Under the pieces are notes generated by a model that worked only from the letters and a program-made list of their open reading frames with translations, was not told where the DNA came from and made no database searches. A stretch of 60,927 bases of DNA from Methanoregulaceae archaeon. GTDB taxonomy: Archaea > Halobacteriota > Methanomicrobia > Methanomicrobiales > Methanospirillaceae. Positions 1 to 60,927 of this stretch are shown piece after piece (the first letter of the stretch is position 1; each line of letters opens with the position of its first letter). The position numbers were made by a program, and so were the translations under genes. The stretch lies in assembly GCA_021371995.1 (NCBI GenBank), contig JAJFVA010000041.1, positions 1 to 60,927 on the forward strand, given 5' to 3'.

Positions 1-140
1 ATCACGATCTCCTTTTCACTCCGCTTCCTCGTCCTCTGCATCTGGTCTCCGTCAGTGATTTTCCTGATGTACCCGCATTTCCGGCATTTGAGCTGGCCTG
101 CCGAGGATATCATCAGGCTCTTGCACTCAGGACAGAACAT
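1..140 (-). CDS. Transcription factor S (TFS/RpoM-like), N-terminal part
   Basis: The reading frame starts at 140 and runs off the window, so only about 46 residues are visible. They begin MFCPECKSLM and continue to a second knuckle, CRKCGY, which together form the N-terminal zinc ribbon of archaeal TFS, homologous to RNA polymerase subunit Rpb9 and TFIIS. In this family a C-terminal ribbon with an acidic hairpin stimulates transcript cleavage in backtracked RNA polymerase. That half lies outside the window, so a stand-alone zinc-ribbon protein cannot be fully excluded. It is divergent from the archaeosortase gene to its right. Confidence 0.75.
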   Translation of the reverse strand, partial: MFCPECKSLMISSAGQLKCRKCGYIRKITDGDQMQRTRKRSEKEIV

Positions 141-254
141 TGGTGCAGTAATGGGTGCACATTCATGATTAAGGCTTCCGATAACGTCGTTTTAGGCTGT
201 GAACGGGTGTATATGCCACATCGGAACCCTTTTTTCCATCCTGCGACGATTGTT

Positions 255-1067
255 ATGGGAATGAAGGAACTCTTTGTGCTTGCATCCTGCATTTTTTTTC
301 TTGCATTCCTGGTCCCTACAAGGGCACGAAGATACTGCGCTATCCTCGGATGGACGGCAATCGTCCTCTTTCTCTTCGCAGAAGTCCCCTATTACCTCTC
401 CATCAACAATTTCCTGTACCCTACCCTTGCAGTACTTGCAGTCCCCTTCCTGTATATCACCGCAAAGTACCTCCTTGCAGGTGACCTGAGGATCGAGCAG
501 CTGTCGAGGGCGGCAGCCGTGGCATTCCTCATCTATGCCCCGTTTGCATATACCCCTCTTGGTGACTGGCTGATCTCGGTCGTGGTCGGACAGACGCTCT
601 GGATGGTCAGGGCGCTTGGTTTTGATACCGTTCTGTATGCATGGAACATGGTGATACGAAATGGATTCCGGGTGGAGATCATCCTTGCATGCACAGGAAT
701 CCAGGCGATTGCCATAATGCTCGGCGTTGCTTTTGCTGTACCGACAACGATCCGTCAGAAAATCCTCTCGTTTCTGCTGGTTGTTCCGACTATTTATATC
801 CTGAATATCATCAGGAACACTGCCGTGATCATCGCCTACACTGAGCAGTGGTTCCCCTACCTTCCAGGTATCGCAGGAAACGGGGAGTTCGGGTACGAGA
901 GCTTCTTCTGGGCACATAACGTGATGGCCGAACTTCTTGCCCTCATCCTGCTCGTTGCCATCGCCTACGGCCTCTTCCGGATCATCCCGGGTCTTGCCGA
1001 CCTTGCTGCAGGGCTCTACCAGCTGTATTCAGACGAGGTCAGGAAAGCCTTCCATAGAGATAGATGA
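255..1067 (+). CDS. artA: Archaeosortase A (exosortase family transpeptidase)
   Basis: A polytopic membrane protein of about 270 residues. It carries the three family catalytic positions in order: Cys in ACTGIQA, Arg in NIIRNTA and His in FFWAHNVMAE, each near a membrane segment. Archaeosortase A recognises C-terminal PGF-CTERM signals on secreted proteins such as S-layer glycoproteins, removes the tail and allows lipid anchoring. I chose the ATG at 255, just before the first hydrophobic segment; the frame is open from an ATG at 165, which would add 30 poorly hydrophobic residues. The 3' end overlaps the convergent phosphatidyltransferase gene by 29 bp. No PGF-CTERM substrate is visible in this window. 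Confidence 0.88.
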   Translation: MGMKELFVLASCIFFLAFLVPTRARRYCAILGWTAIVLFLFAEVPYYLSINNFLYPTLAVLAVPFLYITAKYLLAGDLRIEQLSRAAAVAFLIYAPFAYTPLGDWLISVVVGQTLWMVRALGFDTVLYAWNMVIRNGFRVEIILACTGIQAIAIMLGVAFAVPTTIRQKILSFLLVVPTIYILNIIRNTAVIIAYTEQWFPYLPGIAGNGEFGYESFFWAHNVMAELLALILLVAIAYGLFRIIPGLADLAAGLYQLYSDEVRKAFHRDR

Positions 1068-1671
1068 TCCGTTGTAATGCTGAAAGGTTTGTTCCAACGG
1101 CAATCAGAATGACCGAAACCCAGATAAAGCCGGTGACGCCCCCGATGAGGAGCACGAGGATGGTCTCCGGTCTCCCGAAAAATCCCACTCCCTCCAGCGG
1201 GTCCTCAATTTTTCCCCCGATGCGGTCCTTGTATCCCGTCTCTGCATAGACCACCGGCTTGATGAACGTGTTCATCAGGGAGCCGATAATTGCTATGGCA
1301 ACAATGGCAAAGTCGCTCGCCGGGGGAAAATCCGGAATACGCGAGAGGATTGCGATCCCGGAGAGGCCGACCCCGAGGATGACAATGGCGTCGACATATT
1401 TGTCGGCTATCCAGTCAAAGACCGCGCCGAACCGGGTCTCTTTCTCAGTCCGCCGGGCTACGCTGCCATCGACAAGGTCAAGGACTGCCGAGATGAAAAG
1501 GAAGAGACTCCCGATGATAAACATCCGGTACATGTAGAATACCGCACACAGCACCCCTGCCAGGAGAGAGAGGAGGGAGATCTGGTTTGGAGTGATGCCG
1601 GCCCTGCAGAATACGGTTGCAATAGGCTCAATATAGCGGACGAGCCGTGGCCGGAGTGCGGTTATGTTCAT
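1039..1671 (-). CDS. CDP-alcohol phosphatidyltransferase (archaetidylinositol-phosphate synthase-like)
   Basis: A 210-residue membrane enzyme with the complete CDP-alcohol phosphatidyltransferase signature: DGSVAR, then eight residues, then GAVFDWIAD, giving the two-metal Asp cluster. The family transfers a polar alcohol onto a CDP-activated lipid, here presumably CDP-archaeol, at the cytoplasmic membrane face. The start, MNITALRPRL, resembles archaetidylinositol-phosphate synthases, but archaetidylserine or archaetidylglycerol-phosphate synthesis cannot be excluded by eye. It is convergent and overlapping with artA. In haloarchaea phosphatidylserine-pathway enzymes are needed for ArtA-dependent anchoring, so the pairing may be functional; that is inference. 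Confidence 0.8.
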   Translation of the reverse strand: MNITALRPRLVRYIEPIATVFCRAGITPNQISLLSLLAGVLCAVFYMYRMFIIGSLFLFISAVLDLVDGSVARRTEKETRFGAVFDWIADKYVDAIVILGVGLSGIAILSRIPDFPPASDFAIVAIAIIGSLMNTFIKPVVYAETGYKDRIGGKIEDPLEGVGFFGRPETILVLLIGGVTGFIWVSVILIAVGTNLSALQRIIYLYGRLS

Positions 1672-1792
1672 GGATCATCTAAGCAGCACGTCAGAGGATA
1701 ATACTTGCTGAGGGCTCAAACGACGGGATCCTCCGGGCGGGCGAACTTCTATAACCCATCAGGGCGTAGTTTCTCCTGCGAAGGGAATACCT

Positions 1793-2509
1793 GTGCCCGA
1801 ATCACCTGATCGCCCCCATGTGCTGATGATGTCGGAGATTACAGCGGACGGCAAGCTGACGCTCAAGAAGGGGAGTTCGAGTAAGATCCTGATGAAGTAC
1901 ATGGATCCTGCAACAGAGATACTTCTTCACGAGACCCGGGCGTCCTTTGATGCGATCATGGTGGGTGCAAATACCATCAGGATTGACAATTCCTTTCTCA
2001 CCGTACGGCTGGTGCAGGGGAAAAGCCCGATCCGTGTAATCCCTTCAAGCATGGCAGACATCCCCCCTGATGCGAATGTTCTCTCCCCAGGGACACCGAC
2101 TATCATTGCGGTATCGGAGCGTGCACCGGCCGACCGGGTGAATGCCATCAGGGCACGGGGTGCAGAGGTTGTGTGTGCAGGGAGGGATCATGTCCACCTC
2201 CCCACCCTCATGAAGATTCTCAGGAACGGACACGGGGTAAAAAAGCTCATGATCGAGGGCGGGCCGACCCTGAACTGGCACATGCTCCATCACCGTCTCG
2301 TGGATGAAATTCGTCTCATCCACCTCCCCTTTATCGTAGGGGGTGCGGATACTCCTTCTCTTGTAGGGGGGATGCATATCGAAAGTGAGGAAGAGATGAT
2401 CAGGCTCGTTTTAAAAAATCACTACCTGTGCGGCAGCAACCTCGTCACCGAGTACGATGTGGTCTACCGTTCCGGGGGCGAAAAGGATGTTTCACGAACC
2501 GGACCCTGA
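1793..2509 (+). CDS. arfC: 2,5-diamino-6-(ribosylamino)pyrimidinone 5'-phosphate reductase
   Basis: A 238-residue protein of the RibD C-terminal (dihydrofolate-reductase-like) family. Visible hallmarks are MMSEITADGKLTL near the N-terminus, the substrate-site segment DAIMVGANTIRIDNSFLTVR, and the nucleotide-binding stretch KKLMIEGGPTLNW. In archaea this NAD(P)H enzyme reduces the ribosyl-aminopyrimidine to the ribityl form, the second step of riboflavin synthesis, and so also feeds F420 precursor supply. The start is GTG at 1793. A TATA-like ctataa lies about 40 nt upstream. The 3' end overlaps the sppA start by 23 nt, suggesting cotranscription. Confidence 0.88.
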   Translation: MPESPDRPHVLMMSEITADGKLTLKKGSSSKILMKYMDPATEILLHETRASFDAIMVGANTIRIDNSFLTVRLVQGKSPIRVIPSSMADIPPDANVLSPGTPTIIAVSERAPADRVNAIRARGAEVVCAGRDHVHLPTLMKILRNGHGVKKLMIEGGPTLNWHMLHHRLVDEIRLIHLPFIVGGADTPSLVGGMHIESEEEMIRLVLKNHYLCGSNLVTEYDVVYRSGGEKDVSRTGP

Positions 2510-3254
2510 TCGCCCGCGGCATAAGAAAGAGATTTTGATTATTGCAGGCCTGGTCCTCGGTGTTATTGCCATAGCTGCTGTTGTGTATTTGATGTCCGGT
2601 TATTCCCGGGAGATGGGGATCGCAGTCATCAGGATCGATGGAGTGATTGTAACCGGCGATTATTACGGGGATGGCTATACCGGGAGCGAATATGCAGGGA
2701 GGCTGATCCGGGATGCGGCTGATGATCCCATTGTTGATGCCATCGTGATAAGAATGAACAGCCCGGGCGGAACCCCTGCTGCAGCCCAGGAGATTGTTGC
2801 CGATGTGAAATATGCCCGTGCAAAGAAGCCCGTTGTGATTTCCATGGGGGATATCGCAACATCATCAGCCTATTACATCAGTGCCTATGGCGACCGTATC
2901 TATGCCGATCCTGACACCCTGACGGGGGGGATAGGGACGGCGTGGACGTTCTTCGATATTTCCGGCTGGATGGAGCAGGAGAACCTGAGCGTTCTCGTCG
3001 TCAAATCGGGGAGCATGAAGGACATGGGTTCCGAGTACCGGCCACTCACGGATGCGGAGCGGAATTATGCCGGAGAACTGGTCAATGCGAGCTTCGAACG
3101 GTTCATTGCGGACGTGATGTCGGAACGGACGATAGAAAGGAGCAGCGTGGAAGATGCCCGGGTTGTCAGGGGCGAGGAGGCAATCAGTATGGGGCTCGTT
3201 GACGAGCTTGGCAACCTCTTTGATGCCATTGATGGAGCACGGGAACTGTCCTGA
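2487..3254 (+). CDS. sppA: Signal peptide peptidase SppA (archaeal, membrane-anchored Ser/Lys protease)
   Basis: A 255-residue S49-family protease. One N-terminal membrane anchor (about residues 15-37) is followed by a single protease domain. The nucleophile lies in GDIATSSAYY and the general-base lysine in KSGSMKDMGS, the Ser/Lys dyad of archaeal SppA. MNSPGG forms the oxyanion region. It degrades signal peptides and small membrane fragments outside the membrane. I chose ATG at 2487 because the alternative at 2457 lies deep inside arfC and adds ten unrelated residues. It overlaps arfC by 23 nt, so translation is probably coupled. Confidence 0.88.
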   Translation: MFHEPDPDRPRHKKEILIIAGLVLGVIAIAAVVYLMSGYSREMGIAVIRIDGVIVTGDYYGDGYTGSEYAGRLIRDAADDPIVDAIVIRMNSPGGTPAAAQEIVADVKYARAKKPVVISMGDIATSSAYYISAYGDRIYADPDTLTGGIGTAWTFFDISGWMEQENLSVLVVKSGSMKDMGSEYRPLTDAERNYAGELVNASFERFIADVMSERTIERSSVEDARVVRGEEAISMGLVDELGNLFDAIDGARELS

Positions 3255-3322
3255 TTCCGGATGATACCCGTCTGAAAAACGAAACCGGAAATAATGAGGC
3301 GGGGGATGGTCTCCGCGAGGGT

Positions 3323-4585
3323 TCAGACCATCATCAGAGGGTCTGCTTTCATATACTCACGGCAGATGTTAGTCGCGTACTGGCCTGGTTCAAGGGAAAA
3401 TGAGAGTGTTACGTGATCGCCGCAATCACCGGCGATGACTTCGGTTGAAAGGGAGATCGGGCGGGAGGCTCCGTCAAATCTGGCCTGCACCAGGTCTGAC
3501 GCAGCACAGAAATCCCCGCTTTTAATTCCGTCTTCAGAAAGAAGCACTTCCATGGTCCGGTTGTCAGCACAGGAAAGGGCCTCGCTCCTGCATCCCGGCA
3601 TCCTGATTCCGATACGGCACCGCCCCCTCATGATCTGGATCCGGGCATTACTGACGGTCTGTTCAGAAACCCTGTCCTCCTTCCCGCTGGCAAAAAGGAG
3701 ACGGTCTCCGGGGAGCGGCCCGGTGAGATTGCCCCCTTCGGCAATTCTTTGGGAAAGAGCACGGTTAAAAAGATGGGACTGGTAGGCGCTCACCAGCATG
3801 GAAAGAAGTTTAGGTGGCAGGATACGGAGCGCACCCCTGTAATCTCCCGGATGGGTTGCGATATGATGCAGCATGGACCGCTCATAATTCAGAGGCAGTG
3901 GAAATTCCCTGATCGATCGGACCGGGTCCCGGTGTTCAAGGAACGAAGTGCGTGCTTCCCTCACCTTTTCGGGCTCACCGGGAAATGCAGCACCGATATA
4001 GTGGCAGACCGCACCTTCATAGTCCCCTTTCAGGATATATGCCCCCGTGGTATGGCTGACCGGGCGGATTACTCCAAACCTCTGGATGCCGAAATAGTTC
4101 GGGATACCGGTGCGGCACACTTCCGTCACCGCCTTGATGATGTCAGGATCAGCGTGGGCTTCCCGGATGATAATGGTAAACCGGTTTGCCGAATGGGAAC
4201 CGAGTGTCAGGGGTGACGATGACTTCCCGACCGGTTCAATGCTGATATCCCGGATATTCACCTGCCCGATCTCTTCAGGAGTGATTCCCTGCAGGGAGAT
4301 GAGCTGCGAGGTGATCGCATGCTTGTCCTTCGTGCCCCCAAAACCGATCCGTTTATAAGAAATGCCGAGCCGTTTCGCAACCTCTTTAAGTGCCCGCTGC
4401 TGGTCCCAGTCCTTTTTTGTCAGCCGGCAGATGAGGAAGGGGCCCTCTGTGCCGACACTGCAGGGGACTTCTTCGACAATGAAATCTTCTGCCGAAGCAC
4501 GGAGCCTTCCGCCGATCCCAGGGATGTCGCTTCCATAGAATTGCATTCCGAGCAACTGCTCAAGCGGATACGGGCTCTCTCTCAT
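3323..4585 (-). CDS. truD: tRNA pseudouridine(13) synthase TruD
   Basis: A 420-residue TruD-family protein. The N-terminal part contains the catalytic motif GFGGTKDKHAIT, whose Asp is the nucleophile of the family. The TruD insertion domain and the NYFGIQRFG motif (about residue 165) follow. It isomerises U13 of tRNA; archaeal and eukaryotic members (Pus7) can also modify U35. The length fits archaeal TruD, which is longer than bacterial TruD. The start ATG overlaps the stop of the upstream pth2 gene by four bases, so the two form an operon of tRNA-related functions. Confidence 0.92.
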   Translation of the reverse strand: MRESPYPLEQLLGMQFYGSDIPGIGGRLRASAEDFIVEEVPCSVGTEGPFLICRLTKKDWDQQRALKEVAKRLGISYKRIGFGGTKDKHAITSQLISLQGITPEEIGQVNIRDISIEPVGKSSSPLTLGSHSANRFTIIIREAHADPDIIKAVTEVCRTGIPNYFGIQRFGVIRPVSHTTGAYILKGDYEGAVCHYIGAAFPGEPEKVREARTSFLEHRDPVRSIREFPLPLNYERSMLHHIATHPGDYRGALRILPPKLLSMLVSAYQSHLFNRALSQRIAEGGNLTGPLPGDRLLFASGKEDRVSEQTVSNARIQIMRGRCRIGIRMPGCRSEALSCADNRTMEVLLSEDGIKSGDFCAASDLVQARFDGASRPISLSTEVIAGDCGDHVTLSFSLEPGQYATNICREYMKADPLMMV

Positions 4586-4944
4586 AGCAGCGACAGGTCC
4601 CCGGTAATTTTATCAAGTTCTTCAGACCTGGCCGGGCCAAGACCAAGCGCGGTGATGGTCCCGGGCGGCACTTCGGTCATCCCGGCGTCCTGTATCAGGG
4701 CGGCAGCTATCCCGGCAGATTCCGCGATTGTTTTCAGTTCGAACAGGGTCCGCTCACCTGCCACCTTGAGGACGACCTTCTTCTGTCCCTCATTATACCA
4801 TTTCCGGCGGGATGCAGCGTCTGACCGCTCATACGCAAGAATCGCCGCATGTGCTGCCTGGGCGCACATCTTTCCGCAGCTCATCCTGAGGTCAGAGCGC
4901 ACCACGAGGCACTGCTTCCACTCGAATACAGGATCCTTCTCCAT
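4582..4944 (-). CDS. pth: Peptidyl-tRNA hydrolase, archaeal/eukaryotic type (Pth2)
   Basis: A 120-residue protein matching Pth2 over its whole length: KQCLVVRSDLRMSCGKMCAQ near the N-terminus with the conserved Lys and AQAAHAA helix, then TEVPPGTITALGLGPA at the C-terminus. It cleaves the ester bond of peptidyl-tRNAs that drop off ribosomes and so recycles tRNA. Bacterial Pth is unrelated in fold. It is the first gene of a two-gene operon with truD, with an ATGA-type stop/start overlap. It is divergent from the geranylgeranyl reductase gene. Confidence 0.95.
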   Translation of the reverse strand: MEKDPVFEWKQCLVVRSDLRMSCGKMCAQAAHAAILAYERSDAASRRKWYNEGQKKVVLKVAGERTLFELKTIAESAGIAAALIQDAGMTEVPPGTITALGLGPARSEELDKITGDLSLL

Positions 4945-5235
4945 TGCTCCTTCCTATTTTTGCAGGGAACTATCAAATAGATGGCCCATAGGGATGGTTC
5001 CGGTCAGGGATAATGGCTGCCTGGTACAGCATCCCTCAATAATCTGATTTCAGGACCGGACAAGGGAAAATCTCTCTCATCCCGGACAATTTTTGAGCCT
5101 CCGGGCTCTCACTGATATCCACGTGTATGTTCCACCAGGGAGATGAAAGACGGTGCAGATCCAGGATCAGGAACAGCACGACCTGTCCGGATCTGTCATA
5201 TTGATGCCGATACAGGAGCACTTAGAAGATCAGGT

Positions 5236-6399
5236 GTGACTGGCAGACGCTCGTATGATGTGGTGGTGGTCGGTGCCGGCCCGGCAGGGAGCACCTGTGC
5301 ACGCCGTTGTGCCGAGCTCGGGCTCTCAACCTGTCTGATCGAGGAGCATGCGGCGATCGGCTATCCTGTTCAGTGTGCAGGGCTCCTCTCGGTCCGGGCG
5401 TTTGAGGCATGTGAGGTGTCGGAAAAACCGGTTCTCCACGAAGTCTCGGGTGCGAGGATGGTAACCTCCCGGGGCTCCGAGCTTACCTTTGATGCAGGCA
5501 GGACGAAAGCGTACGTTGTCGACAGGGGGCTTCTTGACCGGGAGATGGCCACAAAAGCGGTGCAGGCAGGAGCTGAAATCAGGATTAAGACGGCATTTTC
5601 GAAGCGATCCGGTTCCGTGGCGATAACAAGAGGGATATCAGGGAGAGAGGAGATCCCGTTTTGTGTCCTGATCGCAGCGGACGGGCCGCGGAGCAGGGTC
5701 GCACGGGAGCTTCGGATGCCACGGCCCCCGGTCTTTCTCGCAGGTATCCAGGCCGAGATACCAAAACCGATGGCAGGGAACCTTGTCGAGATCTATCCCG
5801 ATGCTTCACCTGAATTCTTCGGCTGGATTATCCCTTCGGGTGAAGGGAGGGCGCGGATTGGTCTTGCCGGGAGAGAACAGGTCTTTTCCCGGTTCAGAAG
5901 ATTCATAGAGGAACATGGTGGAGGAAGCTGCTGTCACTTCGTGACCGGGACAATCCCTCTCGGGGTAATGCCCCGGACCTATGGCCACCAGACGCTCTTT
6001 GTCGGTGATGCCGCGGGATTTCCCAAACCAACTTCAGGTGGCGGCGTGTATACGGGAGTGAGATCGGCATACCACGCAGCAGAGACCGCATACGAGGCCT
6101 GTAATACCGGGAATACCGGGGACGATCAGCTTGGCGGGTATGAGAAGCGCTGGAAAGCAGATTTTGGAAAGGAACTTGAGCTCGGGTTTCGTCTTTTTGG
6201 AATCCGCCAGAACCTGACCGGGAAAGAGGTCGACCGGCTGATCAGGGTACTGAACGACCCGGCCCTCAAAGCCGATATACTGCGGTACGGGGACATGGAC
6301 CGGCCGGGAGTGTTATTGGGGCGTTTAATGAAAAATCCAAAACTATACCCTGTTTTGGGAATACTTTTCCATTCAGGAGTACGCCATTTTATCAAATAA
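5236..6399 (+). CDS. Geranylgeranyl reductase family protein (digeranylgeranylglycerophospholipid reductase)
   Basis: An FAD-dependent reductase of about 387 residues. It shows the Rossmann dinucleotide motif VVVVGAGPAGSTCARRCAE, the motif GYPVQCAGLL typical of geranylgeranyl reductases, and a second FAD motif LFVGDAAGFPKPTSGGG. Archaeal members saturate the isoprenoid chains of membrane lipids. The GTG at 5236 is the closest start to the FAD motif. An upstream ATG at 5143 would add 31 residues with no recognisable character. Methanogens usually have several paralogues, so the exact substrate (lipid or quinone-like cofactor) is inferred. Confidence 0.82.
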   Translation: MTGRRSYDVVVVGAGPAGSTCARRCAELGLSTCLIEEHAAIGYPVQCAGLLSVRAFEACEVSEKPVLHEVSGARMVTSRGSELTFDAGRTKAYVVDRGLLDREMATKAVQAGAEIRIKTAFSKRSGSVAITRGISGREEIPFCVLIAADGPRSRVARELRMPRPPVFLAGIQAEIPKPMAGNLVEIYPDASPEFFGWIIPSGEGRARIGLAGREQVFSRFRRFIEEHGGGSCCHFVTGTIPLGVMPRTYGHQTLFVGDAAGFPKPTSGGGVYTGVRSAYHAAETAYEACNTGNTGDDQLGGYEKRWKADFGKELELGFRLFGIRQNLTGKEVDRLIRVLNDPALKADILRYGDMDRPGVLLGRLMKNPKLYPVLGILFHSGVRHFIK

Positions 6400-6484
6400 T
6401 AATCTTTTTCACCTATCAATTGCTACGAATACCTGTAATAATTTTACAAATTGTCAGAGAGTTCAAGTTATTTGTGGTGACACA

Positions 6485-7138
6485 ATGCACATACCTGATG
6501 CATTCATACCGATCTGGCAGGGCGCAATCTACTGGATTATTGCCCTGATATTTATTGCCCTGGCACTCAGATGGGCAAAAAATGAGTTAAATGAAGAAAA
6601 GCTGCCACTTGTTGCGGTCCTTGCTGCTGCAATCTTTGCCATCCAGTCCTTTAACCTCCCTGTATCCATGGGGACGAGCGGACACCTGGTGGGAGGAGCC
6701 CTGGTGGCAATTATCCTTGGATCGCCCTTTGCCGCGGTCTTTATCCTGACAATGGTTCTCATCGTGCAGGCCGTCATATTCGGTGACGGTGGCATCGTGA
6801 CCCTTGGCGCAAATATCATCAACATGGGGGTTATCGGAGGCTTTGTCGGGTTCTATACCTTCAAAGGACTGATGGCGGGGACAAAAAGTATGCCGGTCTC
6901 TGCGTTTGTCGCAGCATGGCTTGCATGCGTGATCCCCGCCCTGGCCGCATCGGTCGAGTTGTTCCTGGCAGGCATGTTCCCCCTGGTAGAAGGCATGATT
7001 GCGATGGGTACCTATCATGCATTAATCGGGGTGATTGAAGGTATCATCACGGTTGCCGCGATCTACCTGATCATGAAGGCCCGTCCCGATCTGGTGGATC
7101 AGGGGGTATACAGTGTGAAGGGGGCAGCTCCGGTATGA
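6485..7138 (+). CDS. cbiM: Cobalt/nickel ECF transporter S component CbiM
   Basis: A 217-residue integral membrane protein that begins MHIPDAF. The free N-terminal Met-His pair is used by CbiM/NikM for metal coordination, which fixes the start at 6485. Conserved segments SMGTSGHLVGGAL and FGDGGIVTLGANIINMG identify the family. It binds Co(II) or Ni(II) at the outer face and hands it to the CbiQ/CbiO module. Methanogens need cobalt for corrinoids and nickel for F430 and hydrogenase, so metal preference cannot be called. First gene of a four-gene operon. I see no cobalamin riboswitch or NikR-type operator in the 85 bp upstream. Confidence 0.92.
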   Translation: MHIPDAFIPIWQGAIYWIIALIFIALALRWAKNELNEEKLPLVAVLAAAIFAIQSFNLPVSMGTSGHLVGGALVAIILGSPFAAVFILTMVLIVQAVIFGDGGIVTLGANIINMGVIGGFVGFYTFKGLMAGTKSMPVSAFVAAWLACVIPALAASVELFLAGMFPLVEGMIAMGTYHALIGVIEGIITVAAIYLIMKARPDLVDQGVYSVKGAAPV

Positions 7139-7479
7139 TGGACAACAAAACCTTCATCGTCGCCGGCCTGATTATCGCAATCCTCATCGGATTTATCGCG
7201 GTGTTCATGGCATCGAGCGATCCCGATGGCCTGGAAAGCACGGCGCTTGTCATACAAGGGGAGAAAAGCCTGACTGGTGTGACCCCCCCTGATGCAGAGG
7301 TCCAGGAAACCCTCGAAGATACATTCTCGTATGAGTCGCTGATGCCGGACTATTCCCTGGGTGAAGAATGGGGCGCGCTCGGAGGAATTATCGCGATTAT
7401 TGTCGGCACAATCCTTGCATTCCTGGTGGTCATCGGGCTCGCATACGCGGTGAAGATGGGAGCAAAAACAAATCAATAA
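7135..7479 (+). CDS. PDGLE-domain protein, accessory component of the Co/Ni transporter
   Basis: A 114-residue protein with two membrane segments (about residues 8-27 and 82-104) flanking an extracytoplasmic loop that begins SSDPDGLES, the namesake motif of the PDGLE domain. In Co/Ni ECF importers a small two-helix protein (CbiN or NikN) sits between CbiM and the energising module, and PDGLE proteins occupy that position in many archaea. ATG codons at 7135 and 7138 are both possible, overlapping the cbiM stop. It is probably needed for metal loading of CbiM. Confidence 0.85.
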   Translation: MMDNKTFIVAGLIIAILIGFIAVFMASSDPDGLESTALVIQGEKSLTGVTPPDAEVQETLEDTFSYESLMPDYSLGEEWGALGGIIAIIVGTILAFLVVIGLAYAVKMGAKTNQ

Positions 7480-7514
7480 ACCTTTCATACTTTTTCACAC
7501 AACATTAAAGGCGT

Positions 7515-8348
7515 ATGCACCTCATTGAGACCCGGGATCTTGTCTATGTATATCCTGGCAGTGTGAAGGCGCTCGAAGGAATCAATTTTATTGCGCCCCG
7601 GAACTCCCGGATTGCTGTAATCGGATCCAATGGTGCCGGGAAAAGCACTCTTTTCAAGCATTTTAATGGCATTTTCAAGCCTACATCGGGCTCGGTGCTG
7701 ATTAAAGGAGAACCCATAACAAAAAATAATGTAAGGGAAGTGCGGAAATTCGTAGGCATTGTCTTCCAGAACCCTGACGACCAGATCTTTTCTCCGACCG
7801 TTGAGCAGGATGTCGCGTTCGGGCCGACCAATCTCGGGCTTGACGAGGAAACGGTCAACCACCGGGTACAGGAGGCACTCAGAATTGTCGGCATCGAGGA
7901 TCTTGCGACTCGCGTTCCCCATCACCTGAGCGGGGGCGAGAAGAAACGGGTGGCAATCGCCGGGGTGATCGCGATGGAACCCCAGGTGATCGTCCTTGAT
8001 GAACCTACGTCCGGGCTTGATCCCCAGGGTGTGAAGGATTTCAATGAATTCATCAATTCGCTCTCGTCGAAATACGGGATGACCGTCATCTTCTCCACCC
8101 ATGATGTCTCCCTGGTACCGGAGATTGCAGATTTCCTGTATGTGATGAATAAAGGCAGGATTATTGCCAAAGGAACGATCGAGGAGATATTTATCCAGCC
8201 GGACCTGTTGCAGTCGGTCAGGCTCGATGTGCCTGTTCTGCCCAAGCTGATCAGCACACTCCGTTCGCACGGCATCGGGATCTCGATGGCATTTACCTAT
8301 TCTGATGCGGAGAAGGCATTTCTTGAGGCTTTCGACCGGAAATCATGA
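7515..8348 (+). CDS. cbiO: Cobalt/nickel ECF transporter ATPase CbiO
   Basis: A 277-residue ABC ATPase: Walker A GSNGAGKST near residue 38, Q-loop VFQNPDDQIFSP typical of ECF ATPases, signature LSGGEKKRVAIAG, Walker B VIVLDEPTSGLD and a switch His in FSTHD. It powers metal uptake with CbiQ and CbiM. The C-terminal 60 residues are variable. It lies 35 nt after the PDGLE gene and overlaps cbiQ by four bases. Confidence 0.93.
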   Translation: MHLIETRDLVYVYPGSVKALEGINFIAPRNSRIAVIGSNGAGKSTLFKHFNGIFKPTSGSVLIKGEPITKNNVREVRKFVGIVFQNPDDQIFSPTVEQDVAFGPTNLGLDEETVNHRVQEALRIVGIEDLATRVPHHLSGGEKKRVAIAGVIAMEPQVIVLDEPTSGLDPQGVKDFNEFINSLSSKYGMTVIFSTHDVSLVPEIADFLYVMNKGRIIAKGTIEEIFIQPDLLQSVRLDVPVLPKLISTLRSHGIGISMAFTYSDAEKAFLEAFDRKS

Positions 8349-9172
8349 TCGAAGAACTCTTTGATATCGAACGGTTTGCCAACCGGGATAGTTTCATTCA
8401 CCGGCTTGATGCACGGGTCAAAATCATTGTCACATTTGCCGCCATCGTTGCGATGGTTGCCGTACCGTATTCCACCCTGGTGTTTTCTGTCGGGGCAGTC
8501 TTTTTCATTTTTTTCATTGTCCTGTGGGCACTCTCGCGCCTCTCACCCTGGATCTATATTAAGCGTGCCCTCGTGATTATCTCGCTGTGGGGGATCGTCA
8601 TCCTCTTCCAGATTTTTATAAAGAATCCCTATTATTCAGAGTATCACACGATCGCAAGCCTGCCCTTCGGAATCAGTATCTATGCCGAATCGGTCCAGTT
8701 TGCCTTTATCCTGTTTACAAAATTCATTATCACCGTCTCATTTGTCATCCTGCTCTCATCAACCACACGAATCCAGGACCTTCTTGACGGGGGGCGGAGA
8801 CTCGGGCTTCCGGCCGACTTTGCCCTTGCCCTTGGCATGATGATCCGGTACCTCTTCGTATTCGGGTACATGTACCGCAAGATTGTGCAGACGCTTGAGA
8901 GCAAGGCGTTCGATCCGTTTGACCGGAACCTGCCCTACCGGTACCGGATGCGCCAGATTGGTTATACGATTGGCACAATGTTCATCCGGTCTTATGAGCA
9001 GGGCGAACGCACGTATACCGCAATGCTCTGCAGGGGCTACGGGAGGAGCAGTCATCTGTATATCAAGAAAAAACCGCTGCGAACAGGTGAATGGGCCTTT
9101 CTCTTTGCATGCTTTGCATTTGTGGTGCTTACCCCTGTGATGGCCTTTGTGGGCTACCTCCACATGCCATGA
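8345..9172 (+). CDS. cbiQ: Cobalt/nickel ECF transporter transmembrane protein CbiQ
   Basis: A 275-residue T component with several hydrophobic helices. It has the cytoplasmic coupling segment of the family, including QTLESKAFD and a later ERTYTAMLCRGYG, whose Ala-Arg-Gly-like turns contact the ATPase. It links CbiM conformational change to ATP hydrolysis by CbiO. Its ATG overlaps the cbiO stop (ATGA). Last gene of the transporter operon. Confidence 0.92.
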   Translation: MIEELFDIERFANRDSFIHRLDARVKIIVTFAAIVAMVAVPYSTLVFSVGAVFFIFFIVLWALSRLSPWIYIKRALVIISLWGIVILFQIFIKNPYYSEYHTIASLPFGISIYAESVQFAFILFTKFIITVSFVILLSSTTRIQDLLDGGRRLGLPADFALALGMMIRYLFVFGYMYRKIVQTLESKAFDPFDRNLPYRYRMRQIGYTIGTMFIRSYEQGERTYTAMLCRGYGRSSHLYIKKKPLRTGEWAFLFACFAFVVLTPVMAFVGYLHMP

Positions 9173-9212
9173 AGCGATTATTTATTGTATGTCCCTGCTT
9201 CAAGTCTTGTTT

Positions 9213-9521
9213 ATGGAGAGTAAATTCGGACGGGGATTTATAACAAGCATCGTGCTGATCTGCAAACACTTTGCCCTTCCTCCCGAACAGGCATTTTATG
9301 GTGCAGCGGATCATCTCGACGGATTTGAGGTACCCGCACAGTTCAGGGGGACGGAAGTGGAGGAGTTGTCGGGCCAGCTCCGAAAAAGAATTGTCTGGCA
9401 CCAGCCGGGAACTCTTGACAGGGAGGATGCTGCCGAGGTTATCCGCATCCTGAACAAACTGATCATCTCCATCGACAAATCGCTCGGGGTCACCGATCCC
9501 GAACTTGGCGAATTCCGCTGA
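9213..9521 (+). CDS. Conserved hypothetical protein
   Basis: A soluble protein of 102 residues that I do not recognise. The sequence starts MESKFGRGFITSIVLICKHF and is rich in helix-forming residues, with no cysteines beyond one and no clear motif. The frame is open upstream to 9147, but a TATA-like ttattta near 9178-9184 lies about 30 nt before the ATG at 9213, supporting that start and a separate transcript from cbiQ. Codon use is like its neighbours. It precedes gyrB in the same direction. Confidence 0.6.
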   Translation: MESKFGRGFITSIVLICKHFALPPEQAFYGAADHLDGFEVPAQFRGTEVEELSGQLRKRIVWHQPGTLDREDAAEVIRILNKLIISIDKSLGVTDPELGEFR

Positions 9522-9606
9522 AATTCCGGCCCTTGAATCAGCATTAAGAGGTAAAACGACCTATACTTAGTGTGACGGTCAGGATTTGCAATACATTTTT
9601 TTCAAG

Positions 9607-9614
9607 GGAGGTGA
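9607..9614 (+). promoter_or_regulatory. Strong Shine-Dalgarno sequence of gyrB
   Basis: GGAGGTGA is an essentially complete anti-16S match, ending three bases before the gyrB ATG at 9618. It is unusual in this window, where most starts lack a good Shine-Dalgarno sequence, and it fixes the gyrB start. Confidence 0.75.
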
Positions 9615-14157
<4,543 letters not shown>

Positions 14158-14195
14158 TCTTCATTCCGGATTCTTTCAGGGAGAGCAAATCCCCA

Positions 14196-14202
14196 TTTTT
14201 TT
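14196..14202 (+). terminator. Oligo-T terminator after gyrBA
   Basis: A run of seven T residues about 40 nt after the gyrA stop and before the next promoter. Archaeal RNA polymerase terminates at such U-tracts, aided by FttA/aCPSF1, which is encoded in this window at 49169-51064. Confidence 0.5.
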
Positions 14203-14421
14203 GGTATACAATGCCCGGTCTCTTTTGAAGATGCCTCTCCGGAATTGCACGCTTTAGTACACTTTGCAGGCTCTTTGCATCCGGCGTACGGAGACTCCCT
14301 GATTTTCGAATCCTTGAGTCGGTCATCAGGCAAAGACCTTCAAAAATACCCTCCGGGTTCCCGTGTCTGCGAGTCGCGGGTTCTGACGGGGAATGAGAGT
14401 GAGAGGCGAAACTATTCAGGG

Positions 14422-14859
14422 ATGTCTGAACATCAGTACATTCGTATGTTCCGAAAAGAGATTCATGTTACGACAGCAAAGGAAGGCGATATCATCGATA
14501 TCACTCCCGAAGTGAAGGAGATAGTCCGTGAGAGCAGGGTCGCCGAAGGGATGGTACATGTATTTGTGACCGGGTCTACCGCTGCTGTCACAACAATAGA
14601 GTATGAACCCGGCGTACTGTCAGATCTCTCCCGGGCCCTTTCATCCCTGGCCCCGGATACCATTCACTATGCTCACGACAGCCGGTGGGGAGACGGAAAC
14701 GGTCGTTCGCATGTAAAGGCATCAATCGTCGGGCCATCCCTGGCTGTCCCGGTTACCGGGAATACCCTTGCTCTTGGTACCTGGCAGCAGCTGGTACTGC
14801 TTGAGCTGGATGTCAGGGAGGGAAGGTCACGGACCATCATCGTAACAGTCATGGGTTAG
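14422..14859 (+). CDS. YjbQ family protein (UPF0047; possible thiamine-phosphate synthase activity)
   Basis: About 145 residues of a small beta-rich YjbQ/UPF0047 protein. The conserved segments are VHVFVTGSTAAVTTIEYEPG, YAHDSRWGDGNGRSHVKAS with its His residues, and GTWQQLVLLELD. Some members have weak thiamine-phosphate synthase activity, but the physiological role is not settled. The frame is open from 14245, but the ATG at 14422 is the only start that fits family length. It stands alone between gyrA and UPF0147. Confidence 0.88.
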   Translation: MSEHQYIRMFRKEIHVTTAKEGDIIDITPEVKEIVRESRVAEGMVHVFVTGSTAAVTTIEYEPGVLSDLSRALSSLAPDTIHYAHDSRWGDGNGRSHVKASIVGPSLAVPVTGNTLALGTWQQLVLLELDVREGRSRTIIVTVMG

Positions 14860-15193
14860 GAAAAATCAGCAGGGGGGGGCAATGGTGGTTCCGGCAGATA
14901 CAACCCGGTTTTTTTATAGTTCCGGTACAATGGCATTCCAACCTCCAATCATCTCCAAACAAAAAATGCCCCTATACGATGCTTCCAGGGGGTCGCTCCG
15001 GGGGTTTTCCCAAGCGCCAAACATCTCCGGTAATCCGCGCAGGCTGGAATCCGGCATCAGATTCTTTTCTTCGTTCTTCCCCTGGCAGGAATAGTCTGCT
15101 CATAGATTCAAAGACAGGGAAGTACGATATCGTTTCAGTCTTAATTTGATGATAAGGTGAGTGATAGCAATAGCACTGACTCACAATTTTTGA
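14860..15193. other. Intergenic stretch with no recognisable gene
   Basis: Between the convergent YjbQ and UPF0147 genes. It contains a G-run of eight near 14872 and scattered T-runs, but no coding signature, tRNA or clear hairpin that I can see. Both strands have short open frames with no family resemblance. Confidence 0.5.
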
Positions 15194-15457
15194 TCAGTCG
15201 AGGGGAATTGTCTCCAGCTGGGAGACCAGTTCCCAGATCCGCGTCCGGGCGTGGACCGGCATATTCGGATCATTGCTGATCTCATCGATTTTTGAGATAG
15301 CCTCGGCGGCCCGGAGCCCTGTCCCCTTGTTCTGGTTCATAAGAAGCTGCCGTGTCTCATCGGCAACCCTGCGGATATTCCGGGGGATGGTGCTGTCATC
15401 CATGATATGTTGCAGCATCTGGACACAGTTATCGATCGTTTTCTCGGGACTTGACAT
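15194..15457 (-). CDS. UPF0147 family protein
   Basis: An 87-residue all-helical archaeal protein. The family signature region [15 protein letters not shown] and the C-terminal half [20 protein letters not shown] are both present. The function is unknown; structures in the family are small helical bundles. A clear TATA box lies upstream at 15497-15505. It is monocistronic. Confidence 0.9.
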
Positions 15458-15496
15458 GGGGACACTCCACTCTTCTCTTATTATTACGAATATCCC

Positions 15497-15505
15497 GTTT
15501 ATATA
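15497..15505 (-). promoter_or_regulatory. TATA box of the UPF0147 gene
   Basis: On the minus strand the sequence reads TATATAAAC, a good archaeal TATA element about 42 nt upstream of the start codon. This predicts a transcript with a short leader of about 15-20 nt. Confidence 0.55.
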
Positions 15506-15700
15506 GTTTAGTAATTATCATTCTGGGACTGGTTTTTTGATAAAAGAGGCTGAATTTACATTTTTTTAACATCAGCCACTTTTTCCGCGTGGCTGTCCTT
15601 CCCTTTCATCTCCATGAGGAGAAATCATGATACCTGACAACGGAACTAGTATGGTGAAAGGAGACCGCGTGCTGGATACCCATGCCCGGTAGATGTTCCC

Positions 15701-16063
15701 ATGAAGCATGAAGATGATATCATGGCCGGATACCTCCTGAAAGGGGGAAAAATGCTCTCGAAAAGCTGCCCGTCCTGCGGCTGCCCTCTCTTCGAAATCA
15801 AGGGAGAGACCTTATGCGTGGTATGCCGGGAAGATGAGGCCGCCCGGAAAAAAAATCCAGAGGCTGTTGCACAGGAAGTTCCGGTCATGCCGGGAAAACC
15901 CGCAAACACCATGCAACCCTGCCCTGCTCTCTCGAGCTCACTGGAAGAGACTCTCGTTGCATTATGCCTCCGTATCAGGGAGGAGAGGGATCCCGGGCAG
16001 GTGCTGGTTCTGGCGAACGCAGTAAAATCCGGGGCGGAAGCGCTCAGACTTCTCCGTCAATAG
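15701..16063 (+). CDS. Sjogren's syndrome/scleroderma autoantigen 1 (p27)-like zinc ribbon protein
   Basis: A 120-residue protein of the UPF0148/autoantigen p27 family. After LLKGGKMLSKSCPSCGCPLF comes the second knuckle CVVCRE, making one zinc ribbon, followed by a linker and a C-terminal helix. The family is conserved in archaea, and a human relative (p27/ZNRD2) is a chromosome-associated autoantigen; the archaeal role is unknown. The start could be ATG 15701 or ATG 15722 (MAGYLLKGG), the latter matching the usual family N-terminus. The 3' end overlaps the convergent hef gene by 7 bp. Confidence 0.82.
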   Translation: MKHEDDIMAGYLLKGGKMLSKSCPSCGCPLFEIKGETLCVVCREDEAARKKNPEAVAQEVPVMPGKPANTMQPCPALSSSLEETLVALCLRIREERDPGQVLVLANAVKSGAEALRLLRQ

Positions 16064-18303
16064 TATTTTTTTCGGAACAGGTCAAAGATCCGCATCGCCT
16101 TTTTCTCCCCGATGCCTTTCACTGCGGCGAGCTCGTCGCTGCTGGCATTGGCAATTGACTGGATAGTCCCGAAGTGCTCAAGGAGAAGCCGCGCATTTTT
16201 CAGTCCAATCTCGGGAAGTGATCCGATAATTCTCTCCTGCTCCTCTTTTGCAGACTGGTAGGCCTTCCGGACGGGAAGCCGCCCGGTCCTCTCGCCGCGC
16301 TCCTCCTCCCTCCGTGCAAGAACAATGAGCATCTGTGCCGTCTCATCGGCATCCTTCGTAAAAAAAGGAGTGATCCCAAGATCTACTGCAATCGCTGCGA
16401 GAGCACCCCGAAGAGCGTTTGGGCTCACATCACGTTCAGTGTACAGGTCGCTTCCCTCTATGATCAGCACCGGGCGGAGGGTATGCCCGGACAGCCCTTT
16501 GAGTTGTCCGAAGAGGTCCCGCTCGATGAGGGTATCCACGAAATCACGGGTTGTTTTCCGCTCTGCAACAATCCGGTCCCCCATCATGTAATCCCCGTAA
16601 GGAAGCCTCCGGACAGAGAGCGAGGCGCCGAGAGTATGCAGGCGTTCGACAACCTTTGATGAGGTCTCCCTGTCATCCACCACGATTGCCGGTCCCTGGG
16701 GTATGAACTCCTCAATCTTCTTCTGCAATGGAGTATCTCCCTCACCTGCCGGATTCGGTACTACTCTCGTATCCATCCGGGATCCGAGGGTCCGGATCCC
16801 GCTTATCATGGCACGTTCGCGGGACTGGCTGACCCAGCGGTAGGTTTCATCAGAGGTGCCCTTTGTGACCAGTACAACAATGGTGCCGCTACCACTCCTC
16901 CCGGTCCGGCCCTTGCGCTGGATACTCCGGATTTCCGATGGAACTGCCTCATAAAAGATCACCATATCAGTGGAGGGGACGTCAAGCCCTTCCTCTCCCA
17001 CTGAAGTGGCAACGAGCACCCGGAACTCTCCCTCCCGGAACCGTCTGAGGGCATCGATCTGCTTCTTCTGCGAGAGTCCCCGCTCGGTGTCTTTCGTCGC
17101 TTGTCCGACAAACCGCTCGGCACTGATACCCCTCTTTCCAAGATACTCCACAATCTGCTGGACCATATCCCGGAAGGTAGCGAAGATGATGATCCTGCTT
17201 TCCGGGTATTGCCCGAGCTGCTCGGCGGTAACGGCAGCCATGATCTCAAGTTTGGGATGCAGTTCCTCATCCCAGGACATGCATCGTTCAAGGAGACGGA
17301 TGAATACCGGATCTTTTATGAGCCGGGCAGCTGCTTTTGAACCTCCTGCAGAAGATCCCTCGGCAAAAAGCCGGTGGACGTACCCTGCAAACACCCTGCT
17401 CCCCTGTGATTCTGCGAGTGAAACCGCGTGCCGGAGTTTCATCAGTTCTGCATAAACGGATGCGGCGGTGTATCCGGATGCATCCCGCTCCTGGATACGC
17501 TGCTGGACAAGGGTATTAAGCGCATTGAGACTTTTCATAGAGAGCTGCTGTCGTTTTGGTATGTCATACCCAAGCTCGCGAAGGACAGCAAGCCTCTTAT
17601 CCAGGAGCTCGTTCAAATCTTCCACAGCAGATTTCAGGGGGAGGGGGAGATCAACTTCGATTATCTGGATCGCACGTTCATGGATATAGGGCGCCACGTC
17701 GCTGTCCTGTTCAGTCCGTGTCTCAACGATTTCAATCCCGAGGTTATGGCACACTTCCTCCACCTTCACCTCATTTCCGCCCGGAGATGCGGTCATGGCA
17801 AGAACGAGCGGCGATCGGGCGGAGTTGCAGTACACTGAAGCGATGAACACGTATGCATAATTTCCCACGGCACGATGGCACTCATCGACGATCAGGAGGG
17901 TAACATCGGAAAGAGTGTACGCACCTGAGAGGAGATCGTTTTTGATCACCTGGGGAGTGGCAAAGACGATCGTGGACCGCGAGTAAATCTCCCGCCGTTC
18001 GTCAGGAGGGCTTTCCCCGGTAAAAAGGGCACAATCCGGTTCCTTCCCGTCAATGACCAGGTACTTACGGAAGAAGCGGTAGTGCTGCTCCACCAGGGGC
18101 TTTGTGGGCGCAAGCATCAGCACTTTTCCCTTCTCATTGTAGAGACGTGAGGCAGCAACGAGGAGGGCAATTGCGGTCTTTCCAAGACCCGTCGGGAGCA
18201 CCACCATGGTATTGCCGTCGAGTGCCCTCATCGCGATCGAGAGCTGATATGCCCTCGATTCAAGACTGCCGGGACGGATGAACGGGTGGGTGATCCATGT
18301 CAT
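16057..18303 (-). CDS. hef: Hef helicase-nuclease (XPF/FANCM-type)
   Basis: About 748 residues. The N-terminal SF2 helicase has Walker A PTGLGKTAIALL, DECH box VDECHRA and motif VI QRKGRTGRSGSG. The C-terminal XPF-type nuclease has GDYMMGDRIVAERKTTRDF, with the ERKxxxD active site complete. A tandem helix-hairpin-helix region ends with AAVKGIGEKKA. Archaeal Hef processes stalled replication forks. Both halves are intact, so this is full-length euryarchaeal Hef. I chose ATG 18303, four bases after the glyS stop; an in-frame upstream codon at 18336 would overlap glyS. Confidence 0.95.
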   Translation of the reverse strand: MTWITHPFIRPGSLESRAYQLSIAMRALDGNTMVVLPTGLGKTAIALLVAASRLYNEKGKVLMLAPTKPLVEQHYRFFRKYLVIDGKEPDCALFTGESPPDERREIYSRSTIVFATPQVIKNDLLSGAYTLSDVTLLIVDECHRAVGNYAYVFIASVYCNSARSPLVLAMTASPGGNEVKVEEVCHNLGIEIVETRTEQDSDVAPYIHERAIQIIEVDLPLPLKSAVEDLNELLDKRLAVLRELGYDIPKRQQLSMKSLNALNTLVQQRIQERDASGYTAASVYAELMKLRHAVSLAESQGSRVFAGYVHRLFAEGSSAGGSKAAARLIKDPVFIRLLERCMSWDEELHPKLEIMAAVTAEQLGQYPESRIIIFATFRDMVQQIVEYLGKRGISAERFVGQATKDTERGLSQKKQIDALRRFREGEFRVLVATSVGEEGLDVPSTDMVIFYEAVPSEIRSIQRKGRTGRSGSGTIVVLVTKGTSDETYRWVSQSRERAMISGIRTLGSRMDTRVVPNPAGEGDTPLQKKIEEFIPQGPAIVVDDRETSSKVVERLHTLGASLSVRRLPYGDYMMGDRIVAERKTTRDFVDTLIERDLFGQLKGLSGHTLRPVLIIEGSDLYTERDVSPNALRGALAAIAVDLGITPFFTKDADETAQMLIVLARREEERGERTGRLPVRKAYQSAKEEQERIIGSLPEIGLKNARLLLEHFGTIQSIANASSDELAAVKGIGEKKAMRIFDLFRKKYY

Positions 18304-18307
18304 GGGA

Positions 18308-20023
18308 CTAGAGCTCGACAAAACTGGCTGTTCCATCGATAAGGGACCGGATCAGGTCCGGTATTCCCTCAATGCCGATCCTGACCTGGCGCATGCTGTC
18401 ACGGTCCCTTAAGGTGACGGTCCGATCCTCTTTTGTATCATAATCGACCGTGATGGCAAAGGGCGTCCCTACCTCATCCTGTCTCCGGTATCGCCGCCCG
18501 ATAGCACCCGAGTCATCGTACTCGGCAAGGATCCCGCGGCTTCGTAATGCATCCGCAATCTCTCCGGCGATTTCGGGGAGGCCGTCCCTGTTCATGAGAG
18601 GGAAGACGGCGACCTGGATCGGTGCCACTGCCGGTGGAAATCGGAGCACCCTTCTCTCCTCGTCATCGACAATCTCCTCATGGTAGCTGTGTTCGAGCAC
18701 GGCATAGATCATGCGGTCGATCCCGTAGGATGGCTCGATCACATGGGGTGTGACTTCTTCCCCCGGAACTTCCACTACCTCTTCACGGACTTCATAGAGA
18801 TCGGGAGTGATCAGCACCTCCCTGCCGTCGATTGTCAGGGTGATCCCCTCCGGTCCCGGGATACAGGCACAGAGGGCATCAGCAACTGCTTTGGCGGATC
18901 CCCTGAACCTTGGACCAAGGGCACCCATATTGGGAACGACCCTGATCCGGTTTATCCGGCGCGGGATTTCGTAGGGGAGGAAGACGGCAAACCTCTCACC
19001 ACTCTGCTGTTCATGTGCCCGCAGGTCATAATCGGTCCGATCTGCTATCCCGACCGTCTCGACCCAGCCAAACCTCCCTGAAAACACCTCGGCATCCCAG
19101 CAGTCCTCTGCGTAGTGAGCCCGTTCATCAGGGAGATGCTGCCGGAACCGGAGCCTTTCGGGAGCAACTCCAATCCTGACAAGGAGATCGTGGGTGAGGG
19201 CAAGGTAGTAGGCCACGTATTCATTGGCGACAACCCCTTTCTCCACCGCTTCCTGCATCGTCATCGAAAGCGGGGATTCTCCTGACATCTGCTGCGGTAC
19301 TCCAAGGAGGGGCATCTCGTAACGGGCATAACGGTAAAACCTGGGATGGTTCTTTTCATCGGGATGGACGAAAATCTCTGCCTCGGCCTGGGTAAACTCG
19401 CGGAGACGGATCATGCCCTGCCGCGGGGAGATCTCGTTCCGGTAGGACTTCCCGATCTGGACCGTCCCGAAGGGGAGCTTGTCGCGGTAGAAACGGAGCA
19501 GCCGCTGGAAATCGGTGAAGATTCCCTGGGCAGTCTCCGGCCTGAGATACCCGGTCCGCTGGGAGCCCGGACCAATGGTCGTCTGGAACATGAGGTTGAA
19601 GGAGAAGACCCCGACCGGACCAAGCACCTCCTCACAGGCTGGACAGGGGAGGGTGCAGATCACCGATTCGAGCTCTTCGCTCTTCATCGCTGATGCGCCG
19701 GGTATCTGGTGACCTTCGGCCACGTGATCGGCACGCAGGTACTCCTTGCAGTGGGGACACTGGCACATCTTGTCAGAAAAGCCTTTGACATGTCCTGATG
19801 CGATATAGATCTCTTCCTGGCCGATTGTCGGGCATTCGATCTCGTAATACCCTTCATTGACGATGTAAAACTTCCTCCAGATATTTTCGATATTGCGTTT
19901 CATCATCGACCCGAGCGGCCCGTAATCGATAAAACCAGCCACCGAACCATAACATTCAGAGGTAGGCCAGATGAAACCCCGCCTTTTTGCCAGATCCATT
20001 ATTTTCTCATAAATATCACTCAT
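18308..20023 (-). CDS. glyS: Glycyl-tRNA synthetase (homodimeric, archaeal/eukaryotic type)
   Basis: A class II synthetase of about 571 residues, beginning MSDIYEKIMDLAKRRGF. Motif 2 lies in FGTVQIGKSYRNEISPR, preceded by YLRPETAQGIFTDF. Motif 3 lies in EPSYGIDRMIYAVLEHS. A C-terminal anticodon-binding domain begins at APIQVAVFPL. Two CxxC pairs (CQCPHC and CTLPCPAC) form a zinc site. It charges tRNA-Gly and is cotranscribed with hef, four bases apart. An upstream ATG at 20032 would add three residues. Confidence 0.95.
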   Translation of the reverse strand: MSDIYEKIMDLAKRRGFIWPTSECYGSVAGFIDYGPLGSMMKRNIENIWRKFYIVNEGYYEIECPTIGQEEIYIASGHVKGFSDKMCQCPHCKEYLRADHVAEGHQIPGASAMKSEELESVICTLPCPACEEVLGPVGVFSFNLMFQTTIGPGSQRTGYLRPETAQGIFTDFQRLLRFYRDKLPFGTVQIGKSYRNEISPRQGMIRLREFTQAEAEIFVHPDEKNHPRFYRYARYEMPLLGVPQQMSGESPLSMTMQEAVEKGVVANEYVAYYLALTHDLLVRIGVAPERLRFRQHLPDERAHYAEDCWDAEVFSGRFGWVETVGIADRTDYDLRAHEQQSGERFAVFLPYEIPRRINRIRVVPNMGALGPRFRGSAKAVADALCACIPGPEGITLTIDGREVLITPDLYEVREEVVEVPGEEVTPHVIEPSYGIDRMIYAVLEHSYHEEIVDDEERRVLRFPPAVAPIQVAVFPLMNRDGLPEIAGEIADALRSRGILAEYDDSGAIGRRYRRQDEVGTPFAITVDYDTKEDRTVTLRDRDSMRQVRIGIEGIPDLIRSLIDGTASFVEL

Positions 20024-20261
20024 GGCGATCACGGTTCTTTATTTATATCACTCCCCGGAATCAAAAAGCTGTGTGGGGACTCCTGCCGGACAAGCCTCTT
20101 TAAGGAGAAAGAAGAGTACCCAGGCTGGTGTGAAAGGTCCCGCAAGGGCCAGAAAAACAGGGGGTCCCCAGGTGCACACCTCAGAAAAAATACCGTATTA
20201 TACGTATTATTTTAGTTTAAAAGCCTTTTTATGGCAGAATCCCACTCAGAGAGATAGTGTT

Positions 20262-20285
20262 AAATACATTGCCCTGTATGTATTT
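20262..20285 (+). promoter_or_regulatory. Inverted repeat over the promoter of the HTH gene
   Basis: AAATACA at 20262-20268 and its exact complement TGTATTT at 20279-20285 are separated by ten bases. The left arm is part of the TTAAATAC TATA-like element, about 30 nt before the start codon at 20295, so a protein bound here would block TBP or RNA polymerase. The next gene encodes a helix-turn-helix protein, so autoregulation is a natural guess. Confidence 0.45.
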
Positions 20286-20294
20286 CGGTAATTC

Positions 20295-20903
20295 ATGCAG
20301 GACGATACAAGAAAGACTCAACTCCTTCAGCTCTTTACCAACATATCAGGAAAAACCAAAATCGTTGAGCCGATGAAAAAGATTCACGGCACTCTGCGTG
20401 ACCGTGAAGCCGTCGAGCGTGAAATCGCCCTTATCATGCGGGAAATACTTGAACAGGGCCTTTTTAAAACCAAATTACGCCCTATCCAGCTTGCAAAACT
20501 TGTGTCGGCCTATTACGCGGGCAAGAACGATACCGAAATTGCACGCGAACTTGGCGATGAGAAGCTGTCAAAAACGGTGGCACGGGCACGGGTGAGGCTG
20601 AAACTGTTCAGGGATCTTGACTTCAAGATGCCATTTGACCGGGAAAAGATGGAATCGCTGCTGGAATCGGGAAATACCATGAAGGAGATCAGCGATGAAC
20701 TGGGAGTAAGTCCGTCCACCCTTCGTGAATACCGGCATGTCATTGAGCAGCGGGACGATGTGACCATCGATTCATACCTTGAGCGGATCAAGGACGTGAT
20801 GGAGGACCGGGATCTCTCCGAACTGATGACCAAGAGTGCAACAAAAGACGGGCTTGAGGACTCTATCGATGCCACCGAGGCAGAAATGGTGGATGTCTCC
20901 TGA
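20295..20903 (+). CDS. Helix-turn-helix protein, similar to conditioned medium-induced protein 4
   Basis: A 202-residue acidic soluble protein. It has two helix-turn-helix-like segments: NDTEIARELGDEKLSKTVAR (about 77-96) and MKEISDELGVSPSTLREYR (about 131-149). The architecture matches the archaeal 'conditioned medium-induced protein 4' group as I remember it; this family call is from recall and not certain. It probably binds DNA or is a transcription regulator. The C-terminal 40 residues are strongly acidic. An inverted repeat overlaps its TATA box and a hairpin follows its stop. Confidence 0.65.
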   Translation: MQDDTRKTQLLQLFTNISGKTKIVEPMKKIHGTLRDREAVEREIALIMREILEQGLFKTKLRPIQLAKLVSAYYAGKNDTEIARELGDEKLSKTVARARVRLKLFRDLDFKMPFDREKMESLLESGNTMKEISDELGVSPSTLREYRHVIEQRDDVTIDSYLERIKDVMEDRDLSELMTKSATKDGLEDSIDATEAEMVDVS

Positions 20904-20911
20904 AAAAGGAG

Positions 20912-20942
20912 CCATTATTTCCTCTTATTTTCAGAATAATGG
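20912..20942 (+). terminator. Hairpin downstream of the HTH gene
   Basis: CCATTATT at 20912-20919 pairs with AATAATGG at 20935-20942 across a T-rich 15-nt loop, starting eight bases after the stop codon. It could help end or stabilise the transcript. Confidence 0.4.
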
Positions 20943-21138
20943 AAGGTGCGGGAGGTAACGTTCCCGAATAAGGATGGGAATCATTGCATTGCCCGTTCTC
21001 ATCGCGTGGGACTTTCATCCATTATTAAATTTCAGCATTATTTCCGGCAGCAGGGATCTCCCGGGTTTGGTCAGGCCGGTAACCGAACGCCGGAGCGCAA
21101 TTAAAACCTGCAATGATCCCTTCCCACACCATCTTTTT

Positions 21139-21165
21139 CTATAGTATCTGCCAAAGATACTATAG
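21139..21165 (+). promoter_or_regulatory. Perfect 11-bp inverted repeat abutting the start of the UPF0173 gene
   Basis: CTATAGTATCT (21139-21149), loop GCCAA, then the exact complement AGATACTATAG (21155-21165). It ends one base before the ATG at 21167, so it replaces any ribosome-binding site. It could be an operator or an RNA hairpin that hides or presents the start codon. Confidence 0.6.
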
Positions 21166-21166
21166 C

Positions 21167-21820
21167 ATGGAGCTCACGTATTTCGGACATTCATGCGTGC
21201 TTCTGAAAGGGAAAAAGACGGTTCTCATCGATCCTTTTGCCCCTGATGCGGAATTCCCCCAGAATCCGGACATTGTGGCCGTTACCCACGGTCATGCCGA
21301 TCATATGGGAGCTGCCGTTGAACTGAACCGGCCCACGGTTGCCATCAACGAGGTGGCCAAGTACCTGAAATCGAAAGGGGTCCCGGCCGAGGGGATGAAC
21401 CTGGGCGGTACCATTATCCTGGAAGGGGTGACCTTCCGCATGGTGCAGGCGGTTCATTCGTCCTGGATCGAGGAGGCAGGGATAGGCTGCAATGGAGGCG
21501 GTGCAGCAGGGTTCGTGATCGGGATGGACGGAAAACAGATCTATCATGCGGGGGATACAGCACTCTTTTCGGATATGAACCTGATCGGGGAACTCTGCCA
21601 TCCGGACATCGCCCTGCTTCCGATTGGCGGGCGTTTTACCATGGGCCCTGACGAGGCGATGATCGCTGCCCGCTACATCGGAGCACCACTGGTTATCCCT
21701 ATCCACTACAACACATGGCCGGTGATCCGGCAGGATCCGGAGAAGTTCCGGACTGCACTTGAGCGGACAACCGATATCCGGGTGAAAATACTCGCTCCGG
21801 GTGAGACGGCCACGATATAA
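21167..21820 (+). CDS. UPF0173 metallo-beta-lactamase-fold hydrolase
   Basis: A 217-residue metal-dependent hydrolase beginning MELTYFGHSCVLLKG. The metal motif THGHADHMGAAV matches HxHxDH, and further ligands lie in IYHAGDTALFSDM and IPIHYNTWP. The UPF0173 group has no settled substrate. The frame is open from 21113, but the ATG at 21167 gives the family N-terminus exactly. A perfect palindrome directly precedes it. A run of T residues near 21845 may end the transcript. Confidence 0.9.
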   Translation: MELTYFGHSCVLLKGKKTVLIDPFAPDAEFPQNPDIVAVTHGHADHMGAAVELNRPTVAINEVAKYLKSKGVPAEGMNLGGTIILEGVTFRMVQAVHSSWIEEAGIGCNGGGAAGFVIGMDGKQIYHAGDTALFSDMNLIGELCHPDIALLPIGGRFTMGPDEAMIAARYIGAPLVIPIHYNTWPVIRQDPEKFRTALERTTDIRVKILAPGETATI

Positions 21821-22018
21821 GCAGGAATTGGGAAGCAGCAACGTTTTTTCCGACAAACTTTCGCATTCACCCTTTTTCACAAGAGAAAAATACCTGGTCA
21901 GAGTATTCCTCTCCAAATAAAGGAATAAAAAGCTCTTCAATAGTATGGGTGGGAAAAAATTGGTCATTGTAATCTGATATGTTGGGGCTGTCACCCCCAC
22001 ACCCCGACAGGATGAACT

Positions 22019-22054
22019 CCGCCGTTCCCGAAGGGCGCCCCGGCGGCGGTTCAA
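22019..22054. repeat. 36-bp structured repeat, copy 1
   Basis: A GC-rich block that begins CCGCCG, has an inner CCCGAAGGG hairpin, continues through CGGCGG and ends GTTCAA. It matches copy 2 at 31640-31675 at 30 of 36 positions, and all six differences are transitions. GAAC four bases upstream can pair with GTTC near the end, closing a longer hairpin. It lies in the 311-bp gap between the UPF0173 gene and the coiled-coil operon; I see nothing else in that gap. Confidence 0.55.
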
Positions 22055-22132
22055 TGAATGATTACTATACGATCAAAGGCTCATTTTCATATTCGTCCTG
22101 TAGAAAAAAAATGAGATGTACCGGGAATCCTG

Positions 22133-22456
22133 TTACTCCTTCGCTCTGCCCTTCTCCTGCCCCTGGAGGAGGTGAAGCCTCAAAATTCCGTTACATGAGT
22201 TGCAGATATAATATTCCTGTGTCCAGCAGGTGGTGCAGGCCCATCTTCCGCACAGGGTACATTGTTTCAGCTCGGTGGAAAGGAAGGTACTGTTGCAGAG
22301 GTCGCAATGATACCGTGAAAAGCTGGAGGCATCTTTCTCAGGGGGTTCCCCCTGTTTTCTCATGACGGTAACATCGTTCCGGACGCGTGAGAAAAGGTCG
22401 GGGTCTTTTTTTGACCCCCTGGTATCACTTTTTCCCGGCTTGTTTTTCCAGAGCAT
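22133..22456 (-). CDS. Small protein with an eight-cysteine cross-brace-like zinc finger
   Basis: A 107-residue protein that I do not recognise as a named family. It has four CxxC pairs, CDLC, CTLC, CTTC and CNSC, spaced C-x2-C-x11-C-x2-C-x4-C-x2-C-x7-C-x2-C. That pattern binds two zincs in an interleaved fashion in FYVE- and RING-like fingers. The N-terminal 45 residues are basic and probably disordered, as is the tail. The start at 22456 overlaps the preceding gene by 32 nt; an ATG at 22363 would give a shorter protein that keeps the finger. Last gene of the six-gene operon. Confidence 0.65.
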   Translation of the reverse strand: MLWKNKPGKSDTRGSKKDPDLFSRVRNDVTVMRKQGEPPEKDASSFSRYHCDLCNSTFLSTELKQCTLCGRWACTTCWTQEYYICNSCNGILRLHLLQGQEKGRAKE

Positions 22457-22766
22457 CCAGCCGATCCTCCATCCCCTTCAGGCTTTCCTCCATCGATTCG
22501 GAAAAATCCTTCAGCGATGCCACCTTTGCTTCATTCGTCCCAAGGATCTGGTCCTTGGACTGCCTGAATGACTGGAGCTTTGTCCGGCTGACAAGCGACC
22601 ATTCCTCGATCATCAGCTCAAACCTGCGGTCGAGGTACTCGTCCACCCTGCTCTCCATAGGCCGGGCGAGCGATACATCCCCCTTCGCCCCCCTCCAGTA
22701 GTAGTAGATCACGAACAGGAGTAAGGCGACGATAATGACAATCAGGGCAGCCTCGAGGGGAGTCAT
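22425..22766 (-). CDS. Membrane-anchored coiled-coil protein with the YLDRR motif
   Basis: A 113-residue protein. One membrane helix lies at about residues 5-24, then comes a 36-residue block starting MESRV with core YLDRRFELMIEEWSL, then a coiled coil with heptad-like leucines to the end (MEDRLDALEKQ). The block aligns without gaps to the same block in the next two upstream genes, so the three are paralogues. No known domain is recognised. The start overlaps the previous stop by four bases. Confidence 0.7.
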   Translation of the reverse strand: MTPLEAALIVIIVALLLFVIYYYWRGAKGDVSLARPMESRVDEYLDRRFELMIEEWSLVSRTKLQSFRQSKDQILGTNEAKVASLKDFSESMEESLKGMEDRLDALEKQAGKK

Positions 22767-22987
22767 CGCTTTGCCTCCCTCAGCCGGGAGAGACGCTCTT
22801 CGAGATTATCGAGCTTTATCCCGGCACTGGTCTCGAACGACTCGATCTTCTTTGTCGTCTCCTCGATCCTACCAAGCCTGGTCTCGAAATCGCCGAGATC
22901 ATTCTGGGTTGCGAGGTCCCAGTCCTGGATCAGGTTCTTCATCCTCCGGTCCAGGTAGGCATTCATGTAGCTGTCCATGCCGACCAT
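22763..22987 (-). CDS. Short soluble coiled-coil protein with the YLDRR motif
   Basis: A 74-residue protein made almost only of the shared block (MDSYM, then YLDRRMKNLIQDWDL) and a coiled coil (LDNLEERLSRLREAKR). It has no membrane segment. It is the minimal member of the three paralogues. Its ATG shares one base with the TAA stop of the upstream gene, and its stop overlaps the next start by four bases. This tight coupling argues for a fixed stoichiometry or a common complex. Function unknown. Confidence 0.7.
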   Translation of the reverse strand: MVGMDSYMNAYLDRRMKNLIQDWDLATQNDLGDFETRLGRIEETTKKIESFETSAGIKLDNLEERLSRLREAKR

Positions 22988-23301
22988 TACCTGACCTCCA
23001 GCTCGCGGATCCCCGCTTCAAGAGCGGCCGCCCGCTTATCGATCTCATCCCTGCCCCTCTCGAGATTCCGTATTTCGGTCGTCACCATGTCCAGCCTGTC
23101 ATCGAGATCATCAAGATTGTGGATGGTGATGAGCCCCCACTCGCTGATGATCGCGGACATATGGGCGTCGAAATACCGGTCGAGGCTCTTATCCATGGTG
23201 GGAAGTTTTGCGTCAATGGTTCCGGGAATCGCCATCAGGGATTCCTTGAATGAGGATTTCTTTGCAGTCTCTGCAGGTGCGTTCTCAAACATCATGGTCA
23301 C
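22987..23301 (-). CDS. Soluble coiled-coil protein with a variant of the YLDRR motif
   Basis: A 104-residue protein. After an N-terminal linker of about 35 residues, the shared block reads MDKSLDRYFDAHMSAIISEW, followed by a helical coiled-coil tail (IDKRAAALEAGIRELEVR). No membrane helix. It is the most divergent of the three paralogues, with DAH in place of DRR. An internal ATG at 23295 is a possible alternative start. It overlaps its upstream neighbour by four bases. Confidence 0.68.
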   Translation of the reverse strand: MTMMFENAPAETAKKSSFKESLMAIPGTIDAKLPTMDKSLDRYFDAHMSAIISEWGLITIHNLDDLDDRLDMVTTEIRNLERGRDEIDKRAAALEAGIRELEVR

Positions 23302-23714
23302 CCAATTTTCTTCTCCTCATCTTTGATCTTCTCGACCATCCGGTCAAGCTTTGTGATGGTCACCTTGTTCTCGAGCCGCTCGATCCTTTTATCCACCGCA
23401 CTGTGCTTTGCAAAGATATCGGTGGTTAAGGCAACATTCTCCTCGTCGAGAGTCCGTATCTCCGCCATCTGTTCGGGGGAGACGCGGAAGAACGGGGTCC
23501 CCCGCTGTGCCATCTCGGCCTTCATCAGGTTGAGCTTCTCCTTCTCGAGATCGATCTCGGCAAGCCTCGGGGTGTTCCTCCACAGCCGGATCTCCTTGAT
23601 CATGAAGTACACGATGATGAGGATGATGACGAGAAGGATAACCCAGAAGACCGACTGGAACCATGCCCAGTAGGGAGAAGTTGAGGTAACTACAATTTCC
23701 GTTTCATTTGCCAC
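23298..23714 (-). CDS. Membrane-anchored coiled-coil protein
   Basis: A 138-residue protein with a short N-terminal segment, one strong membrane helix at about residues 18-42, then a long charged helix ending in a coiled coil (KRIERLENKVTITKLDRM). It lacks the YLDRR block of the three genes that follow. Topology suggests a short external N-terminus and a cytoplasmic coiled coil able to recruit the soluble coiled-coil partners. Function unknown. It lies 19 nt after the first gene of the operon. Confidence 0.68.
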   Translation of the reverse strand: MANETEIVVTSTSPYWAWFQSVFWVILLVIILIIVYFMIKEIRLWRNTPRLAEIDLEKEKLNLMKAEMAQRGTPFFRVSPEQMAEIRTLDEENVALTTDIFAKHSAVDKRIERLENKVTITKLDRMVEKIKDEEKKIG

Positions 23715-23733
23715 AGGTCATTTCCCCCGAAAA

Positions 23734-24225
23734 TTATAGTTCCTTGCCGCCCTTTTTCGGGGTGACCTTTCCTGCTACGTCCTTTGCACCCTTCTCAACG
23801 GTTTTCCCTGCTTTGGTTGCCCCTTCCTTCACGGTCCCGCCGGCCTTTGTTGCACCTTCTTTGACGGCGCCACCGGCCTTGACCGCACCCTCCTTGACGG
23901 CCCCGCCGGCTTTTGTGGCTCCTTTGGTGATCTTCTCCATCCAGGTGACCTTTCGTATCACGGAGATGGTATCGCCCTCGGCAACACCCAGCGATGCCAT
24001 ATCTTCAGGTGAGAGCATGATGACCGACTTGTCTACCATCTTGTCGCCATACCCGGTGACTGCGACCGTCTTTGTCTTCTGTTCCCAGACTGTCGGATAC
24101 TGGGCGAGGAGCAGTGCCTCCCCTTCTTTCGCGCCGATCATTGGCAGGACTGTCTCATGGACCCGGGCCCGTCCATGACTCGGAAACGTCCGTACCTTTA
24201 CCTTTAACGTAACTGATCCTTCCAT
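23734..24225 (-). CDS. Double-psi-barrel-like protein with 11-residue amphipathic repeats
   Basis: First gene of the operon, about 163 residues. The N-terminal 95 residues look like a double-psi beta barrel. The two half-motifs are GRARVHETVLPMIGAKEGEA and LSPEDMASLGVAEGDTISV, the layout seen in the N-domains of VAT/Cdc48 and in FwdD-type molybdopterin-dinucleotide domains. It then carries about five 11-residue repeats of the form GATKAGGAVKE, as in LEA proteins and synuclein, and a basic tail. The ATG at 24225 fits a TTAATA element near 24251; an in-frame ATG at 24243 adds six residues. The fold call is by eye. Confidence 0.65.
   Translation of the reverse strand: MEGSVTLKVKVRTFPSHGRARVHETVLPMIGAKEGEALLLAQYPTVWEQKTKTVAVTGYGDKMVDKSVIMLSPEDMASLGVAEGDTISVIRKVTWMEKITKGATKAGGAVKEGAVKAGGAVKEGATKAGGTVKEGATKAGKTVEKGAKDVAGKVTPKKGGKEL
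23764..23925 (-). repeat. Tandem 33-bp repeats encoding 11-residue amphipathic units
   Basis: About five in-frame units inside the preceding gene encode GATKAGGAVKE, GAVKAGGAVKE, GATKAGGTVKE, GATKAGKTVEK and a degenerate last unit. Neighbouring units differ mainly at third positions, which suggests purifying selection on the protein and not very recent slippage. Confidence 0.75.
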
Positions 24226-24397
24226 AGCAGTCACAACTAGCATCTCATACTATTAATGCTTTATTCCGTCTACCGCCGGGAAACCTGTACATCTCTGGAA
24301 AGGGTATATAACTGGTAATCAAAAAGGAGAGAAATTGTATTATTGGGGCTTTGATACGGATTTCGATTCTGGGAGAGCCCTCATAATTCTATAGAGT

Positions 24398-24415
24398 AAA
24401 AAAAATTGAAAAAAA
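24398..24415 (-). terminator. Double oligo-T terminator of fae-hps
   Basis: On the minus strand, directly after the stop codon at 24416, come runs of seven and eight T residues separated by three bases. This is a strong archaeal U-tract terminator. Confidence 0.6.
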
Positions 24416-25597
24416 TCAGAAGTCAGTCATCACCCTGAACTGGTCGATCTCTTCCCGGTTCAGCTGTTCAAGGAAGAGATCGGCAGCAGTATGCACATCC
24501 TTGCTCGCCGTGATTGCCCGGCCTACCACGATAATATCGGCTCCGGATTTCACCGCGGCCTTCACGACATCGACCCGGATACCGCCCGCAGTTGCGACAA
24601 GAAGTTTTCCTCCTGCGGCCTTTTTGAGTGCCGGAATGTCGCCCCATGCATGGGCGGTGTCCTCGGCATCGATCGCCCGGTGGAGCTCCACGATATCGGG
24701 CTTGACCTTCAGGCTCTTTATGACCTTCACCGGGTCAGCCACGTTCAGCATGTCAATAACAGAGTAAATCCCTGTCTTCTTCGCCTCGGCAATGGCCTTT
24801 TCCAGGGTTGAGACAGGGGCAAGCCCGGAGATGACGACCGCATCGGCGGAAGAGTCTGCTGCCATCCGGGCCTCGAGGTTGCCGGTGTCAAGGATCTTCA
24901 TGTCAGCGATGATGAACGCATTCGGCCGGAGCTTCCGGATCTCTGAGATGACATCGAGCCCGAACTTCTTGATGAGGGGCGTCCCGGCTTCGATGATCAG
25001 GTGGTCGTTATCCGGGAGCTCGGAGAGCACGGAAGCGACACGGTTCATGTCCACGAGGTCCAGTGCCACCTGCAGGTAGGGAGGGTCCCAGAGCCGCTGG
25101 ACCTTGAAGCCCATGACAGCATGGGTCGACCGGTCTTTTTCAAAGAGCAGCGTCTTTGTGTCGGGGAAGCCGTCCATGGCCCTCCTGAGCGCAAGTTTCA
25201 TGGCGCCATAATTGTACCGGTAGATCCTGTTGTAGTCCGCAGCCCCCGGCCCGAGATAGACACTCGCAAGCACAACGAGCGACTCAACATCGCAGCTGGA
25301 AAAAATACCCTCTTCCACCGAGTCGGCTACCGCCTTTGCCACCGCTGCCTGGACCGGCCCGAACATCTCCCGGATCTGCGTATCCTTTTTCAGCGTGACC
25401 TTCGGGATGACCAGGGTTGCCGGCTTTGTAAGGAGGTTAGGCCGGACCACCGCCAGAAGCGGGGTATGGCCGGCCGAGAGCTCCGAGAGGGCGTTTGCAA
25501 ACGCCATCCCGACAGGCCCCTCCTTGTCACCGATTACGAGGTCAATATGGGCGAGTTCAGGGCCGTCTCCTACGAGTGCTTCACCAATGAAATACAT
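24416..25597 (-). CDS. fae-hps: Bifunctional formaldehyde-activating enzyme / 3-hexulose-6-phosphate synthase
   Basis: A 393-residue fusion. Residues 1 to about 160 are Fae: the catalytic His lies in ELAHIDLVIGDKEGPVG, and LLTKPATLVIPKVTLK follows. From about 165 comes the Hps (orotidine-decarboxylase-like barrel) part, with DLVDMNR, ADMKILDTGNLEA and ATAGGIRVD. Fae couples formaldehyde to tetrahydromethanopterin. In methanogens that lack other routes, Hps works in reverse, turning hexulose phosphate into ribulose 5-phosphate and formaldehyde, which Fae captures. So it serves pentose supply here rather than formaldehyde fixation (family knowledge). Monocistronic, with a strong U-tract terminator. 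Confidence 0.96.
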   Translation of the reverse strand: MYFIGEALVGDGPELAHIDLVIGDKEGPVGMAFANALSELSAGHTPLLAVVRPNLLTKPATLVIPKVTLKKDTQIREMFGPVQAAVAKAVADSVEEGIFSSCDVESLVVLASVYLGPGAADYNRIYRYNYGAMKLALRRAMDGFPDTKTLLFEKDRSTHAVMGFKVQRLWDPPYLQVALDLVDMNRVASVLSELPDNDHLIIEAGTPLIKKFGLDVISEIRKLRPNAFIIADMKILDTGNLEARMAADSSADAVVISGLAPVSTLEKAIAEAKKTGIYSVIDMLNVADPVKVIKSLKVKPDIVELHRAIDAEDTAHAWGDIPALKKAAGGKLLVATAGGIRVDVVKAAVKSGADIIVVGRAITASKDVHTAADLFLEQLNREEIDQFRVMTDF

Positions 25598-25784
25598 ATG
25601 ATACCCTTTTCCTGCCTACTAGGTTTGGGATAGTGACTTAAAAAGCCCGCTGATGGATCGGGGAAAAACCCATCATACGGGTACGGGGAAACCCCGGGAT
25701 ACATTCGAAAATTCAGTGAACGGATAATGGAAACGACAGAATAAAAGCACCAAAACATCCGGATTTCAGGATCATGGAGAAATG

Positions 25785-25944
25785 TGGGGTCGGTGAGATT
25801 TGAACTCACGATCGACGGGTCTCTCCGACATGCGTCAGTGCTCCAACGGATCATCATCTCTTATCAGGAGACCCATTGCTCATCATTCACACGACGCGAA
25901 AGACCGCTGGAGCCCGTCGCCATTCCGGACTAGGCCACGACCCC
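25785..25944 (-). tRNA. tRNA-Trp (CCA) with an 86-nt intron
   Basis: Exon 1 is 25944-25907 (38 nt, ending after position 37) and exon 2 is 25820-25785 (36 nt, no CCA encoded). The acceptor GGGGTCG pairs with CGACCCC, and the anticodon stem ACGGG pairs with CCCGT around the loop CTCCAGA, with anticodon CCA. The T arm is GTGAG-TTCAAAT-CTCAC. The intron 25906-25821 sits at the canonical archaeal 37/38 site and must be removed by the splicing endonuclease. The intron is itself a guide RNA (separate entry). Confidence 0.93.
25821..25906 (-). ncRNA. Box C/D guide RNA inside the tRNA-Trp intron
   Basis: Read on the minus strand: box C ATGATGA (25886-25880), 12-nt guide, box D' CTGA (25867-25864), 6-nt gap, box C' ATGATGA (25857-25851), 12-nt guide, box D CTGA (25838-25835). 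By the N+5 rule the D guide places its fifth base opposite C34 of the same tRNA, with ten pairs. The D' guide places its fifth base opposite C39, with nine pairs. Both pairings run across the exon/intron junctions, so the target is the unspliced precursor. The tRNA-Trp intron of Haloferax guides 2'-O-methylation of positions 34 and 39 in the same way. Confidence 0.9.
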
Positions 25945-26033
25945 TCAGCCGTATTAAGGTCGCATTGTGCCGATTTAATGGTTATGCATTGGAATCAGTA
26001 ATCATATATCCTGCAAAATCCTCATTTGTTAAG

Positions 26034-27734
26034 ATGGATCCCCGGAGCTACGATTGCGGTATCTCGACTCATCCTCTTCTCGGCCTCACCATTGGTGAAA
26101 TGCTCAACCTGGTCTCAGCACACTTCCCGGAAACAGAAGCTGTTGTCTCGGTCCACCAGGATATCAGGTGGACCTACCGGGAACTCCTCTCCCGGGTAAA
26201 CGGCCTTGCAAAGGGGCTGATGGCACTGGGAGTTGAGAAGGGTGACAGGGTAGGAATCTGGGCAATGAACTATGCCGAATGGATTGTCGTTCAGTTCGCC
26301 ACGGCAAAGATTGGCGCCATCATGGTGAATATCAACCCGGCTTACCGGACATACGAACTGGAATACGTGTTAAAGCAGGCAGAAATCCAGACCCTGATAG
26401 TCCAGGGCAGATTCAAGACTTCGGATTATGTCGGGATGTTTTATGAGGCATGTCCTGAGGCATACGAGTCGCGCCCCGGAAAGCTGAACTCCGAAAAGTT
26501 TCCGTTCCTGAAAAATGTGGTCTTTATCGGCGATATCACCTATAATGGCATGTATACCTGGCCGGACCTGGTGAAATCAGGGGAGAAGATCAGCAATGAC
26601 GAGCTGGTCGCCCGCGGGGAGATGCTTGATTTTGATGATGCCATCAACATCCAGTACACCAGCGGTACGACAGGATTTCCAAAAGGGGTCGTTCTCACCC
26701 ATCACAGTGTTCTCAATAACGGATATATCATAGGGGAGGGGATGGGTTTTTCGGAAAAAGACCGCCTCTGCATCCCGGTCCCGTTCTACCATTGTTTCGG
26801 GATGGTCCTCTCAAACCTTGCATGCATGACCCACGGATCGACCATGGTACTCCCTTCGCCTACTTTTAATGTCGAGGATGTACTGAAAACCGTGGAGCAG
26901 GAGCGATGCACGGCCCTTCACGGTGTCCCTACCATGTTCATTGCCGAGCTGACCCATCCGGACTTTCCGAACTACTCCATGCAGTCGTTAAGGACCGGGA
27001 TCATGGCCGGATCTCCCTGCCCGATTGAGGTGATGAAGGAAGTGAACCGGAAGATGAACATGTCCGAGATTGTGATCGTATACGGACAGACCGAGACCTC
27101 TCCCGGGGTCACCATGACGACGACAAAGGATCCTGTCGAGCGGCGTGTCTCCACGGTGGGAAGGGTCTTTCCCCATACCGAACTGAAGATCGTCGACCCA
27201 AAGAGCGGGAAGGTGCTCCCGCGGGGAGAGATTGGCGAGATCTGCGCCAGGGGGTATTGCGTGATGAAATGCTACTACAACAACCCGAGCGCAACCCACG
27301 CAACCCTTGACAATAATGACTGGAACCATACCGGCGATCTTGGCACGATGGATGACGAAGGCTACGTGAAGATTGTCGGCCGGCTGAAGGACATGGTTAT
27401 CCGGGGCGGGGAGAATATCTACCCCCGCGAGATCGAGGAATTCCTCCATCATCACCCGAAGGTGGCCGATGTCTACGTTATCGGGGTTCCGGATGTAAAA
27501 TACGGGGAGGAACTGATGGCCTGGGTTATGCCAAAGGAAGGAGTTCTGGTGAGTGAGGAGGAGATCAAGGAATTCTGCCAGGGAAAGATCGCCCACTACA
27601 AGATACCCCGCTATGTGAAATTCGTGACAGGATTTCCCATGAGTGTGACCGGAAAGATCCAGAAGTTCAGGATGCGGGAGGTATCGATACAGGAACTGCA
27701 TCTTGAAGAAGTCTCCCATATCGAGACGGCATAA
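26034..27734 (+). CDS. AMP-forming acyl-CoA synthetase (FadD/medium-chain type)
   Basis: A 566-residue adenylate-forming enzyme. It has P-loop [12 protein letters not shown], motif [28 protein letters not shown] and the C-terminal catalytic Lys in VTGKIQKF. N-terminal [19 protein letters not shown] resembles FadD-like ligases rather than acetyl-CoA synthetase. It activates a carboxylic acid to acyl-AMP and then acyl-CoA. In methanogens the substrate is unknown; assimilation of branched or aromatic acids is a possibility. The start is ATG at 26034; the frame is open upstream but runs through the tRNA-Trp gene, so earlier starts are excluded. Confidence 0.88.
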
Positions 27735-28096
27735 AAAGAGGGTATAGCGGGGATCGACCTGTATTTTCCATTTATGGCGAATCCTTTCCCCATTCTCGTG
27801 CTCTTTTGGGTTACGACTTTGGCTCACCCCAGCCGGTTTGGCCTCCCCATGATGAGATACGGTCGGAAGCATTCATCGGAAAAAGGCCTCTTCGTCATTT
27901 CTGTGCCTGGTAACTTTTCTTGTGCCGATTTCCAGACTCATAGCAATGACACATTTCATTCGAAAATTCATTTTGGATATTGGGTAAAAAATTTGTTCCA
28001 ATTCCAAACTATTCCTGTTCTTCCTTAATTTACCCGCTACCGCATCCTGGTTGCAGTCTGACCTTTTTTTCCGGGTGAGGGATAAATTGCGTAAGC
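27735..28096. other. Intergenic stretch with no recognisable gene
   Basis: Between the convergent acyl-CoA synthetase and deaminase genes. The right half is richer in A+T than its surroundings and has several T-runs that could end transcription from both sides. I looked for box C/D elements and hairpins and found no convincing RNA. Open frames here have no family resemblance. Confidence 0.45.
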
Positions 28097-29422
28097 TCAG
28101 GCAGTTCCTGTCCTTTTTACCAGGTCAGCGGCCACGGCTGATGCTTCGCAAAGGACCTCGTCTTCGCCGGGGATGTACCTGTCCAGCATCAGCACGCTTC
28201 CCTGGCAGATTACCGTTGTGACTGCAGATCCGGTGCATGAATACACGGCGTTTGAGCTGATGCTGTGAAGCGGGGTATTGCAGACTGCGTTACGGTCGAG
28301 AAGTATGATATCGGCAGGTTTGCCGGGCGCCAGGATCCCGCTTCCAAGCCCGAGAGCCCGGGCTCCACCCATGGTTGCCGCAGAGAGCATCTCAAAAGCA
28401 GGTAAAAGCGTCGGAGAGTTCCAGAAAAATTTCTGGAGGAGGGCACCGATCTTCATCTCCTCGAACAGGTCGAGGTTATTGTTCGATGAACAGCCATCGG
28501 TCCCAAGCGAGACATTGACCCCGGCCTCCCTGAGCCAGTGGTAGGGCATTGCCCGGTTCACGGCAAGTTTCATGTTACTTGCCGGGTTGTAAGCGACCGA
28601 GACCCCCCGTTTTCCGAGAAGTGCGCATTCATCCCTGTCAAGCCAGCAGCAGTGGGCGGCCACCGTCCGGGGAGTGAGGATGCCGCACCGGTCGAGGAGT
28701 TGCGGCGGTCGCACCCCCCATACCTTCACGGAATCGGCCACTTCCTGTTCGGTCTCGGAGAGGTGGATATGTATCCCGATCCCCTCATCCTCGCTGTATC
28801 CGGCAAGCCATTTGAGACCTTCCTCCGAAACCGTGTAGATCGCATGGGGTCCTGCTCCTGCCTTTATTCTTGGGTTATTCAGGGATTTGACATGCCGGAC
28901 AAACCGTTCGGTTGCCCTGATCTCGTGCTCCCGTTTTTCATCATTACCGAGATCGATGAATCCGTATGTGAGGACCGCACGGACTCCTGCATCTTCCACT
29001 GCGCGGGCGGCATCCTCCATGAAGAAATACATGTCGTGGAAGGAGGTAGTACCGGTCCTGATCATCTCAAGGCACGCAAGCCGTGTGCCCCAGTAGACGT
29101 CATTCCCGGTCAGATGGGCTTCAAGAGGCCAGATCTTTTCGGAGAGCCACTGCTGCAGGGGCATATCATCAGCAAATCCCCGGAGCAGGGTCATTGCGGC
29201 ATGGGTATGGGTATTGACGAGACCGGGGAGGGCAATCGAGCGTGTCCCGTCGACAAGGTATTCAGCCTCGCCCCTGAATTTCCGGCCGGCGCCCGGTCCG
29301 GCAGCAACAATAAAACCCTCTTTGCTGACGCATATATCGATCACTCCCTCCCCGGTAAGGGCTCCCTCTATCAGGAGGGATCCCGGTTTTTCCGGGAAGC
29401 CTTCGGGGCAGACTGGTTTCAT
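28097..29422 (-). CDS. mtaD: Methylthioadenosine / S-adenosylhomocysteine / 5'-deoxyadenosine deaminase
   Basis: A 441-residue amidohydrolase. The first metal motif is NTHTHAAMTLLRG, further ligands lie in GIHIHLSETE and AAHCCWLD, and the last Asp is in LGTDGCSSNNNLD. In methanogens the related DadD deaminates 5'-deoxyadenosine, methylthioadenosine and S-adenosylhomocysteine, clearing by-products of radical-SAM and methylation chemistry. It overlaps the upstream phosphorylase gene by four bases, so the deaminated product can pass to the next enzyme. The exact preferred substrate cannot be read from the sequence. Confidence 0.9.
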   Translation of the reverse strand: MKPVCPEGFPEKPGSLLIEGALTGEGVIDICVSKEGFIVAAGPGAGRKFRGEAEYLVDGTRSIALPGLVNTHTHAAMTLLRGFADDMPLQQWLSEKIWPLEAHLTGNDVYWGTRLACLEMIRTGTTSFHDMYFFMEDAARAVEDAGVRAVLTYGFIDLGNDEKREHEIRATERFVRHVKSLNNPRIKAGAGPHAIYTVSEEGLKWLAGYSEDEGIGIHIHLSETEQEVADSVKVWGVRPPQLLDRCGILTPRTVAAHCCWLDRDECALLGKRGVSVAYNPASNMKLAVNRAMPYHWLREAGVNVSLGTDGCSSNNNLDLFEEMKIGALLQKFFWNSPTLLPAFEMLSAATMGGARALGLGSGILAPGKPADIILLDRNAVCNTPLHSISSNAVYSCTGSAVTTVICQGSVLMLDRYIPGEDEVLCEASAVAADLVKRTGTA

Positions 29423-30090
29423 GCCAACCCCTCAATAATCCGTTCCACCATCGCACCGGTCCGATCCTTGTTCTCTTCTGCACATTTCAGGATATGCTCG
29501 TAGGTGAGTGTTTCATCAGAAAGTCCGTTTGCATAGTTATCCACGGTACAGAGCGCCGCAATCTCCATGCCAAGTTCCCTGGCAAGAGTGGCTTCCGATG
29601 CTATGGTCATTCCGACCAAATCGGCAACGGCTGCAAGCATGCGGACCTCGGCTTTTGTCTCGATCCGCGGTCCCGGAGTCTGGACATAGACCCCTCCACA
29701 CCGTGCTTCGGGGATAATCGCAGCAAGCTTTCCTGAAAACCCCGGGGAGAACCCGGGGTGCACATGCCGGATCGCGTGCTCATGGATGGAAGGGATGGAG
29801 GCCATGCTCAGGTAATCAGAGGGGATGATCACCGAGCCGGGGGGAATTTCTCTCTTCAGTGATCCTGCCGACCCGATGGTCACGAGCCGGGTAACACCGC
29901 AGAGTGCAAGTGAGGCGAGGTGTGACCGGTAATTGATCCGGTGCGGGGGACGATTGTGCTGGTGCCGCAGAAGGAGGATGCATCCCCCGCAGAGCACTTC
30001 AGAATTTCCAAACGGGGTGTGGATCACCCTTCTCTCAAGGTCCGGCAGTCTGGTGAAAAGGAGGCTTGTACCCCCGATAATTCCTAGCAT
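29419..30090 (-). CDS. 5'-methylthioinosine/methylthioadenosine phosphorylase family protein
   Basis: About 223 residues of the purine nucleoside phosphorylase type II family. The phosphate-site N-terminus is MLGIIGGTSLL, then TIGSAGSLKREIPPGS, TPGPRIETKAEVRML and the purine-site segment DLVGMTIASEATLARELG. In several methanogens the protein prefers methylthioinosine over methylthioadenosine, which fits its overlap with the deaminase gene. I chose ATG 30090; ATG 30111 would add seven residues. It is shorter than the 250-280 residues of bacterial MTAP, as usual for the archaeal form. Confidence 0.88.
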   Translation of the reverse strand: MLGIIGGTSLLFTRLPDLERRVIHTPFGNSEVLCGGCILLLRHQHNRPPHRINYRSHLASLALCGVTRLVTIGSAGSLKREIPPGSVIIPSDYLSMASIPSIHEHAIRHVHPGFSPGFSGKLAAIIPEARCGGVYVQTPGPRIETKAEVRMLAAVADLVGMTIASEATLARELGMEIAALCTVDNYANGLSDETLTYEHILKCAEENKDRTGAMVERIIEGLA

Positions 30091-30207
30091 GGTCGTCTCA
30101 CCTGTCTTCATTATAGTGAGCACTCGTGCGTGATGTATCATTTTCGGTCCTGATCCCTGCAACCATCCCGCAAGTTGTATCAGCCGGCCCTTCCAGATCT
30201 TCCTCTC

Positions 30208-31338
30208 ATGGGAAGGTTTGCCACGGTTGATGACGATACAATCAGGCGCGGTGCGTGTACCGACATATATTTTGTCAGGACCGAAGAGATCCTCCGACGT
30301 TCCGGCAGGAACCCGGTTATCGCCATGGAGGTGACGGCAGCTGACCTCCCGATGGGATGGGCCGTGTTCTGCGGGCTTGACGATGTCCTTTCCCTGCTGG
30401 AAGGGATCCCGCTCACTGTCGATGCAATGGATGAGGGAACGATCTTTTTTCCCGGGGAACCTGTGATCAGGATCGAAGGACACTACCTGGATTTTGCCCG
30501 TTACGAGACCGCGGTGCTTGGTTTTCTCTGTCATGCATCAGGAATCGCAACCGCTGCAGCTTCCATCAGGCACATCTCCGGGGGGAAGAAGATCTATTCC
30601 TTCGGGTCCCGGAGACAGCATCCGGCCATCGCCACGATGGTTGAGCGCGCAGCCTGGATTGGAGGGGTGGATGGTGTATCCAACACGGCCGCTCCCCCTG
30701 AAATCCCGCTTGTCGGAACAATGCCCCATTCCTTTGTGATGTGCTTTTCCACTCCAAAGGAGGCATTTTCTGCATTCGACCGGTATACCGAACCGGATAT
30801 TCCCCGGATCTTCCTCTGCGACACGTTCTGTGACGAAAAGAAGGAGTCCCTGGCTGGTGCGCGCTCCGGGGCGCAGGGAGTGCGTCTGGATACCCCGAGA
30901 TCAAGGAAGGGGAACATGCGGGCGATCCTTGAGGAGGTCCGGTGGGAACTGGATGCCGCGGGATATCGGGAGGTACAGATCGTACTTTCGGGCGGGGTAA
31001 CCCGGAGTGATATCATCGCCTACCGTGATATCGTTGACGCGTTCGGGGTAGGGGGTGCGATTGCCAATGCCCCTGTTGTGGATTTTGCCATGGATATTGT
31101 TTCAATCGATGGAGTATCCTGTGCCAAGCGGGGTAAAAAGAGCGGGACCAAGCAGGTATGGGAGTTGCAGGACGGGCGGCACCTTCTCCTCCCGTCAGGG
31201 CACCCTGGACCGGAAGGGGGAATCCCGATCATATCCAGGTATATACGTGACGGCGTGGTATTGAAACACCCCCCTGTCTCTGAAGCCAGGAACCGGCTTC
31301 TCCGATCTCTCTCACAGCTGTACGGTATGCCCGGGTGA
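30208..31338 (+). CDS. pncB: Nicotinate phosphoribosyltransferase, archaeal type
   Basis: About 376 residues. The N-terminus MGRFATVDDDTIRRGACTDI, the motif SFGSRRQHPAIA, and GVRLDTPRS plus LSGGVTRSDI match the archaeal NAPRTase barrel. It makes nicotinate mononucleotide from nicotinate and PRPP for NAD salvage. An in-frame TTG at 30175 is possible, but it would add 11 residues not seen in relatives. It is divergent from the phosphorylase gene with a short shared promoter region, so the two salvage functions may be regulated together. Confidence 0.9.
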   Translation: MGRFATVDDDTIRRGACTDIYFVRTEEILRRSGRNPVIAMEVTAADLPMGWAVFCGLDDVLSLLEGIPLTVDAMDEGTIFFPGEPVIRIEGHYLDFARYETAVLGFLCHASGIATAAASIRHISGGKKIYSFGSRRQHPAIATMVERAAWIGGVDGVSNTAAPPEIPLVGTMPHSFVMCFSTPKEAFSAFDRYTEPDIPRIFLCDTFCDEKKESLAGARSGAQGVRLDTPRSRKGNMRAILEEVRWELDAAGYREVQIVLSGGVTRSDIIAYRDIVDAFGVGGAIANAPVVDFAMDIVSIDGVSCAKRGKKSGTKQVWELQDGRHLLLPSGHPGPEGGIPIISRYIRDGVVLKHPPVSEARNRLLRSLSQLYGMPG

Positions 31339-31419
31339 ACGGTTCTGCGGATATCCCCGTTGCCACCATGCTCCCGATAAACAATTCTTTTAACCAATAG
31401 TGACCAACTTACTAGGAGC

Positions 31420-31491
31420 GGGCCGATAGATCAGAGGAAGATCGCTTCCTTGGCATGGAAGAGGCCGCGGGTTCAATTCCCGCTCGGTCCA
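31420..31491 (+). tRNA. tRNA-Ala (GGC)
   Basis: A 72-nt intronless tRNA without an encoded CCA. The acceptor GGGCCGA pairs with TCGGTCC and contains the G3:U70 wobble pair, the identity element for AlaRS. The anticodon loop is TTGGCAT, flanked by TTCC and GGAA, and the T arm is GCGGG-TTCAATT-CCCGC. Confidence 0.95.
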
Positions 31492-31889
31492 TCCGCTTCT
31501 TTTTAGTTGGGTATAGTGTCATTGTTACCCCCAATCCCGCTCGCAAATCACGACAAGGAATCAAGGAAAATCCAGTCATTAAAATCCGCGGGGGGAAAAA
31601 GTGCTGGTTGTCGGTCTCACTTCTCATATGCAATTGACCCCGCCGCCCCCAAAGGGCGTCCCGGTGGCGATTCAAAAACTATTCACATTGACCTTGAAAA
31701 CGAAATTATCATCTGATATTCACAAAACAATAGAGAAACCCGCCTCAATGTAGCGCGATTATTTTCACCGTTTGACAAAAAAATCGGTGGCTGGATTGTC
31801 ATTATACCCTTTATTTTTTCATGGTAACAGGGATCAAATTTCAAATCGGAGTTTTTTTACCTGCTTAAAGTGATGTAGCATCGATTAAC
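31492..31889. other. Intergenic stretch holding repeat copy 2
   Basis: Between tRNA-Ala and the PhoU-like gene. Its middle carries the second copy of the 36-bp structured repeat. The 130 bp before the PhoU-like start is A+T-rich with T-runs and probably contains the promoter. No coding sequence is convincing. Confidence 0.5.
31640..31675. repeat. 36-bp structured repeat, copy 2
   Basis: Begins CCGCCG, has the inner CCCCCAAAGGG hairpin and ends ATTCAA. It matches copy 1 at 22019-22054 at 30 of 36 positions with six transitions. It lies about 150 bp after tRNA-Ala. Confidence 0.55.
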
Positions 31890-32519
31890 GTGGGTCTCAA
31901 GGAATGGATTATTCCCCAGGATGATGTATTTTTTGACCATTTCGACCGTCTCTCGGCAGTGTTGGTGCTCGCGTCCTACCGCCTTGTTGATCTCACCGAT
32001 AATTTCGGGGAGCTGAAGAGCTATGCCAAGCAGATAAAGCAGCTCGAACACGAGGGTGACAAGATCACCCATGAGATTTACGAGCAGCTGAACATCAGTT
32101 TCATCACCCCGCTCCAGCCCGATGAGATCTCGCATCTGGCTTCTTCGCTGGACGATGTCCTCGATTACATCGATTCGACGACAAGGAAGATGGACTATTA
32201 CGAGATTCCGGAGATCGACTCGTACATGCGGGAACTGATACAGCTGATCCAGCTCTCGGTGATCGAGATTGAACAGGCGGTCAAGTGCATCCGGAAGATC
32301 AAGGACCCGATGCAGATCGAGAACCGCTGTATCGAGGTGAACCGGCTCGAGAACGTTGCCGATGACGTCCTTGCCCATGCAATAAAGGATCTCTTCAAGA
32401 CGAAGGGTGCAGTGGACATCATCAAGTACAAGGATATTTACGAATACCTTGAGATTGCGACGGATAAATGCGAGGACGTGGCAAATATCCTCTCCGACCT
32501 TGCGATCCGGCACTCCTGA
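31890..32519 (+). CDS. PhoU-like protein (DUF47 family)
   Basis: A 209-residue all-helical protein of the DUF47 family, beginning at GTG 31890 with MGLKEWIIPQDDVFFDHF. The repeats KQLEHEGDKITHEIYEQLN and NRLENVADDVLAHAI are the two metal-binding helical motifs of PhoU-like proteins. DUF47 genes are commonly found just before PiT transporters, as here (82 nt apart), and are thought to regulate or accompany phosphate uptake. Confidence 0.92.
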   Translation: MGLKEWIIPQDDVFFDHFDRLSAVLVLASYRLVDLTDNFGELKSYAKQIKQLEHEGDKITHEIYEQLNISFITPLQPDEISHLASSLDDVLDYIDSTTRKMDYYEIPEIDSYMRELIQLIQLSVIEIEQAVKCIRKIKDPMQIENRCIEVNRLENVADDVLAHAIKDLFKTKGAVDIIKYKDIYEYLEIATDKCEDVANILSDLAIRHS

Positions 32520-32601
32520 TCTGATGATATCTGCAGATGAAACCCGTGAGGAGAGAGATGAGTGGTTCTGATGATAATGGTGCAGGGATTATGGTGATGC
32601 C

Positions 32602-33636
32602 ATGCTAGTCCCGACGCCGGATATCATCGCTTTTATCATCCTTATCGCGCTCGCCTTTGATTTCACAAACGGGTTTCACGACTCGGCCAATTCGATATCC
32701 ACGGTCATCTCCACAAAAGTGCTCTCGCCTCAAAGGGCAATCGTGTTTGCCGCATTCTTCAATTTTATCGCAGCATTTTTCTTCGGCGTTGCCGTAGCGA
32801 GCACCATCAGTAAGATCATCAATCTCAATTACGTTGATACCGTGATCGTCCCTTATATCATCCTCGCAGCCCTCTTGGGGGCAATCGCCTGGAACCTGAT
32901 TACCTGGTATTCCGGCCTCCCCACCTCCTCTTCGCATGCCCTGATCGGTGCCCTTGCAGGAGCAGGTATCTCGGCAGGAGGGATTGCCGCAATAAAACTT
33001 GGCACAATCGACACCGTAGTCCTCTTCATGGTGCTCTCCCCAATCATCGGATTTATTATTGCATTCTTTTTCATGGCCTGTGTGCTCTGGATCTCGAAAG
33101 GTGCACACCGTATGGTTGCTGAACGGCACTTCCGGAGCCTGCAGCTCTTCTCTGCGGCAGCCTACAGTTTCAGCCATGGCACGAATGACGCTCAGAAAAC
33201 GATGGGAATCATAACACCACTCCTCTTCAGTATCGGTTATTTTGGAGCCGCGGTCGATCCGAACAATCTTCCGGTCCCGATGTGGGTTATCCTGGCAGCC
33301 CATGCGGCCATCGCTCTTGGCACGCTCTCAGGGGGGTGGCGTATCGTGAAGACGATGGGATATCGTATCACGCGGCTCAGGCCCGTGGACGGCTTTGCCG
33401 CTGAAACATCCGGAGCTGCAACAATCATCGGCGCCTCGATTGTGGGCATACCGGTCAGTACCACGCACGTCATCTCTTCATCGATCATGGGAGTCGGGGC
33501 AACCCAGGGGACAGGGTATGTCCGGTGGAGTGTGGCACGGCGGATCATGTGGGCATGGATCCTGACCATCCCGGTCAGTGGGATAATGGGCTATGTCTTC
33601 TTCTCCGGGATTTTCTATCTGGTCAACCTTGTCTGA
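32602..33636 (+). CDS. pit: Inorganic phosphate transporter, PiT family
   Basis: A 344-residue membrane protein with about ten hydrophobic helices and both PiT signatures: FTNGFHDSANSISTV near the N-terminus and SFSHGTNDAQKTMG near residue 195. It takes up phosphate with a cation, usually as a metal-phosphate complex. It is cotranscribed with the PhoU-like gene. The energetic couple (H+ or Na+) cannot be read from the sequence. Confidence 0.95.
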   Translation: MLVPTPDIIAFIILIALAFDFTNGFHDSANSISTVISTKVLSPQRAIVFAAFFNFIAAFFFGVAVASTISKIINLNYVDTVIVPYIILAALLGAIAWNLITWYSGLPTSSSHALIGALAGAGISAGGIAAIKLGTIDTVVLFMVLSPIIGFIIAFFFMACVLWISKGAHRMVAERHFRSLQLFSAAAYSFSHGTNDAQKTMGIITPLLFSIGYFGAAVDPNNLPVPMWVILAAHAAIALGTLSGGWRIVKTMGYRITRLRPVDGFAAETSGAATIIGASIVGIPVSTTHVISSSIMGVGATQGTGYVRWSVARRIMWAWILTIPVSGIMGYVFFSGIFYLVNLV

Positions 33637-33771
33637 CGGGTGGAAAAGCGGCCGCCGTCCGGACCCGGATGGGACAATAATACGAGAAAGGTATTTTCAC
33701 TTGTTTTTACCCTTGATCACAGTATAGTGCCCCCCCGCTTGAATGGAAAAAAGTGAAAGAACAATAGCATG

Positions 33772-34428
33772 TTATTCCTGTTTTTCCCGACCTGTCACTT
33801 CGATATAATACCGGCAGAGGTGAGAGACCGGGCAGATCGAACAGGCCGGTTTTCGCGCTGTGCAGACCGCCCGCCCATGCGAGATGAGGATATCGGTGAG
33901 AACCCCCCAGTCCTCTTCAGGAAACAGGTGCATAAGGTCCTTTTCAATACCTTCGGCATTCTTTGATTCCGAAAATCCCAGGCGTCCTGCGAGCCTGAAT
34001 ACGTGCGTATCCACGGCCACCCCCATATTTTTCCCGAAGGCATGGTAGAGCACGATATTTGCCGTCTTTCTCCCCACCCCCGGAATTGTCAGGAGGTCTT
34101 CCATGGTATCAGGGACTGTCCCGGAGAACCGTTCGACAAGTGAGCGGGATGCCTCGATAATGTGCTTTGCCTTCATGTGAAAAAAACCGGTAGCGTGAAT
34201 GATATCCTCCACTTCAGTGATATCAGCCATTGCAAGGGACTGTGGGTCGGGAAAACGGGAAAACAGGTCATCCCTGACGGCATCCACCGATTTATCGGTA
34301 GTCTGGGCAGAGAGGATGGTGGTGATCAGCACCTCGAAAGGGGATACCGCATACCGCTCCCGGGCCCACCGGTCCGGGTATCGCCCGGCAAGGATGGAAA
34401 ATATCCGGCGGGCTTTTTTCTTATCCAT
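33772..34428 (-). CDS. nth: Endonuclease III (DNA glycosylase/AP lyase)
   Basis: A 218-residue base-excision repair enzyme. The helix-hairpin-helix LLTIPGVGRKTANIVL carries the catalytic Lys, and the catalytic Asp lies in VAVDTHVFRLAGR. The C-terminus has the [4Fe-4S] ligand set CTARKPACSICPVSHLC. It removes oxidised pyrimidines and cleaves the abasic site. Convergent with pit, and close to tRNA-Pro upstream. Length and motifs match bacterial and archaeal Nth. Confidence 0.95.
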   Translation of the reverse strand: MDKKKARRIFSILAGRYPDRWARERYAVSPFEVLITTILSAQTTDKSVDAVRDDLFSRFPDPQSLAMADITEVEDIIHATGFFHMKAKHIIEASRSLVERFSGTVPDTMEDLLTIPGVGRKTANIVLYHAFGKNMGVAVDTHVFRLAGRLGFSESKNAEGIEKDLMHLFPEEDWGVLTDILISHGRAVCTARKPACSICPVSHLCRYYIEVTGREKQE

Positions 34429-34478
34429 ACGATCAGTTCAGCCGCGATCCATAAAATGAGCACGATGCAAAGAAAAGA

Positions 34479-34553
34479 TGGGGTAGGGCAGATTCGAACT
34501 GCCGTCAAAGCGTCCCAAACGCTCTAGGATGGACCAGGCTACCCTACTACCCC
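34479..34553 (-). tRNA. tRNA-Pro (TGG)
   Basis: A 75-nt intronless tRNA, no CCA encoded. The acceptor GGGGTAG pairs with CTACCCC. The anticodon stem-loop is GAGCG-TTTGGGA-CGCTT with anticodon TGG, and the T arm is GGCAG-TTCGAAT-CTGCC. Confidence 0.95.
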
Positions 34554-34592
34554 TGATATGAGGAAGATGATTGGTCAGGTACCCAAAAATAG

Positions 34593-35318
34593 TTACCTAT
34601 GTTCCCCTGCCCTTGTGATCGGGAGCGGGCCTTTCCCTGCCCTGATGACAAGGCTCCCGGAACGGGCCCCGGAAAGGAGCGCCCTTGAAAGGTTATCCGG
34701 ATCCCGCCCGTCAATGACAAGGAGAGGGATGCCGGATCTCTGGATCACTTTTGCCGCAATCATATCGATCACCGTATTTGACCCGGCCCTGAGTGACCCG
34801 GTGCTGACAATCTCCAGCAATTTTTCAGGAGTAAGCCGGTCAAGACGCTCCGCAGCCGGATCGATATTTGGATCCGCGGTATAAATCCCATCAACAGAAG
34901 TCAGGTTGACCATCAGGTCTGCCCCGCACCGCTCTGCAAGGACCGCGGCAACAGCATCCGTGGTCTGGGCAGGGGTGATCCCTCCCATCAGGACGATCCT
35001 TCCGGTTTCCGCGTATGCCATGGCTTCGGCCTGGCTCCCGGCAATAAGGGGGCATGCGGCGTCACCAAGCACCCCGGCAAGGAGCATAGCGTTGAGCCGG
35101 GTGACCCCAATCCCGATCTCGTCAGCAACAGCTTCGGAACACCCGATTTCCCTTGCAGCAGCGATGTATCTCCTTGCCTCCCCGCCACCGCCCACCACCA
35201 CGTAGATTTTCGCATATCCGGCGATCTCCTTAAGCACAACGGCATAGCGGGCGAGCCTGTGCTCTTCAAGGGTGGGGATCAGCACTGAACCGCCAAGCGA
35301 GAGGACGACCTTTTTCAT
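34593..35318 (-). CDS. pyrH: UMP kinase, archaeal type
   Basis: About 241 residues of the amino-acid-kinase fold. It begins [12 protein letters not shown] and has [35 protein letters not shown] and [14 protein letters not shown], the layout of archaeal PyrH. It makes UDP from UMP. ATG 35318 places the phosphate-binding strand at the N-terminus; three extra residues are possible from 35327. It is divergent from the small zinc-ribbon gene. Confidence 0.92.
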
Positions 35319-35361
35319 GCAACCCAATGGTTTCTTTATGCGCTACATATAATTGTTGAAG

Positions 35362-35514
35362 ATGATCCGCTGTCCGGTCTGCATGGGTATCGAGATCTAC
35401 AGGGTAGCCGGAGGGTGCATCGGTGAGGTATACCGGTGTAAAACCTGTGGGTATTCCGGTTCTTTCATCATTGAAGAAGAAGAGCCTTCCGGGAATACCG
35501 GGAAAAAATCCTAG
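35362..35514 (+). CDS. Small zinc-ribbon protein, 50 residues
   Basis: A short frame encoding a protein that begins MIRCPVCMGIEIYRVAGG and has a second knuckle, CKTCGY, 21 residues after the first. This is a complete rubredoxin-like zinc ribbon with a short acidic tail ending in SGNTGKKS. A tttatg-like element lies about 30 nt upstream. Small zinc ribbons of this kind are common in methanogens and their functions are mostly unknown. It lies 57 nt before amrS and may be cotranscribed with it. Confidence 0.7.
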   Translation: MIRCPVCMGIEIYRVAGGCIGEVYRCKTCGYSGSFIIEEEEPSGNTGKKS

Positions 35515-35571
35515 CGCGGGCAATGCAGCCACCGGCACTTTTATCTTCATACGTCCGTTTATCTCCTCTTG

Positions 35572-36594
35572 ATGGAAGAGTGGCACGAAGCGCGGCAATA
35601 TAAGAAAGGAGAAGATCTGGAGGTTGAATGTTCGCTCTGCAGCCACCGGTGTCACATCAAGGACGGGAAGCACGGCATATGTGGTGTCCGCCGTAACCGG
35701 AACGGGACCCTTTACGCGACAACGTTTGGAAAGGTAAGCGCAGAAGCAGTCGACCCGATAGAAAAGAAGCCTCTTTTTCATTATCTTCCCGGCACACTCT
35801 CGTACTCACTCGGGAGTGTAGGGTGCAATTTCCATTGTGAGCACTGCCAGAACTGGCACATATCGCGTCAGGGATCGGAACTTGTCGGCCTGTCGGATCT
35901 CTCTCCCGAAGAAGGTGTCAGGCGGGCACTGGCCAGGCGTTGTGCAAGCATCTCCTGGACGTACAATGAACCGACGATCTGGCACGAATACCCGCTTGAG
36001 ATGGGAACCCTTGCAAAGAAAGAGGGCCTTGGGACCGTCTATGTGACAAACGGGTATATCACCGAGGAAGCGCTTGGAGAGATCAGGACGATCCTTGATG
36101 CGTTCAGGGTGGATATCAAGGCCTTTTCAGAGGAGTTCTACCGGAGGGTCTGCGGTGCAAAACTGCAGCCGGTTCTCGATGCAACGGTCAGAGCACGGGA
36201 ACTTGGCATGCATATCGAGGTTGTCAACCTTGTCATACCCGGCCTGAACGACTCACCTGAAGATACCGGGGCACTCATCCGCTGGATACTTGAAAACCTG
36301 GGCCCGGATACCCCGGTTCATTTCACTGCATATCACCCTGATTACCGGATGAAGGAGCCGGGACCAACCCCGGTTGCAGTGCTTGAGCGGATCTACCAGC
36401 AGGCCCGGGATCTCGGGCTGCATTACCCGTATCTCGGGAACGTTTTCATGCACCGGTTCGAGTCTACGTATTGTCCGGCATGCGGGGCACTCCTCATCGA
36501 GCGGCAGGGATTTTCGTCAGTTTTCAGGAACCTTTCAGCGAACCGGTGCATACAATGCGGGGAAGCGATACCATACGTCGACAAAACAACCTGA
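35572..36594 (+). CDS. amrS: AmmeMemoRadiSam system radical SAM enzyme AmrS
   Basis: About 340 residues. The N-terminal zinc-type motif CSLCSHRCHI and CGVRRN is followed by the radical SAM cluster in SVGCNFHCEHCQNWHIS, with CxxxCxxC. The C-terminal part has YPYLGNVF and a terminal four-Cys site (CPAC, CIQCG). AmrS proteins associate with AMMECR1 and MEMO domain proteins in an uncharacterised pathway; those partners are not in this window. TTG 35569 or ATG 35572 may start it. The last bases abut the Mut7-C gene. Confidence 0.9.
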   Translation: MEEWHEARQYKKGEDLEVECSLCSHRCHIKDGKHGICGVRRNRNGTLYATTFGKVSAEAVDPIEKKPLFHYLPGTLSYSLGSVGCNFHCEHCQNWHISRQGSELVGLSDLSPEEGVRRALARRCASISWTYNEPTIWHEYPLEMGTLAKKEGLGTVYVTNGYITEEALGEIRTILDAFRVDIKAFSEEFYRRVCGAKLQPVLDATVRARELGMHIEVVNLVIPGLNDSPEDTGALIRWILENLGPDTPVHFTAYHPDYRMKEPGPTPVAVLERIYQQARDLGLHYPYLGNVFMHRFESTYCPACGALLIERQGFSSVFRNLSANRCIQCGEAIPYVDKTT

Positions 36595-36616
36595 TGGAGA
36601 GGACATCCCGGCATTC

Positions 36617-37069
36617 CTGGTAGACAGGATGCTTGGTACGCTCTGCCGTTACCTCAGGTTCATGGGGTATGATGCAGAGAGTGCGAGTTCCATGAGTGAA
36701 GGAAATCCCCGGGAGGATACCCTCCTCATCAAATCTGCAGAGCGGAAGGGGCGGATCCTGCTTACCAGGGACCGGGAACTCGCAAGGAGAGCCGGAGCTT
36801 GTGCAATCCTGGTATCAGGAGATGACGTCCTTGACCAGCTCAGCCAGCTCGTGGAACAGGGCCTCATTGAACCGGAACTCCGGTTGAACCGGTGTTCGAT
36901 CTGCAATGAACTTCTCCGGCCTGCACGTGATCACGAGGTATCGTCGGCACCGTATGCTCCGAAAAACCGTAAAGATCTCAGTTTTTTCTGGTGCAGAACA
37001 TGCAGGAAACTCTACTGGCTCGGTTCCCACAGCGAACATCTCGAAAAAAGAATAAAGGGGAGTCGGTAG
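36617..37069 (+). CDS. Mut7-C RNase-domain protein with C-terminal zinc ribbon; start unclear
   Basis: The frame encodes the Mut7-C (DUF82) PIN-like domain: LVDRMLGTLCRYLRFMGYD with two of the conserved Asp residues, LLTRDRELARRAGACAILV, then a zinc ribbon (CSIC and CRTC). The catalytic core needs the Asp in LVDRMLG. The nearest ATG is 36629, after that Asp; the only near-start codon preserving it is CTG at 36617. The frame is open much further upstream, inside amrS, but has no ATG, GTG or TTG close by. Options are a CTG start, a frameshift from amrS (whose stop is at 36594) or a sequence error. The function is probably RNA cleavage. Confidence 0.72.
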   Translation: MVDRMLGTLCRYLRFMGYDAESASSMSEGNPREDTLLIKSAERKGRILLTRDRELARRAGACAILVSGDDVLDQLSQLVEQGLIEPELRLNRCSICNELLRPARDHEVSSAPYAPKNRKDLSFFWCRTCRKLYWLGSHSEHLEKRIKGSR

Positions 37070-37089
37070 TCGAATGGTTCCTTTCCAGT

Positions 37090-37512
37090 TCAGGAACTCT
37101 TTGCTGCCTGGGCCTTCTCGCTCATCTGGTTCCTTCTCTTGAGCCAGACCAGCTCCTTATCCACCCAGACGAAGCTCTGCATCGGGAGGACAGTTACCTC
37201 CCGGGAAACACCGGTAACATCAGTGTTCTGAGGGACGACGAGGATCATTTTCGGGGACGCAAGACCCGGTATGGGTTCTTTCCTTGCCATGGCCACGAGG
37301 GAATCAACGGTAGGCGGTGTCACGTTCCGGTCAAATGAAACCAGTACATAAGCACCTTCCGACCTCCCGAGAATTCTCCTTGCCACGATGAACCCCTGCT
37401 CTTTTCCTCCGGATTTTGCCGCAGGCCTGATCTGCCATCCGTCAACGCTGGGATAGAGTTTCCTGAGTTCCTTTCTTACAAATTCATGCATGATGTCGTC
37501 ATTAGATCCCAT
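37090..37512 (-). CDS. Conserved hypothetical protein
   Basis: About 140 residues, beginning MGSNDDIMHEFVRKELRKLY. It shows alternating strands and helices (GFIVARR, AYVLVSFDR, MILVVPQNTD), a soluble alpha/beta protein, with a basic tail. I do not recognise the family. A nuclease-like fold is conceivable but unsupported by a motif. ATG 37512 is preferred over 37518. It is convergent with the Mut7-C gene and divergent from ppk1. Confidence 0.6.
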   Translation of the reverse strand: MGSNDDIMHEFVRKELRKLYPSVDGWQIRPAAKSGGKEQGFIVARRILGRSEGAYVLVSFDRNVTPPTVDSLVAMARKEPIPGLASPKMILVVPQNTDVTGVSREVTVLPMQSFVWVDKELVWLKRRNQMSEKAQAAKSS

Positions 37513-37845
37513 GGTCAATCACGGCAGAAGATAGATTGTCGGATGAATACTAAAATTGTTTGGTATTGAGGTGGCGGTACCGTTTTTTTTAAAAAAACCC
37601 TCTGGTAGTGCCGGGCTTTCCCCTGTAAAATAAAAAAAGCCCTCCTGATGCCGGCAGCCCATTAAAGCGGGTATTTAACCGGGAGAGGAATGAATTAAAC
37701 CATTTCGCGGACCCGTTTTGAGAGAGAGAGAGAACATTACGGCGTTCGCTCTGTCCTGTGCATAGGCGGGATTCAGACCTGCGCATCTCTCGCATCATTT
37801 TTAACACCCGCTCCTCCAATAGTATTTGAAACCCGGGTGATCAGG
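37513..37845. other. Intergenic stretch with imperfect direct repeats
   Basis: A divergent promoter region between the hypothetical gene and ppk1. It holds a T8A7 tract (37583-37597), a pair of imperfect 26-bp direct repeats (about 37591-37616 and 37632-37657, each an A7 run followed by CCCTC and a GCCGG block), and a (GA)7 run around 37720-37733. A TATA-like ttttaac near 37799 could serve ppk1. Confidence 0.45.
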
Positions 37846-40005
37846 ATGGTCGTAATGGCGGGCGGATCGGGAAAGAAGCAGGAGAGCGGGGAAGGATGTA
37901 CCTTACTTGAACATCCTGCCCTCTTTATTAACCGGGAACTTTCCTGGCTTGAATTCAACCGGCGTGTCCTTTCGGAAGCAATGGACCGGACCCATCCTCT
38001 TCTCGAACGGGTCAAGTTCCTTTCCATCTTTTCAAATAACCTTGACGAATTTTTCATGATCCGGGTCTCAGGGCTGCAGCGCCAGCTTGCAAGGGGAGTG
38101 CGTGAAGCACCTCCTGATGGAATGAGCCCGGCGTTCCAGCTGTCAGAGATTCACAGGACTCTCGAACCGATGCTTGAGCAGCAGTCGGATCTCTGGGAGA
38201 AGGAGATTGTCCCGGCCCTGCATGATGAAGGGATTCATATCATGTCGTATAGGGATCTCTCTTCAGAAGAGAAAGTACTGCTCCGGGATTACTTCCAAAG
38301 GGAGATATACCCTGTACTTACCCCCCTTGCATTTGATCCGTCGCATCCGTTCCCGTTCATCTCGAATCTGTCGCTCAACCTTGCCGTGATTTTGAAACAC
38401 CACTCTGCCGGAAAAGAAAATTTTGCCCGGATCAAAGTCCCCACCACTCTGTTCCCCCGGCTGATCAGGACGCCTCCCGGGGGTACGCTGAGTGACAGCG
38501 GGGACGATATCCGGCTGGTCTTCCTTGAAGAACTCATTGCTGCGAACCTCGACCTGCTCTTCCCCGGCTACCTGGTGGAAGGTGCATATCCGTTCAGGGT
38601 TACCCGTGATGCAGATCTTGAGATCGAGGAGGATGAAGCATCCGACCTTCTCACGGTAGTCGAGGAAAGCATAGAGATGAGGAGGGTGGGCTCACCGGTC
38701 CGCGTTGAAGTTGTGCACGGAATGCCATTACCGGCCTGCGGGATTATTGGAAAGAAACTCGGTATCGCTGCAGAGATGTTCTACCAGGTGAGTGCTCCCC
38801 TGGGGATGGCGGACCTTATGGAACTTGCCGGGCTGGACCGTCCTGATATCAGGGATCTCCCGTTCATTCCCTCAGTTCCTGCCGGGCTTGGTGACAAAGA
38901 CGGGATCTTCTCCCGCATCAGGGAGAAGGACGCGCTCCTTTTTCATCCGTACGAGAGTTTCATCCCTGTCATCAGCATGCTCCGCCAGGCAGCCCATGAC
39001 CCTGCGGTGCTGGCAATCAAAATCACCCTCTACCGGGTCGGGAGAAACTCCCCGATTGTCGATGCCCTTCTTGAAGCCCGGGAAAACGGGAAGGTTGTGG
39101 CAGCACTGATCGAACTCAAGGCCAGGTTTGACGAGGAGAATAATATCGGGTGGGCCCGGGCGCTTGAGCGGGCAGGAGTTCACGTAGTATACGGTCTCCC
39201 CGGACTCAAGGTGCATGCCAAGATCTGCATGGTGGTCCGGCGTGAGCAGGACGGCCTTCGGACCTATGTGCATATGAGCACCGGGAATTATAACGCTGCA
39301 TCCAGCAGGGTATATACTGATTTCGGGTTATTTACCGCGGACCCTGCAATAGGAGCCGATGCTGCTGATCTGTTCAATGCCCTGACCGGCTGTGCAGCCC
39401 CTCCCTCATACCGGAAACTCCTGGTGGCCCCTCACACCCTCCGGCAGGGAATCCTCTCCCGTATCGAGCGGGAGATAGAGCGGCACCGGGAATATGGCGA
39501 CGGGTGCATCATCTTCAAAATGAATGCTCTCGTTGACCGGGACTGTATTGTCGCCCTGTACCGGGCTTCGCAGGAAGGGGTTTTGGTTCAACTCCAGGTA
39601 CGGGGCATCTGCTGCCTGCGGCCCGGAAGTCCTGGGGTGAGTGAAACGATCAGGGTGACCTCAATTGTCGGCAGGTTCCTTGAACATGCCCGCCTTTATT
39701 ATTTCAGGAATGGCGGAAAAGAGGAAGTGCTCCTCGGAAGTGCGGATCTCATGCCCCGGAACCTTGACCGGAGGGTTGAGGTACTGTTCCCGGTTGAAGA
39801 TCCTGCGATCGCATCATGGCTCATGAGAACCATTATTCCGGTGCACCTTGATGATAACGTCAAGAACAGGATGCTTCTTTTAGACGGCACCTACATCCGG
39901 GTATCACGTGAGCCAGGGCAGCCTGCCGGTAACGCACAGGAATGGTGCGTCTCTCACAGGGCAGAATGGGAGGGACAAAAACGGAATGCGCCCCAAAAGA
40001 GCTGA
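37846..40005 (+). CDS. ppk1: Polyphosphate kinase Ppk1
   Basis: About 719 residues. The N-terminal domain shows FINRELSWLEFNRRVL and IFSNNLDEFFMIRVSGL. The phospholipase-D-like core has the active-site His in PGLKVHAKICMVV and later HMSTGNYNAASSRVYTDFGL and SADLMPRNLDRRVE. It polymerises phosphate from ATP into polyphosphate and can run in reverse. Ppk1 is bacterial in distribution, with a scattered presence in methanogens. ATG 37846 is preferred; GTG 37837 is possible. The 3' end overlaps the CHAD gene by 20 nt. Confidence 0.95.
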   Translation: MVVMAGGSGKKQESGEGCTLLEHPALFINRELSWLEFNRRVLSEAMDRTHPLLERVKFLSIFSNNLDEFFMIRVSGLQRQLARGVREAPPDGMSPAFQLSEIHRTLEPMLEQQSDLWEKEIVPALHDEGIHIMSYRDLSSEEKVLLRDYFQREIYPVLTPLAFDPSHPFPFISNLSLNLAVILKHHSAGKENFARIKVPTTLFPRLIRTPPGGTLSDSGDDIRLVFLEELIAANLDLLFPGYLVEGAYPFRVTRDADLEIEEDEASDLLTVVEESIEMRRVGSPVRVEVVHGMPLPACGIIGKKLGIAAEMFYQVSAPLGMADLMELAGLDRPDIRDLPFIPSVPAGLGDKDGIFSRIREKDALLFHPYESFIPVISMLRQAAHDPAVLAIKITLYRVGRNSPIVDALLEARENGKVVAALIELKARFDEENNIGWARALERAGVHVVYGLPGLKVHAKICMVVRREQDGLRTYVHMSTGNYNAASSRVYTDFGLFTADPAIGADAADLFNALTGCAAPPSYRKLLVAPHTLRQGILSRIEREIERHREYGDGCIIFKMNALVDRDCIVALYRASQEGVLVQLQVRGICCLRPGSPGVSETIRVTSIVGRFLEHARLYYFRNGGKEEVLLGSADLMPRNLDRRVEVLFPVEDPAIASWLMRTIIPVHLDDNVKNRMLLLDGTYIRVSREPGQPAGNAQEWCVSHRAEWEGQKRNAPQKS

Positions 40006-40945
40006 GCCGCCACAACCTGCCTTTTGTGCCTATGGCATGAGCTATATCAGAAAAGCATACGCTGCCCTGAAACGGGAGGCAAAAGGGGCACAGGCAGGCG
40101 ACGATTCTGAGCATATTCACCGGCTGAGGGTAGCATCACGCCGTCTTCGTGCAGCACTTCCAATCTTCTCTTCCTGTTTTCCCCGTAAAAATTATCGCAG
40201 GTGGTCCCGCGCAGTGAAGAAGATCACCTCTTCGCTCGGGAGAGCCCGCGATCTCGATGTGCAGATTGCCTTTCTTGAGGAGTATATGAAAAATAAGGAG
40301 GCAGGAGAAGCTGGTGCACCGCATGAAATTCACGGGCAGGATATGGCTCTCTCCGGACTGGAGACACTTCTCGCGAAGCTGAAGGCCGAGCGGGCTTTCA
40401 TCCAGCCTGATATCGAAGCGATTGCCGGTTATTTCTCTGGAAAAGGCGTCCTTTCAGATCTCCCGGAAGCGATTCGGACAGCGGTAAAAGATCGCAAATC
40501 CGGTATGAACCTCACAGACAAGGCGTCCAGGGTGACGGGGAAACGGTGTGCTGCCCTCGTCGCTTTCGAACCCTGCGTCAGAGTGCCCGATGCGATGAAA
40601 GCGCATCATGCAATGCGGATTGCTGCGAAAAAATACCGGTACACAATGGAGATATTCGATGATGCATCAGACGGGAGATACAAAAAGCTCATCCGTTCGA
40701 TCCGGAAGCTCCAGGAGATACTCGGCATGATGCATGACTGTGATGTATGGATTGTAACCCTTCAGGGACAGGGCCTGGGAGAAGTGGTGCCTGTACCGGG
40801 TTCCGGGACCGTGGAGGAGGATACTGGAATCATCGCTCTGCTCGAAGACAGGAGGAACCAGCGCAGGATCCTGTATCAGGAGTTTGTCAGGCTCTGGGAC
40901 CAGTTCCGCAGGAAGCACCTTTCTGGAGAGATACAGGGTTCCTGA
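39986..40945 (+). CDS. CHAD domain protein
   Basis: A 319-residue all-helical protein. It contains both halves of the CHAD (conserved histidine alpha-helical) domain: HIHRLRVASRRLRAALPIF and, near residue 210, KAHHAMRIAAKKYRYTMEIF, followed by LQEILGMMHDCDVW. CHAD domains bind polyphosphate through their basic surface. It overlaps the end of ppk1, so it is probably a polyphosphate-granule or polyphosphate-responsive protein. There is no catalytic CYTH domain fused. Confidence 0.93.
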   Translation: MRPKRAEPPQPAFCAYGMSYIRKAYAALKREAKGAQAGDDSEHIHRLRVASRRLRAALPIFSSCFPRKNYRRWSRAVKKITSSLGRARDLDVQIAFLEEYMKNKEAGEAGAPHEIHGQDMALSGLETLLAKLKAERAFIQPDIEAIAGYFSGKGVLSDLPEAIRTAVKDRKSGMNLTDKASRVTGKRCAALVAFEPCVRVPDAMKAHHAMRIAAKKYRYTMEIFDDASDGRYKKLIRSIRKLQEILGMMHDCDVWIVTLQGQGLGEVVPVPGSGTVEEDTGIIALLEDRRNQRRILYQEFVRLWDQFRRKHLSGEIQGS

Positions 40946-41105
40946 CAGAGTACGACCTGTTTTTTTTAATCGGCCCGTCCCCGGCAGGACACCCTGTTTC
41001 TGGTGTTGGAACTGCCCGCATAACGCCAGTTTTCTGGAATGGCAAAAGGATATGTTTTATAAACGCACATTCACTCTTATTGCAGCCTGTTTGCAGGAAG
41101 GCGAC

Positions 41106-41588
41106 ATGATTGTACTCGGAATCGATCCGGGTCTCGCCACGGTAGGATACGGCATTCTCGAATCAAAGGACGGGAAGGTGAAAAACGTCGTGTGCTATGA
41201 CTGCATCCAGACGTCCGGGAAAAACAGCACAACTCCGGAGCGCCTTGAGGAGATATTCAACCGGATCTGCGGGCTTATCGAAGAATACCGGCCCGGATGG
41301 ATCGCGCTCGAAAAACTCTTTTTTTCAAGAAACGTGACTTCGGCACTGGGTGTTGCGGAAGTGAGGGGGGTGATCCTGCTGGCAGCACAGCAGCACCGGA
41401 TCCCTGTCGCTGAATATACACCCAACCAGGTAAAACAGGCGATCACGGGTTCAGGGAGGGCGGACAAGCGACAGATGCAGGAGATGATCCGCCGTCTTCT
41501 GGACCTTCCCGGGATCCCAAAACCTGATGACGTGGCCGATGGACTTTCTGTTGCACTCTGCCATCTCCACGTGGTGAGGGAGCCATGA
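41106..41588 (+). CDS. ruvC: Holliday junction resolvase RuvC
   Basis: A 160-residue resolvase. The acidic catalytic tetrad is visible as GIDPGLATVGYG (Asp near the N-terminus), IALEKLFFSRN (Glu) and KPDDVADGLSVALCH (two Asp). It dimerises to cut four-way junctions symmetrically. RuvC is the bacterial enzyme; archaea usually use Hjc. ATG 41106 gives the normal N-terminus. First of a ruvC-ruvA-ruvB operon with four-base overlaps. Confidence 0.95.
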   Translation: MIVLGIDPGLATVGYGILESKDGKVKNVVCYDCIQTSGKNSTTPERLEEIFNRICGLIEEYRPGWIALEKLFFSRNVTSALGVAEVRGVILLAAQQHRIPVAEYTPNQVKQAITGSGRADKRQMQEMIRRLLDLPGIPKPDDVADGLSVALCHLHVVREP

Positions 41589-42187
41589 TCTCGCTTCTTT
41601 CCGGAGAGGTTCTCTGGTGCGGGGACGGAGTGGCGGTCATCGGTGTGAACGGCATCGGGTTTGAAGTCCATATGACTGATGCTGCTATCCGGGAGCTTTC
41701 GGGAACAGAGGCGCCAGTCCGTATCCATACCCATCTTGCTGTCCGGGACGGGGAGCCGGTCCTCTATGGATTTCTCTCACGTGTCGAGGTGGAGATGTTT
41801 CTTCTGCTGATCTCAGTCAACCGGGTAGGACCTGTTCTCGCCCTGCACATCCTCTCGCAGATCAGTATCCCGGAACTTGCCGGTGCGATCCTTAACGAGG
41901 ATGAAGCGGTCCTGACCGGGATATCCGGGATCGGTGCGAAGAGCGCAAAACGTCTCATCCTCGAACTCAGGGACAAAATGAAAAAGAGGGCGGCATTATT
42001 TGTAACGGGGCTTCCTGCAGGCGGGGATCCGGTACGAAGGGATGCAGAAAGTGCACTGGTTGCGCTCGGTTTTTCCCAAAAAGAGGCAGTATCTTCTGTT
42101 GATACCGTATTGCGCGGAAATGGTCCGCTCCCTGACATCGCGTCAGTAGTGAAAGCTGCTCTCTCTCTCCTGCGGGAGGGCTCATGA
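41585..42187 (+). CDS. ruvA: Holliday junction DNA-binding protein RuvA
   Basis: A 200-residue protein. The N-terminal OB fold ([18 protein letters not shown]) is followed by tandem helix-hairpin-helix motifs [18 protein letters not shown] and [20 protein letters not shown]. The C-terminal domain III ([16 protein letters not shown]) regulates RuvB. It forms a tetramer on the junction. It overlaps ruvC and ruvB by four bases each. Confidence 0.95.
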
Positions 42188-43179
42188 CCAAGGAAGGGCT
42201 CATCGCTGCAACAATGCGGGAGGAAGATAGTGACGAGGAGGGTATCAGGCCCGAGAAGCTGGCAGATTTTATCGGACAGGAGCAGCTCAGGGAAGCCCTC
42301 TCGATCGCCATGGCAGCGGCAAAGAAGCGGGGAATCCCGCTTGACCATACCCTCTTTTCCGGTCCGCCAGGTCTTGGGAAAACCACGCTCGCCCATATTA
42401 TTTCCCGGGAGATGGGGGCAGCCATCCATTGTACAAGCGGCCCGGTTCTTGAGAAGGCCGGGGATCTCGCTGCTATCCTAACCCTGGTACATGAGGGGGA
42501 TGTACTCTTTATCGATGAGATTCACCGTCTTCCCACCGTTGTGGAAGAGATCCTGTACCCGGCAATGGAGGATTTCCGAATCGATGTGATGATTGGGGAA
42601 GGACCCAGTGCACGCTCCATCAAGATAGACATCGCCCCTTTCACCCTGATAGGGGCGACCACACGGGTCGGGCTGCTTGGATCGCCGTTCCGGGACCGTT
42701 TCGGTATGATCTACCGGCTTAACCCTTACACGGGAGGGGAGCTTGCAAGGATTGTCAGGAGAAGTGCACGGATCCTTGCACTTCCGATCACAGAAAAAGG
42801 ATCCCTGGAGATTGCGCAGAGGAGCCGCGGTACCCCCCGGATTGCAAACCGCCTCCTGCGGAGGGTGGGAGATTATGCGCTTGTCAGGGGTGACGGGAAG
42901 ATCGACGAGGATCTTGCGGATCAGGCGCTCACAATGCTCGGGGTGGACCGCACGGGGCTCGACGAAGTCGACAGGAGGATACTCAGGGTGATTATCGAGG
43001 ATTTCGGGGGAGGGCCGGTGGGTGTCAAGACGATTGCAATATCCATAGGCGAGGATGTGCGGACGATCGAGGAAGTCTACGAGCCCTATCTTATCCAGGC
43101 AGGGTTTGTCAAGCGGACCCCGCAGGGAAGGGAAGCCACCCCGGCGGCAAGGAGCCATATCCACCACAAATGGTGGTAA
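42184..43179 (+). CDS. ruvB: Holliday junction branch-migration ATPase RuvB
   Basis: A 331-residue AAA+ motor. Walker A is [12 protein letters not shown], Walker [10 protein letters not shown], sensor [18 protein letters not shown], and a C-terminal winged helix has [16 protein letters not shown]. RuvB hexamers pump DNA through the RuvA-bound junction. All three Ruv components are present and intact, so a complete bacterial-type system is encoded. The promoter of the next gene (dtxR) follows separately. Confidence 0.96.
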
Positions 43180-43183
43180 AGAG

Positions 43184-43204
43184 ATTTTGGTATAACCCCA
43201 AAAT
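43184..43204 (+). promoter_or_regulatory. Candidate operator of the DtxR-family regulator
   Basis: ATTTTGG (43184-43190), seven-base spacer, then its exact complement CCAAAAT (43198-43204). The right arm adjoins a TATA-like TTTTATA at 43204-43210, about 25 nt before the start codon at 43233/43236. Binding here would block the basal factors. The first gene downstream encodes a metal-responsive DtxR-family protein, so autoregulation is the obvious guess. Confidence 0.5.
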
Positions 43205-43232
43205 TTTATAGCATCTCCGGCAGATAGATGGG

Positions 43233-43694
43233 ATGATGATTCAGTTCTCCGGGCTCGAGCTCTCCCCGGGAAAGGCAGCGTATCTGAAATACCTCTCTCT
43301 CCACGAGGGAAACGTGAAGATCACCCTGATTGCGGGGTATTTCAGAGTCGATCCCTCAACCGTAACGCGGACAATTCACGATCTCGCAAGAGAGGGGTAT
43401 GTCGAACATGAACCTTACGGCGGGGTAGCGCTTACCGATTTTGGGAAAGAGTATGGGGCGTTCCTGGTGCGAAGACACCGCATACTCGGGCTGATTCTCT
43501 CGCATTACGGCCTCTCTGAGACTGAAGCATGCCGGGAAGCCTCAAGAATGGAGAGTTTCCTCTCCCGGGACTCGGTCAACAAGATGTGCCGTGCTCTCGG
43601 CCATCCAACGAAAGGATTCTGCGGGGAGATCTGTCATGATCCTCTCTGCCAGTCGGGGACAGTAAGCGACGGAATGCATGGAGATGTGAGCTGA
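43233..43694 (+). CDS. Metal-dependent transcriptional regulator, DtxR/MntR family
   Basis: A 153-residue protein. The winged helix has the recognition region VDPSTVTRTIHDLAREGYVEHEPYGGVALTD (two segments), and the metal/dimerisation part includes HRILGLILSHYGLSETEACREAS with the His and Glu ligand pattern. There is no SH3-like C-terminal domain, as in MntR-type proteins. It precedes a three-gene metal importer by one base, so it likely represses that operon when Zn or Mn is replete. The C-terminal cysteines (CGEICHDPLCQ) are an unusual addition. Confidence 0.88.
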   Translation: MMIQFSGLELSPGKAAYLKYLSLHEGNVKITLIAGYFRVDPSTVTRTIHDLAREGYVEHEPYGGVALTDFGKEYGAFLVRRHRILGLILSHYGLSETEACREASRMESFLSRDSVNKMCRALGHPTKGFCGEICHDPLCQSGTVSDGMHGDVS

Positions 43695-43695
43695 T

Positions 43696-44616
43696 ATGCA
43701 AAATCGTTTCACTCCAAGCCTGGTCGCTGCCGTTGCACTGCTCTTTGCACTACTCCTCATTGCTCCGGGATGTATCAGCTTGGACGGAGATGACACAAAG
43801 AAAGAGATCAGGGTTGCGGTCACCATCCCCCCCCAGGAGGAGATGGTCAGGGAGATAGGGGGGGAACATGTGGAGATATTCGTGATGGTGCCGCCCGGCT
43901 CTGACCCCCATACCTACGAACCCCTGCCAGCGCTTGTAGCAAAAGCAGCAGAAGCCGACATGTACCTTACTCTTGGGACGGGTCTCCTTCCGGTAGAAGA
44001 TGTCCTTGCATCCCGGCTTGAGGCCATGAACCCGGATCTTGTTATTGTGGACAGTTCCAGAGGCATTACCTATCTTCGAAACCATGAGGAGACAGAGGAT
44101 TGGTCTTCTGGAATGGAGACCGGGGAGAGTCCGGACCCCCATATCTGGCTATCGCTCCGGAACGCGGAAATAATGTCTGTAAATACCCGTGATGCCCTTA
44201 TCATTGCAGATCCCGCTCATGAAAAGGAATACCGGGAGAACTGCGACCGGTATACCACACGTCTGAAGGAACTCGATCAAAGAATCAGTGACGCTTTTTC
44301 CGGGAATACCCCCGGTATCATCCTTGTGACACACCCTGCCTGGGCGTATTTTGCCCGGGATTACGATCTTGAGATGGTGGCAATCGAGCACGAGGGGAAA
44401 GAACCCACGGCAAAGGAGCTCGAGGCGCTCATCGTTCTTGGCCGGACCCATGGTATCCGGGTGGTGTTTGCCGAAGCACAGGAGAGCACACGGGAAGCGG
44501 AGACCATCGCCCGGGAGATCGGGGGGACCGTCCGGGTCATCGATCCCCTGGCCGGGGATTACCTTGCCAACATGGAACGGGTGTCACATGCATTTATGGA
44601 GACTGGTGCAGGGTGA
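43696..44616 (+). CDS. znuA: Zinc/manganese ABC transporter substrate-binding lipoprotein
   Basis: A 306-residue cluster-9 binding protein. The signal peptide ends in a lipobox, LLIAPGC, with the lipidated Cys at residue 26. Metal ligands lie in PPGSDPHTYEPLP, ESPDPHIWLSLRNAEIM, VTHPAWAYFARDY and FAEAQ. It captures divalent metal, Zn or Mn, outside the cell. Which metal is bound cannot be read reliably. It shares one base with the next gene's GTG start. Confidence 0.9.
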   Translation: MQNRFTPSLVAAVALLFALLLIAPGCISLDGDDTKKEIRVAVTIPPQEEMVREIGGEHVEIFVMVPPGSDPHTYEPLPALVAKAAEADMYLTLGTGLLPVEDVLASRLEAMNPDLVIVDSSRGITYLRNHEETEDWSSGMETGESPDPHIWLSLRNAEIMSVNTRDALIIADPAHEKEYRENCDRYTTRLKELDQRISDAFSGNTPGIILVTHPAWAYFARDYDLEMVAIEHEGKEPTAKELEALIVLGRTHGIRVVFAEAQESTREAETIAREIGGTVRVIDPLAGDYLANMERVSHAFMETGAG

Positions 44617-45380
44617 ACGGTCCCGTAATCGAACTTGATAACGTCTCCTGCATCGTGGGAGGGAGACCGGTTCTCGATGAAGTGGACCTGAAGGTCCGGC
44701 AGGGAGACCTGTATGCAGTGATCGGCCCGAATGGCGGCGGGAAAACCACGCTGCTCAGGGTCATTCTTGGTCTCCTCCCGGCCAGTTCGGGGACGGTACA
44801 GGTCTTTGGAAAAGATCCCCGGCAGGGACGGAGCAGGGTCGGGTATGTTCCCCAGTACAGGACATTTGATTTCCACTACCCGGTTACCGTTGAGGAGATG
44901 GTGCTCTCAGGCAGGCTTGGGCATATCCCTGGCCCCTTCAGACGTTTCTCTTCTGATGACCACGAGGCTGCCAAAAAAGCCCTCGGCCGGACCGGCATCC
45001 TGCACCTCTCCCGCCGGCCAATCTGTAACCTTTCCGGAGGCGAGCAGCAGAGAGCCATTATTGCACGGGCTCTTGTCGGGGACCCGGACCTCCTCATCCT
45101 TGACGAGCCCATGGTATATGTCGATATTCCAACTGAAATGCACCTTTTCGACATGCTCGGGGGGCTTTTACCACGTATGACCATCCTTCTCGTCACTCAT
45201 GATATCGGGGCGATATCAACCCATGTGACAAGGGTGGCCTGCCTCAACGGGAAGATCTTCACCCATGACACGGACGAGATATCCGAGGAGATGCTCACGG
45301 CAGCCTACCATTGCCCCGTTGACCTGATCGCCCACGGTATCCCTCACCGGGTGTTTCGCGACCATGAGGGGGTGAAATAA
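44613..45380 (+). CDS. znuC: Zinc/manganese ABC transporter ATPase
   Basis: A 255-residue ATPase beginning at GTG 44613. It has Walker A IGPNGGGKTTLLR, Q-loop YVPQYRTFD, signature LSGGEQQRAIIARAL and Walker B LLILDEPMVYVD; the last differs slightly from the usual LDEPTxGVD. It energises the permease encoded next. Coupled by overlap to both neighbours. Confidence 0.93.
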   Translation: MNGPVIELDNVSCIVGGRPVLDEVDLKVRQGDLYAVIGPNGGGKTTLLRVILGLLPASSGTVQVFGKDPRQGRSRVGYVPQYRTFDFHYPVTVEEMVLSGRLGHIPGPFRRFSSDDHEAAKKALGRTGILHLSRRPICNLSGGEQQRAIIARALVGDPDLLILDEPMVYVDIPTEMHLFDMLGGLLPRMTILLVTHDIGAISTHVTRVACLNGKIFTHDTDEISEEMLTAAYHCPVDLIAHGIPHRVFRDHEGVK

Positions 45381-46204
45381 TGCTCGGTATCCTTGGATTC
45401 GAATTTTTCAGGAATGCAGTAATAGCCGGGCTGATTGCAAGCATTGCCTGTGGAATCATCGGCACCTATGTCGTCGTCAAACGCCTTGTATCCATGAGCG
45501 GCGGCCTTGCCCATGCAGCGTTTGGCGGGGTCGGTCTTGGTTATTTCCTGGGAATCGATCCCTTTCTCGGTGCAGCCGGCTTTACCCTGGGCATTGCGTT
45601 TCTGATCGGAGCCATCCGTGAGAAGTTCGGCCAGTACATGGAGACGCTGGTTGGTGCGGTATGGGCTGCAGGAATGGCGGTCGGGATCCTTTTCATCGCA
45701 CTGACCCCCGGGTATGCACCGGAGCTTTTCGGGTTTCTGTTTGGAAATATCCTCCTTATTCCTACTGGCGATCTCTGGATCATGGGCCTGCTGGCACTGG
45801 TGATAATTACTATAGTAATTGCCGGATTCAACCAGCTGATGGCGGTGACCTTTGACGAGGAGTACGCCCGCGTGATGAACCTGCCGGTGACTGCCCTCCT
45901 CATTCTCCTGATCCTCCTGATCGCTCTCACCGTTGTTGTCCTTATAAGGGTCGTAGGAATTATCCTCGTGATTGCTCTCCTTACCATCCCTCCCGCCATC
46001 GCCAGGGAGTATTCGGGAAACCTGCGGACAATGATGGCCCTCTCCATCATGACAGCCTCTCTTTTTACCCTCGGCGGACTCTTCTTCTCCTATGCCCTGA
46101 ACGTCCCGTCCGGTGCGACAATCATCCTCCTTGCCACCGGAGGATTTGGCATGATGCTTCTTGAACGCCGGATTACCCGGAGAAGGGGACAGCTGGCAGG
46201 ATAA
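45380..46204 (+). CDS. znuB: Zinc/manganese ABC transporter permease
   Basis: A 274-residue ABC-3 family membrane protein with about eight hydrophobic helices. Early motif YVVVKRLVSMSGGLAHAAFGG is the family signature, and LTIPPAIAREYSG is a later conserved loop. It forms the dimeric channel. Its start shares one base with the ATPase stop. Last gene of the importer operon; no partner gene follows before the convergent ppx. Confidence 0.93.
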   Translation: MLGILGFEFFRNAVIAGLIASIACGIIGTYVVVKRLVSMSGGLAHAAFGGVGLGYFLGIDPFLGAAGFTLGIAFLIGAIREKFGQYMETLVGAVWAAGMAVGILFIALTPGYAPELFGFLFGNILLIPTGDLWIMGLLALVIITIVIAGFNQLMAVTFDEEYARVMNLPVTALLILLILLIALTVVVLIRVVGIILVIALLTIPPAIAREYSGNLRTMMALSIMTASLFTLGGLFFSYALNVPSGATIILLATGGFGMMLLERRITRRRGQLAG

Positions 46205-46267
46205 TCCGACTATTCCCCGGATGATTCGACCGAGGGAACCCGGGAACCCCGGACGAAAACTCTTGCA

Positions 46268-46366
46268 TCAGCGCGACTTCCTGTCCTTCAAGTACACAGG
46301 GTCCCACAACAGGGAAATGATAACGGGTCCCTTCAATAGCACCGCGGTGATAACGCGGTCATCCAT
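46268..46366 (-). CDS. Possible small hydrophobic protein coupled to ppx
   Basis: A 32-residue frame whose ATG overlaps the ppx stop by eight nucleotides. It encodes MDDRVITAVLLKGPVIISLL followed by a basic tail ending KDRKSR. The hydrophobic stretch could be one membrane segment or an amphipathic anchor. G+C at third codon positions is high, like neighbouring genes, but the frame is too short to trust without comparison. It lies between ppx and the convergent znuB. Confidence 0.3.
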   Translation of the reverse strand: MDDRVITAVLLKGPVIISLLWDPVYLKDRKSR

Positions 46367-48005
46367 CCCCGGTATGATTGAGCAGGGCCGGGAAATTTCC
46401 GGTCCGTTCATGCAGTTCTTCCAGGTCAGCGGTGACGATCCCGGGGATGAGCAACGATCCAAAAACACGCCGGAAATTATCGGCCTCGTTCTCGATGCCC
46501 GAAAGTTCGAGCTGGCATTCTCCGACTGCTGTCAGCTCGAGAACGGCGCCGGTTGCACTGACCGAGAGGAACCTGGCATGCCGTATCAGACCGGTATGGC
46601 TCCTGTCTAGACTCTCGGCCATCCGGAGAAAAACCGACAGAACCCGGATCAGCTCCTGGTCACCAGGTCCGAGCGGCAGGACCGAGAGGGTTTTCTTCTT
46701 CGGAGGTTTCTTCCTGTGATAGCGGGCAAGGAACGCCATAAGGAGGATCTCACGCGGGAGAAATCCTGCGAGTTCGGAGTTCCGGATCAGGTAATAGGAA
46801 TGGACGTGATGATTATTGTAGGAGATAAAAGACCCTACATCGTGGAGGAACGTAGCATAGATGAGCAGCTCTTCTTCATGCGTGGAATATTCGTGCAGTC
46901 CACACTCCTTTGCACTGATAAACAGCTCCTGCGCGAGCCGTGCAACGGTTCTTGCATGGTGCTCGTTGATCCCGCAGGATCGGGCAAGCTGGAGCACGCT
47001 TCGTTCACGAACGGATAAGCTGCCAATAAGGGGAAAGTCCTTCATCCGCGTGAGATAATCGGCGAGAAGTCCGTCCTGCAGGCCCCTGTTCGTTGTATAA
47101 ATCCGGTCAATGGAGAGGGCCTCCATCAGGGTTTCGAGAATGGCAGCGCCACAGATGATGATGTCCCCCCGTTCCGGATTGATCCCCGGGACCTTTTTCC
47201 GGAGAGAGAGTGGGAGTGAACAGAGCAGATCGGCTACCCGCGAGAGTTCTGCCCGTGAAAGCCCGGTTTCATTCGTTGATGCTCCATTCCCTGTTTTTAT
47301 TGCGATCTCGGCCAGGTTGATAATTGTTCCGGAACTTCCGATTACGGTATCAAAATGATGTGAGCGGAGTCCGGGCAGTGCAGGTTCTATCACCGACCTG
47401 ACATGCTCCCTGATACGGTCGTATTTTTTTCTCGTGACCGGTTTCTCCTCTTCCCGGGAGAAAAAGAGGTTCGTGAGCCGTATCGATCCAAGGAGCAGGC
47501 TCTCAAGATGACAGGAAGTATGCTGACCCCCGATAGCAATCTCTGTGGAACCGCCCCCGATATCGATGAAAACGGCCTGCTTCTCTCCGAGGTGGATCCC
47601 TGTTACCACCCCCATGTAGATCAGGCGGGCCTCGTCCCTTCCCGAGATGACCCTGACATCGATCGATGCCTCGTGGCGGAGCCGGTTTTGGAGCACATTC
47701 CTGTTTTTCGCCTCGCGTGCAGCGGATGTGGCAACCGCGACCACTTCATCGGTGAAGAAAGAGCGGGCAAGCCCGGTGAAATTCCGGCAGACGGTAACGG
47801 CACGGTCAATTGCATCGTCAAGGATGAGATCATCATCGAATTCCCCCTCGCCCAGACGGACGGTCTCTTTCTGGCGGGAGAGGACATTATAGGTGCAGTT
47901 GGGGAAAAGGCGGACGATGAGCAGCCGGATGGAATTGGTACCGATATCGATGAAGGCAACAACACGTTCCTGGGATATATCACCGGTTCGCTCTGTGGCT
48001 GGCAT
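46359..48005 (-). CDS. ppx: Exopolyphosphatase / pppGpp phosphatase (Ppx/GppA) with HD domain
   Basis: A 548-residue protein. The N-terminal half has the actin-like phosphate loops FIDIGTNSIRLLIVRL, VIGSSGTIINLAEIA and FIDIGGGSTEIAIGG. The C-terminal half has an HD-type fold with YATFLHDVGSFISYNNHHVHSYYL. It hydrolyses polyphosphate from the ends, or pppGpp. With Ppk1 and CHAD encoded at 37.8-40.9 kb, polyphosphate is the likelier substrate. Separate operon, opposite strand. A possible 32-residue protein overlaps its stop. Confidence 0.93.
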   Translation of the reverse strand: MPATERTGDISQERVVAFIDIGTNSIRLLIVRLFPNCTYNVLSRQKETVRLGEGEFDDDLILDDAIDRAVTVCRNFTGLARSFFTDEVVAVATSAAREAKNRNVLQNRLRHEASIDVRVISGRDEARLIYMGVVTGIHLGEKQAVFIDIGGGSTEIAIGGQHTSCHLESLLLGSIRLTNLFFSREEEKPVTRKKYDRIREHVRSVIEPALPGLRSHHFDTVIGSSGTIINLAEIAIKTGNGASTNETGLSRAELSRVADLLCSLPLSLRKKVPGINPERGDIIICGAAILETLMEALSIDRIYTTNRGLQDGLLADYLTRMKDFPLIGSLSVRERSVLQLARSCGINEHHARTVARLAQELFISAKECGLHEYSTHEEELLIYATFLHDVGSFISYNNHHVHSYYLIRNSELAGFLPREILLMAFLARYHRKKPPKKKTLSVLPLGPGDQELIRVLSVFLRMAESLDRSHTGLIRHARFLSVSATGAVLELTAVGECQLELSGIENEADNFRRVFGSLLIPGIVTADLEELHERTGNFPALLNHTGDG

Positions 48006-48083
48006 TGCTGGATGCGGTACTCCCTTTCCTTATAAGTAATGTGGAGGTCAGGCCGATAAAAGAGATCTTCTTCTTAACCGGGA

Positions 48084-49172
48084 TCATGGCAAGTGGCAGC
48101 GGCACCTTCCGATGGTGAACGCAACACCTACCGCAAAGAGTGCGATGATAAAAAAGGCAATAAAAAACGTGGTAATCTCCGCGATGAATCCTGCGATAAA
48201 CGGGAGGAATGTCATCCCGCCATAACTTGCCGCGTTGAAAAGGCCCATCACCACGCCCTGCCTGTCTTCGGACTCTGCGAGGAACGCCAGCTGGGCAATC
48301 ATCACCACTCCGGCAATGGCCCCGACAAGGATAAAAAAGACGGGGGATACAAAGACGCTGAGGACCGCTGCAGCCATTGCAAGGGAAGCTCCTTTTATCG
48401 TCGGAATAGGGGAGAGATGGGCGTGAGCAACAACGATTACTGCAATGGCAGTGGAGATGCTCATCGCCGCAATGGTCACCCCGAGAATACCAGGGGACAG
48501 ATCGGAGAACTCCGGGTAGAGTACCGTCAGTGCCCCGGTTATTCCGAGAATTACAATGGTTGATACCCAGAGCCAGAAGTACTCCCGTGAAACGCGGAGA
48601 AGCCGCTCTCCTGTTTCCCGGATTGATTCATCATGGAGAAGTACCCTGCCCGTACCGGATTGCATGAACATGCTCGCAAGGGCCGGGATAACACCGATGA
48701 GGGTGAACGTGGCAATTCCTGAAGATCCTACTCCGGTCACTTCAGTGAGCCACCCGCTTCCGATCAGTCCGGCAACAAGCCCGATATTCAGCAGGGCCAT
48801 GAAATACCCGCTTGAGGTTTCGTGATCAGGACGGGCATTGATCAGGGAGAGGGCAGCAGGAACGAACAGTCCTGCCCCAATCCCTTCAATGAAGCGGAAG
48901 ATCACGATCAACAGGGTCGAGGTGGAAGAGAACAACAACACCCCTGAAATAACCGTAAGCACGAGACCGGCACGGACAAGGGGCAGTTCACCTGCACGGT
49001 CAGACAGTAATCCTGCCGGGAGCACGAAAAGGAATGCCCCTAAAAAATACGCCGAATAGATCGCACCCTGGGTGATCGTGCTGTCCCCGAAGGATGCAAG
49101 GTCGGGGACAATGGCATTTGAAAGCGCCATTACGATGAAAACGCCGAAAAAGAGAGGGAAGCGGTTTCTCAT
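48084..49172 (-). CDS. MFS-family transporter
   Basis: A 362-residue protein with about 11-12 membrane helices. The loop after helix 2, LLSDRAGELPLVRAGL, is the MFS 'DRAG' signature, and helix 4 has FIEGIGAGLFVPAALSLI. The substrate is unknown; drug or small-metabolite efflux is usual for such short members. It overlaps the aCPSF1 gene by four bases, which may be fortuitous positioning in an operon. Confidence 0.82.
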   Translation of the reverse strand: MRNRFPLFFGVFIVMALSNAIVPDLASFGDSTITQGAIYSAYFLGAFLFVLPAGLLSDRAGELPLVRAGLVLTVISGVLLFSSTSTLLIVIFRFIEGIGAGLFVPAALSLINARPDHETSSGYFMALLNIGLVAGLIGSGWLTEVTGVGSSGIATFTLIGVIPALASMFMQSGTGRVLLHDESIRETGERLLRVSREYFWLWVSTIVILGITGALTVLYPEFSDLSPGILGVTIAAMSISTAIAVIVVAHAHLSPIPTIKGASLAMAAAVLSVFVSPVFFILVGAIAGVVMIAQLAFLAESEDRQGVVMGLFNAASYGGMTFLPFIAGFIAEITTFFIAFFIIALFAVGVAFTIGRCRCHLP

Positions 49173-51061
49173 ATCATGCGGTATGTCTCAAGATTCATCG
49201 GGGAATGAGTTTCGATATGATACCGCTTATAGAGCGAGCTCGCAAGATCAATCGTATTATTCTCATCTCCGTGAATCGTGAATATCTTCTCCGGTTTGGG
49301 CTGGACATGCCCGATATAGTTGATCAGCTGCCTGCGGTCTGAATGACCAGAGAAGCCGTCGATGGTAACAATCTCGAGGTTGATGACGATGGTCCCCCTC
49401 CTTCCGATGGGTATCTCCCGCCAGCCCTTCTGGATACGTCTCCCCATCGTGCCATCAGCCTGGTAACCGACAAAGACAAGCGCGTTTCTCTCATCGGATG
49501 CGAGCCCGCTCAGATACTCCATTACCGGCCCGCCGTTGAGCATACCGCTTGTCGTGATGATTACGCAGGGATCTCCGTTCATCACCTTTTCGCGGAGGTC
49601 TGACGAATCAACTGCGACGAAGCATTCGGCAAGGAACGGATTCAACCCCTCTTTGAAGATCTGGTTCCGGAGTTCACTGTTCAGGTACTCGGGATAGGTG
49701 GTATGGATCGCAGTTGCCTCCCGGATCATACCGTCCAGGAAAATCTTGACAGCCGGTATCTTTTCTTTCCGAATACCCTCTTCAAGAGCAAGCATCACTT
49801 CCTGGGATCGCCCCACGGCAAAGGCAGGGATGATAACCTTTCCTCCCCGGGAAATGACACTGCTGATCGTCTCATACAGTTTCTCTTCAGCTTCAGCCCG
49901 GGCCGGCTGGATATCCCCGCTTCCTCCGTACGTGCTCTCCATGAAAATGGCCTCGAGACGTGGGAACTGGTTGGTTGCAGGGTTAAAGAGCCTGCTTTTA
50001 CTGTAATTAAAGTCACCGGTAAACGCAATATTGTAGAGCCCGTCACCGACGTGGAAGTGTGCTATTGCAGACCCGAGAATATGACCAGCATTGTGAAACG
50101 TGAGCTTGATATCAGGAGCGATATCCGTGACGCTCCCGTAGTTGAGGGTTATGGAATGCCTGATGTAGCTTTTTACTTCGTTTGAGCTGTAAGGGATCTT
50201 CCTGTCCTCTTTTGAAACAACATCGAGGTAATCGAGCTGGAGCATTGCCGAGAGATCGCGGGTGGGTGGTGTGCTGTATACAGGGCCGTCGTACCCGTAC
50301 TTATAGAGAAGAGGCACAAGCGCACAATGGTCGAGGTGGGCATGGGTGAGTACCACGGCATCGAGTTGCGAGAGAGGGTGTATCTCGGGAACATAGAGAT
50401 ACGGCGCGTTATTGCTGCTGTTGTCCGGTTTCTCCCCGCAATCGATCAGCACTTTGCTCTCAGGAGTTGAGAGCAGGAACGCAGCCCGCCCAACCTCCCT
50501 GCAGCAGCCAAGCATGGTCACCCTGACCCATGGATCCTTGCTTGTGACATCACGATGGATCCGCCTTCCAATCGTCCGGAGGAACTGCTTTCGTTCCTCA
50601 TTGACGGATCGCAGGTACTGCCTGACCTGTTTTACAGTCGAGCTCTCAATGGGAGGAGTCCTGACTACTTTCGGGGTCCAGCCGATATGCTTGGTGATCT
50701 CACGGAGGGTTGCCCCGTTTTTACCTATCACGACACCGGGTTTTTCAGCCTCAATGAGGACCTCACCGGTATCGGCATCAAAGAAGATATCCGTAATTCC
50801 GGCATTTTCTGCAACGACTGCCCTGATATCCTGAATTGCCCGCTCGGGATCCTCGAGCACGTTCGGCCTGACCACGATACGCTTTCGAAGGTCACGTGCC
50901 AGGATCCTGATCAGGTCAGCCTCATCGGCAAAACGCTTTGGGTCATCGGTGTAGATGACAAGTTCCGGGCCTTCAAACTCTACTTCAGATACGGTAATAC
51001 CCGGAGGTACTTTTTCGTTGATCTTGGTCTTCAGTTCTTTCAGCCGATCTTCAATAAGCAT
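49169..51061 (-). CDS. fttA: aCPSF1/FttA: transcription-termination ribonuclease
   Basis: About 630 residues. Two N-terminal KH-type domains include GVVIGKNGATLREITKHIG. The metallo-beta-lactamase core has HAHLDHCALVPLL, and the beta-CASP part has GNPxx-like metal motifs ending with SGHSDRRQL and HGDENN. In euryarchaea this enzyme cuts nascent RNA and terminates transcription at U-tracts. It follows proteasome beta in the same operon and overlaps the MFS gene. Start is either of two adjacent ATG codons, 51064 or 51061. Confidence 0.95.
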   Translation of the reverse strand: MLIEDRLKELKTKINEKVPPGITVSEVEFEGPELVIYTDDPKRFADEADLIRILARDLRKRIVVRPNVLEDPERAIQDIRAVVAENAGITDIFFDADTGEVLIEAEKPGVVIGKNGATLREITKHIGWTPKVVRTPPIESSTVKQVRQYLRSVNEERKQFLRTIGRRIHRDVTSKDPWVRVTMLGCCREVGRAAFLLSTPESKVLIDCGEKPDNSSNNAPYLYVPEIHPLSQLDAVVLTHAHLDHCALVPLLYKYGYDGPVYSTPPTRDLSAMLQLDYLDVVSKEDRKIPYSSNEVKSYIRHSITLNYGSVTDIAPDIKLTFHNAGHILGSAIAHFHVGDGLYNIAFTGDFNYSKSRLFNPATNQFPRLEAIFMESTYGGSGDIQPARAEAEEKLYETISSVISRGGKVIIPAFAVGRSQEVMLALEEGIRKEKIPAVKIFLDGMIREATAIHTTYPEYLNSELRNQIFKEGLNPFLAECFVAVDSSDLREKVMNGDPCVIITTSGMLNGGPVMEYLSGLASDERNALVFVGYQADGTMGRRIQKGWREIPIGRRGTIVINLEIVTIDGFSGHSDRRQLINYIGHVQPKPEKIFTIHGDENNTIDLASSLYKRYHIETHSPMNLETYRMI

Positions 51062-51083
51062 CAAATCAGTCCCAAAAAAAGTA

Positions 51084-51725
51084 TTATGCAGTTGCTGCCG
51101 CGTTGTTTTTCGGAAGCTGCTCTTCGGGGATCTCGAAATACTCGTCTTTTGTAATAATTACGACGTGCACCCCTTCACCCGAGCCTGCATCCCTTTTCAT
51201 CGCAGCACGGACTGCTCTCACCGCAAGTGAGATGGCATCTTTTCTTTTCATCCCTTTTGTGAAACGGTCTTCAAGTACCCCGTATGCCATAGGGGAACCT
51301 GACCCGGTCGCAACGATCTCTTCCTCTTTTGTCGCACCACCCATGGCATCGACCGAGTAAAGGCCTGGGCCGGACTCATCGAACCCTCCGACAAGGAGCT
51401 GGACATAGTAGGGATAATACCGGTTATTGTTGAGGATGTTCGAGAGAAGGGTCGAGGCTGCGGCAACCGACATCGCCCTCCCCCTGCGGATATTGTAAAG
51501 GCTGCATTCCACAGTCATGACCCGTGCAAGCTGCTGGGCATCCCCGACGCCGCCTGCAATGGTCATCCCGATCCTGTCAGCGATCTGGTACACTTTTTTG
51601 GCTTTTTTACTTGCGATCATATACCCCATCGTTGCCCTCTTTTCGGTGGCAAGCACGACACCGTCTTCAAAGACAAGTCCGACAGTGGTCGTTCCCTTCA
51701 GGGGTTCCTGATATTGTTCACTCAT
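51084..51725 (-). CDS. psmB: Proteasome subunit beta
   Basis: About 213 residues. A short propeptide (MSEQYQEPLKG) precedes the catalytic Thr of TTTVGLVFEDGVVLATEKRA; Lys in ATEKRA and Asp and Ser residues of GSGSPMAYGVLED complete the N-terminal nucleophile site. It forms the inner rings of the 20S proteasome. The preferred ATG is 51725; 51743 would add six residues. It is the first gene of the operon with aCPSF1. Confidence 0.95.
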   Translation of the reverse strand: MSEQYQEPLKGTTTVGLVFEDGVVLATEKRATMGYMIASKKAKKVYQIADRIGMTIAGGVGDAQQLARVMTVECSLYNIRRGRAMSVAAASTLLSNILNNNRYYPYYVQLLVGGFDESGPGLYSVDAMGGATKEEEIVATGSGSPMAYGVLEDRFTKGMKRKDAISLAVRAVRAAMKRDAGSGEGVHVVIITKDEYFEIPEEQLPKNNAAATA

Positions 51726-51814
51726 ATATTCACCCCAAAACATGGAAAACGCTGGAAAAACCTCTCAAAAGCGCTTCAACAATTAGATGTCATCAGGAAA
51801 TTTAAAGGTTTTTA

Positions 51815-52660
51815 TTATTCCGGTGCACGGCACATTGCCCGGATGAGATCGCGGTCAAAGAGCATTGCAACCAGTTTTTTATCCCCGTTCACGACCGGGA
51901 GCTGGTCGACCCGCCCTCTCTTCATCTTGAGGGCACATTCGCTCACTTCCGCATTGAGGGGAACGGAGATGACGTTGCTGACCATCGCGGTTTTTACTGC
52001 CTTATCAGGGAGCTGGATCTTGGAGATCCCATAACTGATGGTGTGCATATCCCTGATGCTCTCCCAGGTCCATTCATCGTCATCAGTCCCGTTCGAGAAG
52101 TCGCTCACTTCCACGGTATCTTCAATGGACGAATGCCGGATCAGGTCACGCTCAGAAATAATTCCCTGGAGCTTGCTCTCTGCATCGAGTATGGGGATTG
52201 CCTCAAACCCGGATATCTCCATGATGCGTGCGACAAGAGGGAGAGGGGTCTCTTCCCAGAGTGCAAAGGTCTGGCTGACATAATAGGGTTTTATCTCATC
52301 CTTTATCCGCATCTGGGCTATTGCATGGACGAGATCGGCAACAGAGAGCAGCCCCACCAGTTTCTCACCCGAAACGACCGGAAGTCTCCTGACATTATTC
52401 TCGATAAGGATCCGCGCCGCCTCCTCTGCGGGTGTATCCGGTGAGACAGTGACAGGATTCCGTGTCATCAGAAGACCGAGCTGAGTCTCATCGGCCTTCC
52501 GAAGGAGGTCTTTTCTTGTGATGATCCCAACGAGTTTCCCTTCCTTGAGGACCGGGACCCCGCTGATCCCTGTTCGTTTCAGGATCTTCAGGACATCATC
52601 CCGGTTGCCTGGGATCTCGACACTGACCACTTCCGTGGTCATGATATCAGCGACTTTCAT
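51815..52660 (-). CDS. Four-CBS-domain protein
   Basis: A 281-residue protein made of four CBS units in two Bateman pairs, for example VVSVEIPGNRDDVLKILKR, GIITRKDLLRK, GLLSVADLVHAIA and MLFDRDLIRAM. Such proteins bind adenine nucleotides or S-adenosylmethionine and sense cell energy. It overlaps the upstream Usp gene by four bases, suggesting that the two work together. No catalytic domain is present, so it may be a regulatory subunit. Confidence 0.88.
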   Translation of the reverse strand: MKVADIMTTEVVSVEIPGNRDDVLKILKRTGISGVPVLKEGKLVGIITRKDLLRKADETQLGLLMTRNPVTVSPDTPAEEAARILIENNVRRLPVVSGEKLVGLLSVADLVHAIAQMRIKDEIKPYYVSQTFALWEETPLPLVARIMEISGFEAIPILDAESKLQGIISERDLIRHSSIEDTVEVSDFSNGTDDDEWTWESIRDMHTISYGISKIQLPDKAVKTAMVSNVISVPLNAEVSECALKMKRGRVDQLPVVNGDKKLVAMLFDRDLIRAMCRAPE

Positions 52661-53094
52661 GGCTTCGATGGTCGCACCACCATAACAGTTTTTGGAGAGT
52701 TGGAGACTACAAACGAGCTCACGCTGCCAAGGAGAATACGGTCAACTTCGCTCTTTCCGTGAGAACCCAATACCACGAGGTCAACCGGCAGCTCTGTGAT
52801 TACCTTGAGGATCTCATTTCCCGCATGTCCCTGCCGTATGTAGGTCTCAATCTTCACCCCATGCTGACCGGCCATCTCCTTTGCAGCATCGAGCGCCTTT
52901 TTCCCTTCCTTCTCGAGCATACTGTACATAATCTCCCATGTACTGTCCATCGGGAGTGAGGAGAAGAGCCCTGTCTCCACCACGTAGACCGCATGGATCT
53001 GTGCCTTCCAGACCCGTGCCTCTTCGATCGCGGTCTTCAATGCGTTATCGCTGATTTTCGAACCGTCTATGGCCACCAGTATGTGTTGGAACAT
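52657..53094 (-). CDS. Universal stress protein (UspA family)
   Basis: A 145-residue Usp-fold protein, beginning MFQHILVAIDGSKISDNALK. The ATP-binding loop is GSHGKSEVDRILLGSVSSFV, close to the GxxGxxxxxxxxGS consensus of ATP-binding members. Frames upstream reach 53259, but only ATG 53094 gives the Usp N-terminus. An inverted repeat (TATTAAT, 12 bp gap, ATTAATA) at 53119-53144 overlaps its TATA region and the 3' end of the neighbouring amidohydrolase. Pairs with the CBS protein. Confidence 0.9.
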   Translation of the reverse strand: MFQHILVAIDGSKISDNALKTAIEEARVWKAQIHAVYVVETGLFSSLPMDSTWEIMYSMLEKEGKKALDAAKEMAGQHGVKIETYIRQGHAGNEILKVITELPVDLVVLGSHGKSEVDRILLGSVSSFVVSNSPKTVMVVRPSKP

Positions 53095-53118
53095 GGGTAC
53101 TCTCCAAAAGAGCTTTTC

Positions 53119-53144
53119 TATTAATGTATTTTCATGAATTAATA
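53119..53144 (-). promoter_or_regulatory. Inverted repeat at the Usp promoter
   Basis: TATTAAT (53119-53125) and ATTAATA (53138-53144) are exact complements, about 25-50 nt upstream of the Usp start, overlapping the ATTAATA TATA-like box. It could be an operator, or simple A+T symmetry; the arms are only seven bases. Confidence 0.3.
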
Positions 53145-54172
53145 ACTTTTGTGACGATATTGAGTGCGCCGGCCCGCATGACAAGGGTCCGCACCATGTC
53201 GCGCGAGAGCCAGAGATTCGAGTCCTCCGGCTGGATGACGAGGAACCTGGCCGGAGCACCCTCGGAGATGAAAGAGGTATTGCCGGTAAGAAGGGAGCCC
53301 TCTACCGCAGCTCTGTATATACGGGCAGGAGGGATCCGGTACACGGTTGAGACAAACGACATCTCGCGCCACAGGTCAGGCTGGATAACCATGCAGTTGT
53401 CAGTACCAAGAAAGATCCTGCATCCTGTATCGAGCATCTCTGCAAGGGGCGGCCTTCGTGCAGAATCCGTGACTCCGAGGGTCCAGTTCGACCGTGCACA
53501 AACCGCTATCGGCACCTCCATCTCTGCACACCTGCGGAGCTGGCTCCGTGTTGCATACGTGCAGTGTACGAGGAGATCGGGTTCGAAGGAAAGTGCATGA
53601 TCGACATCAAAACGATCCCGCTCTCCTGCATGAAAAGCAATCAATCTCTTTTTATTCCGTGAGCGGGAAATGACCTGTTCGAGACCAGGGACATCCCTTG
53701 CACTGCTGATCCCAATACCGTCACCGATTAATTCACCCCCTTCTCTGCCAAAGATGAGAGGACGGCACAAAACGCCCCGTGCAGCACTACGAAGTGCACG
53801 TACCCCGGCCGGGCCACCCTCCCGGAAATCAGCGCACCCAGCGGTACCTCCCGTTTCCATGAAACAAAGAGTTGCGCGCATGGCCTGTATAAGTTCATGA
53901 GAGGGGGTCTTTGAGAGTATCCGGTGTTTGAGACCGTCTGGGGGGGTGACCAGGTTTTCAAGACTCCCCTCTACCCGGATGTCCATCGCCACGCTGTCGC
54001 CAAGATGGGTATGCGCGTTGAAGAGGGCCGGGCAGATCCATGGAGCCGATCGGGGGGCAATGTCCTCGATCCGGTGGATCCTGCCCCGTTTCACCACAAT
54101 CGCTACGTCCCTGACCTCAAGATCTTCCCCGATGAGCGCACGACCCTCGATAACACAATCACCTGTGGTCAT
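53132..54172 (-). CDS. Amidohydrolase family protein (cytosine-deaminase-like)
   Basis: A 346-residue metal-dependent hydrolase with a beta-sandwich N-terminus (VAIVVKRGRIHRIED). Metal motifs are NAHTHLGDS, IAFHAGERD, VHCTYATRSQL and GTDNCMV. It is related to chlorohydrolases and nucleobase deaminases; the substrate cannot be read. It is shorter than the mtaD protein of this window and lacks the C-terminal extension. Monocistronic. Divergent from the Sec61-beta gene. Confidence 0.82.
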   Translation of the reverse strand: MTTGDCVIEGRALIGEDLEVRDVAIVVKRGRIHRIEDIAPRSAPWICPALFNAHTHLGDSVAMDIRVEGSLENLVTPPDGLKHRILSKTPSHELIQAMRATLCFMETGGTAGCADFREGGPAGVRALRSAARGVLCRPLIFGREGGELIGDGIGISSARDVPGLEQVISRSRNKKRLIAFHAGERDRFDVDHALSFEPDLLVHCTYATRSQLRRCAEMEVPIAVCARSNWTLGVTDSARRPPLAEMLDTGCRIFLGTDNCMVIQPDLWREMSFVSTVYRIPPARIYRAAVEGSLLTGNTSFISEGAPARFLVIQPEDSNLWLSRDMVRTLVMRAGALNIVTKVINS

Positions 54173-54189
54173 TGCCCGGATTCACCGAT

Positions 54190-54197
54190 TTTAAATA
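54190..54197 (+). promoter_or_regulatory. TATA box of the Sec61-beta gene
   Basis: TTTAAATA lies about 27 nt before the ATG, the standard archaeal spacing to the transcription start, so the mRNA is probably leaderless. This matches the lack of a Shine-Dalgarno sequence. Confidence 0.55.
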
Positions 54198-54220
54198 GGG
54201 ATAATGAGAAATTAATATGT

Positions 54221-54379
54221 ATGGCGAAAAAAGCAGGGGGCAGACTGATCTCATCCGCCGGTCTGGTCAATTATTACGAAAGCGAGGATAAACGTGCGGT
54301 TCACATCAACCCTGTTGCAGTGATCGTGGTAACGGTCGCGATATCGGTCTTCATCCTTGCACTCAATCTCCTCACCTGA
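54221..54379 (+). CDS. secG: Preprotein translocase subunit Sec61-beta (SecG)
   Basis: A 52-residue protein too short to be found by length alone. It begins MAKKAGGRLISSAGLVNYYE, with a basic N-terminus, the conserved GLVNYYESED region and one C-terminal membrane helix (VIVVTVAISVFILALNLL). This is the typical layout of archaeal Sec61-beta, a peripheral subunit of the SecYE translocon. The frame is open to 53924, but the ATG at 54221 is clear from family length and the TATA spacing. Confidence 0.93.
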   Translation: MAKKAGGRLISSAGLVNYYESEDKRAVHINPVAVIVVTVAISVFILALNLLT

Positions 54380-54548
54380 CCCGTTTTTCCAGATCACTTT
54401 GTGGTTTTAATTTCTGCCCGGCACCTGAATCAGGTAGTACAGGTGGTTTCCCGGAAAAAGGATTCCACCGTTGCTGTCCTGAAAGGTAGCTTACTATCCG
54501 ATCCAGGCCCTGCAGGTCTATCATAACGGCATTTCTCCGGACGATCCA

Positions 54549-55283
54549 TCAGGGTTTCAGGAGTTTTCTCATGATATCTTCGTCGGGAGAGAAATAGAGA
54601 TTGTCATGCCCTTCCCAGGGCGGGCAGTTCCGGAACACCACTGCCGGCACCCCGTTATTACTCTCTCCCATCACAAAGTTCGCGAAACCTGCTATTTCGT
54701 CTGCCACTGCTTCTTCAGTTATCTTCAGCACATGCCCGAAAAGATCGGTATCCCCCCTGAAGTCACGGATTGCGGTCATACCACTCCACCCGATGGCATG
54801 GCCTGTCTGTCCCCGCCTGAACGATCGCCCGCAGGTATCGGTGACAATCACGCCCGTTTCAACACCGGCCGCAGCGAAAAATCCCTCTCTCAGGTCATCG
54901 GCGGCTCCCATGGGATCCGGCGGGAGAAGGATGACCATTTCATCCTCGATATTACTCTGGTCAACCCCTGCCCGTACCCCCACATGGCCGCAGGGAAGCG
55001 CTGAAAGGACAAAAGGATATTCCAGCACAATCTCGTCCGATGCATCGACAACAGCCTGGATAAAACGGGGATCTTCACCTGTTTTTCCTGCAATCCGGCA
55101 TGCCTGCTCCCCCGGGATAATCTCCCCAAGAGACCGGGTATACCCTTCTGCCTTGGAATAGACCGATGAAGCGATGCAGATGATGTCTCCGTCTTTCAGA
55201 AGTATCCGTTCACAAATCAGGGCGCAGAGATCATCTCCTTCCCTGATGAGAGGAAGTCCCCGGACTCCAATGACCTGAATCAT
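54549..55283 (-). CDS. cofE: Coenzyme F420:L-glutamate ligase CofE
   Basis: About 244 residues. It starts MIQVIGVRGLPLIREGDDLC, and has VLSALPCGHVGVRAGVDQSN, ILLPPDPMGAADDLR and VIVTDTCGRSFRRGQTG, the CofE/FbiB core. It adds two gamma-linked glutamates to F420-0 using GTP. F420 is the central electron carrier in methanogenesis. ATG 55283 matches relatives; ATG 55295 adds four residues. It is divergent from the DUF1922 gene. Confidence 0.96.
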   Translation of the reverse strand: MIQVIGVRGLPLIREGDDLCALICERILLKDGDIICIASSVYSKAEGYTRSLGEIIPGEQACRIAGKTGEDPRFIQAVVDASDEIVLEYPFVLSALPCGHVGVRAGVDQSNIEDEMVILLPPDPMGAADDLREGFFAAAGVETGVIVTDTCGRSFRRGQTGHAIGWSGMTAIRDFRGDTDLFGHVLKITEEAVADEIAGFANFVMGESNNGVPAVVFRNCPPWEGHDNLYFSPDEDIMRKLLKP

Positions 55284-55380
55284 CTCGTCTCTCATGCCTT
55301 TTCTAGGGTAGGTAAAGCAGGATGATAAAATACATACGCACACTTCCCGGGATGTCCTGACACGCAATATATATACCAGA

Positions 55381-55402
55381 AGGAGGTGCAATGAGCCAGT
55401 AG
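55381..55402 (+). promoter_or_regulatory. Shine-Dalgarno plus minimal upstream ORF before DUF1922
   Basis: AGGAGGTG (55381-55388) is followed two bases later by ATGAGCCAGTAG (55391-55402), a three-codon frame encoding Met-Ser-Gln and stop. The TAG shares its G with the first base of GTG at 55402, and the DUF1922 ATG is at 55405. The strong ribosome site is therefore aimed at the tiny frame, not the gene. A TATA-like tatatatacc lies at about 55368-55377. Confidence 0.5.
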
Positions 55403-55404
55403 TG

Positions 55405-55671
55405 ATGTATCTCATCATCCGGTGTCCCGGCTGTCGTACGTTCTCTTACGTCGACCGATACCAGCAGTGGAAACTCTGTCCCCGGTGTGGAGAAGCCATC
55501 AATGTCCGGCAGGCCCCGGCTTATCTTGAAGTGGAAGATTATTCGGTTGCCGAGCAGATAATCCGGCAGCTTGAACGTTTTCTTGACAGTACAAAGAAAA
55601 AGGACCTGTCAGCAGATGAGATTGCCGCACTCCGGCAGCAATATGCGGACTGGATACGGAGCAGGATCTGA
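55405..55671 (+). CDS. DUF1922 zinc-ribbon protein
   Basis: An 88-residue protein starting MYLIIRCPGCRTFSYVDRYQ, with the second knuckle CPRCGE and a helical tail. This matches DUF1922, an archaeal zinc-ribbon family of unknown function. The start is marked by stop/start coupling to a three-codon leader. It is convergent with the pelota gene. The functional connection to CofE or pelota is unknown. Confidence 0.85.
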   Translation: MYLIIRCPGCRTFSYVDRYQQWKLCPRCGEAINVRQAPAYLEVEDYSVAEQIIRQLERFLDSTKKKDLSADEIAALRQQYADWIRSRI

Positions 55672-55747
55672 TCCCCGCCCGTGTGTCATTTTTATAAAAA
55701 ATGCTTTCGGAACAGGGAAATGTAATTCGGAGTGGCCGGAATGGCCC

Positions 55748-56773
55748 TTACCCGATCTGATATCTGAGCAGAGCAGCGATCCCCCCGAGTCCTTCCAGCT
55801 GTTTTCCCGGTTCAAAGGAACTTGAAAAGACTACTATGCCTGCATTCAGAAGATCTGCCCGATCCATCATGTGGGCCACTGCCTCATCGCGGAGGAGGGA
55901 ATCTGAGACGAGAAGACGTTCACAGGCACCGAAATCGATCGCTTTCTCTACCTCAGCCCTTCCATAGGCAGCCGGAAGACCCTTTGCAATCCGTAAAAGA
56001 AGTTCGGACATCAGCCTGACCTCATTTCCCAGCTGGAGATCTTCGTGAATTCGTTCGAGGATACCAAGTCCAATCACGTCCTGCACAGCACCATTCCCTA
56101 TCCTCCGTGTCTCTACAACAAGGGAGTGTGCGGCGAGCCCCGGGTTGGCAGAACGGAGGTATTTGACAAAATCATCCTTGATAAACCCTGGTCCGGCAAT
56201 GACAAGCGGACCCGTGATCCCGGCACAATGTGATGCTACCCTCTCGAAGAATGCCGATCGTGTCTCGGTTCCCGATTCCTTGCCACTCCCTGAAGTTACC
56301 GTGAGCACTCCTTCAGGGCCGAACTGCCGCATACGGAAGAGCTCAGCCTCACCCTCCTCAATAGTGAGTATATGGACAGCCTCATAGACCGATGCCTTCA
56401 CCGCCCGATCGATACGCTCCAGATCAACCGGTCGCCAGCGTTTGATGACGGAGATCTCGTATCCCGGTTCGATATTCAGAGTATGGTAGGAACCGGTATC
56501 TTCACCATGTTCGATAATTCCCGTGATACGAAGACGGTTGGCGAACCTGTGGAATTCAGTACGCTCGACCCGTATTCCAAGCCTCACAGGCCGTTTTTCA
56601 GGTTTTTCAGGTCTCAGTTTGTCTGAAACATTCTCCACTGCACGCAGTGTGGTGGCAAAGACGAGATCGCCCGGAGCAACAAGATGCTCAAGATGCCAGA
56701 TATCGTCAAGGCTCTCCGGGAACAACCGCATTTCGCCATAACCACGCTGCAATTCTCCCTGTTCAGCTTTCAT
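55748..56773 (-). CDS. pelA: Pelota (Dom34 homologue), ribosome rescue factor
   Basis: A 341-residue protein with the three eRF1-like domains. The N-terminal Sm-like part (DDIWHLEHLVAPGDLVFATT) replaces the stop-codon domain; the middle part has LVIAGPGFIKDDFVKYLR; the C-terminal part ends with EPGKQLEGLGGIAALLRY. No GGQ motif is present, as expected. With aEF1A it splits stalled ribosomes, helped by ABCE1, which is encoded 2.3 kb away. It overlaps rqcH by four bases. Confidence 0.95.
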   Translation of the reverse strand: MKAEQGELQRGYGEMRLFPESLDDIWHLEHLVAPGDLVFATTLRAVENVSDKLRPEKPEKRPVRLGIRVERTEFHRFANRLRITGIIEHGEDTGSYHTLNIEPGYEISVIKRWRPVDLERIDRAVKASVYEAVHILTIEEGEAELFRMRQFGPEGVLTVTSGSGKESGTETRSAFFERVASHCAGITGPLVIAGPGFIKDDFVKYLRSANPGLAAHSLVVETRRIGNGAVQDVIGLGILERIHEDLQLGNEVRLMSELLLRIAKGLPAAYGRAEVEKAIDFGACERLLVSDSLLRDEAVAHMMDRADLLNAGIVVFSSSFEPGKQLEGLGGIAALLRYQIG

Positions 56774-58644
56774 GGCTCCACGATATCTGATCCGCCGGGC
56801 GGAACAAATGCTGCAATCTGATCAGTGTTCAGGACCGATTTCAGGCTTTTGGCCTCCTCCTCCCCAACCCTTTCGCGCAACGTCCGCAACACCTTTTTCG
56901 CGGTATCATTCGGCTCAAACGTCCCGGGTTTCAGGACTAAAAAAAGATCCGTTTTTTTTGCCACTGCAGAGGGAGGACCCCCGATGACTGCCAGCTCCGG
57001 CTCCCGCTGGAGACCGATAGCGGCAGCAAGCGGTACATCCCTGTAATATTCCCGCTCGCCCCTGATCACAAATGACCCCCTGCTTACATACTCCCCTGAC
57101 TCTGGTGTCTTGCTCACCTGTGACGGGGCTGCAGCGTATACATCGGCAGTTGCGTGGCCGCTCCTCCATGCGCCCGAGTATGAAGCGGCAAACCGGACCA
57201 CCTCATCCATCCGTGTCGTTGCTCCTTTTACAATCACAACACTCGCGCCATGCACATCAGCGTGGACAAACCTGTCCCCCCCTTCCATGTACTTCTTTAC
57301 AAGTTCTTCGTTCTGGGAGGCATCTCTCCCCCCAAGAACGAGAATCCCGTCGCTGGTAGTGAACCACCTGTATCGGTGAAACCACCGTTTTTTCATGACA
57401 GGTGCGGTTGTCCGTATTTTTTTTTGGGGAGCAACCGGGCGGTCCATCGCAGCTTTTGCGCCGGCGATTTTTTTACGTAATTTTTTTATCGCTGTAAAAT
57501 ATCTTCCGATATTCGAATCGAGGCTTTCATGGACATGAAGTGTAACCTTCTCCCCGATATCCACTTCTACCGATGCTTCAGCAGGGTTCACGGAAATGAT
57601 CTGCTTTGCAGGGCCTGATGTTCCGGATCTGAGGACCTGTTCAATCTCCTGCCACGACATCTTCCTGCTGGCATCATCGAGAACCGTGATTATTTCCTGG
57701 AGTTGCGGGTATGATTCGTACATCATTGCCGCGATCTTTTCGGTACGGACAACTTTCTGCTCGTATTTTGCGAGGATTTCAGCCTGTCGCTGCCGGATCC
57801 TCTCCTCTTTTGGAAGACCCCTGGCTGCAGGAGTTGCTTCGCCCGGAGAGGATGGGATCGTGGGGTAGAACCGGTCAAGAGCTTCGTTAAAACTCGCAAT
57901 GATACTCATTTCACCCCCTGCATCATCCGGGAAGGGAAGGCATTCCTTCCCGGTAAGAACAGGTGCAATCCCGTCTTTTGCACGGAGGATCAATGCCTGA
58001 AGTTCCAGATAGAGGCGGCCTGAATCTGCAGCGGCAGCAGGCATGCTCTTTTCCACACCGGCTTTCCTGCAGAGGTATTCAGCATATTTCCCCCCGAGCA
58101 TTGCCCCCACTGCGAGCGCCCGTACAACATCCCTTTCATCATTCTTCAGGAAAAGGCTGAATCCTTCCCTTGTAAACGTTGCCGGGTCGGCGGGAGGGAA
58201 CCGGTACGTGGCGCCCGCAATGAGATCACGCTCCCGGAATTTGTGGGGTCGGAGGGGCTGGATGATCGTCCATGCATCATTACAGAGCACAAGGTTCCCG
58301 TCATCGAACAATTCGATAATCAGGTGGAATGTCGTGTTCTGTTTCCCGACATCGATACAGATGATCCGCTGAAGGCCAGCCTGGGAAATCCCAAGGACTC
58401 TCCCTCCGTCCAGGTACTTCCGGAGGAGCATGGCGAACGGCGGAGGAATTTTCGGCGGGACAGGAAGGGTGCTGGCGAGATGCGCACGTTTACCGTTCTC
58501 GATCAGGAGATTATACCGTGCATGCTCCTGCCCCTGGAGCCGGATCACGATATGAGAGGAGGAGAAAAGATATATTTTTCCAATCCAAAGCGGGAGGAGG
58601 CGCTGCCATTCGGTGACAACTGCATGGACATCTACCCCGCTCAT
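56770..58644 (-). CDS. rqcH: RqcH/NFACT family protein (Rqc2 homologue)
   Basis: About 624 residues. NFACT-N begins MSGVDVHAVVTEWQRLL, and contains FAMLLRKYLDGG. The middle is coiled coil (helical, RQRQAEILAKYEQKVVRTE). NFACT-R has WFTTSDGILVLGGRDASQN and VHADVHGASVVIVKG. The family binds obstructed large ribosomal subunits and can add C-terminal tails. The tRNA-binding 'DR' pair, expected as GLDR, reads GLQR here (Gln at about residue 92). ATG 58644 preferred over 58662. Precedes pelA in one operon. Confidence 0.9.
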   Translation of the reverse strand: MSGVDVHAVVTEWQRLLPLWIGKIYLFSSSHIVIRLQGQEHARYNLLIENGKRAHLASTLPVPPKIPPPFAMLLRKYLDGGRVLGISQAGLQRIICIDVGKQNTTFHLIIELFDDGNLVLCNDAWTIIQPLRPHKFRERDLIAGATYRFPPADPATFTREGFSLFLKNDERDVVRALAVGAMLGGKYAEYLCRKAGVEKSMPAAAADSGRLYLELQALILRAKDGIAPVLTGKECLPFPDDAGGEMSIIASFNEALDRFYPTIPSSPGEATPAARGLPKEERIRQRQAEILAKYEQKVVRTEKIAAMMYESYPQLQEIITVLDDASRKMSWQEIEQVLRSGTSGPAKQIISVNPAEASVEVDIGEKVTLHVHESLDSNIGRYFTAIKKLRKKIAGAKAAMDRPVAPQKKIRTTAPVMKKRWFHRYRWFTTSDGILVLGGRDASQNEELVKKYMEGGDRFVHADVHGASVVIVKGATTRMDEVVRFAASYSGAWRSGHATADVYAAAPSQVSKTPESGEYVSRGSFVIRGEREYYRDVPLAAAIGLQREPELAVIGGPPSAVAKKTDLFLVLKPGTFEPNDTAKKVLRTLRERVGEEEAKSLKSVLNTDQIAAFVPPGGSDIVEP

Positions 58645-58718
58645 CCCATCCCTTGTGGCCATCGGATACCAAATTACATATTGCTTAAAGACTAAAAAAT
58701 AGGACTACTGGTATCGCG

Positions 58719-59081
58719 ATGAGTGCAGATGAGGTAGTGGAAAAAGAGGAAGTGCCGCGCAAGCTCTCCCCTGAAGAGAAGAGGCAGGAAAATATAAAGA
58801 AAATAAAACGCTCCACCATTGCAACGGCGATGGGAATCATTACCGGGGTGATCTCATACCTTGTTATCGACTCATCACAAATCCTTGGATTCCAGAGCTA
58901 TACGATCCTTGCGCTTCTTATCATGCTGGCCGGAGTGGTGGTGCAGAAGCACATTTTCATGTTCATGCAGCTTGATCCGTCTGCCCTGGGCAAAAAGGAC
59001 TGGTTTTACCAGGGTTTTATGACCTTTGCTTTCTGGTTCATCACCTGGACAATACTCCTGACAAGCGGAATTCTGGCGTGA
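58719..59081 (+). CDS. EMC6-like membrane protein
   Basis: A 120-residue protein. The acidic, then basic N-terminus (EEKRQENIKKIKRSTIA) precedes three hydrophobic helices (about 33-50, 57-78, 95-118). The size, the basic region and the three-helix layout match archaeal EMC6-like proteins, relatives of an ER membrane-complex subunit; the call rests on layout and recall. It would help insert or stabilise membrane proteins. It starts an operon with ABCE1, seven bases apart. Confidence 0.6.
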   Translation: MSADEVVEKEEVPRKLSPEEKRQENIKKIKRSTIATAMGIITGVISYLVIDSSQILGFQSYTILALLIMLAGVVVQKHIFMFMQLDPSALGKKDWFYQGFMTFAFWFITWTILLTSGILA

Positions 59082-59088
59082 ACATCTC

Positions 59089-60867
59089 ATGCGCATCGCT
59101 GTAGTTCACCGTGACCGGTGCCATTCGCGGAAATGCGGAACTGAATGTATCCTCTACTGTCCCCGCGTGAGGACAGGTGACGAGACGGTCATTATCGGAG
59201 AGGATGGAAAGGCAGTAATCTCCGAAGAACTCTGTGTCGGATGCGGGATATGTGTAAAGAAGTGCCCGTTTGAGGCTATCGATATCGTCAGCCTTCCCGA
59301 GGAACTGGAACATGCGACACACCGGTACGGGATAAACGGGTTTGCACTCTACGGACTTCCTATTCCCGTCGAGGGGAAGGTTACCGGGATCCTTGGTGCA
59401 AACGGTATCGGGAAAAGCACTGCGGTCAAGATCCTCTCCGGGCAGCTCAAACCAAACCTTGGTGAATTCGAGCGGGAGGCCGCCTGGGAGGAGATTCTCA
59501 GGAAATACACCGGTACAGAACTCTTTGATTATCTGAAAACGGTATCTGAAAAACGGCTGAAAGTGGCCATCAAGCCGCAGTATATCGATTATATCCCGAA
59601 GGTATTTTCAGGCACCCCTGCCGAACTTCTCAAAACTACGGATGAGCGCGGAAAGTTGCAGGAATATATCGGGGCTCTTACGCTCTCCCCCCTGCTCGAC
59701 CATGATATATCGACCCTTTCAGGAGGAGAGCTTCAGCGGGTTGCAATTGTGGCCTGCCTGGCGCGTGAAGCAGACTTCTATTTCCTCGATGAGATAACAC
59801 CTTTTCTGGATATCTACCAGCGGATGGCGGCTGCACGGATCATCCGGGAACTCGCCGCAAGCCGGCCGATCGTAATCGTCGAGCACGACCTTGCCATCCT
59901 TGACATGCTGGCCGACACGGTTCATGTTGCTTATGGGAAGCCGGCCGTTTTTGGGATCATCACGCAGCCCAAGGGGGTCAGGGTCGGGATCAACGAGTAC
60001 CTGGAAGGGTACCTTCCGGAGGAGAACGTCCGGTTCCGTGATTACCCGGTAGTGTTTGAAAAGAGGGCACATGAGAAGCATGCAGATCGGGCCTCTCTTT
60101 TTGAGTTCCCGGCGATGACAAAGAGCTATGACCGGTTCCGGCTCAGTATATCCCCCTGTGAGATCCGCACGGGAGAGGTGCTCGGGGTGGTCGGTGCAAA
60201 CGGGATAGGAAAGAGCACCTTCGCCCGCCTCCTTGCAGGGGTGGAGGAGCCTGATGATGGCCCCCATACGGTGGAAGCCAGGATCTCCTATAAGCCGCAG
60301 TACCTTAAAGCGTCTGCTTCCGACACCGTGGAGTTCTCGCTACGGCAGGTCGCCCACTCGTTTGACAGCTCGGCTTATCAGCATGATATCATCGAGCCGC
60401 TCTCGCTCGGTCCGCTTCTCCAGTCCCCGATCGATACCCTCTCCGGAGGCGAGCTCCAGCGGGTTGCCATCGCCGCATGTCTGTCCCGTGAGGCCGAACT
60501 CTACGTTCTCGATGAGCCGAGTGCCCATCTTGATGTAGAGCAGAGGGTCCGGATTACCCGGATGTTCAAGCAGCATGTGGATGGCAGGGATGCTGCCATC
60601 CTTGTCATTGACCATGATATCTACCTGATCGATATGATCAGCGAGCGGATCCTCGTGTTTGATGGAGAACCTGGAATTCACGGAGAAGCGACAGGGCCTT
60701 TCGAAATGCGACAGGGTATGAACCGGTTCCTCTCACGGCTCGGGGTTACCTTCCGGAGGGACAGGAGCGGCAGGCCGCGGATCAACAAGCCCGGCTCATA
60801 TCTTGACCGCGATCAGAAGTCAGGTGGAGAATATTACTACTATACCGATAAAGAGTCCGGTGAGTAA
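59089..60867 (+). CDS. abce1: ABCE1 (Rli1) ribosome recycling ATPase
   Basis: A 592-residue soluble ABC protein. The N-terminus binds two [4Fe-4S] clusters through CHSRKCGTECILYCP and CVGCGICVKKCPFEA. Two nucleotide-binding domains each have Walker A (GANGIGKST, twice) and signature LSGGELQRVAI, twice. The hinge region follows each. It splits post-termination and pelota-bound ribosomes into subunits using ATP. The protein is complete; 60 bp of non-coding DNA remain to the window end. Confidence 0.97.
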   Translation: MRIAVVHRDRCHSRKCGTECILYCPRVRTGDETVIIGEDGKAVISEELCVGCGICVKKCPFEAIDIVSLPEELEHATHRYGINGFALYGLPIPVEGKVTGILGANGIGKSTAVKILSGQLKPNLGEFEREAAWEEILRKYTGTELFDYLKTVSEKRLKVAIKPQYIDYIPKVFSGTPAELLKTTDERGKLQEYIGALTLSPLLDHDISTLSGGELQRVAIVACLAREADFYFLDEITPFLDIYQRMAAARIIRELAASRPIVIVEHDLAILDMLADTVHVAYGKPAVFGIITQPKGVRVGINEYLEGYLPEENVRFRDYPVVFEKRAHEKHADRASLFEFPAMTKSYDRFRLSISPCEIRTGEVLGVVGANGIGKSTFARLLAGVEEPDDGPHTVEARISYKPQYLKASASDTVEFSLRQVAHSFDSSAYQHDIIEPLSLGPLLQSPIDTLSGGELQRVAIAACLSREAELYVLDEPSAHLDVEQRVRITRMFKQHVDGRDAAILVIDHDIYLIDMISERILVFDGEPGIHGEATGPFEMRQGMNRFLSRLGVTFRRDRSGRPRINKPGSYLDRDQKSGGEYYYYTDKESGE

Positions 60868-60927
60868 GGTATATCTCTAAAGGATAAAAAGCAGGCCAGA
60901 GTCATGCTATAGCAGAACCGGGGCACA

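Follow-up and report, generated by a model that had tools for sequence, protein, structure and literature searches.

What do six small genes do that are inherited as one block in 16 or more methanogen genera, among them Methanoregula, Methanospirillum and Methanogenium, although four of their products (B–E) fall outside any described family? The locus lies in a 60,927-nucleotide stretch of a Methanoregulaceae genome of 1.85 Mb (contig JAJFVA010000041.1; hereafter the window). A first-pass annotation, made from the sequence alone, had listed the genes and suggested a membrane-tethered scaffold that recruits soluble coiled coils. We approached the question through the genes, their products, their neighbours and their inheritance.

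Layout of the operon

The six genes, here named A to F in the order of transcription, are all present as minus-strand open reading frames within 22133–24225, at the positions assigned to them before (Table 1). Their close packing was likewise borne out on measurement: A and B are separated by 19 nt, B and C lie 2 nt apart if C starts at its ATG and overlap by 4 nt if it starts at its GTG, and the remaining junctions are overlaps of 1 nt (C/D), 4 nt (D/E) and 32 nt (E/F). Where an estimate was possible, dN/dS of A–F relative to four members of the same genus is 0.04–0.24, indicating purifying selection on all six genes and hence real proteins. Chance open reading frames are ruled out by these ratios together with the conserved gene order.

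The putative promoter element upstream of A is the only match in the window at two or fewer mismatches (0.05 expected), and it is recognisable at the same place 5′ of A in five genus relatives. The A–F messenger RNA would carry a short leader or be leaderless. Together with the candidate terminator downstream of F, the TATA-like element is consistent with one transcription unit.

Table 1. Genes and putative transcription signals of the operon (positions in the window)
Feature	Position	Strand	Description
Promoter (putative)	24251..24265	-	TATA-like AATAAAGCATTAATA, 25 nt upstream of the A start codon
Gene A	23734–24225	-	ATG at 24225, start common to orthologues; 163 aa
Gene B	23298–23714	-	GTG start at 23714
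Gene C	22987–23295 (or GTG 23301)	-	soluble; head LDRYFDAHMSAIISEWGL and heptad-like tail
Gene D	22763–22987	-	soluble; head YMNAYLDRRMKNLIQDWDL
Gene E	22425–22766	-	TM helix residues 2–20, head RPMESRVDEYLDRRFELMIEEWSL, helical tail
Gene F	22133–22456	-	eight-Cys binuclear-type zinc finger, then long C-terminal helix
Terminator (candidate)	22104..22111	-	T8 run just past the F stop; from sequence only

Anchored and soluble helical proteins B to E

Protein B has one N-terminal transmembrane helix (about residues 21–39; KD19 maximum 3.14) with a flank charge of -2 on its N side and +2 on its C side, followed by a charged domain of about 95 residues that is probably helical and, given the predicted topology, cytoplasmic. 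The transmembrane helix of E (KD19 2.74) also has a positive C-side flank, and from these flanks we infer an N-out/C-in topology for both proteins. Profile comparison with hhalign confirmed that C, D and E are paralogues, of which E is the membrane-anchored one: the probabilities are 98.4% for C–D, 98.4% for D–E and 97.1% for C–E, centred on a DxYLDRR…EWxL head. The head columns of E are invariant in 21 relatives. B is not a paralogue of these three, as its profile probability of 46.7% stems from a short helical match only.

All four proteins had been described as coiled coils. A tail period of 3.46 residues is clearly heptad-like in C (p = 0.0085) and marginal in D (p = 0.06), and heptad periodicity was not detectable in B and E. 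Since heptads are clear only in the tail of C, the label should be used with care, and for B and E it has weak support. None of the four proteins matches a family above cut-off in Pfam or NCBIfam, and searches with the B, C and E profiles found no specific relative in the PDB; their matches to haemagglutinin and to designed coils reflect generic helix similarity.

A Cdc48-N-type barrel with an amphipathic tail

Residues 1–92 of A constitute a double-psi β-barrel of the Cdc48/VCP-N type. The AlphaFold2 model is confident for residues 1–90 (blocks of pLDDT 87–97) and falls below 50 in the tail. The best structures retrieved by Foldseek are VCP-like double-psi barrels and p97/Cdc48 N-domains, with 7dg9 at the top (E = 4e-7, TMt 0.85). 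Model and structure search thus confirm the double-psi barrel noticed at first sight, and the 'Sm' label given alongside it does not apply. The CDC48_N profile (PF02359) is matched by 46/46 A proteins, the window copy scoring 29.4 bits, below the curated cut-off of 35.1. A shares its fold with the N-domains of Cdc48, VCP and VAT, its closest structure being the Aeropyrum VCP-like double-psi barrel (TMt about 0.85), but it differs from these proteins in being a stand-alone barrel fused to amphipathic repeats and sometimes to a TrkA_C domain. Neither AAA+ ATPase domains nor the second subdomain of the Cdc48 N-domain are present.

The tail, at residues 95–150 approximately, is built of 11-residue amphipathic repeats (EKITKGATKAG/GAVKEGAVKAG/GAVKEGATKAG/GTVKEGATKAG). 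Its hydrophobic period in the window copy is 3.64, a signal matched in strength by 0 of 2000 shuffled sequences, and a period of about 3.64 is significant in all seven A sequences tested (the window copy and six diverse orthologues); the repeats reported earlier were thereby verified. Profiles of Apolipoprotein, ApoLp-III, Perilipin and Synuclein, all of them lipid-surface families, match members of A with a best E value of 2.8e-6. The Apolipoprotein profile is matched weakly by 24 of the 46 proteins, the best score among the individually listed ones being 23.9 bits against a cut-off of 90, and repetitive K/A/G/E helices are prone to matches of this kind. The tail resembles the helices of apolipoproteins, perilipins and synuclein in its 3.64-residue period, its K/E/A/V composition and its profile matches. 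It differs from them in that the matches are weak and below the curated cut-off, and in being joined to a barrel within an archaeal protein; in our view, the likeness is convergent rather than homologous. Alternatively, the tail could act as a protectant of the LEA type or simply as a linker.

A FYVE-like zinc finger

The eight cysteines of F are arranged as C51-x2-C54-x11-C66-x2-C69-x4-C74-x2-C77-x7-C85-x2-C88. Across 49 sequences seven of the eight are invariant and C74 is at least 90% conserved, which confirms the eight-cysteine finger already discerned in the sequence. F matches Prok-RING_2 of Pfam (PF14445) over the whole model (1–56 of 56; E = 1.1e-24) at 86.8 bits, far above the gathering threshold of 22.4, and the family is matched by 49/49 members of F. 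In a sample of the phylum, all strong matches (>80 bits) fall within the Methanomicrobiales. Weak matches of 21–32 bits occur outside the order in frames of 58–91 residues (family f8; G308, G312, G477 and others), which are probably separate small zinc fingers.

Placement of the proteins in unrelated known families, which the first-pass annotation had named as a ground for refutation, was only half borne out by the profile searches: B–E match no family, whereas F belongs to a Pfam family and the domains of A are recognisable. The membership of F, and the TrkA_C domain that A carries in other lineages, had been missed.

The name Prok-RING_2 implies an E3 function for which F offers no support. 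FYVE and PHD fingers are set apart from RING and U-box fingers by their second zinc site (PMC4999995), and the C4-x4-C5 spacing of F does not fit RING (C3-x(1–3)-H/C4-x(2–3)-C5) but is of the FYVE/PHD type. FYVE profiles match 37/49 and FYVE_2 profiles 33/49 members of F, weakly and below cut-off, and the 25 most frequent matches listed for the 49 members include no classical RING family. The AlphaFold2 model of F has a mean pLDDT of 86. Foldseek returned weak matches only (E of 0.4 or worse), mostly to FYVE domains and led by the FYVE-type fingers of RUFY1, HRS, CARP2, endofin and melanophilin. The cysteine spacing and these weak profile and fold matches point to a FYVE-type finger rather than a RING E3.

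With FYVE and FYVE_2 proteins that work with coiled coils, such as HRS, EEA1 and melanophilin, F has in common the C3-x2-C4-G-x3-C5-x2-C6 pattern, a helical flank and the company of helical membrane proteins. It is distinguished from them by its weak scores, by its location on a protein separate from the coils and by the absence of a phosphoinositide motif: in place of the lipid-binding (R/K)(R/K)HHCR, F has LKQCTLCGRW. TFIIE-alpha was rejected as a relative (E = 2.5e-4), only part of the finger being aligned. Small Ras-like GTPases, also considered as possible partners for a finger of the FYVE_2 type, are present in 9/11 genomes, with and without the operon, and are therefore uninformative about a partnership with F.

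The combination of a protein named Prok-RING_2 with a barrel closest to VCP/Cdc48 N-domains could indicate a module for protein modification and extraction at the membrane, in which F would act like a RING E3 and A as a Cdc48-like adaptor that passes substrates from a B/E platform to the Cdc48 ATPase or the proteasome. Full-length Cdc48-type ATPases are available in 14/14 genomes (about two each). We nevertheless hold this reading, the main rival, to be unlikely and less supported than a membrane scaffold. Spacing and weak profile and fold matches link F to FYVE/PHD-type rather than classical RING fingers, and A has neither an AAA module nor the second N-domain half of Cdc48. Genes for E1, E2, Ubl or JAMM proteins do not recur next to the operon, and an E2 (PF00179) was not found in 14 operon-bearing genomes, in a search run without a positive control.

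Neighbouring genes

Flanking genes differ between genera and are common only within a genus; in the window a Fae-HUMPS gene lies upstream, and genes for a metallo-β-lactamase and GlyRS lie downstream. A conserved wider neighbourhood was not observed: across genera only DUF308/HdeD-type genes recur, and clustered sensor kinases occupy no fixed position. These DUF308/HdeD-type membrane genes (PF03729) lie no more than a few kb from the operon at 11 loci in seven genera, and at seven loci of four genera they follow it directly, on the same strand and within 430 nt. Chance would yield about one locus, as estimated from 228 domain matches among 25 genomes, or roughly four genes of this type in each, and on this estimate the association looks real. 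It is not seen at the window's own locus. The downstream cases are L037, L043, L044, L050, L051, L066 and L071; the nearby ones are L040, L042, L056 and L061.

DUF308-type membrane genes near the operon in seven genera would be compatible with a ligand-responsive membrane regulator, in which a transporter or channel is controlled, through stalks made of B–E, by a TrkA_C (RCK_C, PF02080) domain of A that responds to a small molecule such as a cyclic dinucleotide or a cation. The domain does occur at the C terminus of A in Methanospirillum as well as several further genera, with scores as high as 46 bits (cut-off 27). However, only 9/46 A proteins match it, the Pfam search found none in the window's A, and among the neighbours there is no transporter with a consistent link to the operon, so that we rate such a regulator as quite unlikely. 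Judged by sequence, the domain suggests a ligand switch confined to those lineages. The loci noted, from Methanospirillum and two other genera, are L041, L044, L055, L057–L059, L062, L063 and L066.

DUF308/HdeD proteins are linked to stress in bacteria, and low-complexity K/A/G/E 11-mers like those of the A tail are found in LEA proteins. Both features would suit a LEA- or apolipoprotein-like stress protectant, with the tail merely shielding membranes and the other proteins serving only to localise A. Such a function is a very unlikely explanation: it would not call for four conserved helical proteins together with a zinc finger that is strictly conserved, and the invariant columns of A are all situated in the barrel, none of them in the tail.

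Conservation and inheritance

The order A-B-C-D-E-F on one strand is preserved in 38/39 whole-genome loci, and the remaining locus is cut by a contig end. A collection of 84,980 species yielded 61 loci, all from Methanomicrobiales (Methanoregula, Methanolinea, Methanospirillum, Methanogenium and relatives) or from Euryarchaeota bins of the same kind, and none beyond these was found. All six genes in order are present in 52 of them; five others are truncated where the contig stops, and four consist of A–E without F. Gene order, proposed earlier as a check, is thus kept across 16 genera in three families.

Among 199 genomes of the Methanomicrobiales, Prok-RING_2 scores above the Pfam cut-off in 70 and the E profile matches 69, each of which also has F; in the sole genome with F and no E above cut-off (G191), the F match is partial and lies at the end of a contig. 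The A and B profiles match operon-bearing genomes only, and A–E were never found apart on intact contigs. As the operon is absent from many Methanomicrobiales, its role must be dispensable in some of them. The absence of F from four copies likewise means that not every copy needs this gene. The downstream genes of the four (L087, L088 and L089 in the window's genus, L127 in another) differ from those of full copies. For three of them the same genome has another copy with F, and in the fourth genome the second copy ends at a contig end where F would not be visible. All four stem from metagenome-assembled genomes, in which strains may be mixed.

A tree of the concatenated operon rejects monophyly of the GTDB families f1 (p-AU 0.0013) and f2 (p-AU 0.0037), and the operon has therefore probably moved between families as one block, the alternative being that the model errs on long branches. 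Methanogenium-type operons of f2 nest with genus g14 of f1, a placement suggestive of whole-operon transfer between the two families. A viral origin was considered and rejected, as 2.9 million viral contigs contain no relative of E and the operon proteins have no meaningful PHROG match. Anti-phage defence was also dismissed: no PADLOC family is matched, and the transmembrane region of B resembles ZorB weakly (E = 0.0037).

The claim that the six genes encode one co-inherited complex is well supported by the fixed order, the joint occurrence of E, F and B without dispersed copies, their inheritance or transfer as one block, and the interaction-like head shared by C, D and E. That small genes travel together without forming a complex, as the copies missing F might suggest, is very unlikely given an order that is invariant over three families while the flanks change and the failure to find A–E apart on intact contigs.

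A proposed membrane scaffold

We propose, as the most economical reading, that the six proteins form a single hetero-oligomeric scaffold at the cytoplasmic side of the membrane, a member of no known family, and give this reading a probability of about 0.5. The recurrent DUF308/HdeD neighbours also speak for it. One N-terminal transmembrane helix each would anchor B and E, whose helical portions would lie in the cytoplasm. As soluble paralogues of the cytoplasmic part of E, C and D would co-assemble with it through the DxYLDRR…EWxL head and the helical tails. A may bind the lipid surface reversibly by means of its 11-residue repeats, in the manner of apolipoproteins, perilipins and synuclein, and present its Cdc48-N-type barrel as a docking module, to which TrkA_C would add a ligand switch in some lineages. 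F would be a FYVE-like treble-clef adaptor, peripheral on the assembled scaffold. The scaffold would probably serve to organise a membrane patch or keep it stable, possibly when the envelope is under stress. Gene order, selection, paralogy, folds and co-inheritance are established by the analysis, whereas topology, assembly, lipid binding and role are predictions. The membrane-tethered scaffold suggested by the first-pass annotation is partly supported, being compatible with the anatomy of two single-span proteins, two soluble paralogues and the lipid-surface-type amphipathic tail of A.

In its presumed way of working, with a peripheral amphipathic-helix protein and helical assemblies at the cytoplasmic membrane, this scaffold resembles bacterial ones of the PspA/Vipp1, DivIVA and flotillin types, to which its proteins have no sequence relation beyond chance-level matches. 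The literature search found no paper describing the operon, although 2011 work on prokaryotic RING-like domains may mention the neighbourhood, and no system with a matching composition was found.

A more specific version remains tentative and, to us, rather doubtful: a membrane-organising machine particular to the Methanomicrobiales and without counterpart elsewhere, in which an assembly of C, D and E anchored by E and B is combined with a stand-alone Cdc48-type barrel that senses the lipid surface (and, in some lineages, a ligand) and with the FYVE-like finger. If true, it would be an archaeal analogue, made from unrelated helical parts, of the eukaryotic membrane platforms that combine FYVE domains with coiled coils. 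The scaffold itself, if it exists, would offer a compact and testable archaeal system for membrane organisation. For annotation, our results suggest that the name 'Prok-RING_2' should not be taken to mean an E3 ligase. The operon unites modules best known from eukaryotic membrane biology, namely a Cdc48-N barrel, a FYVE-like finger and apolipoprotein-like helices, in a set of six genes free of ATPase, GTPase and ubiquitin genes.
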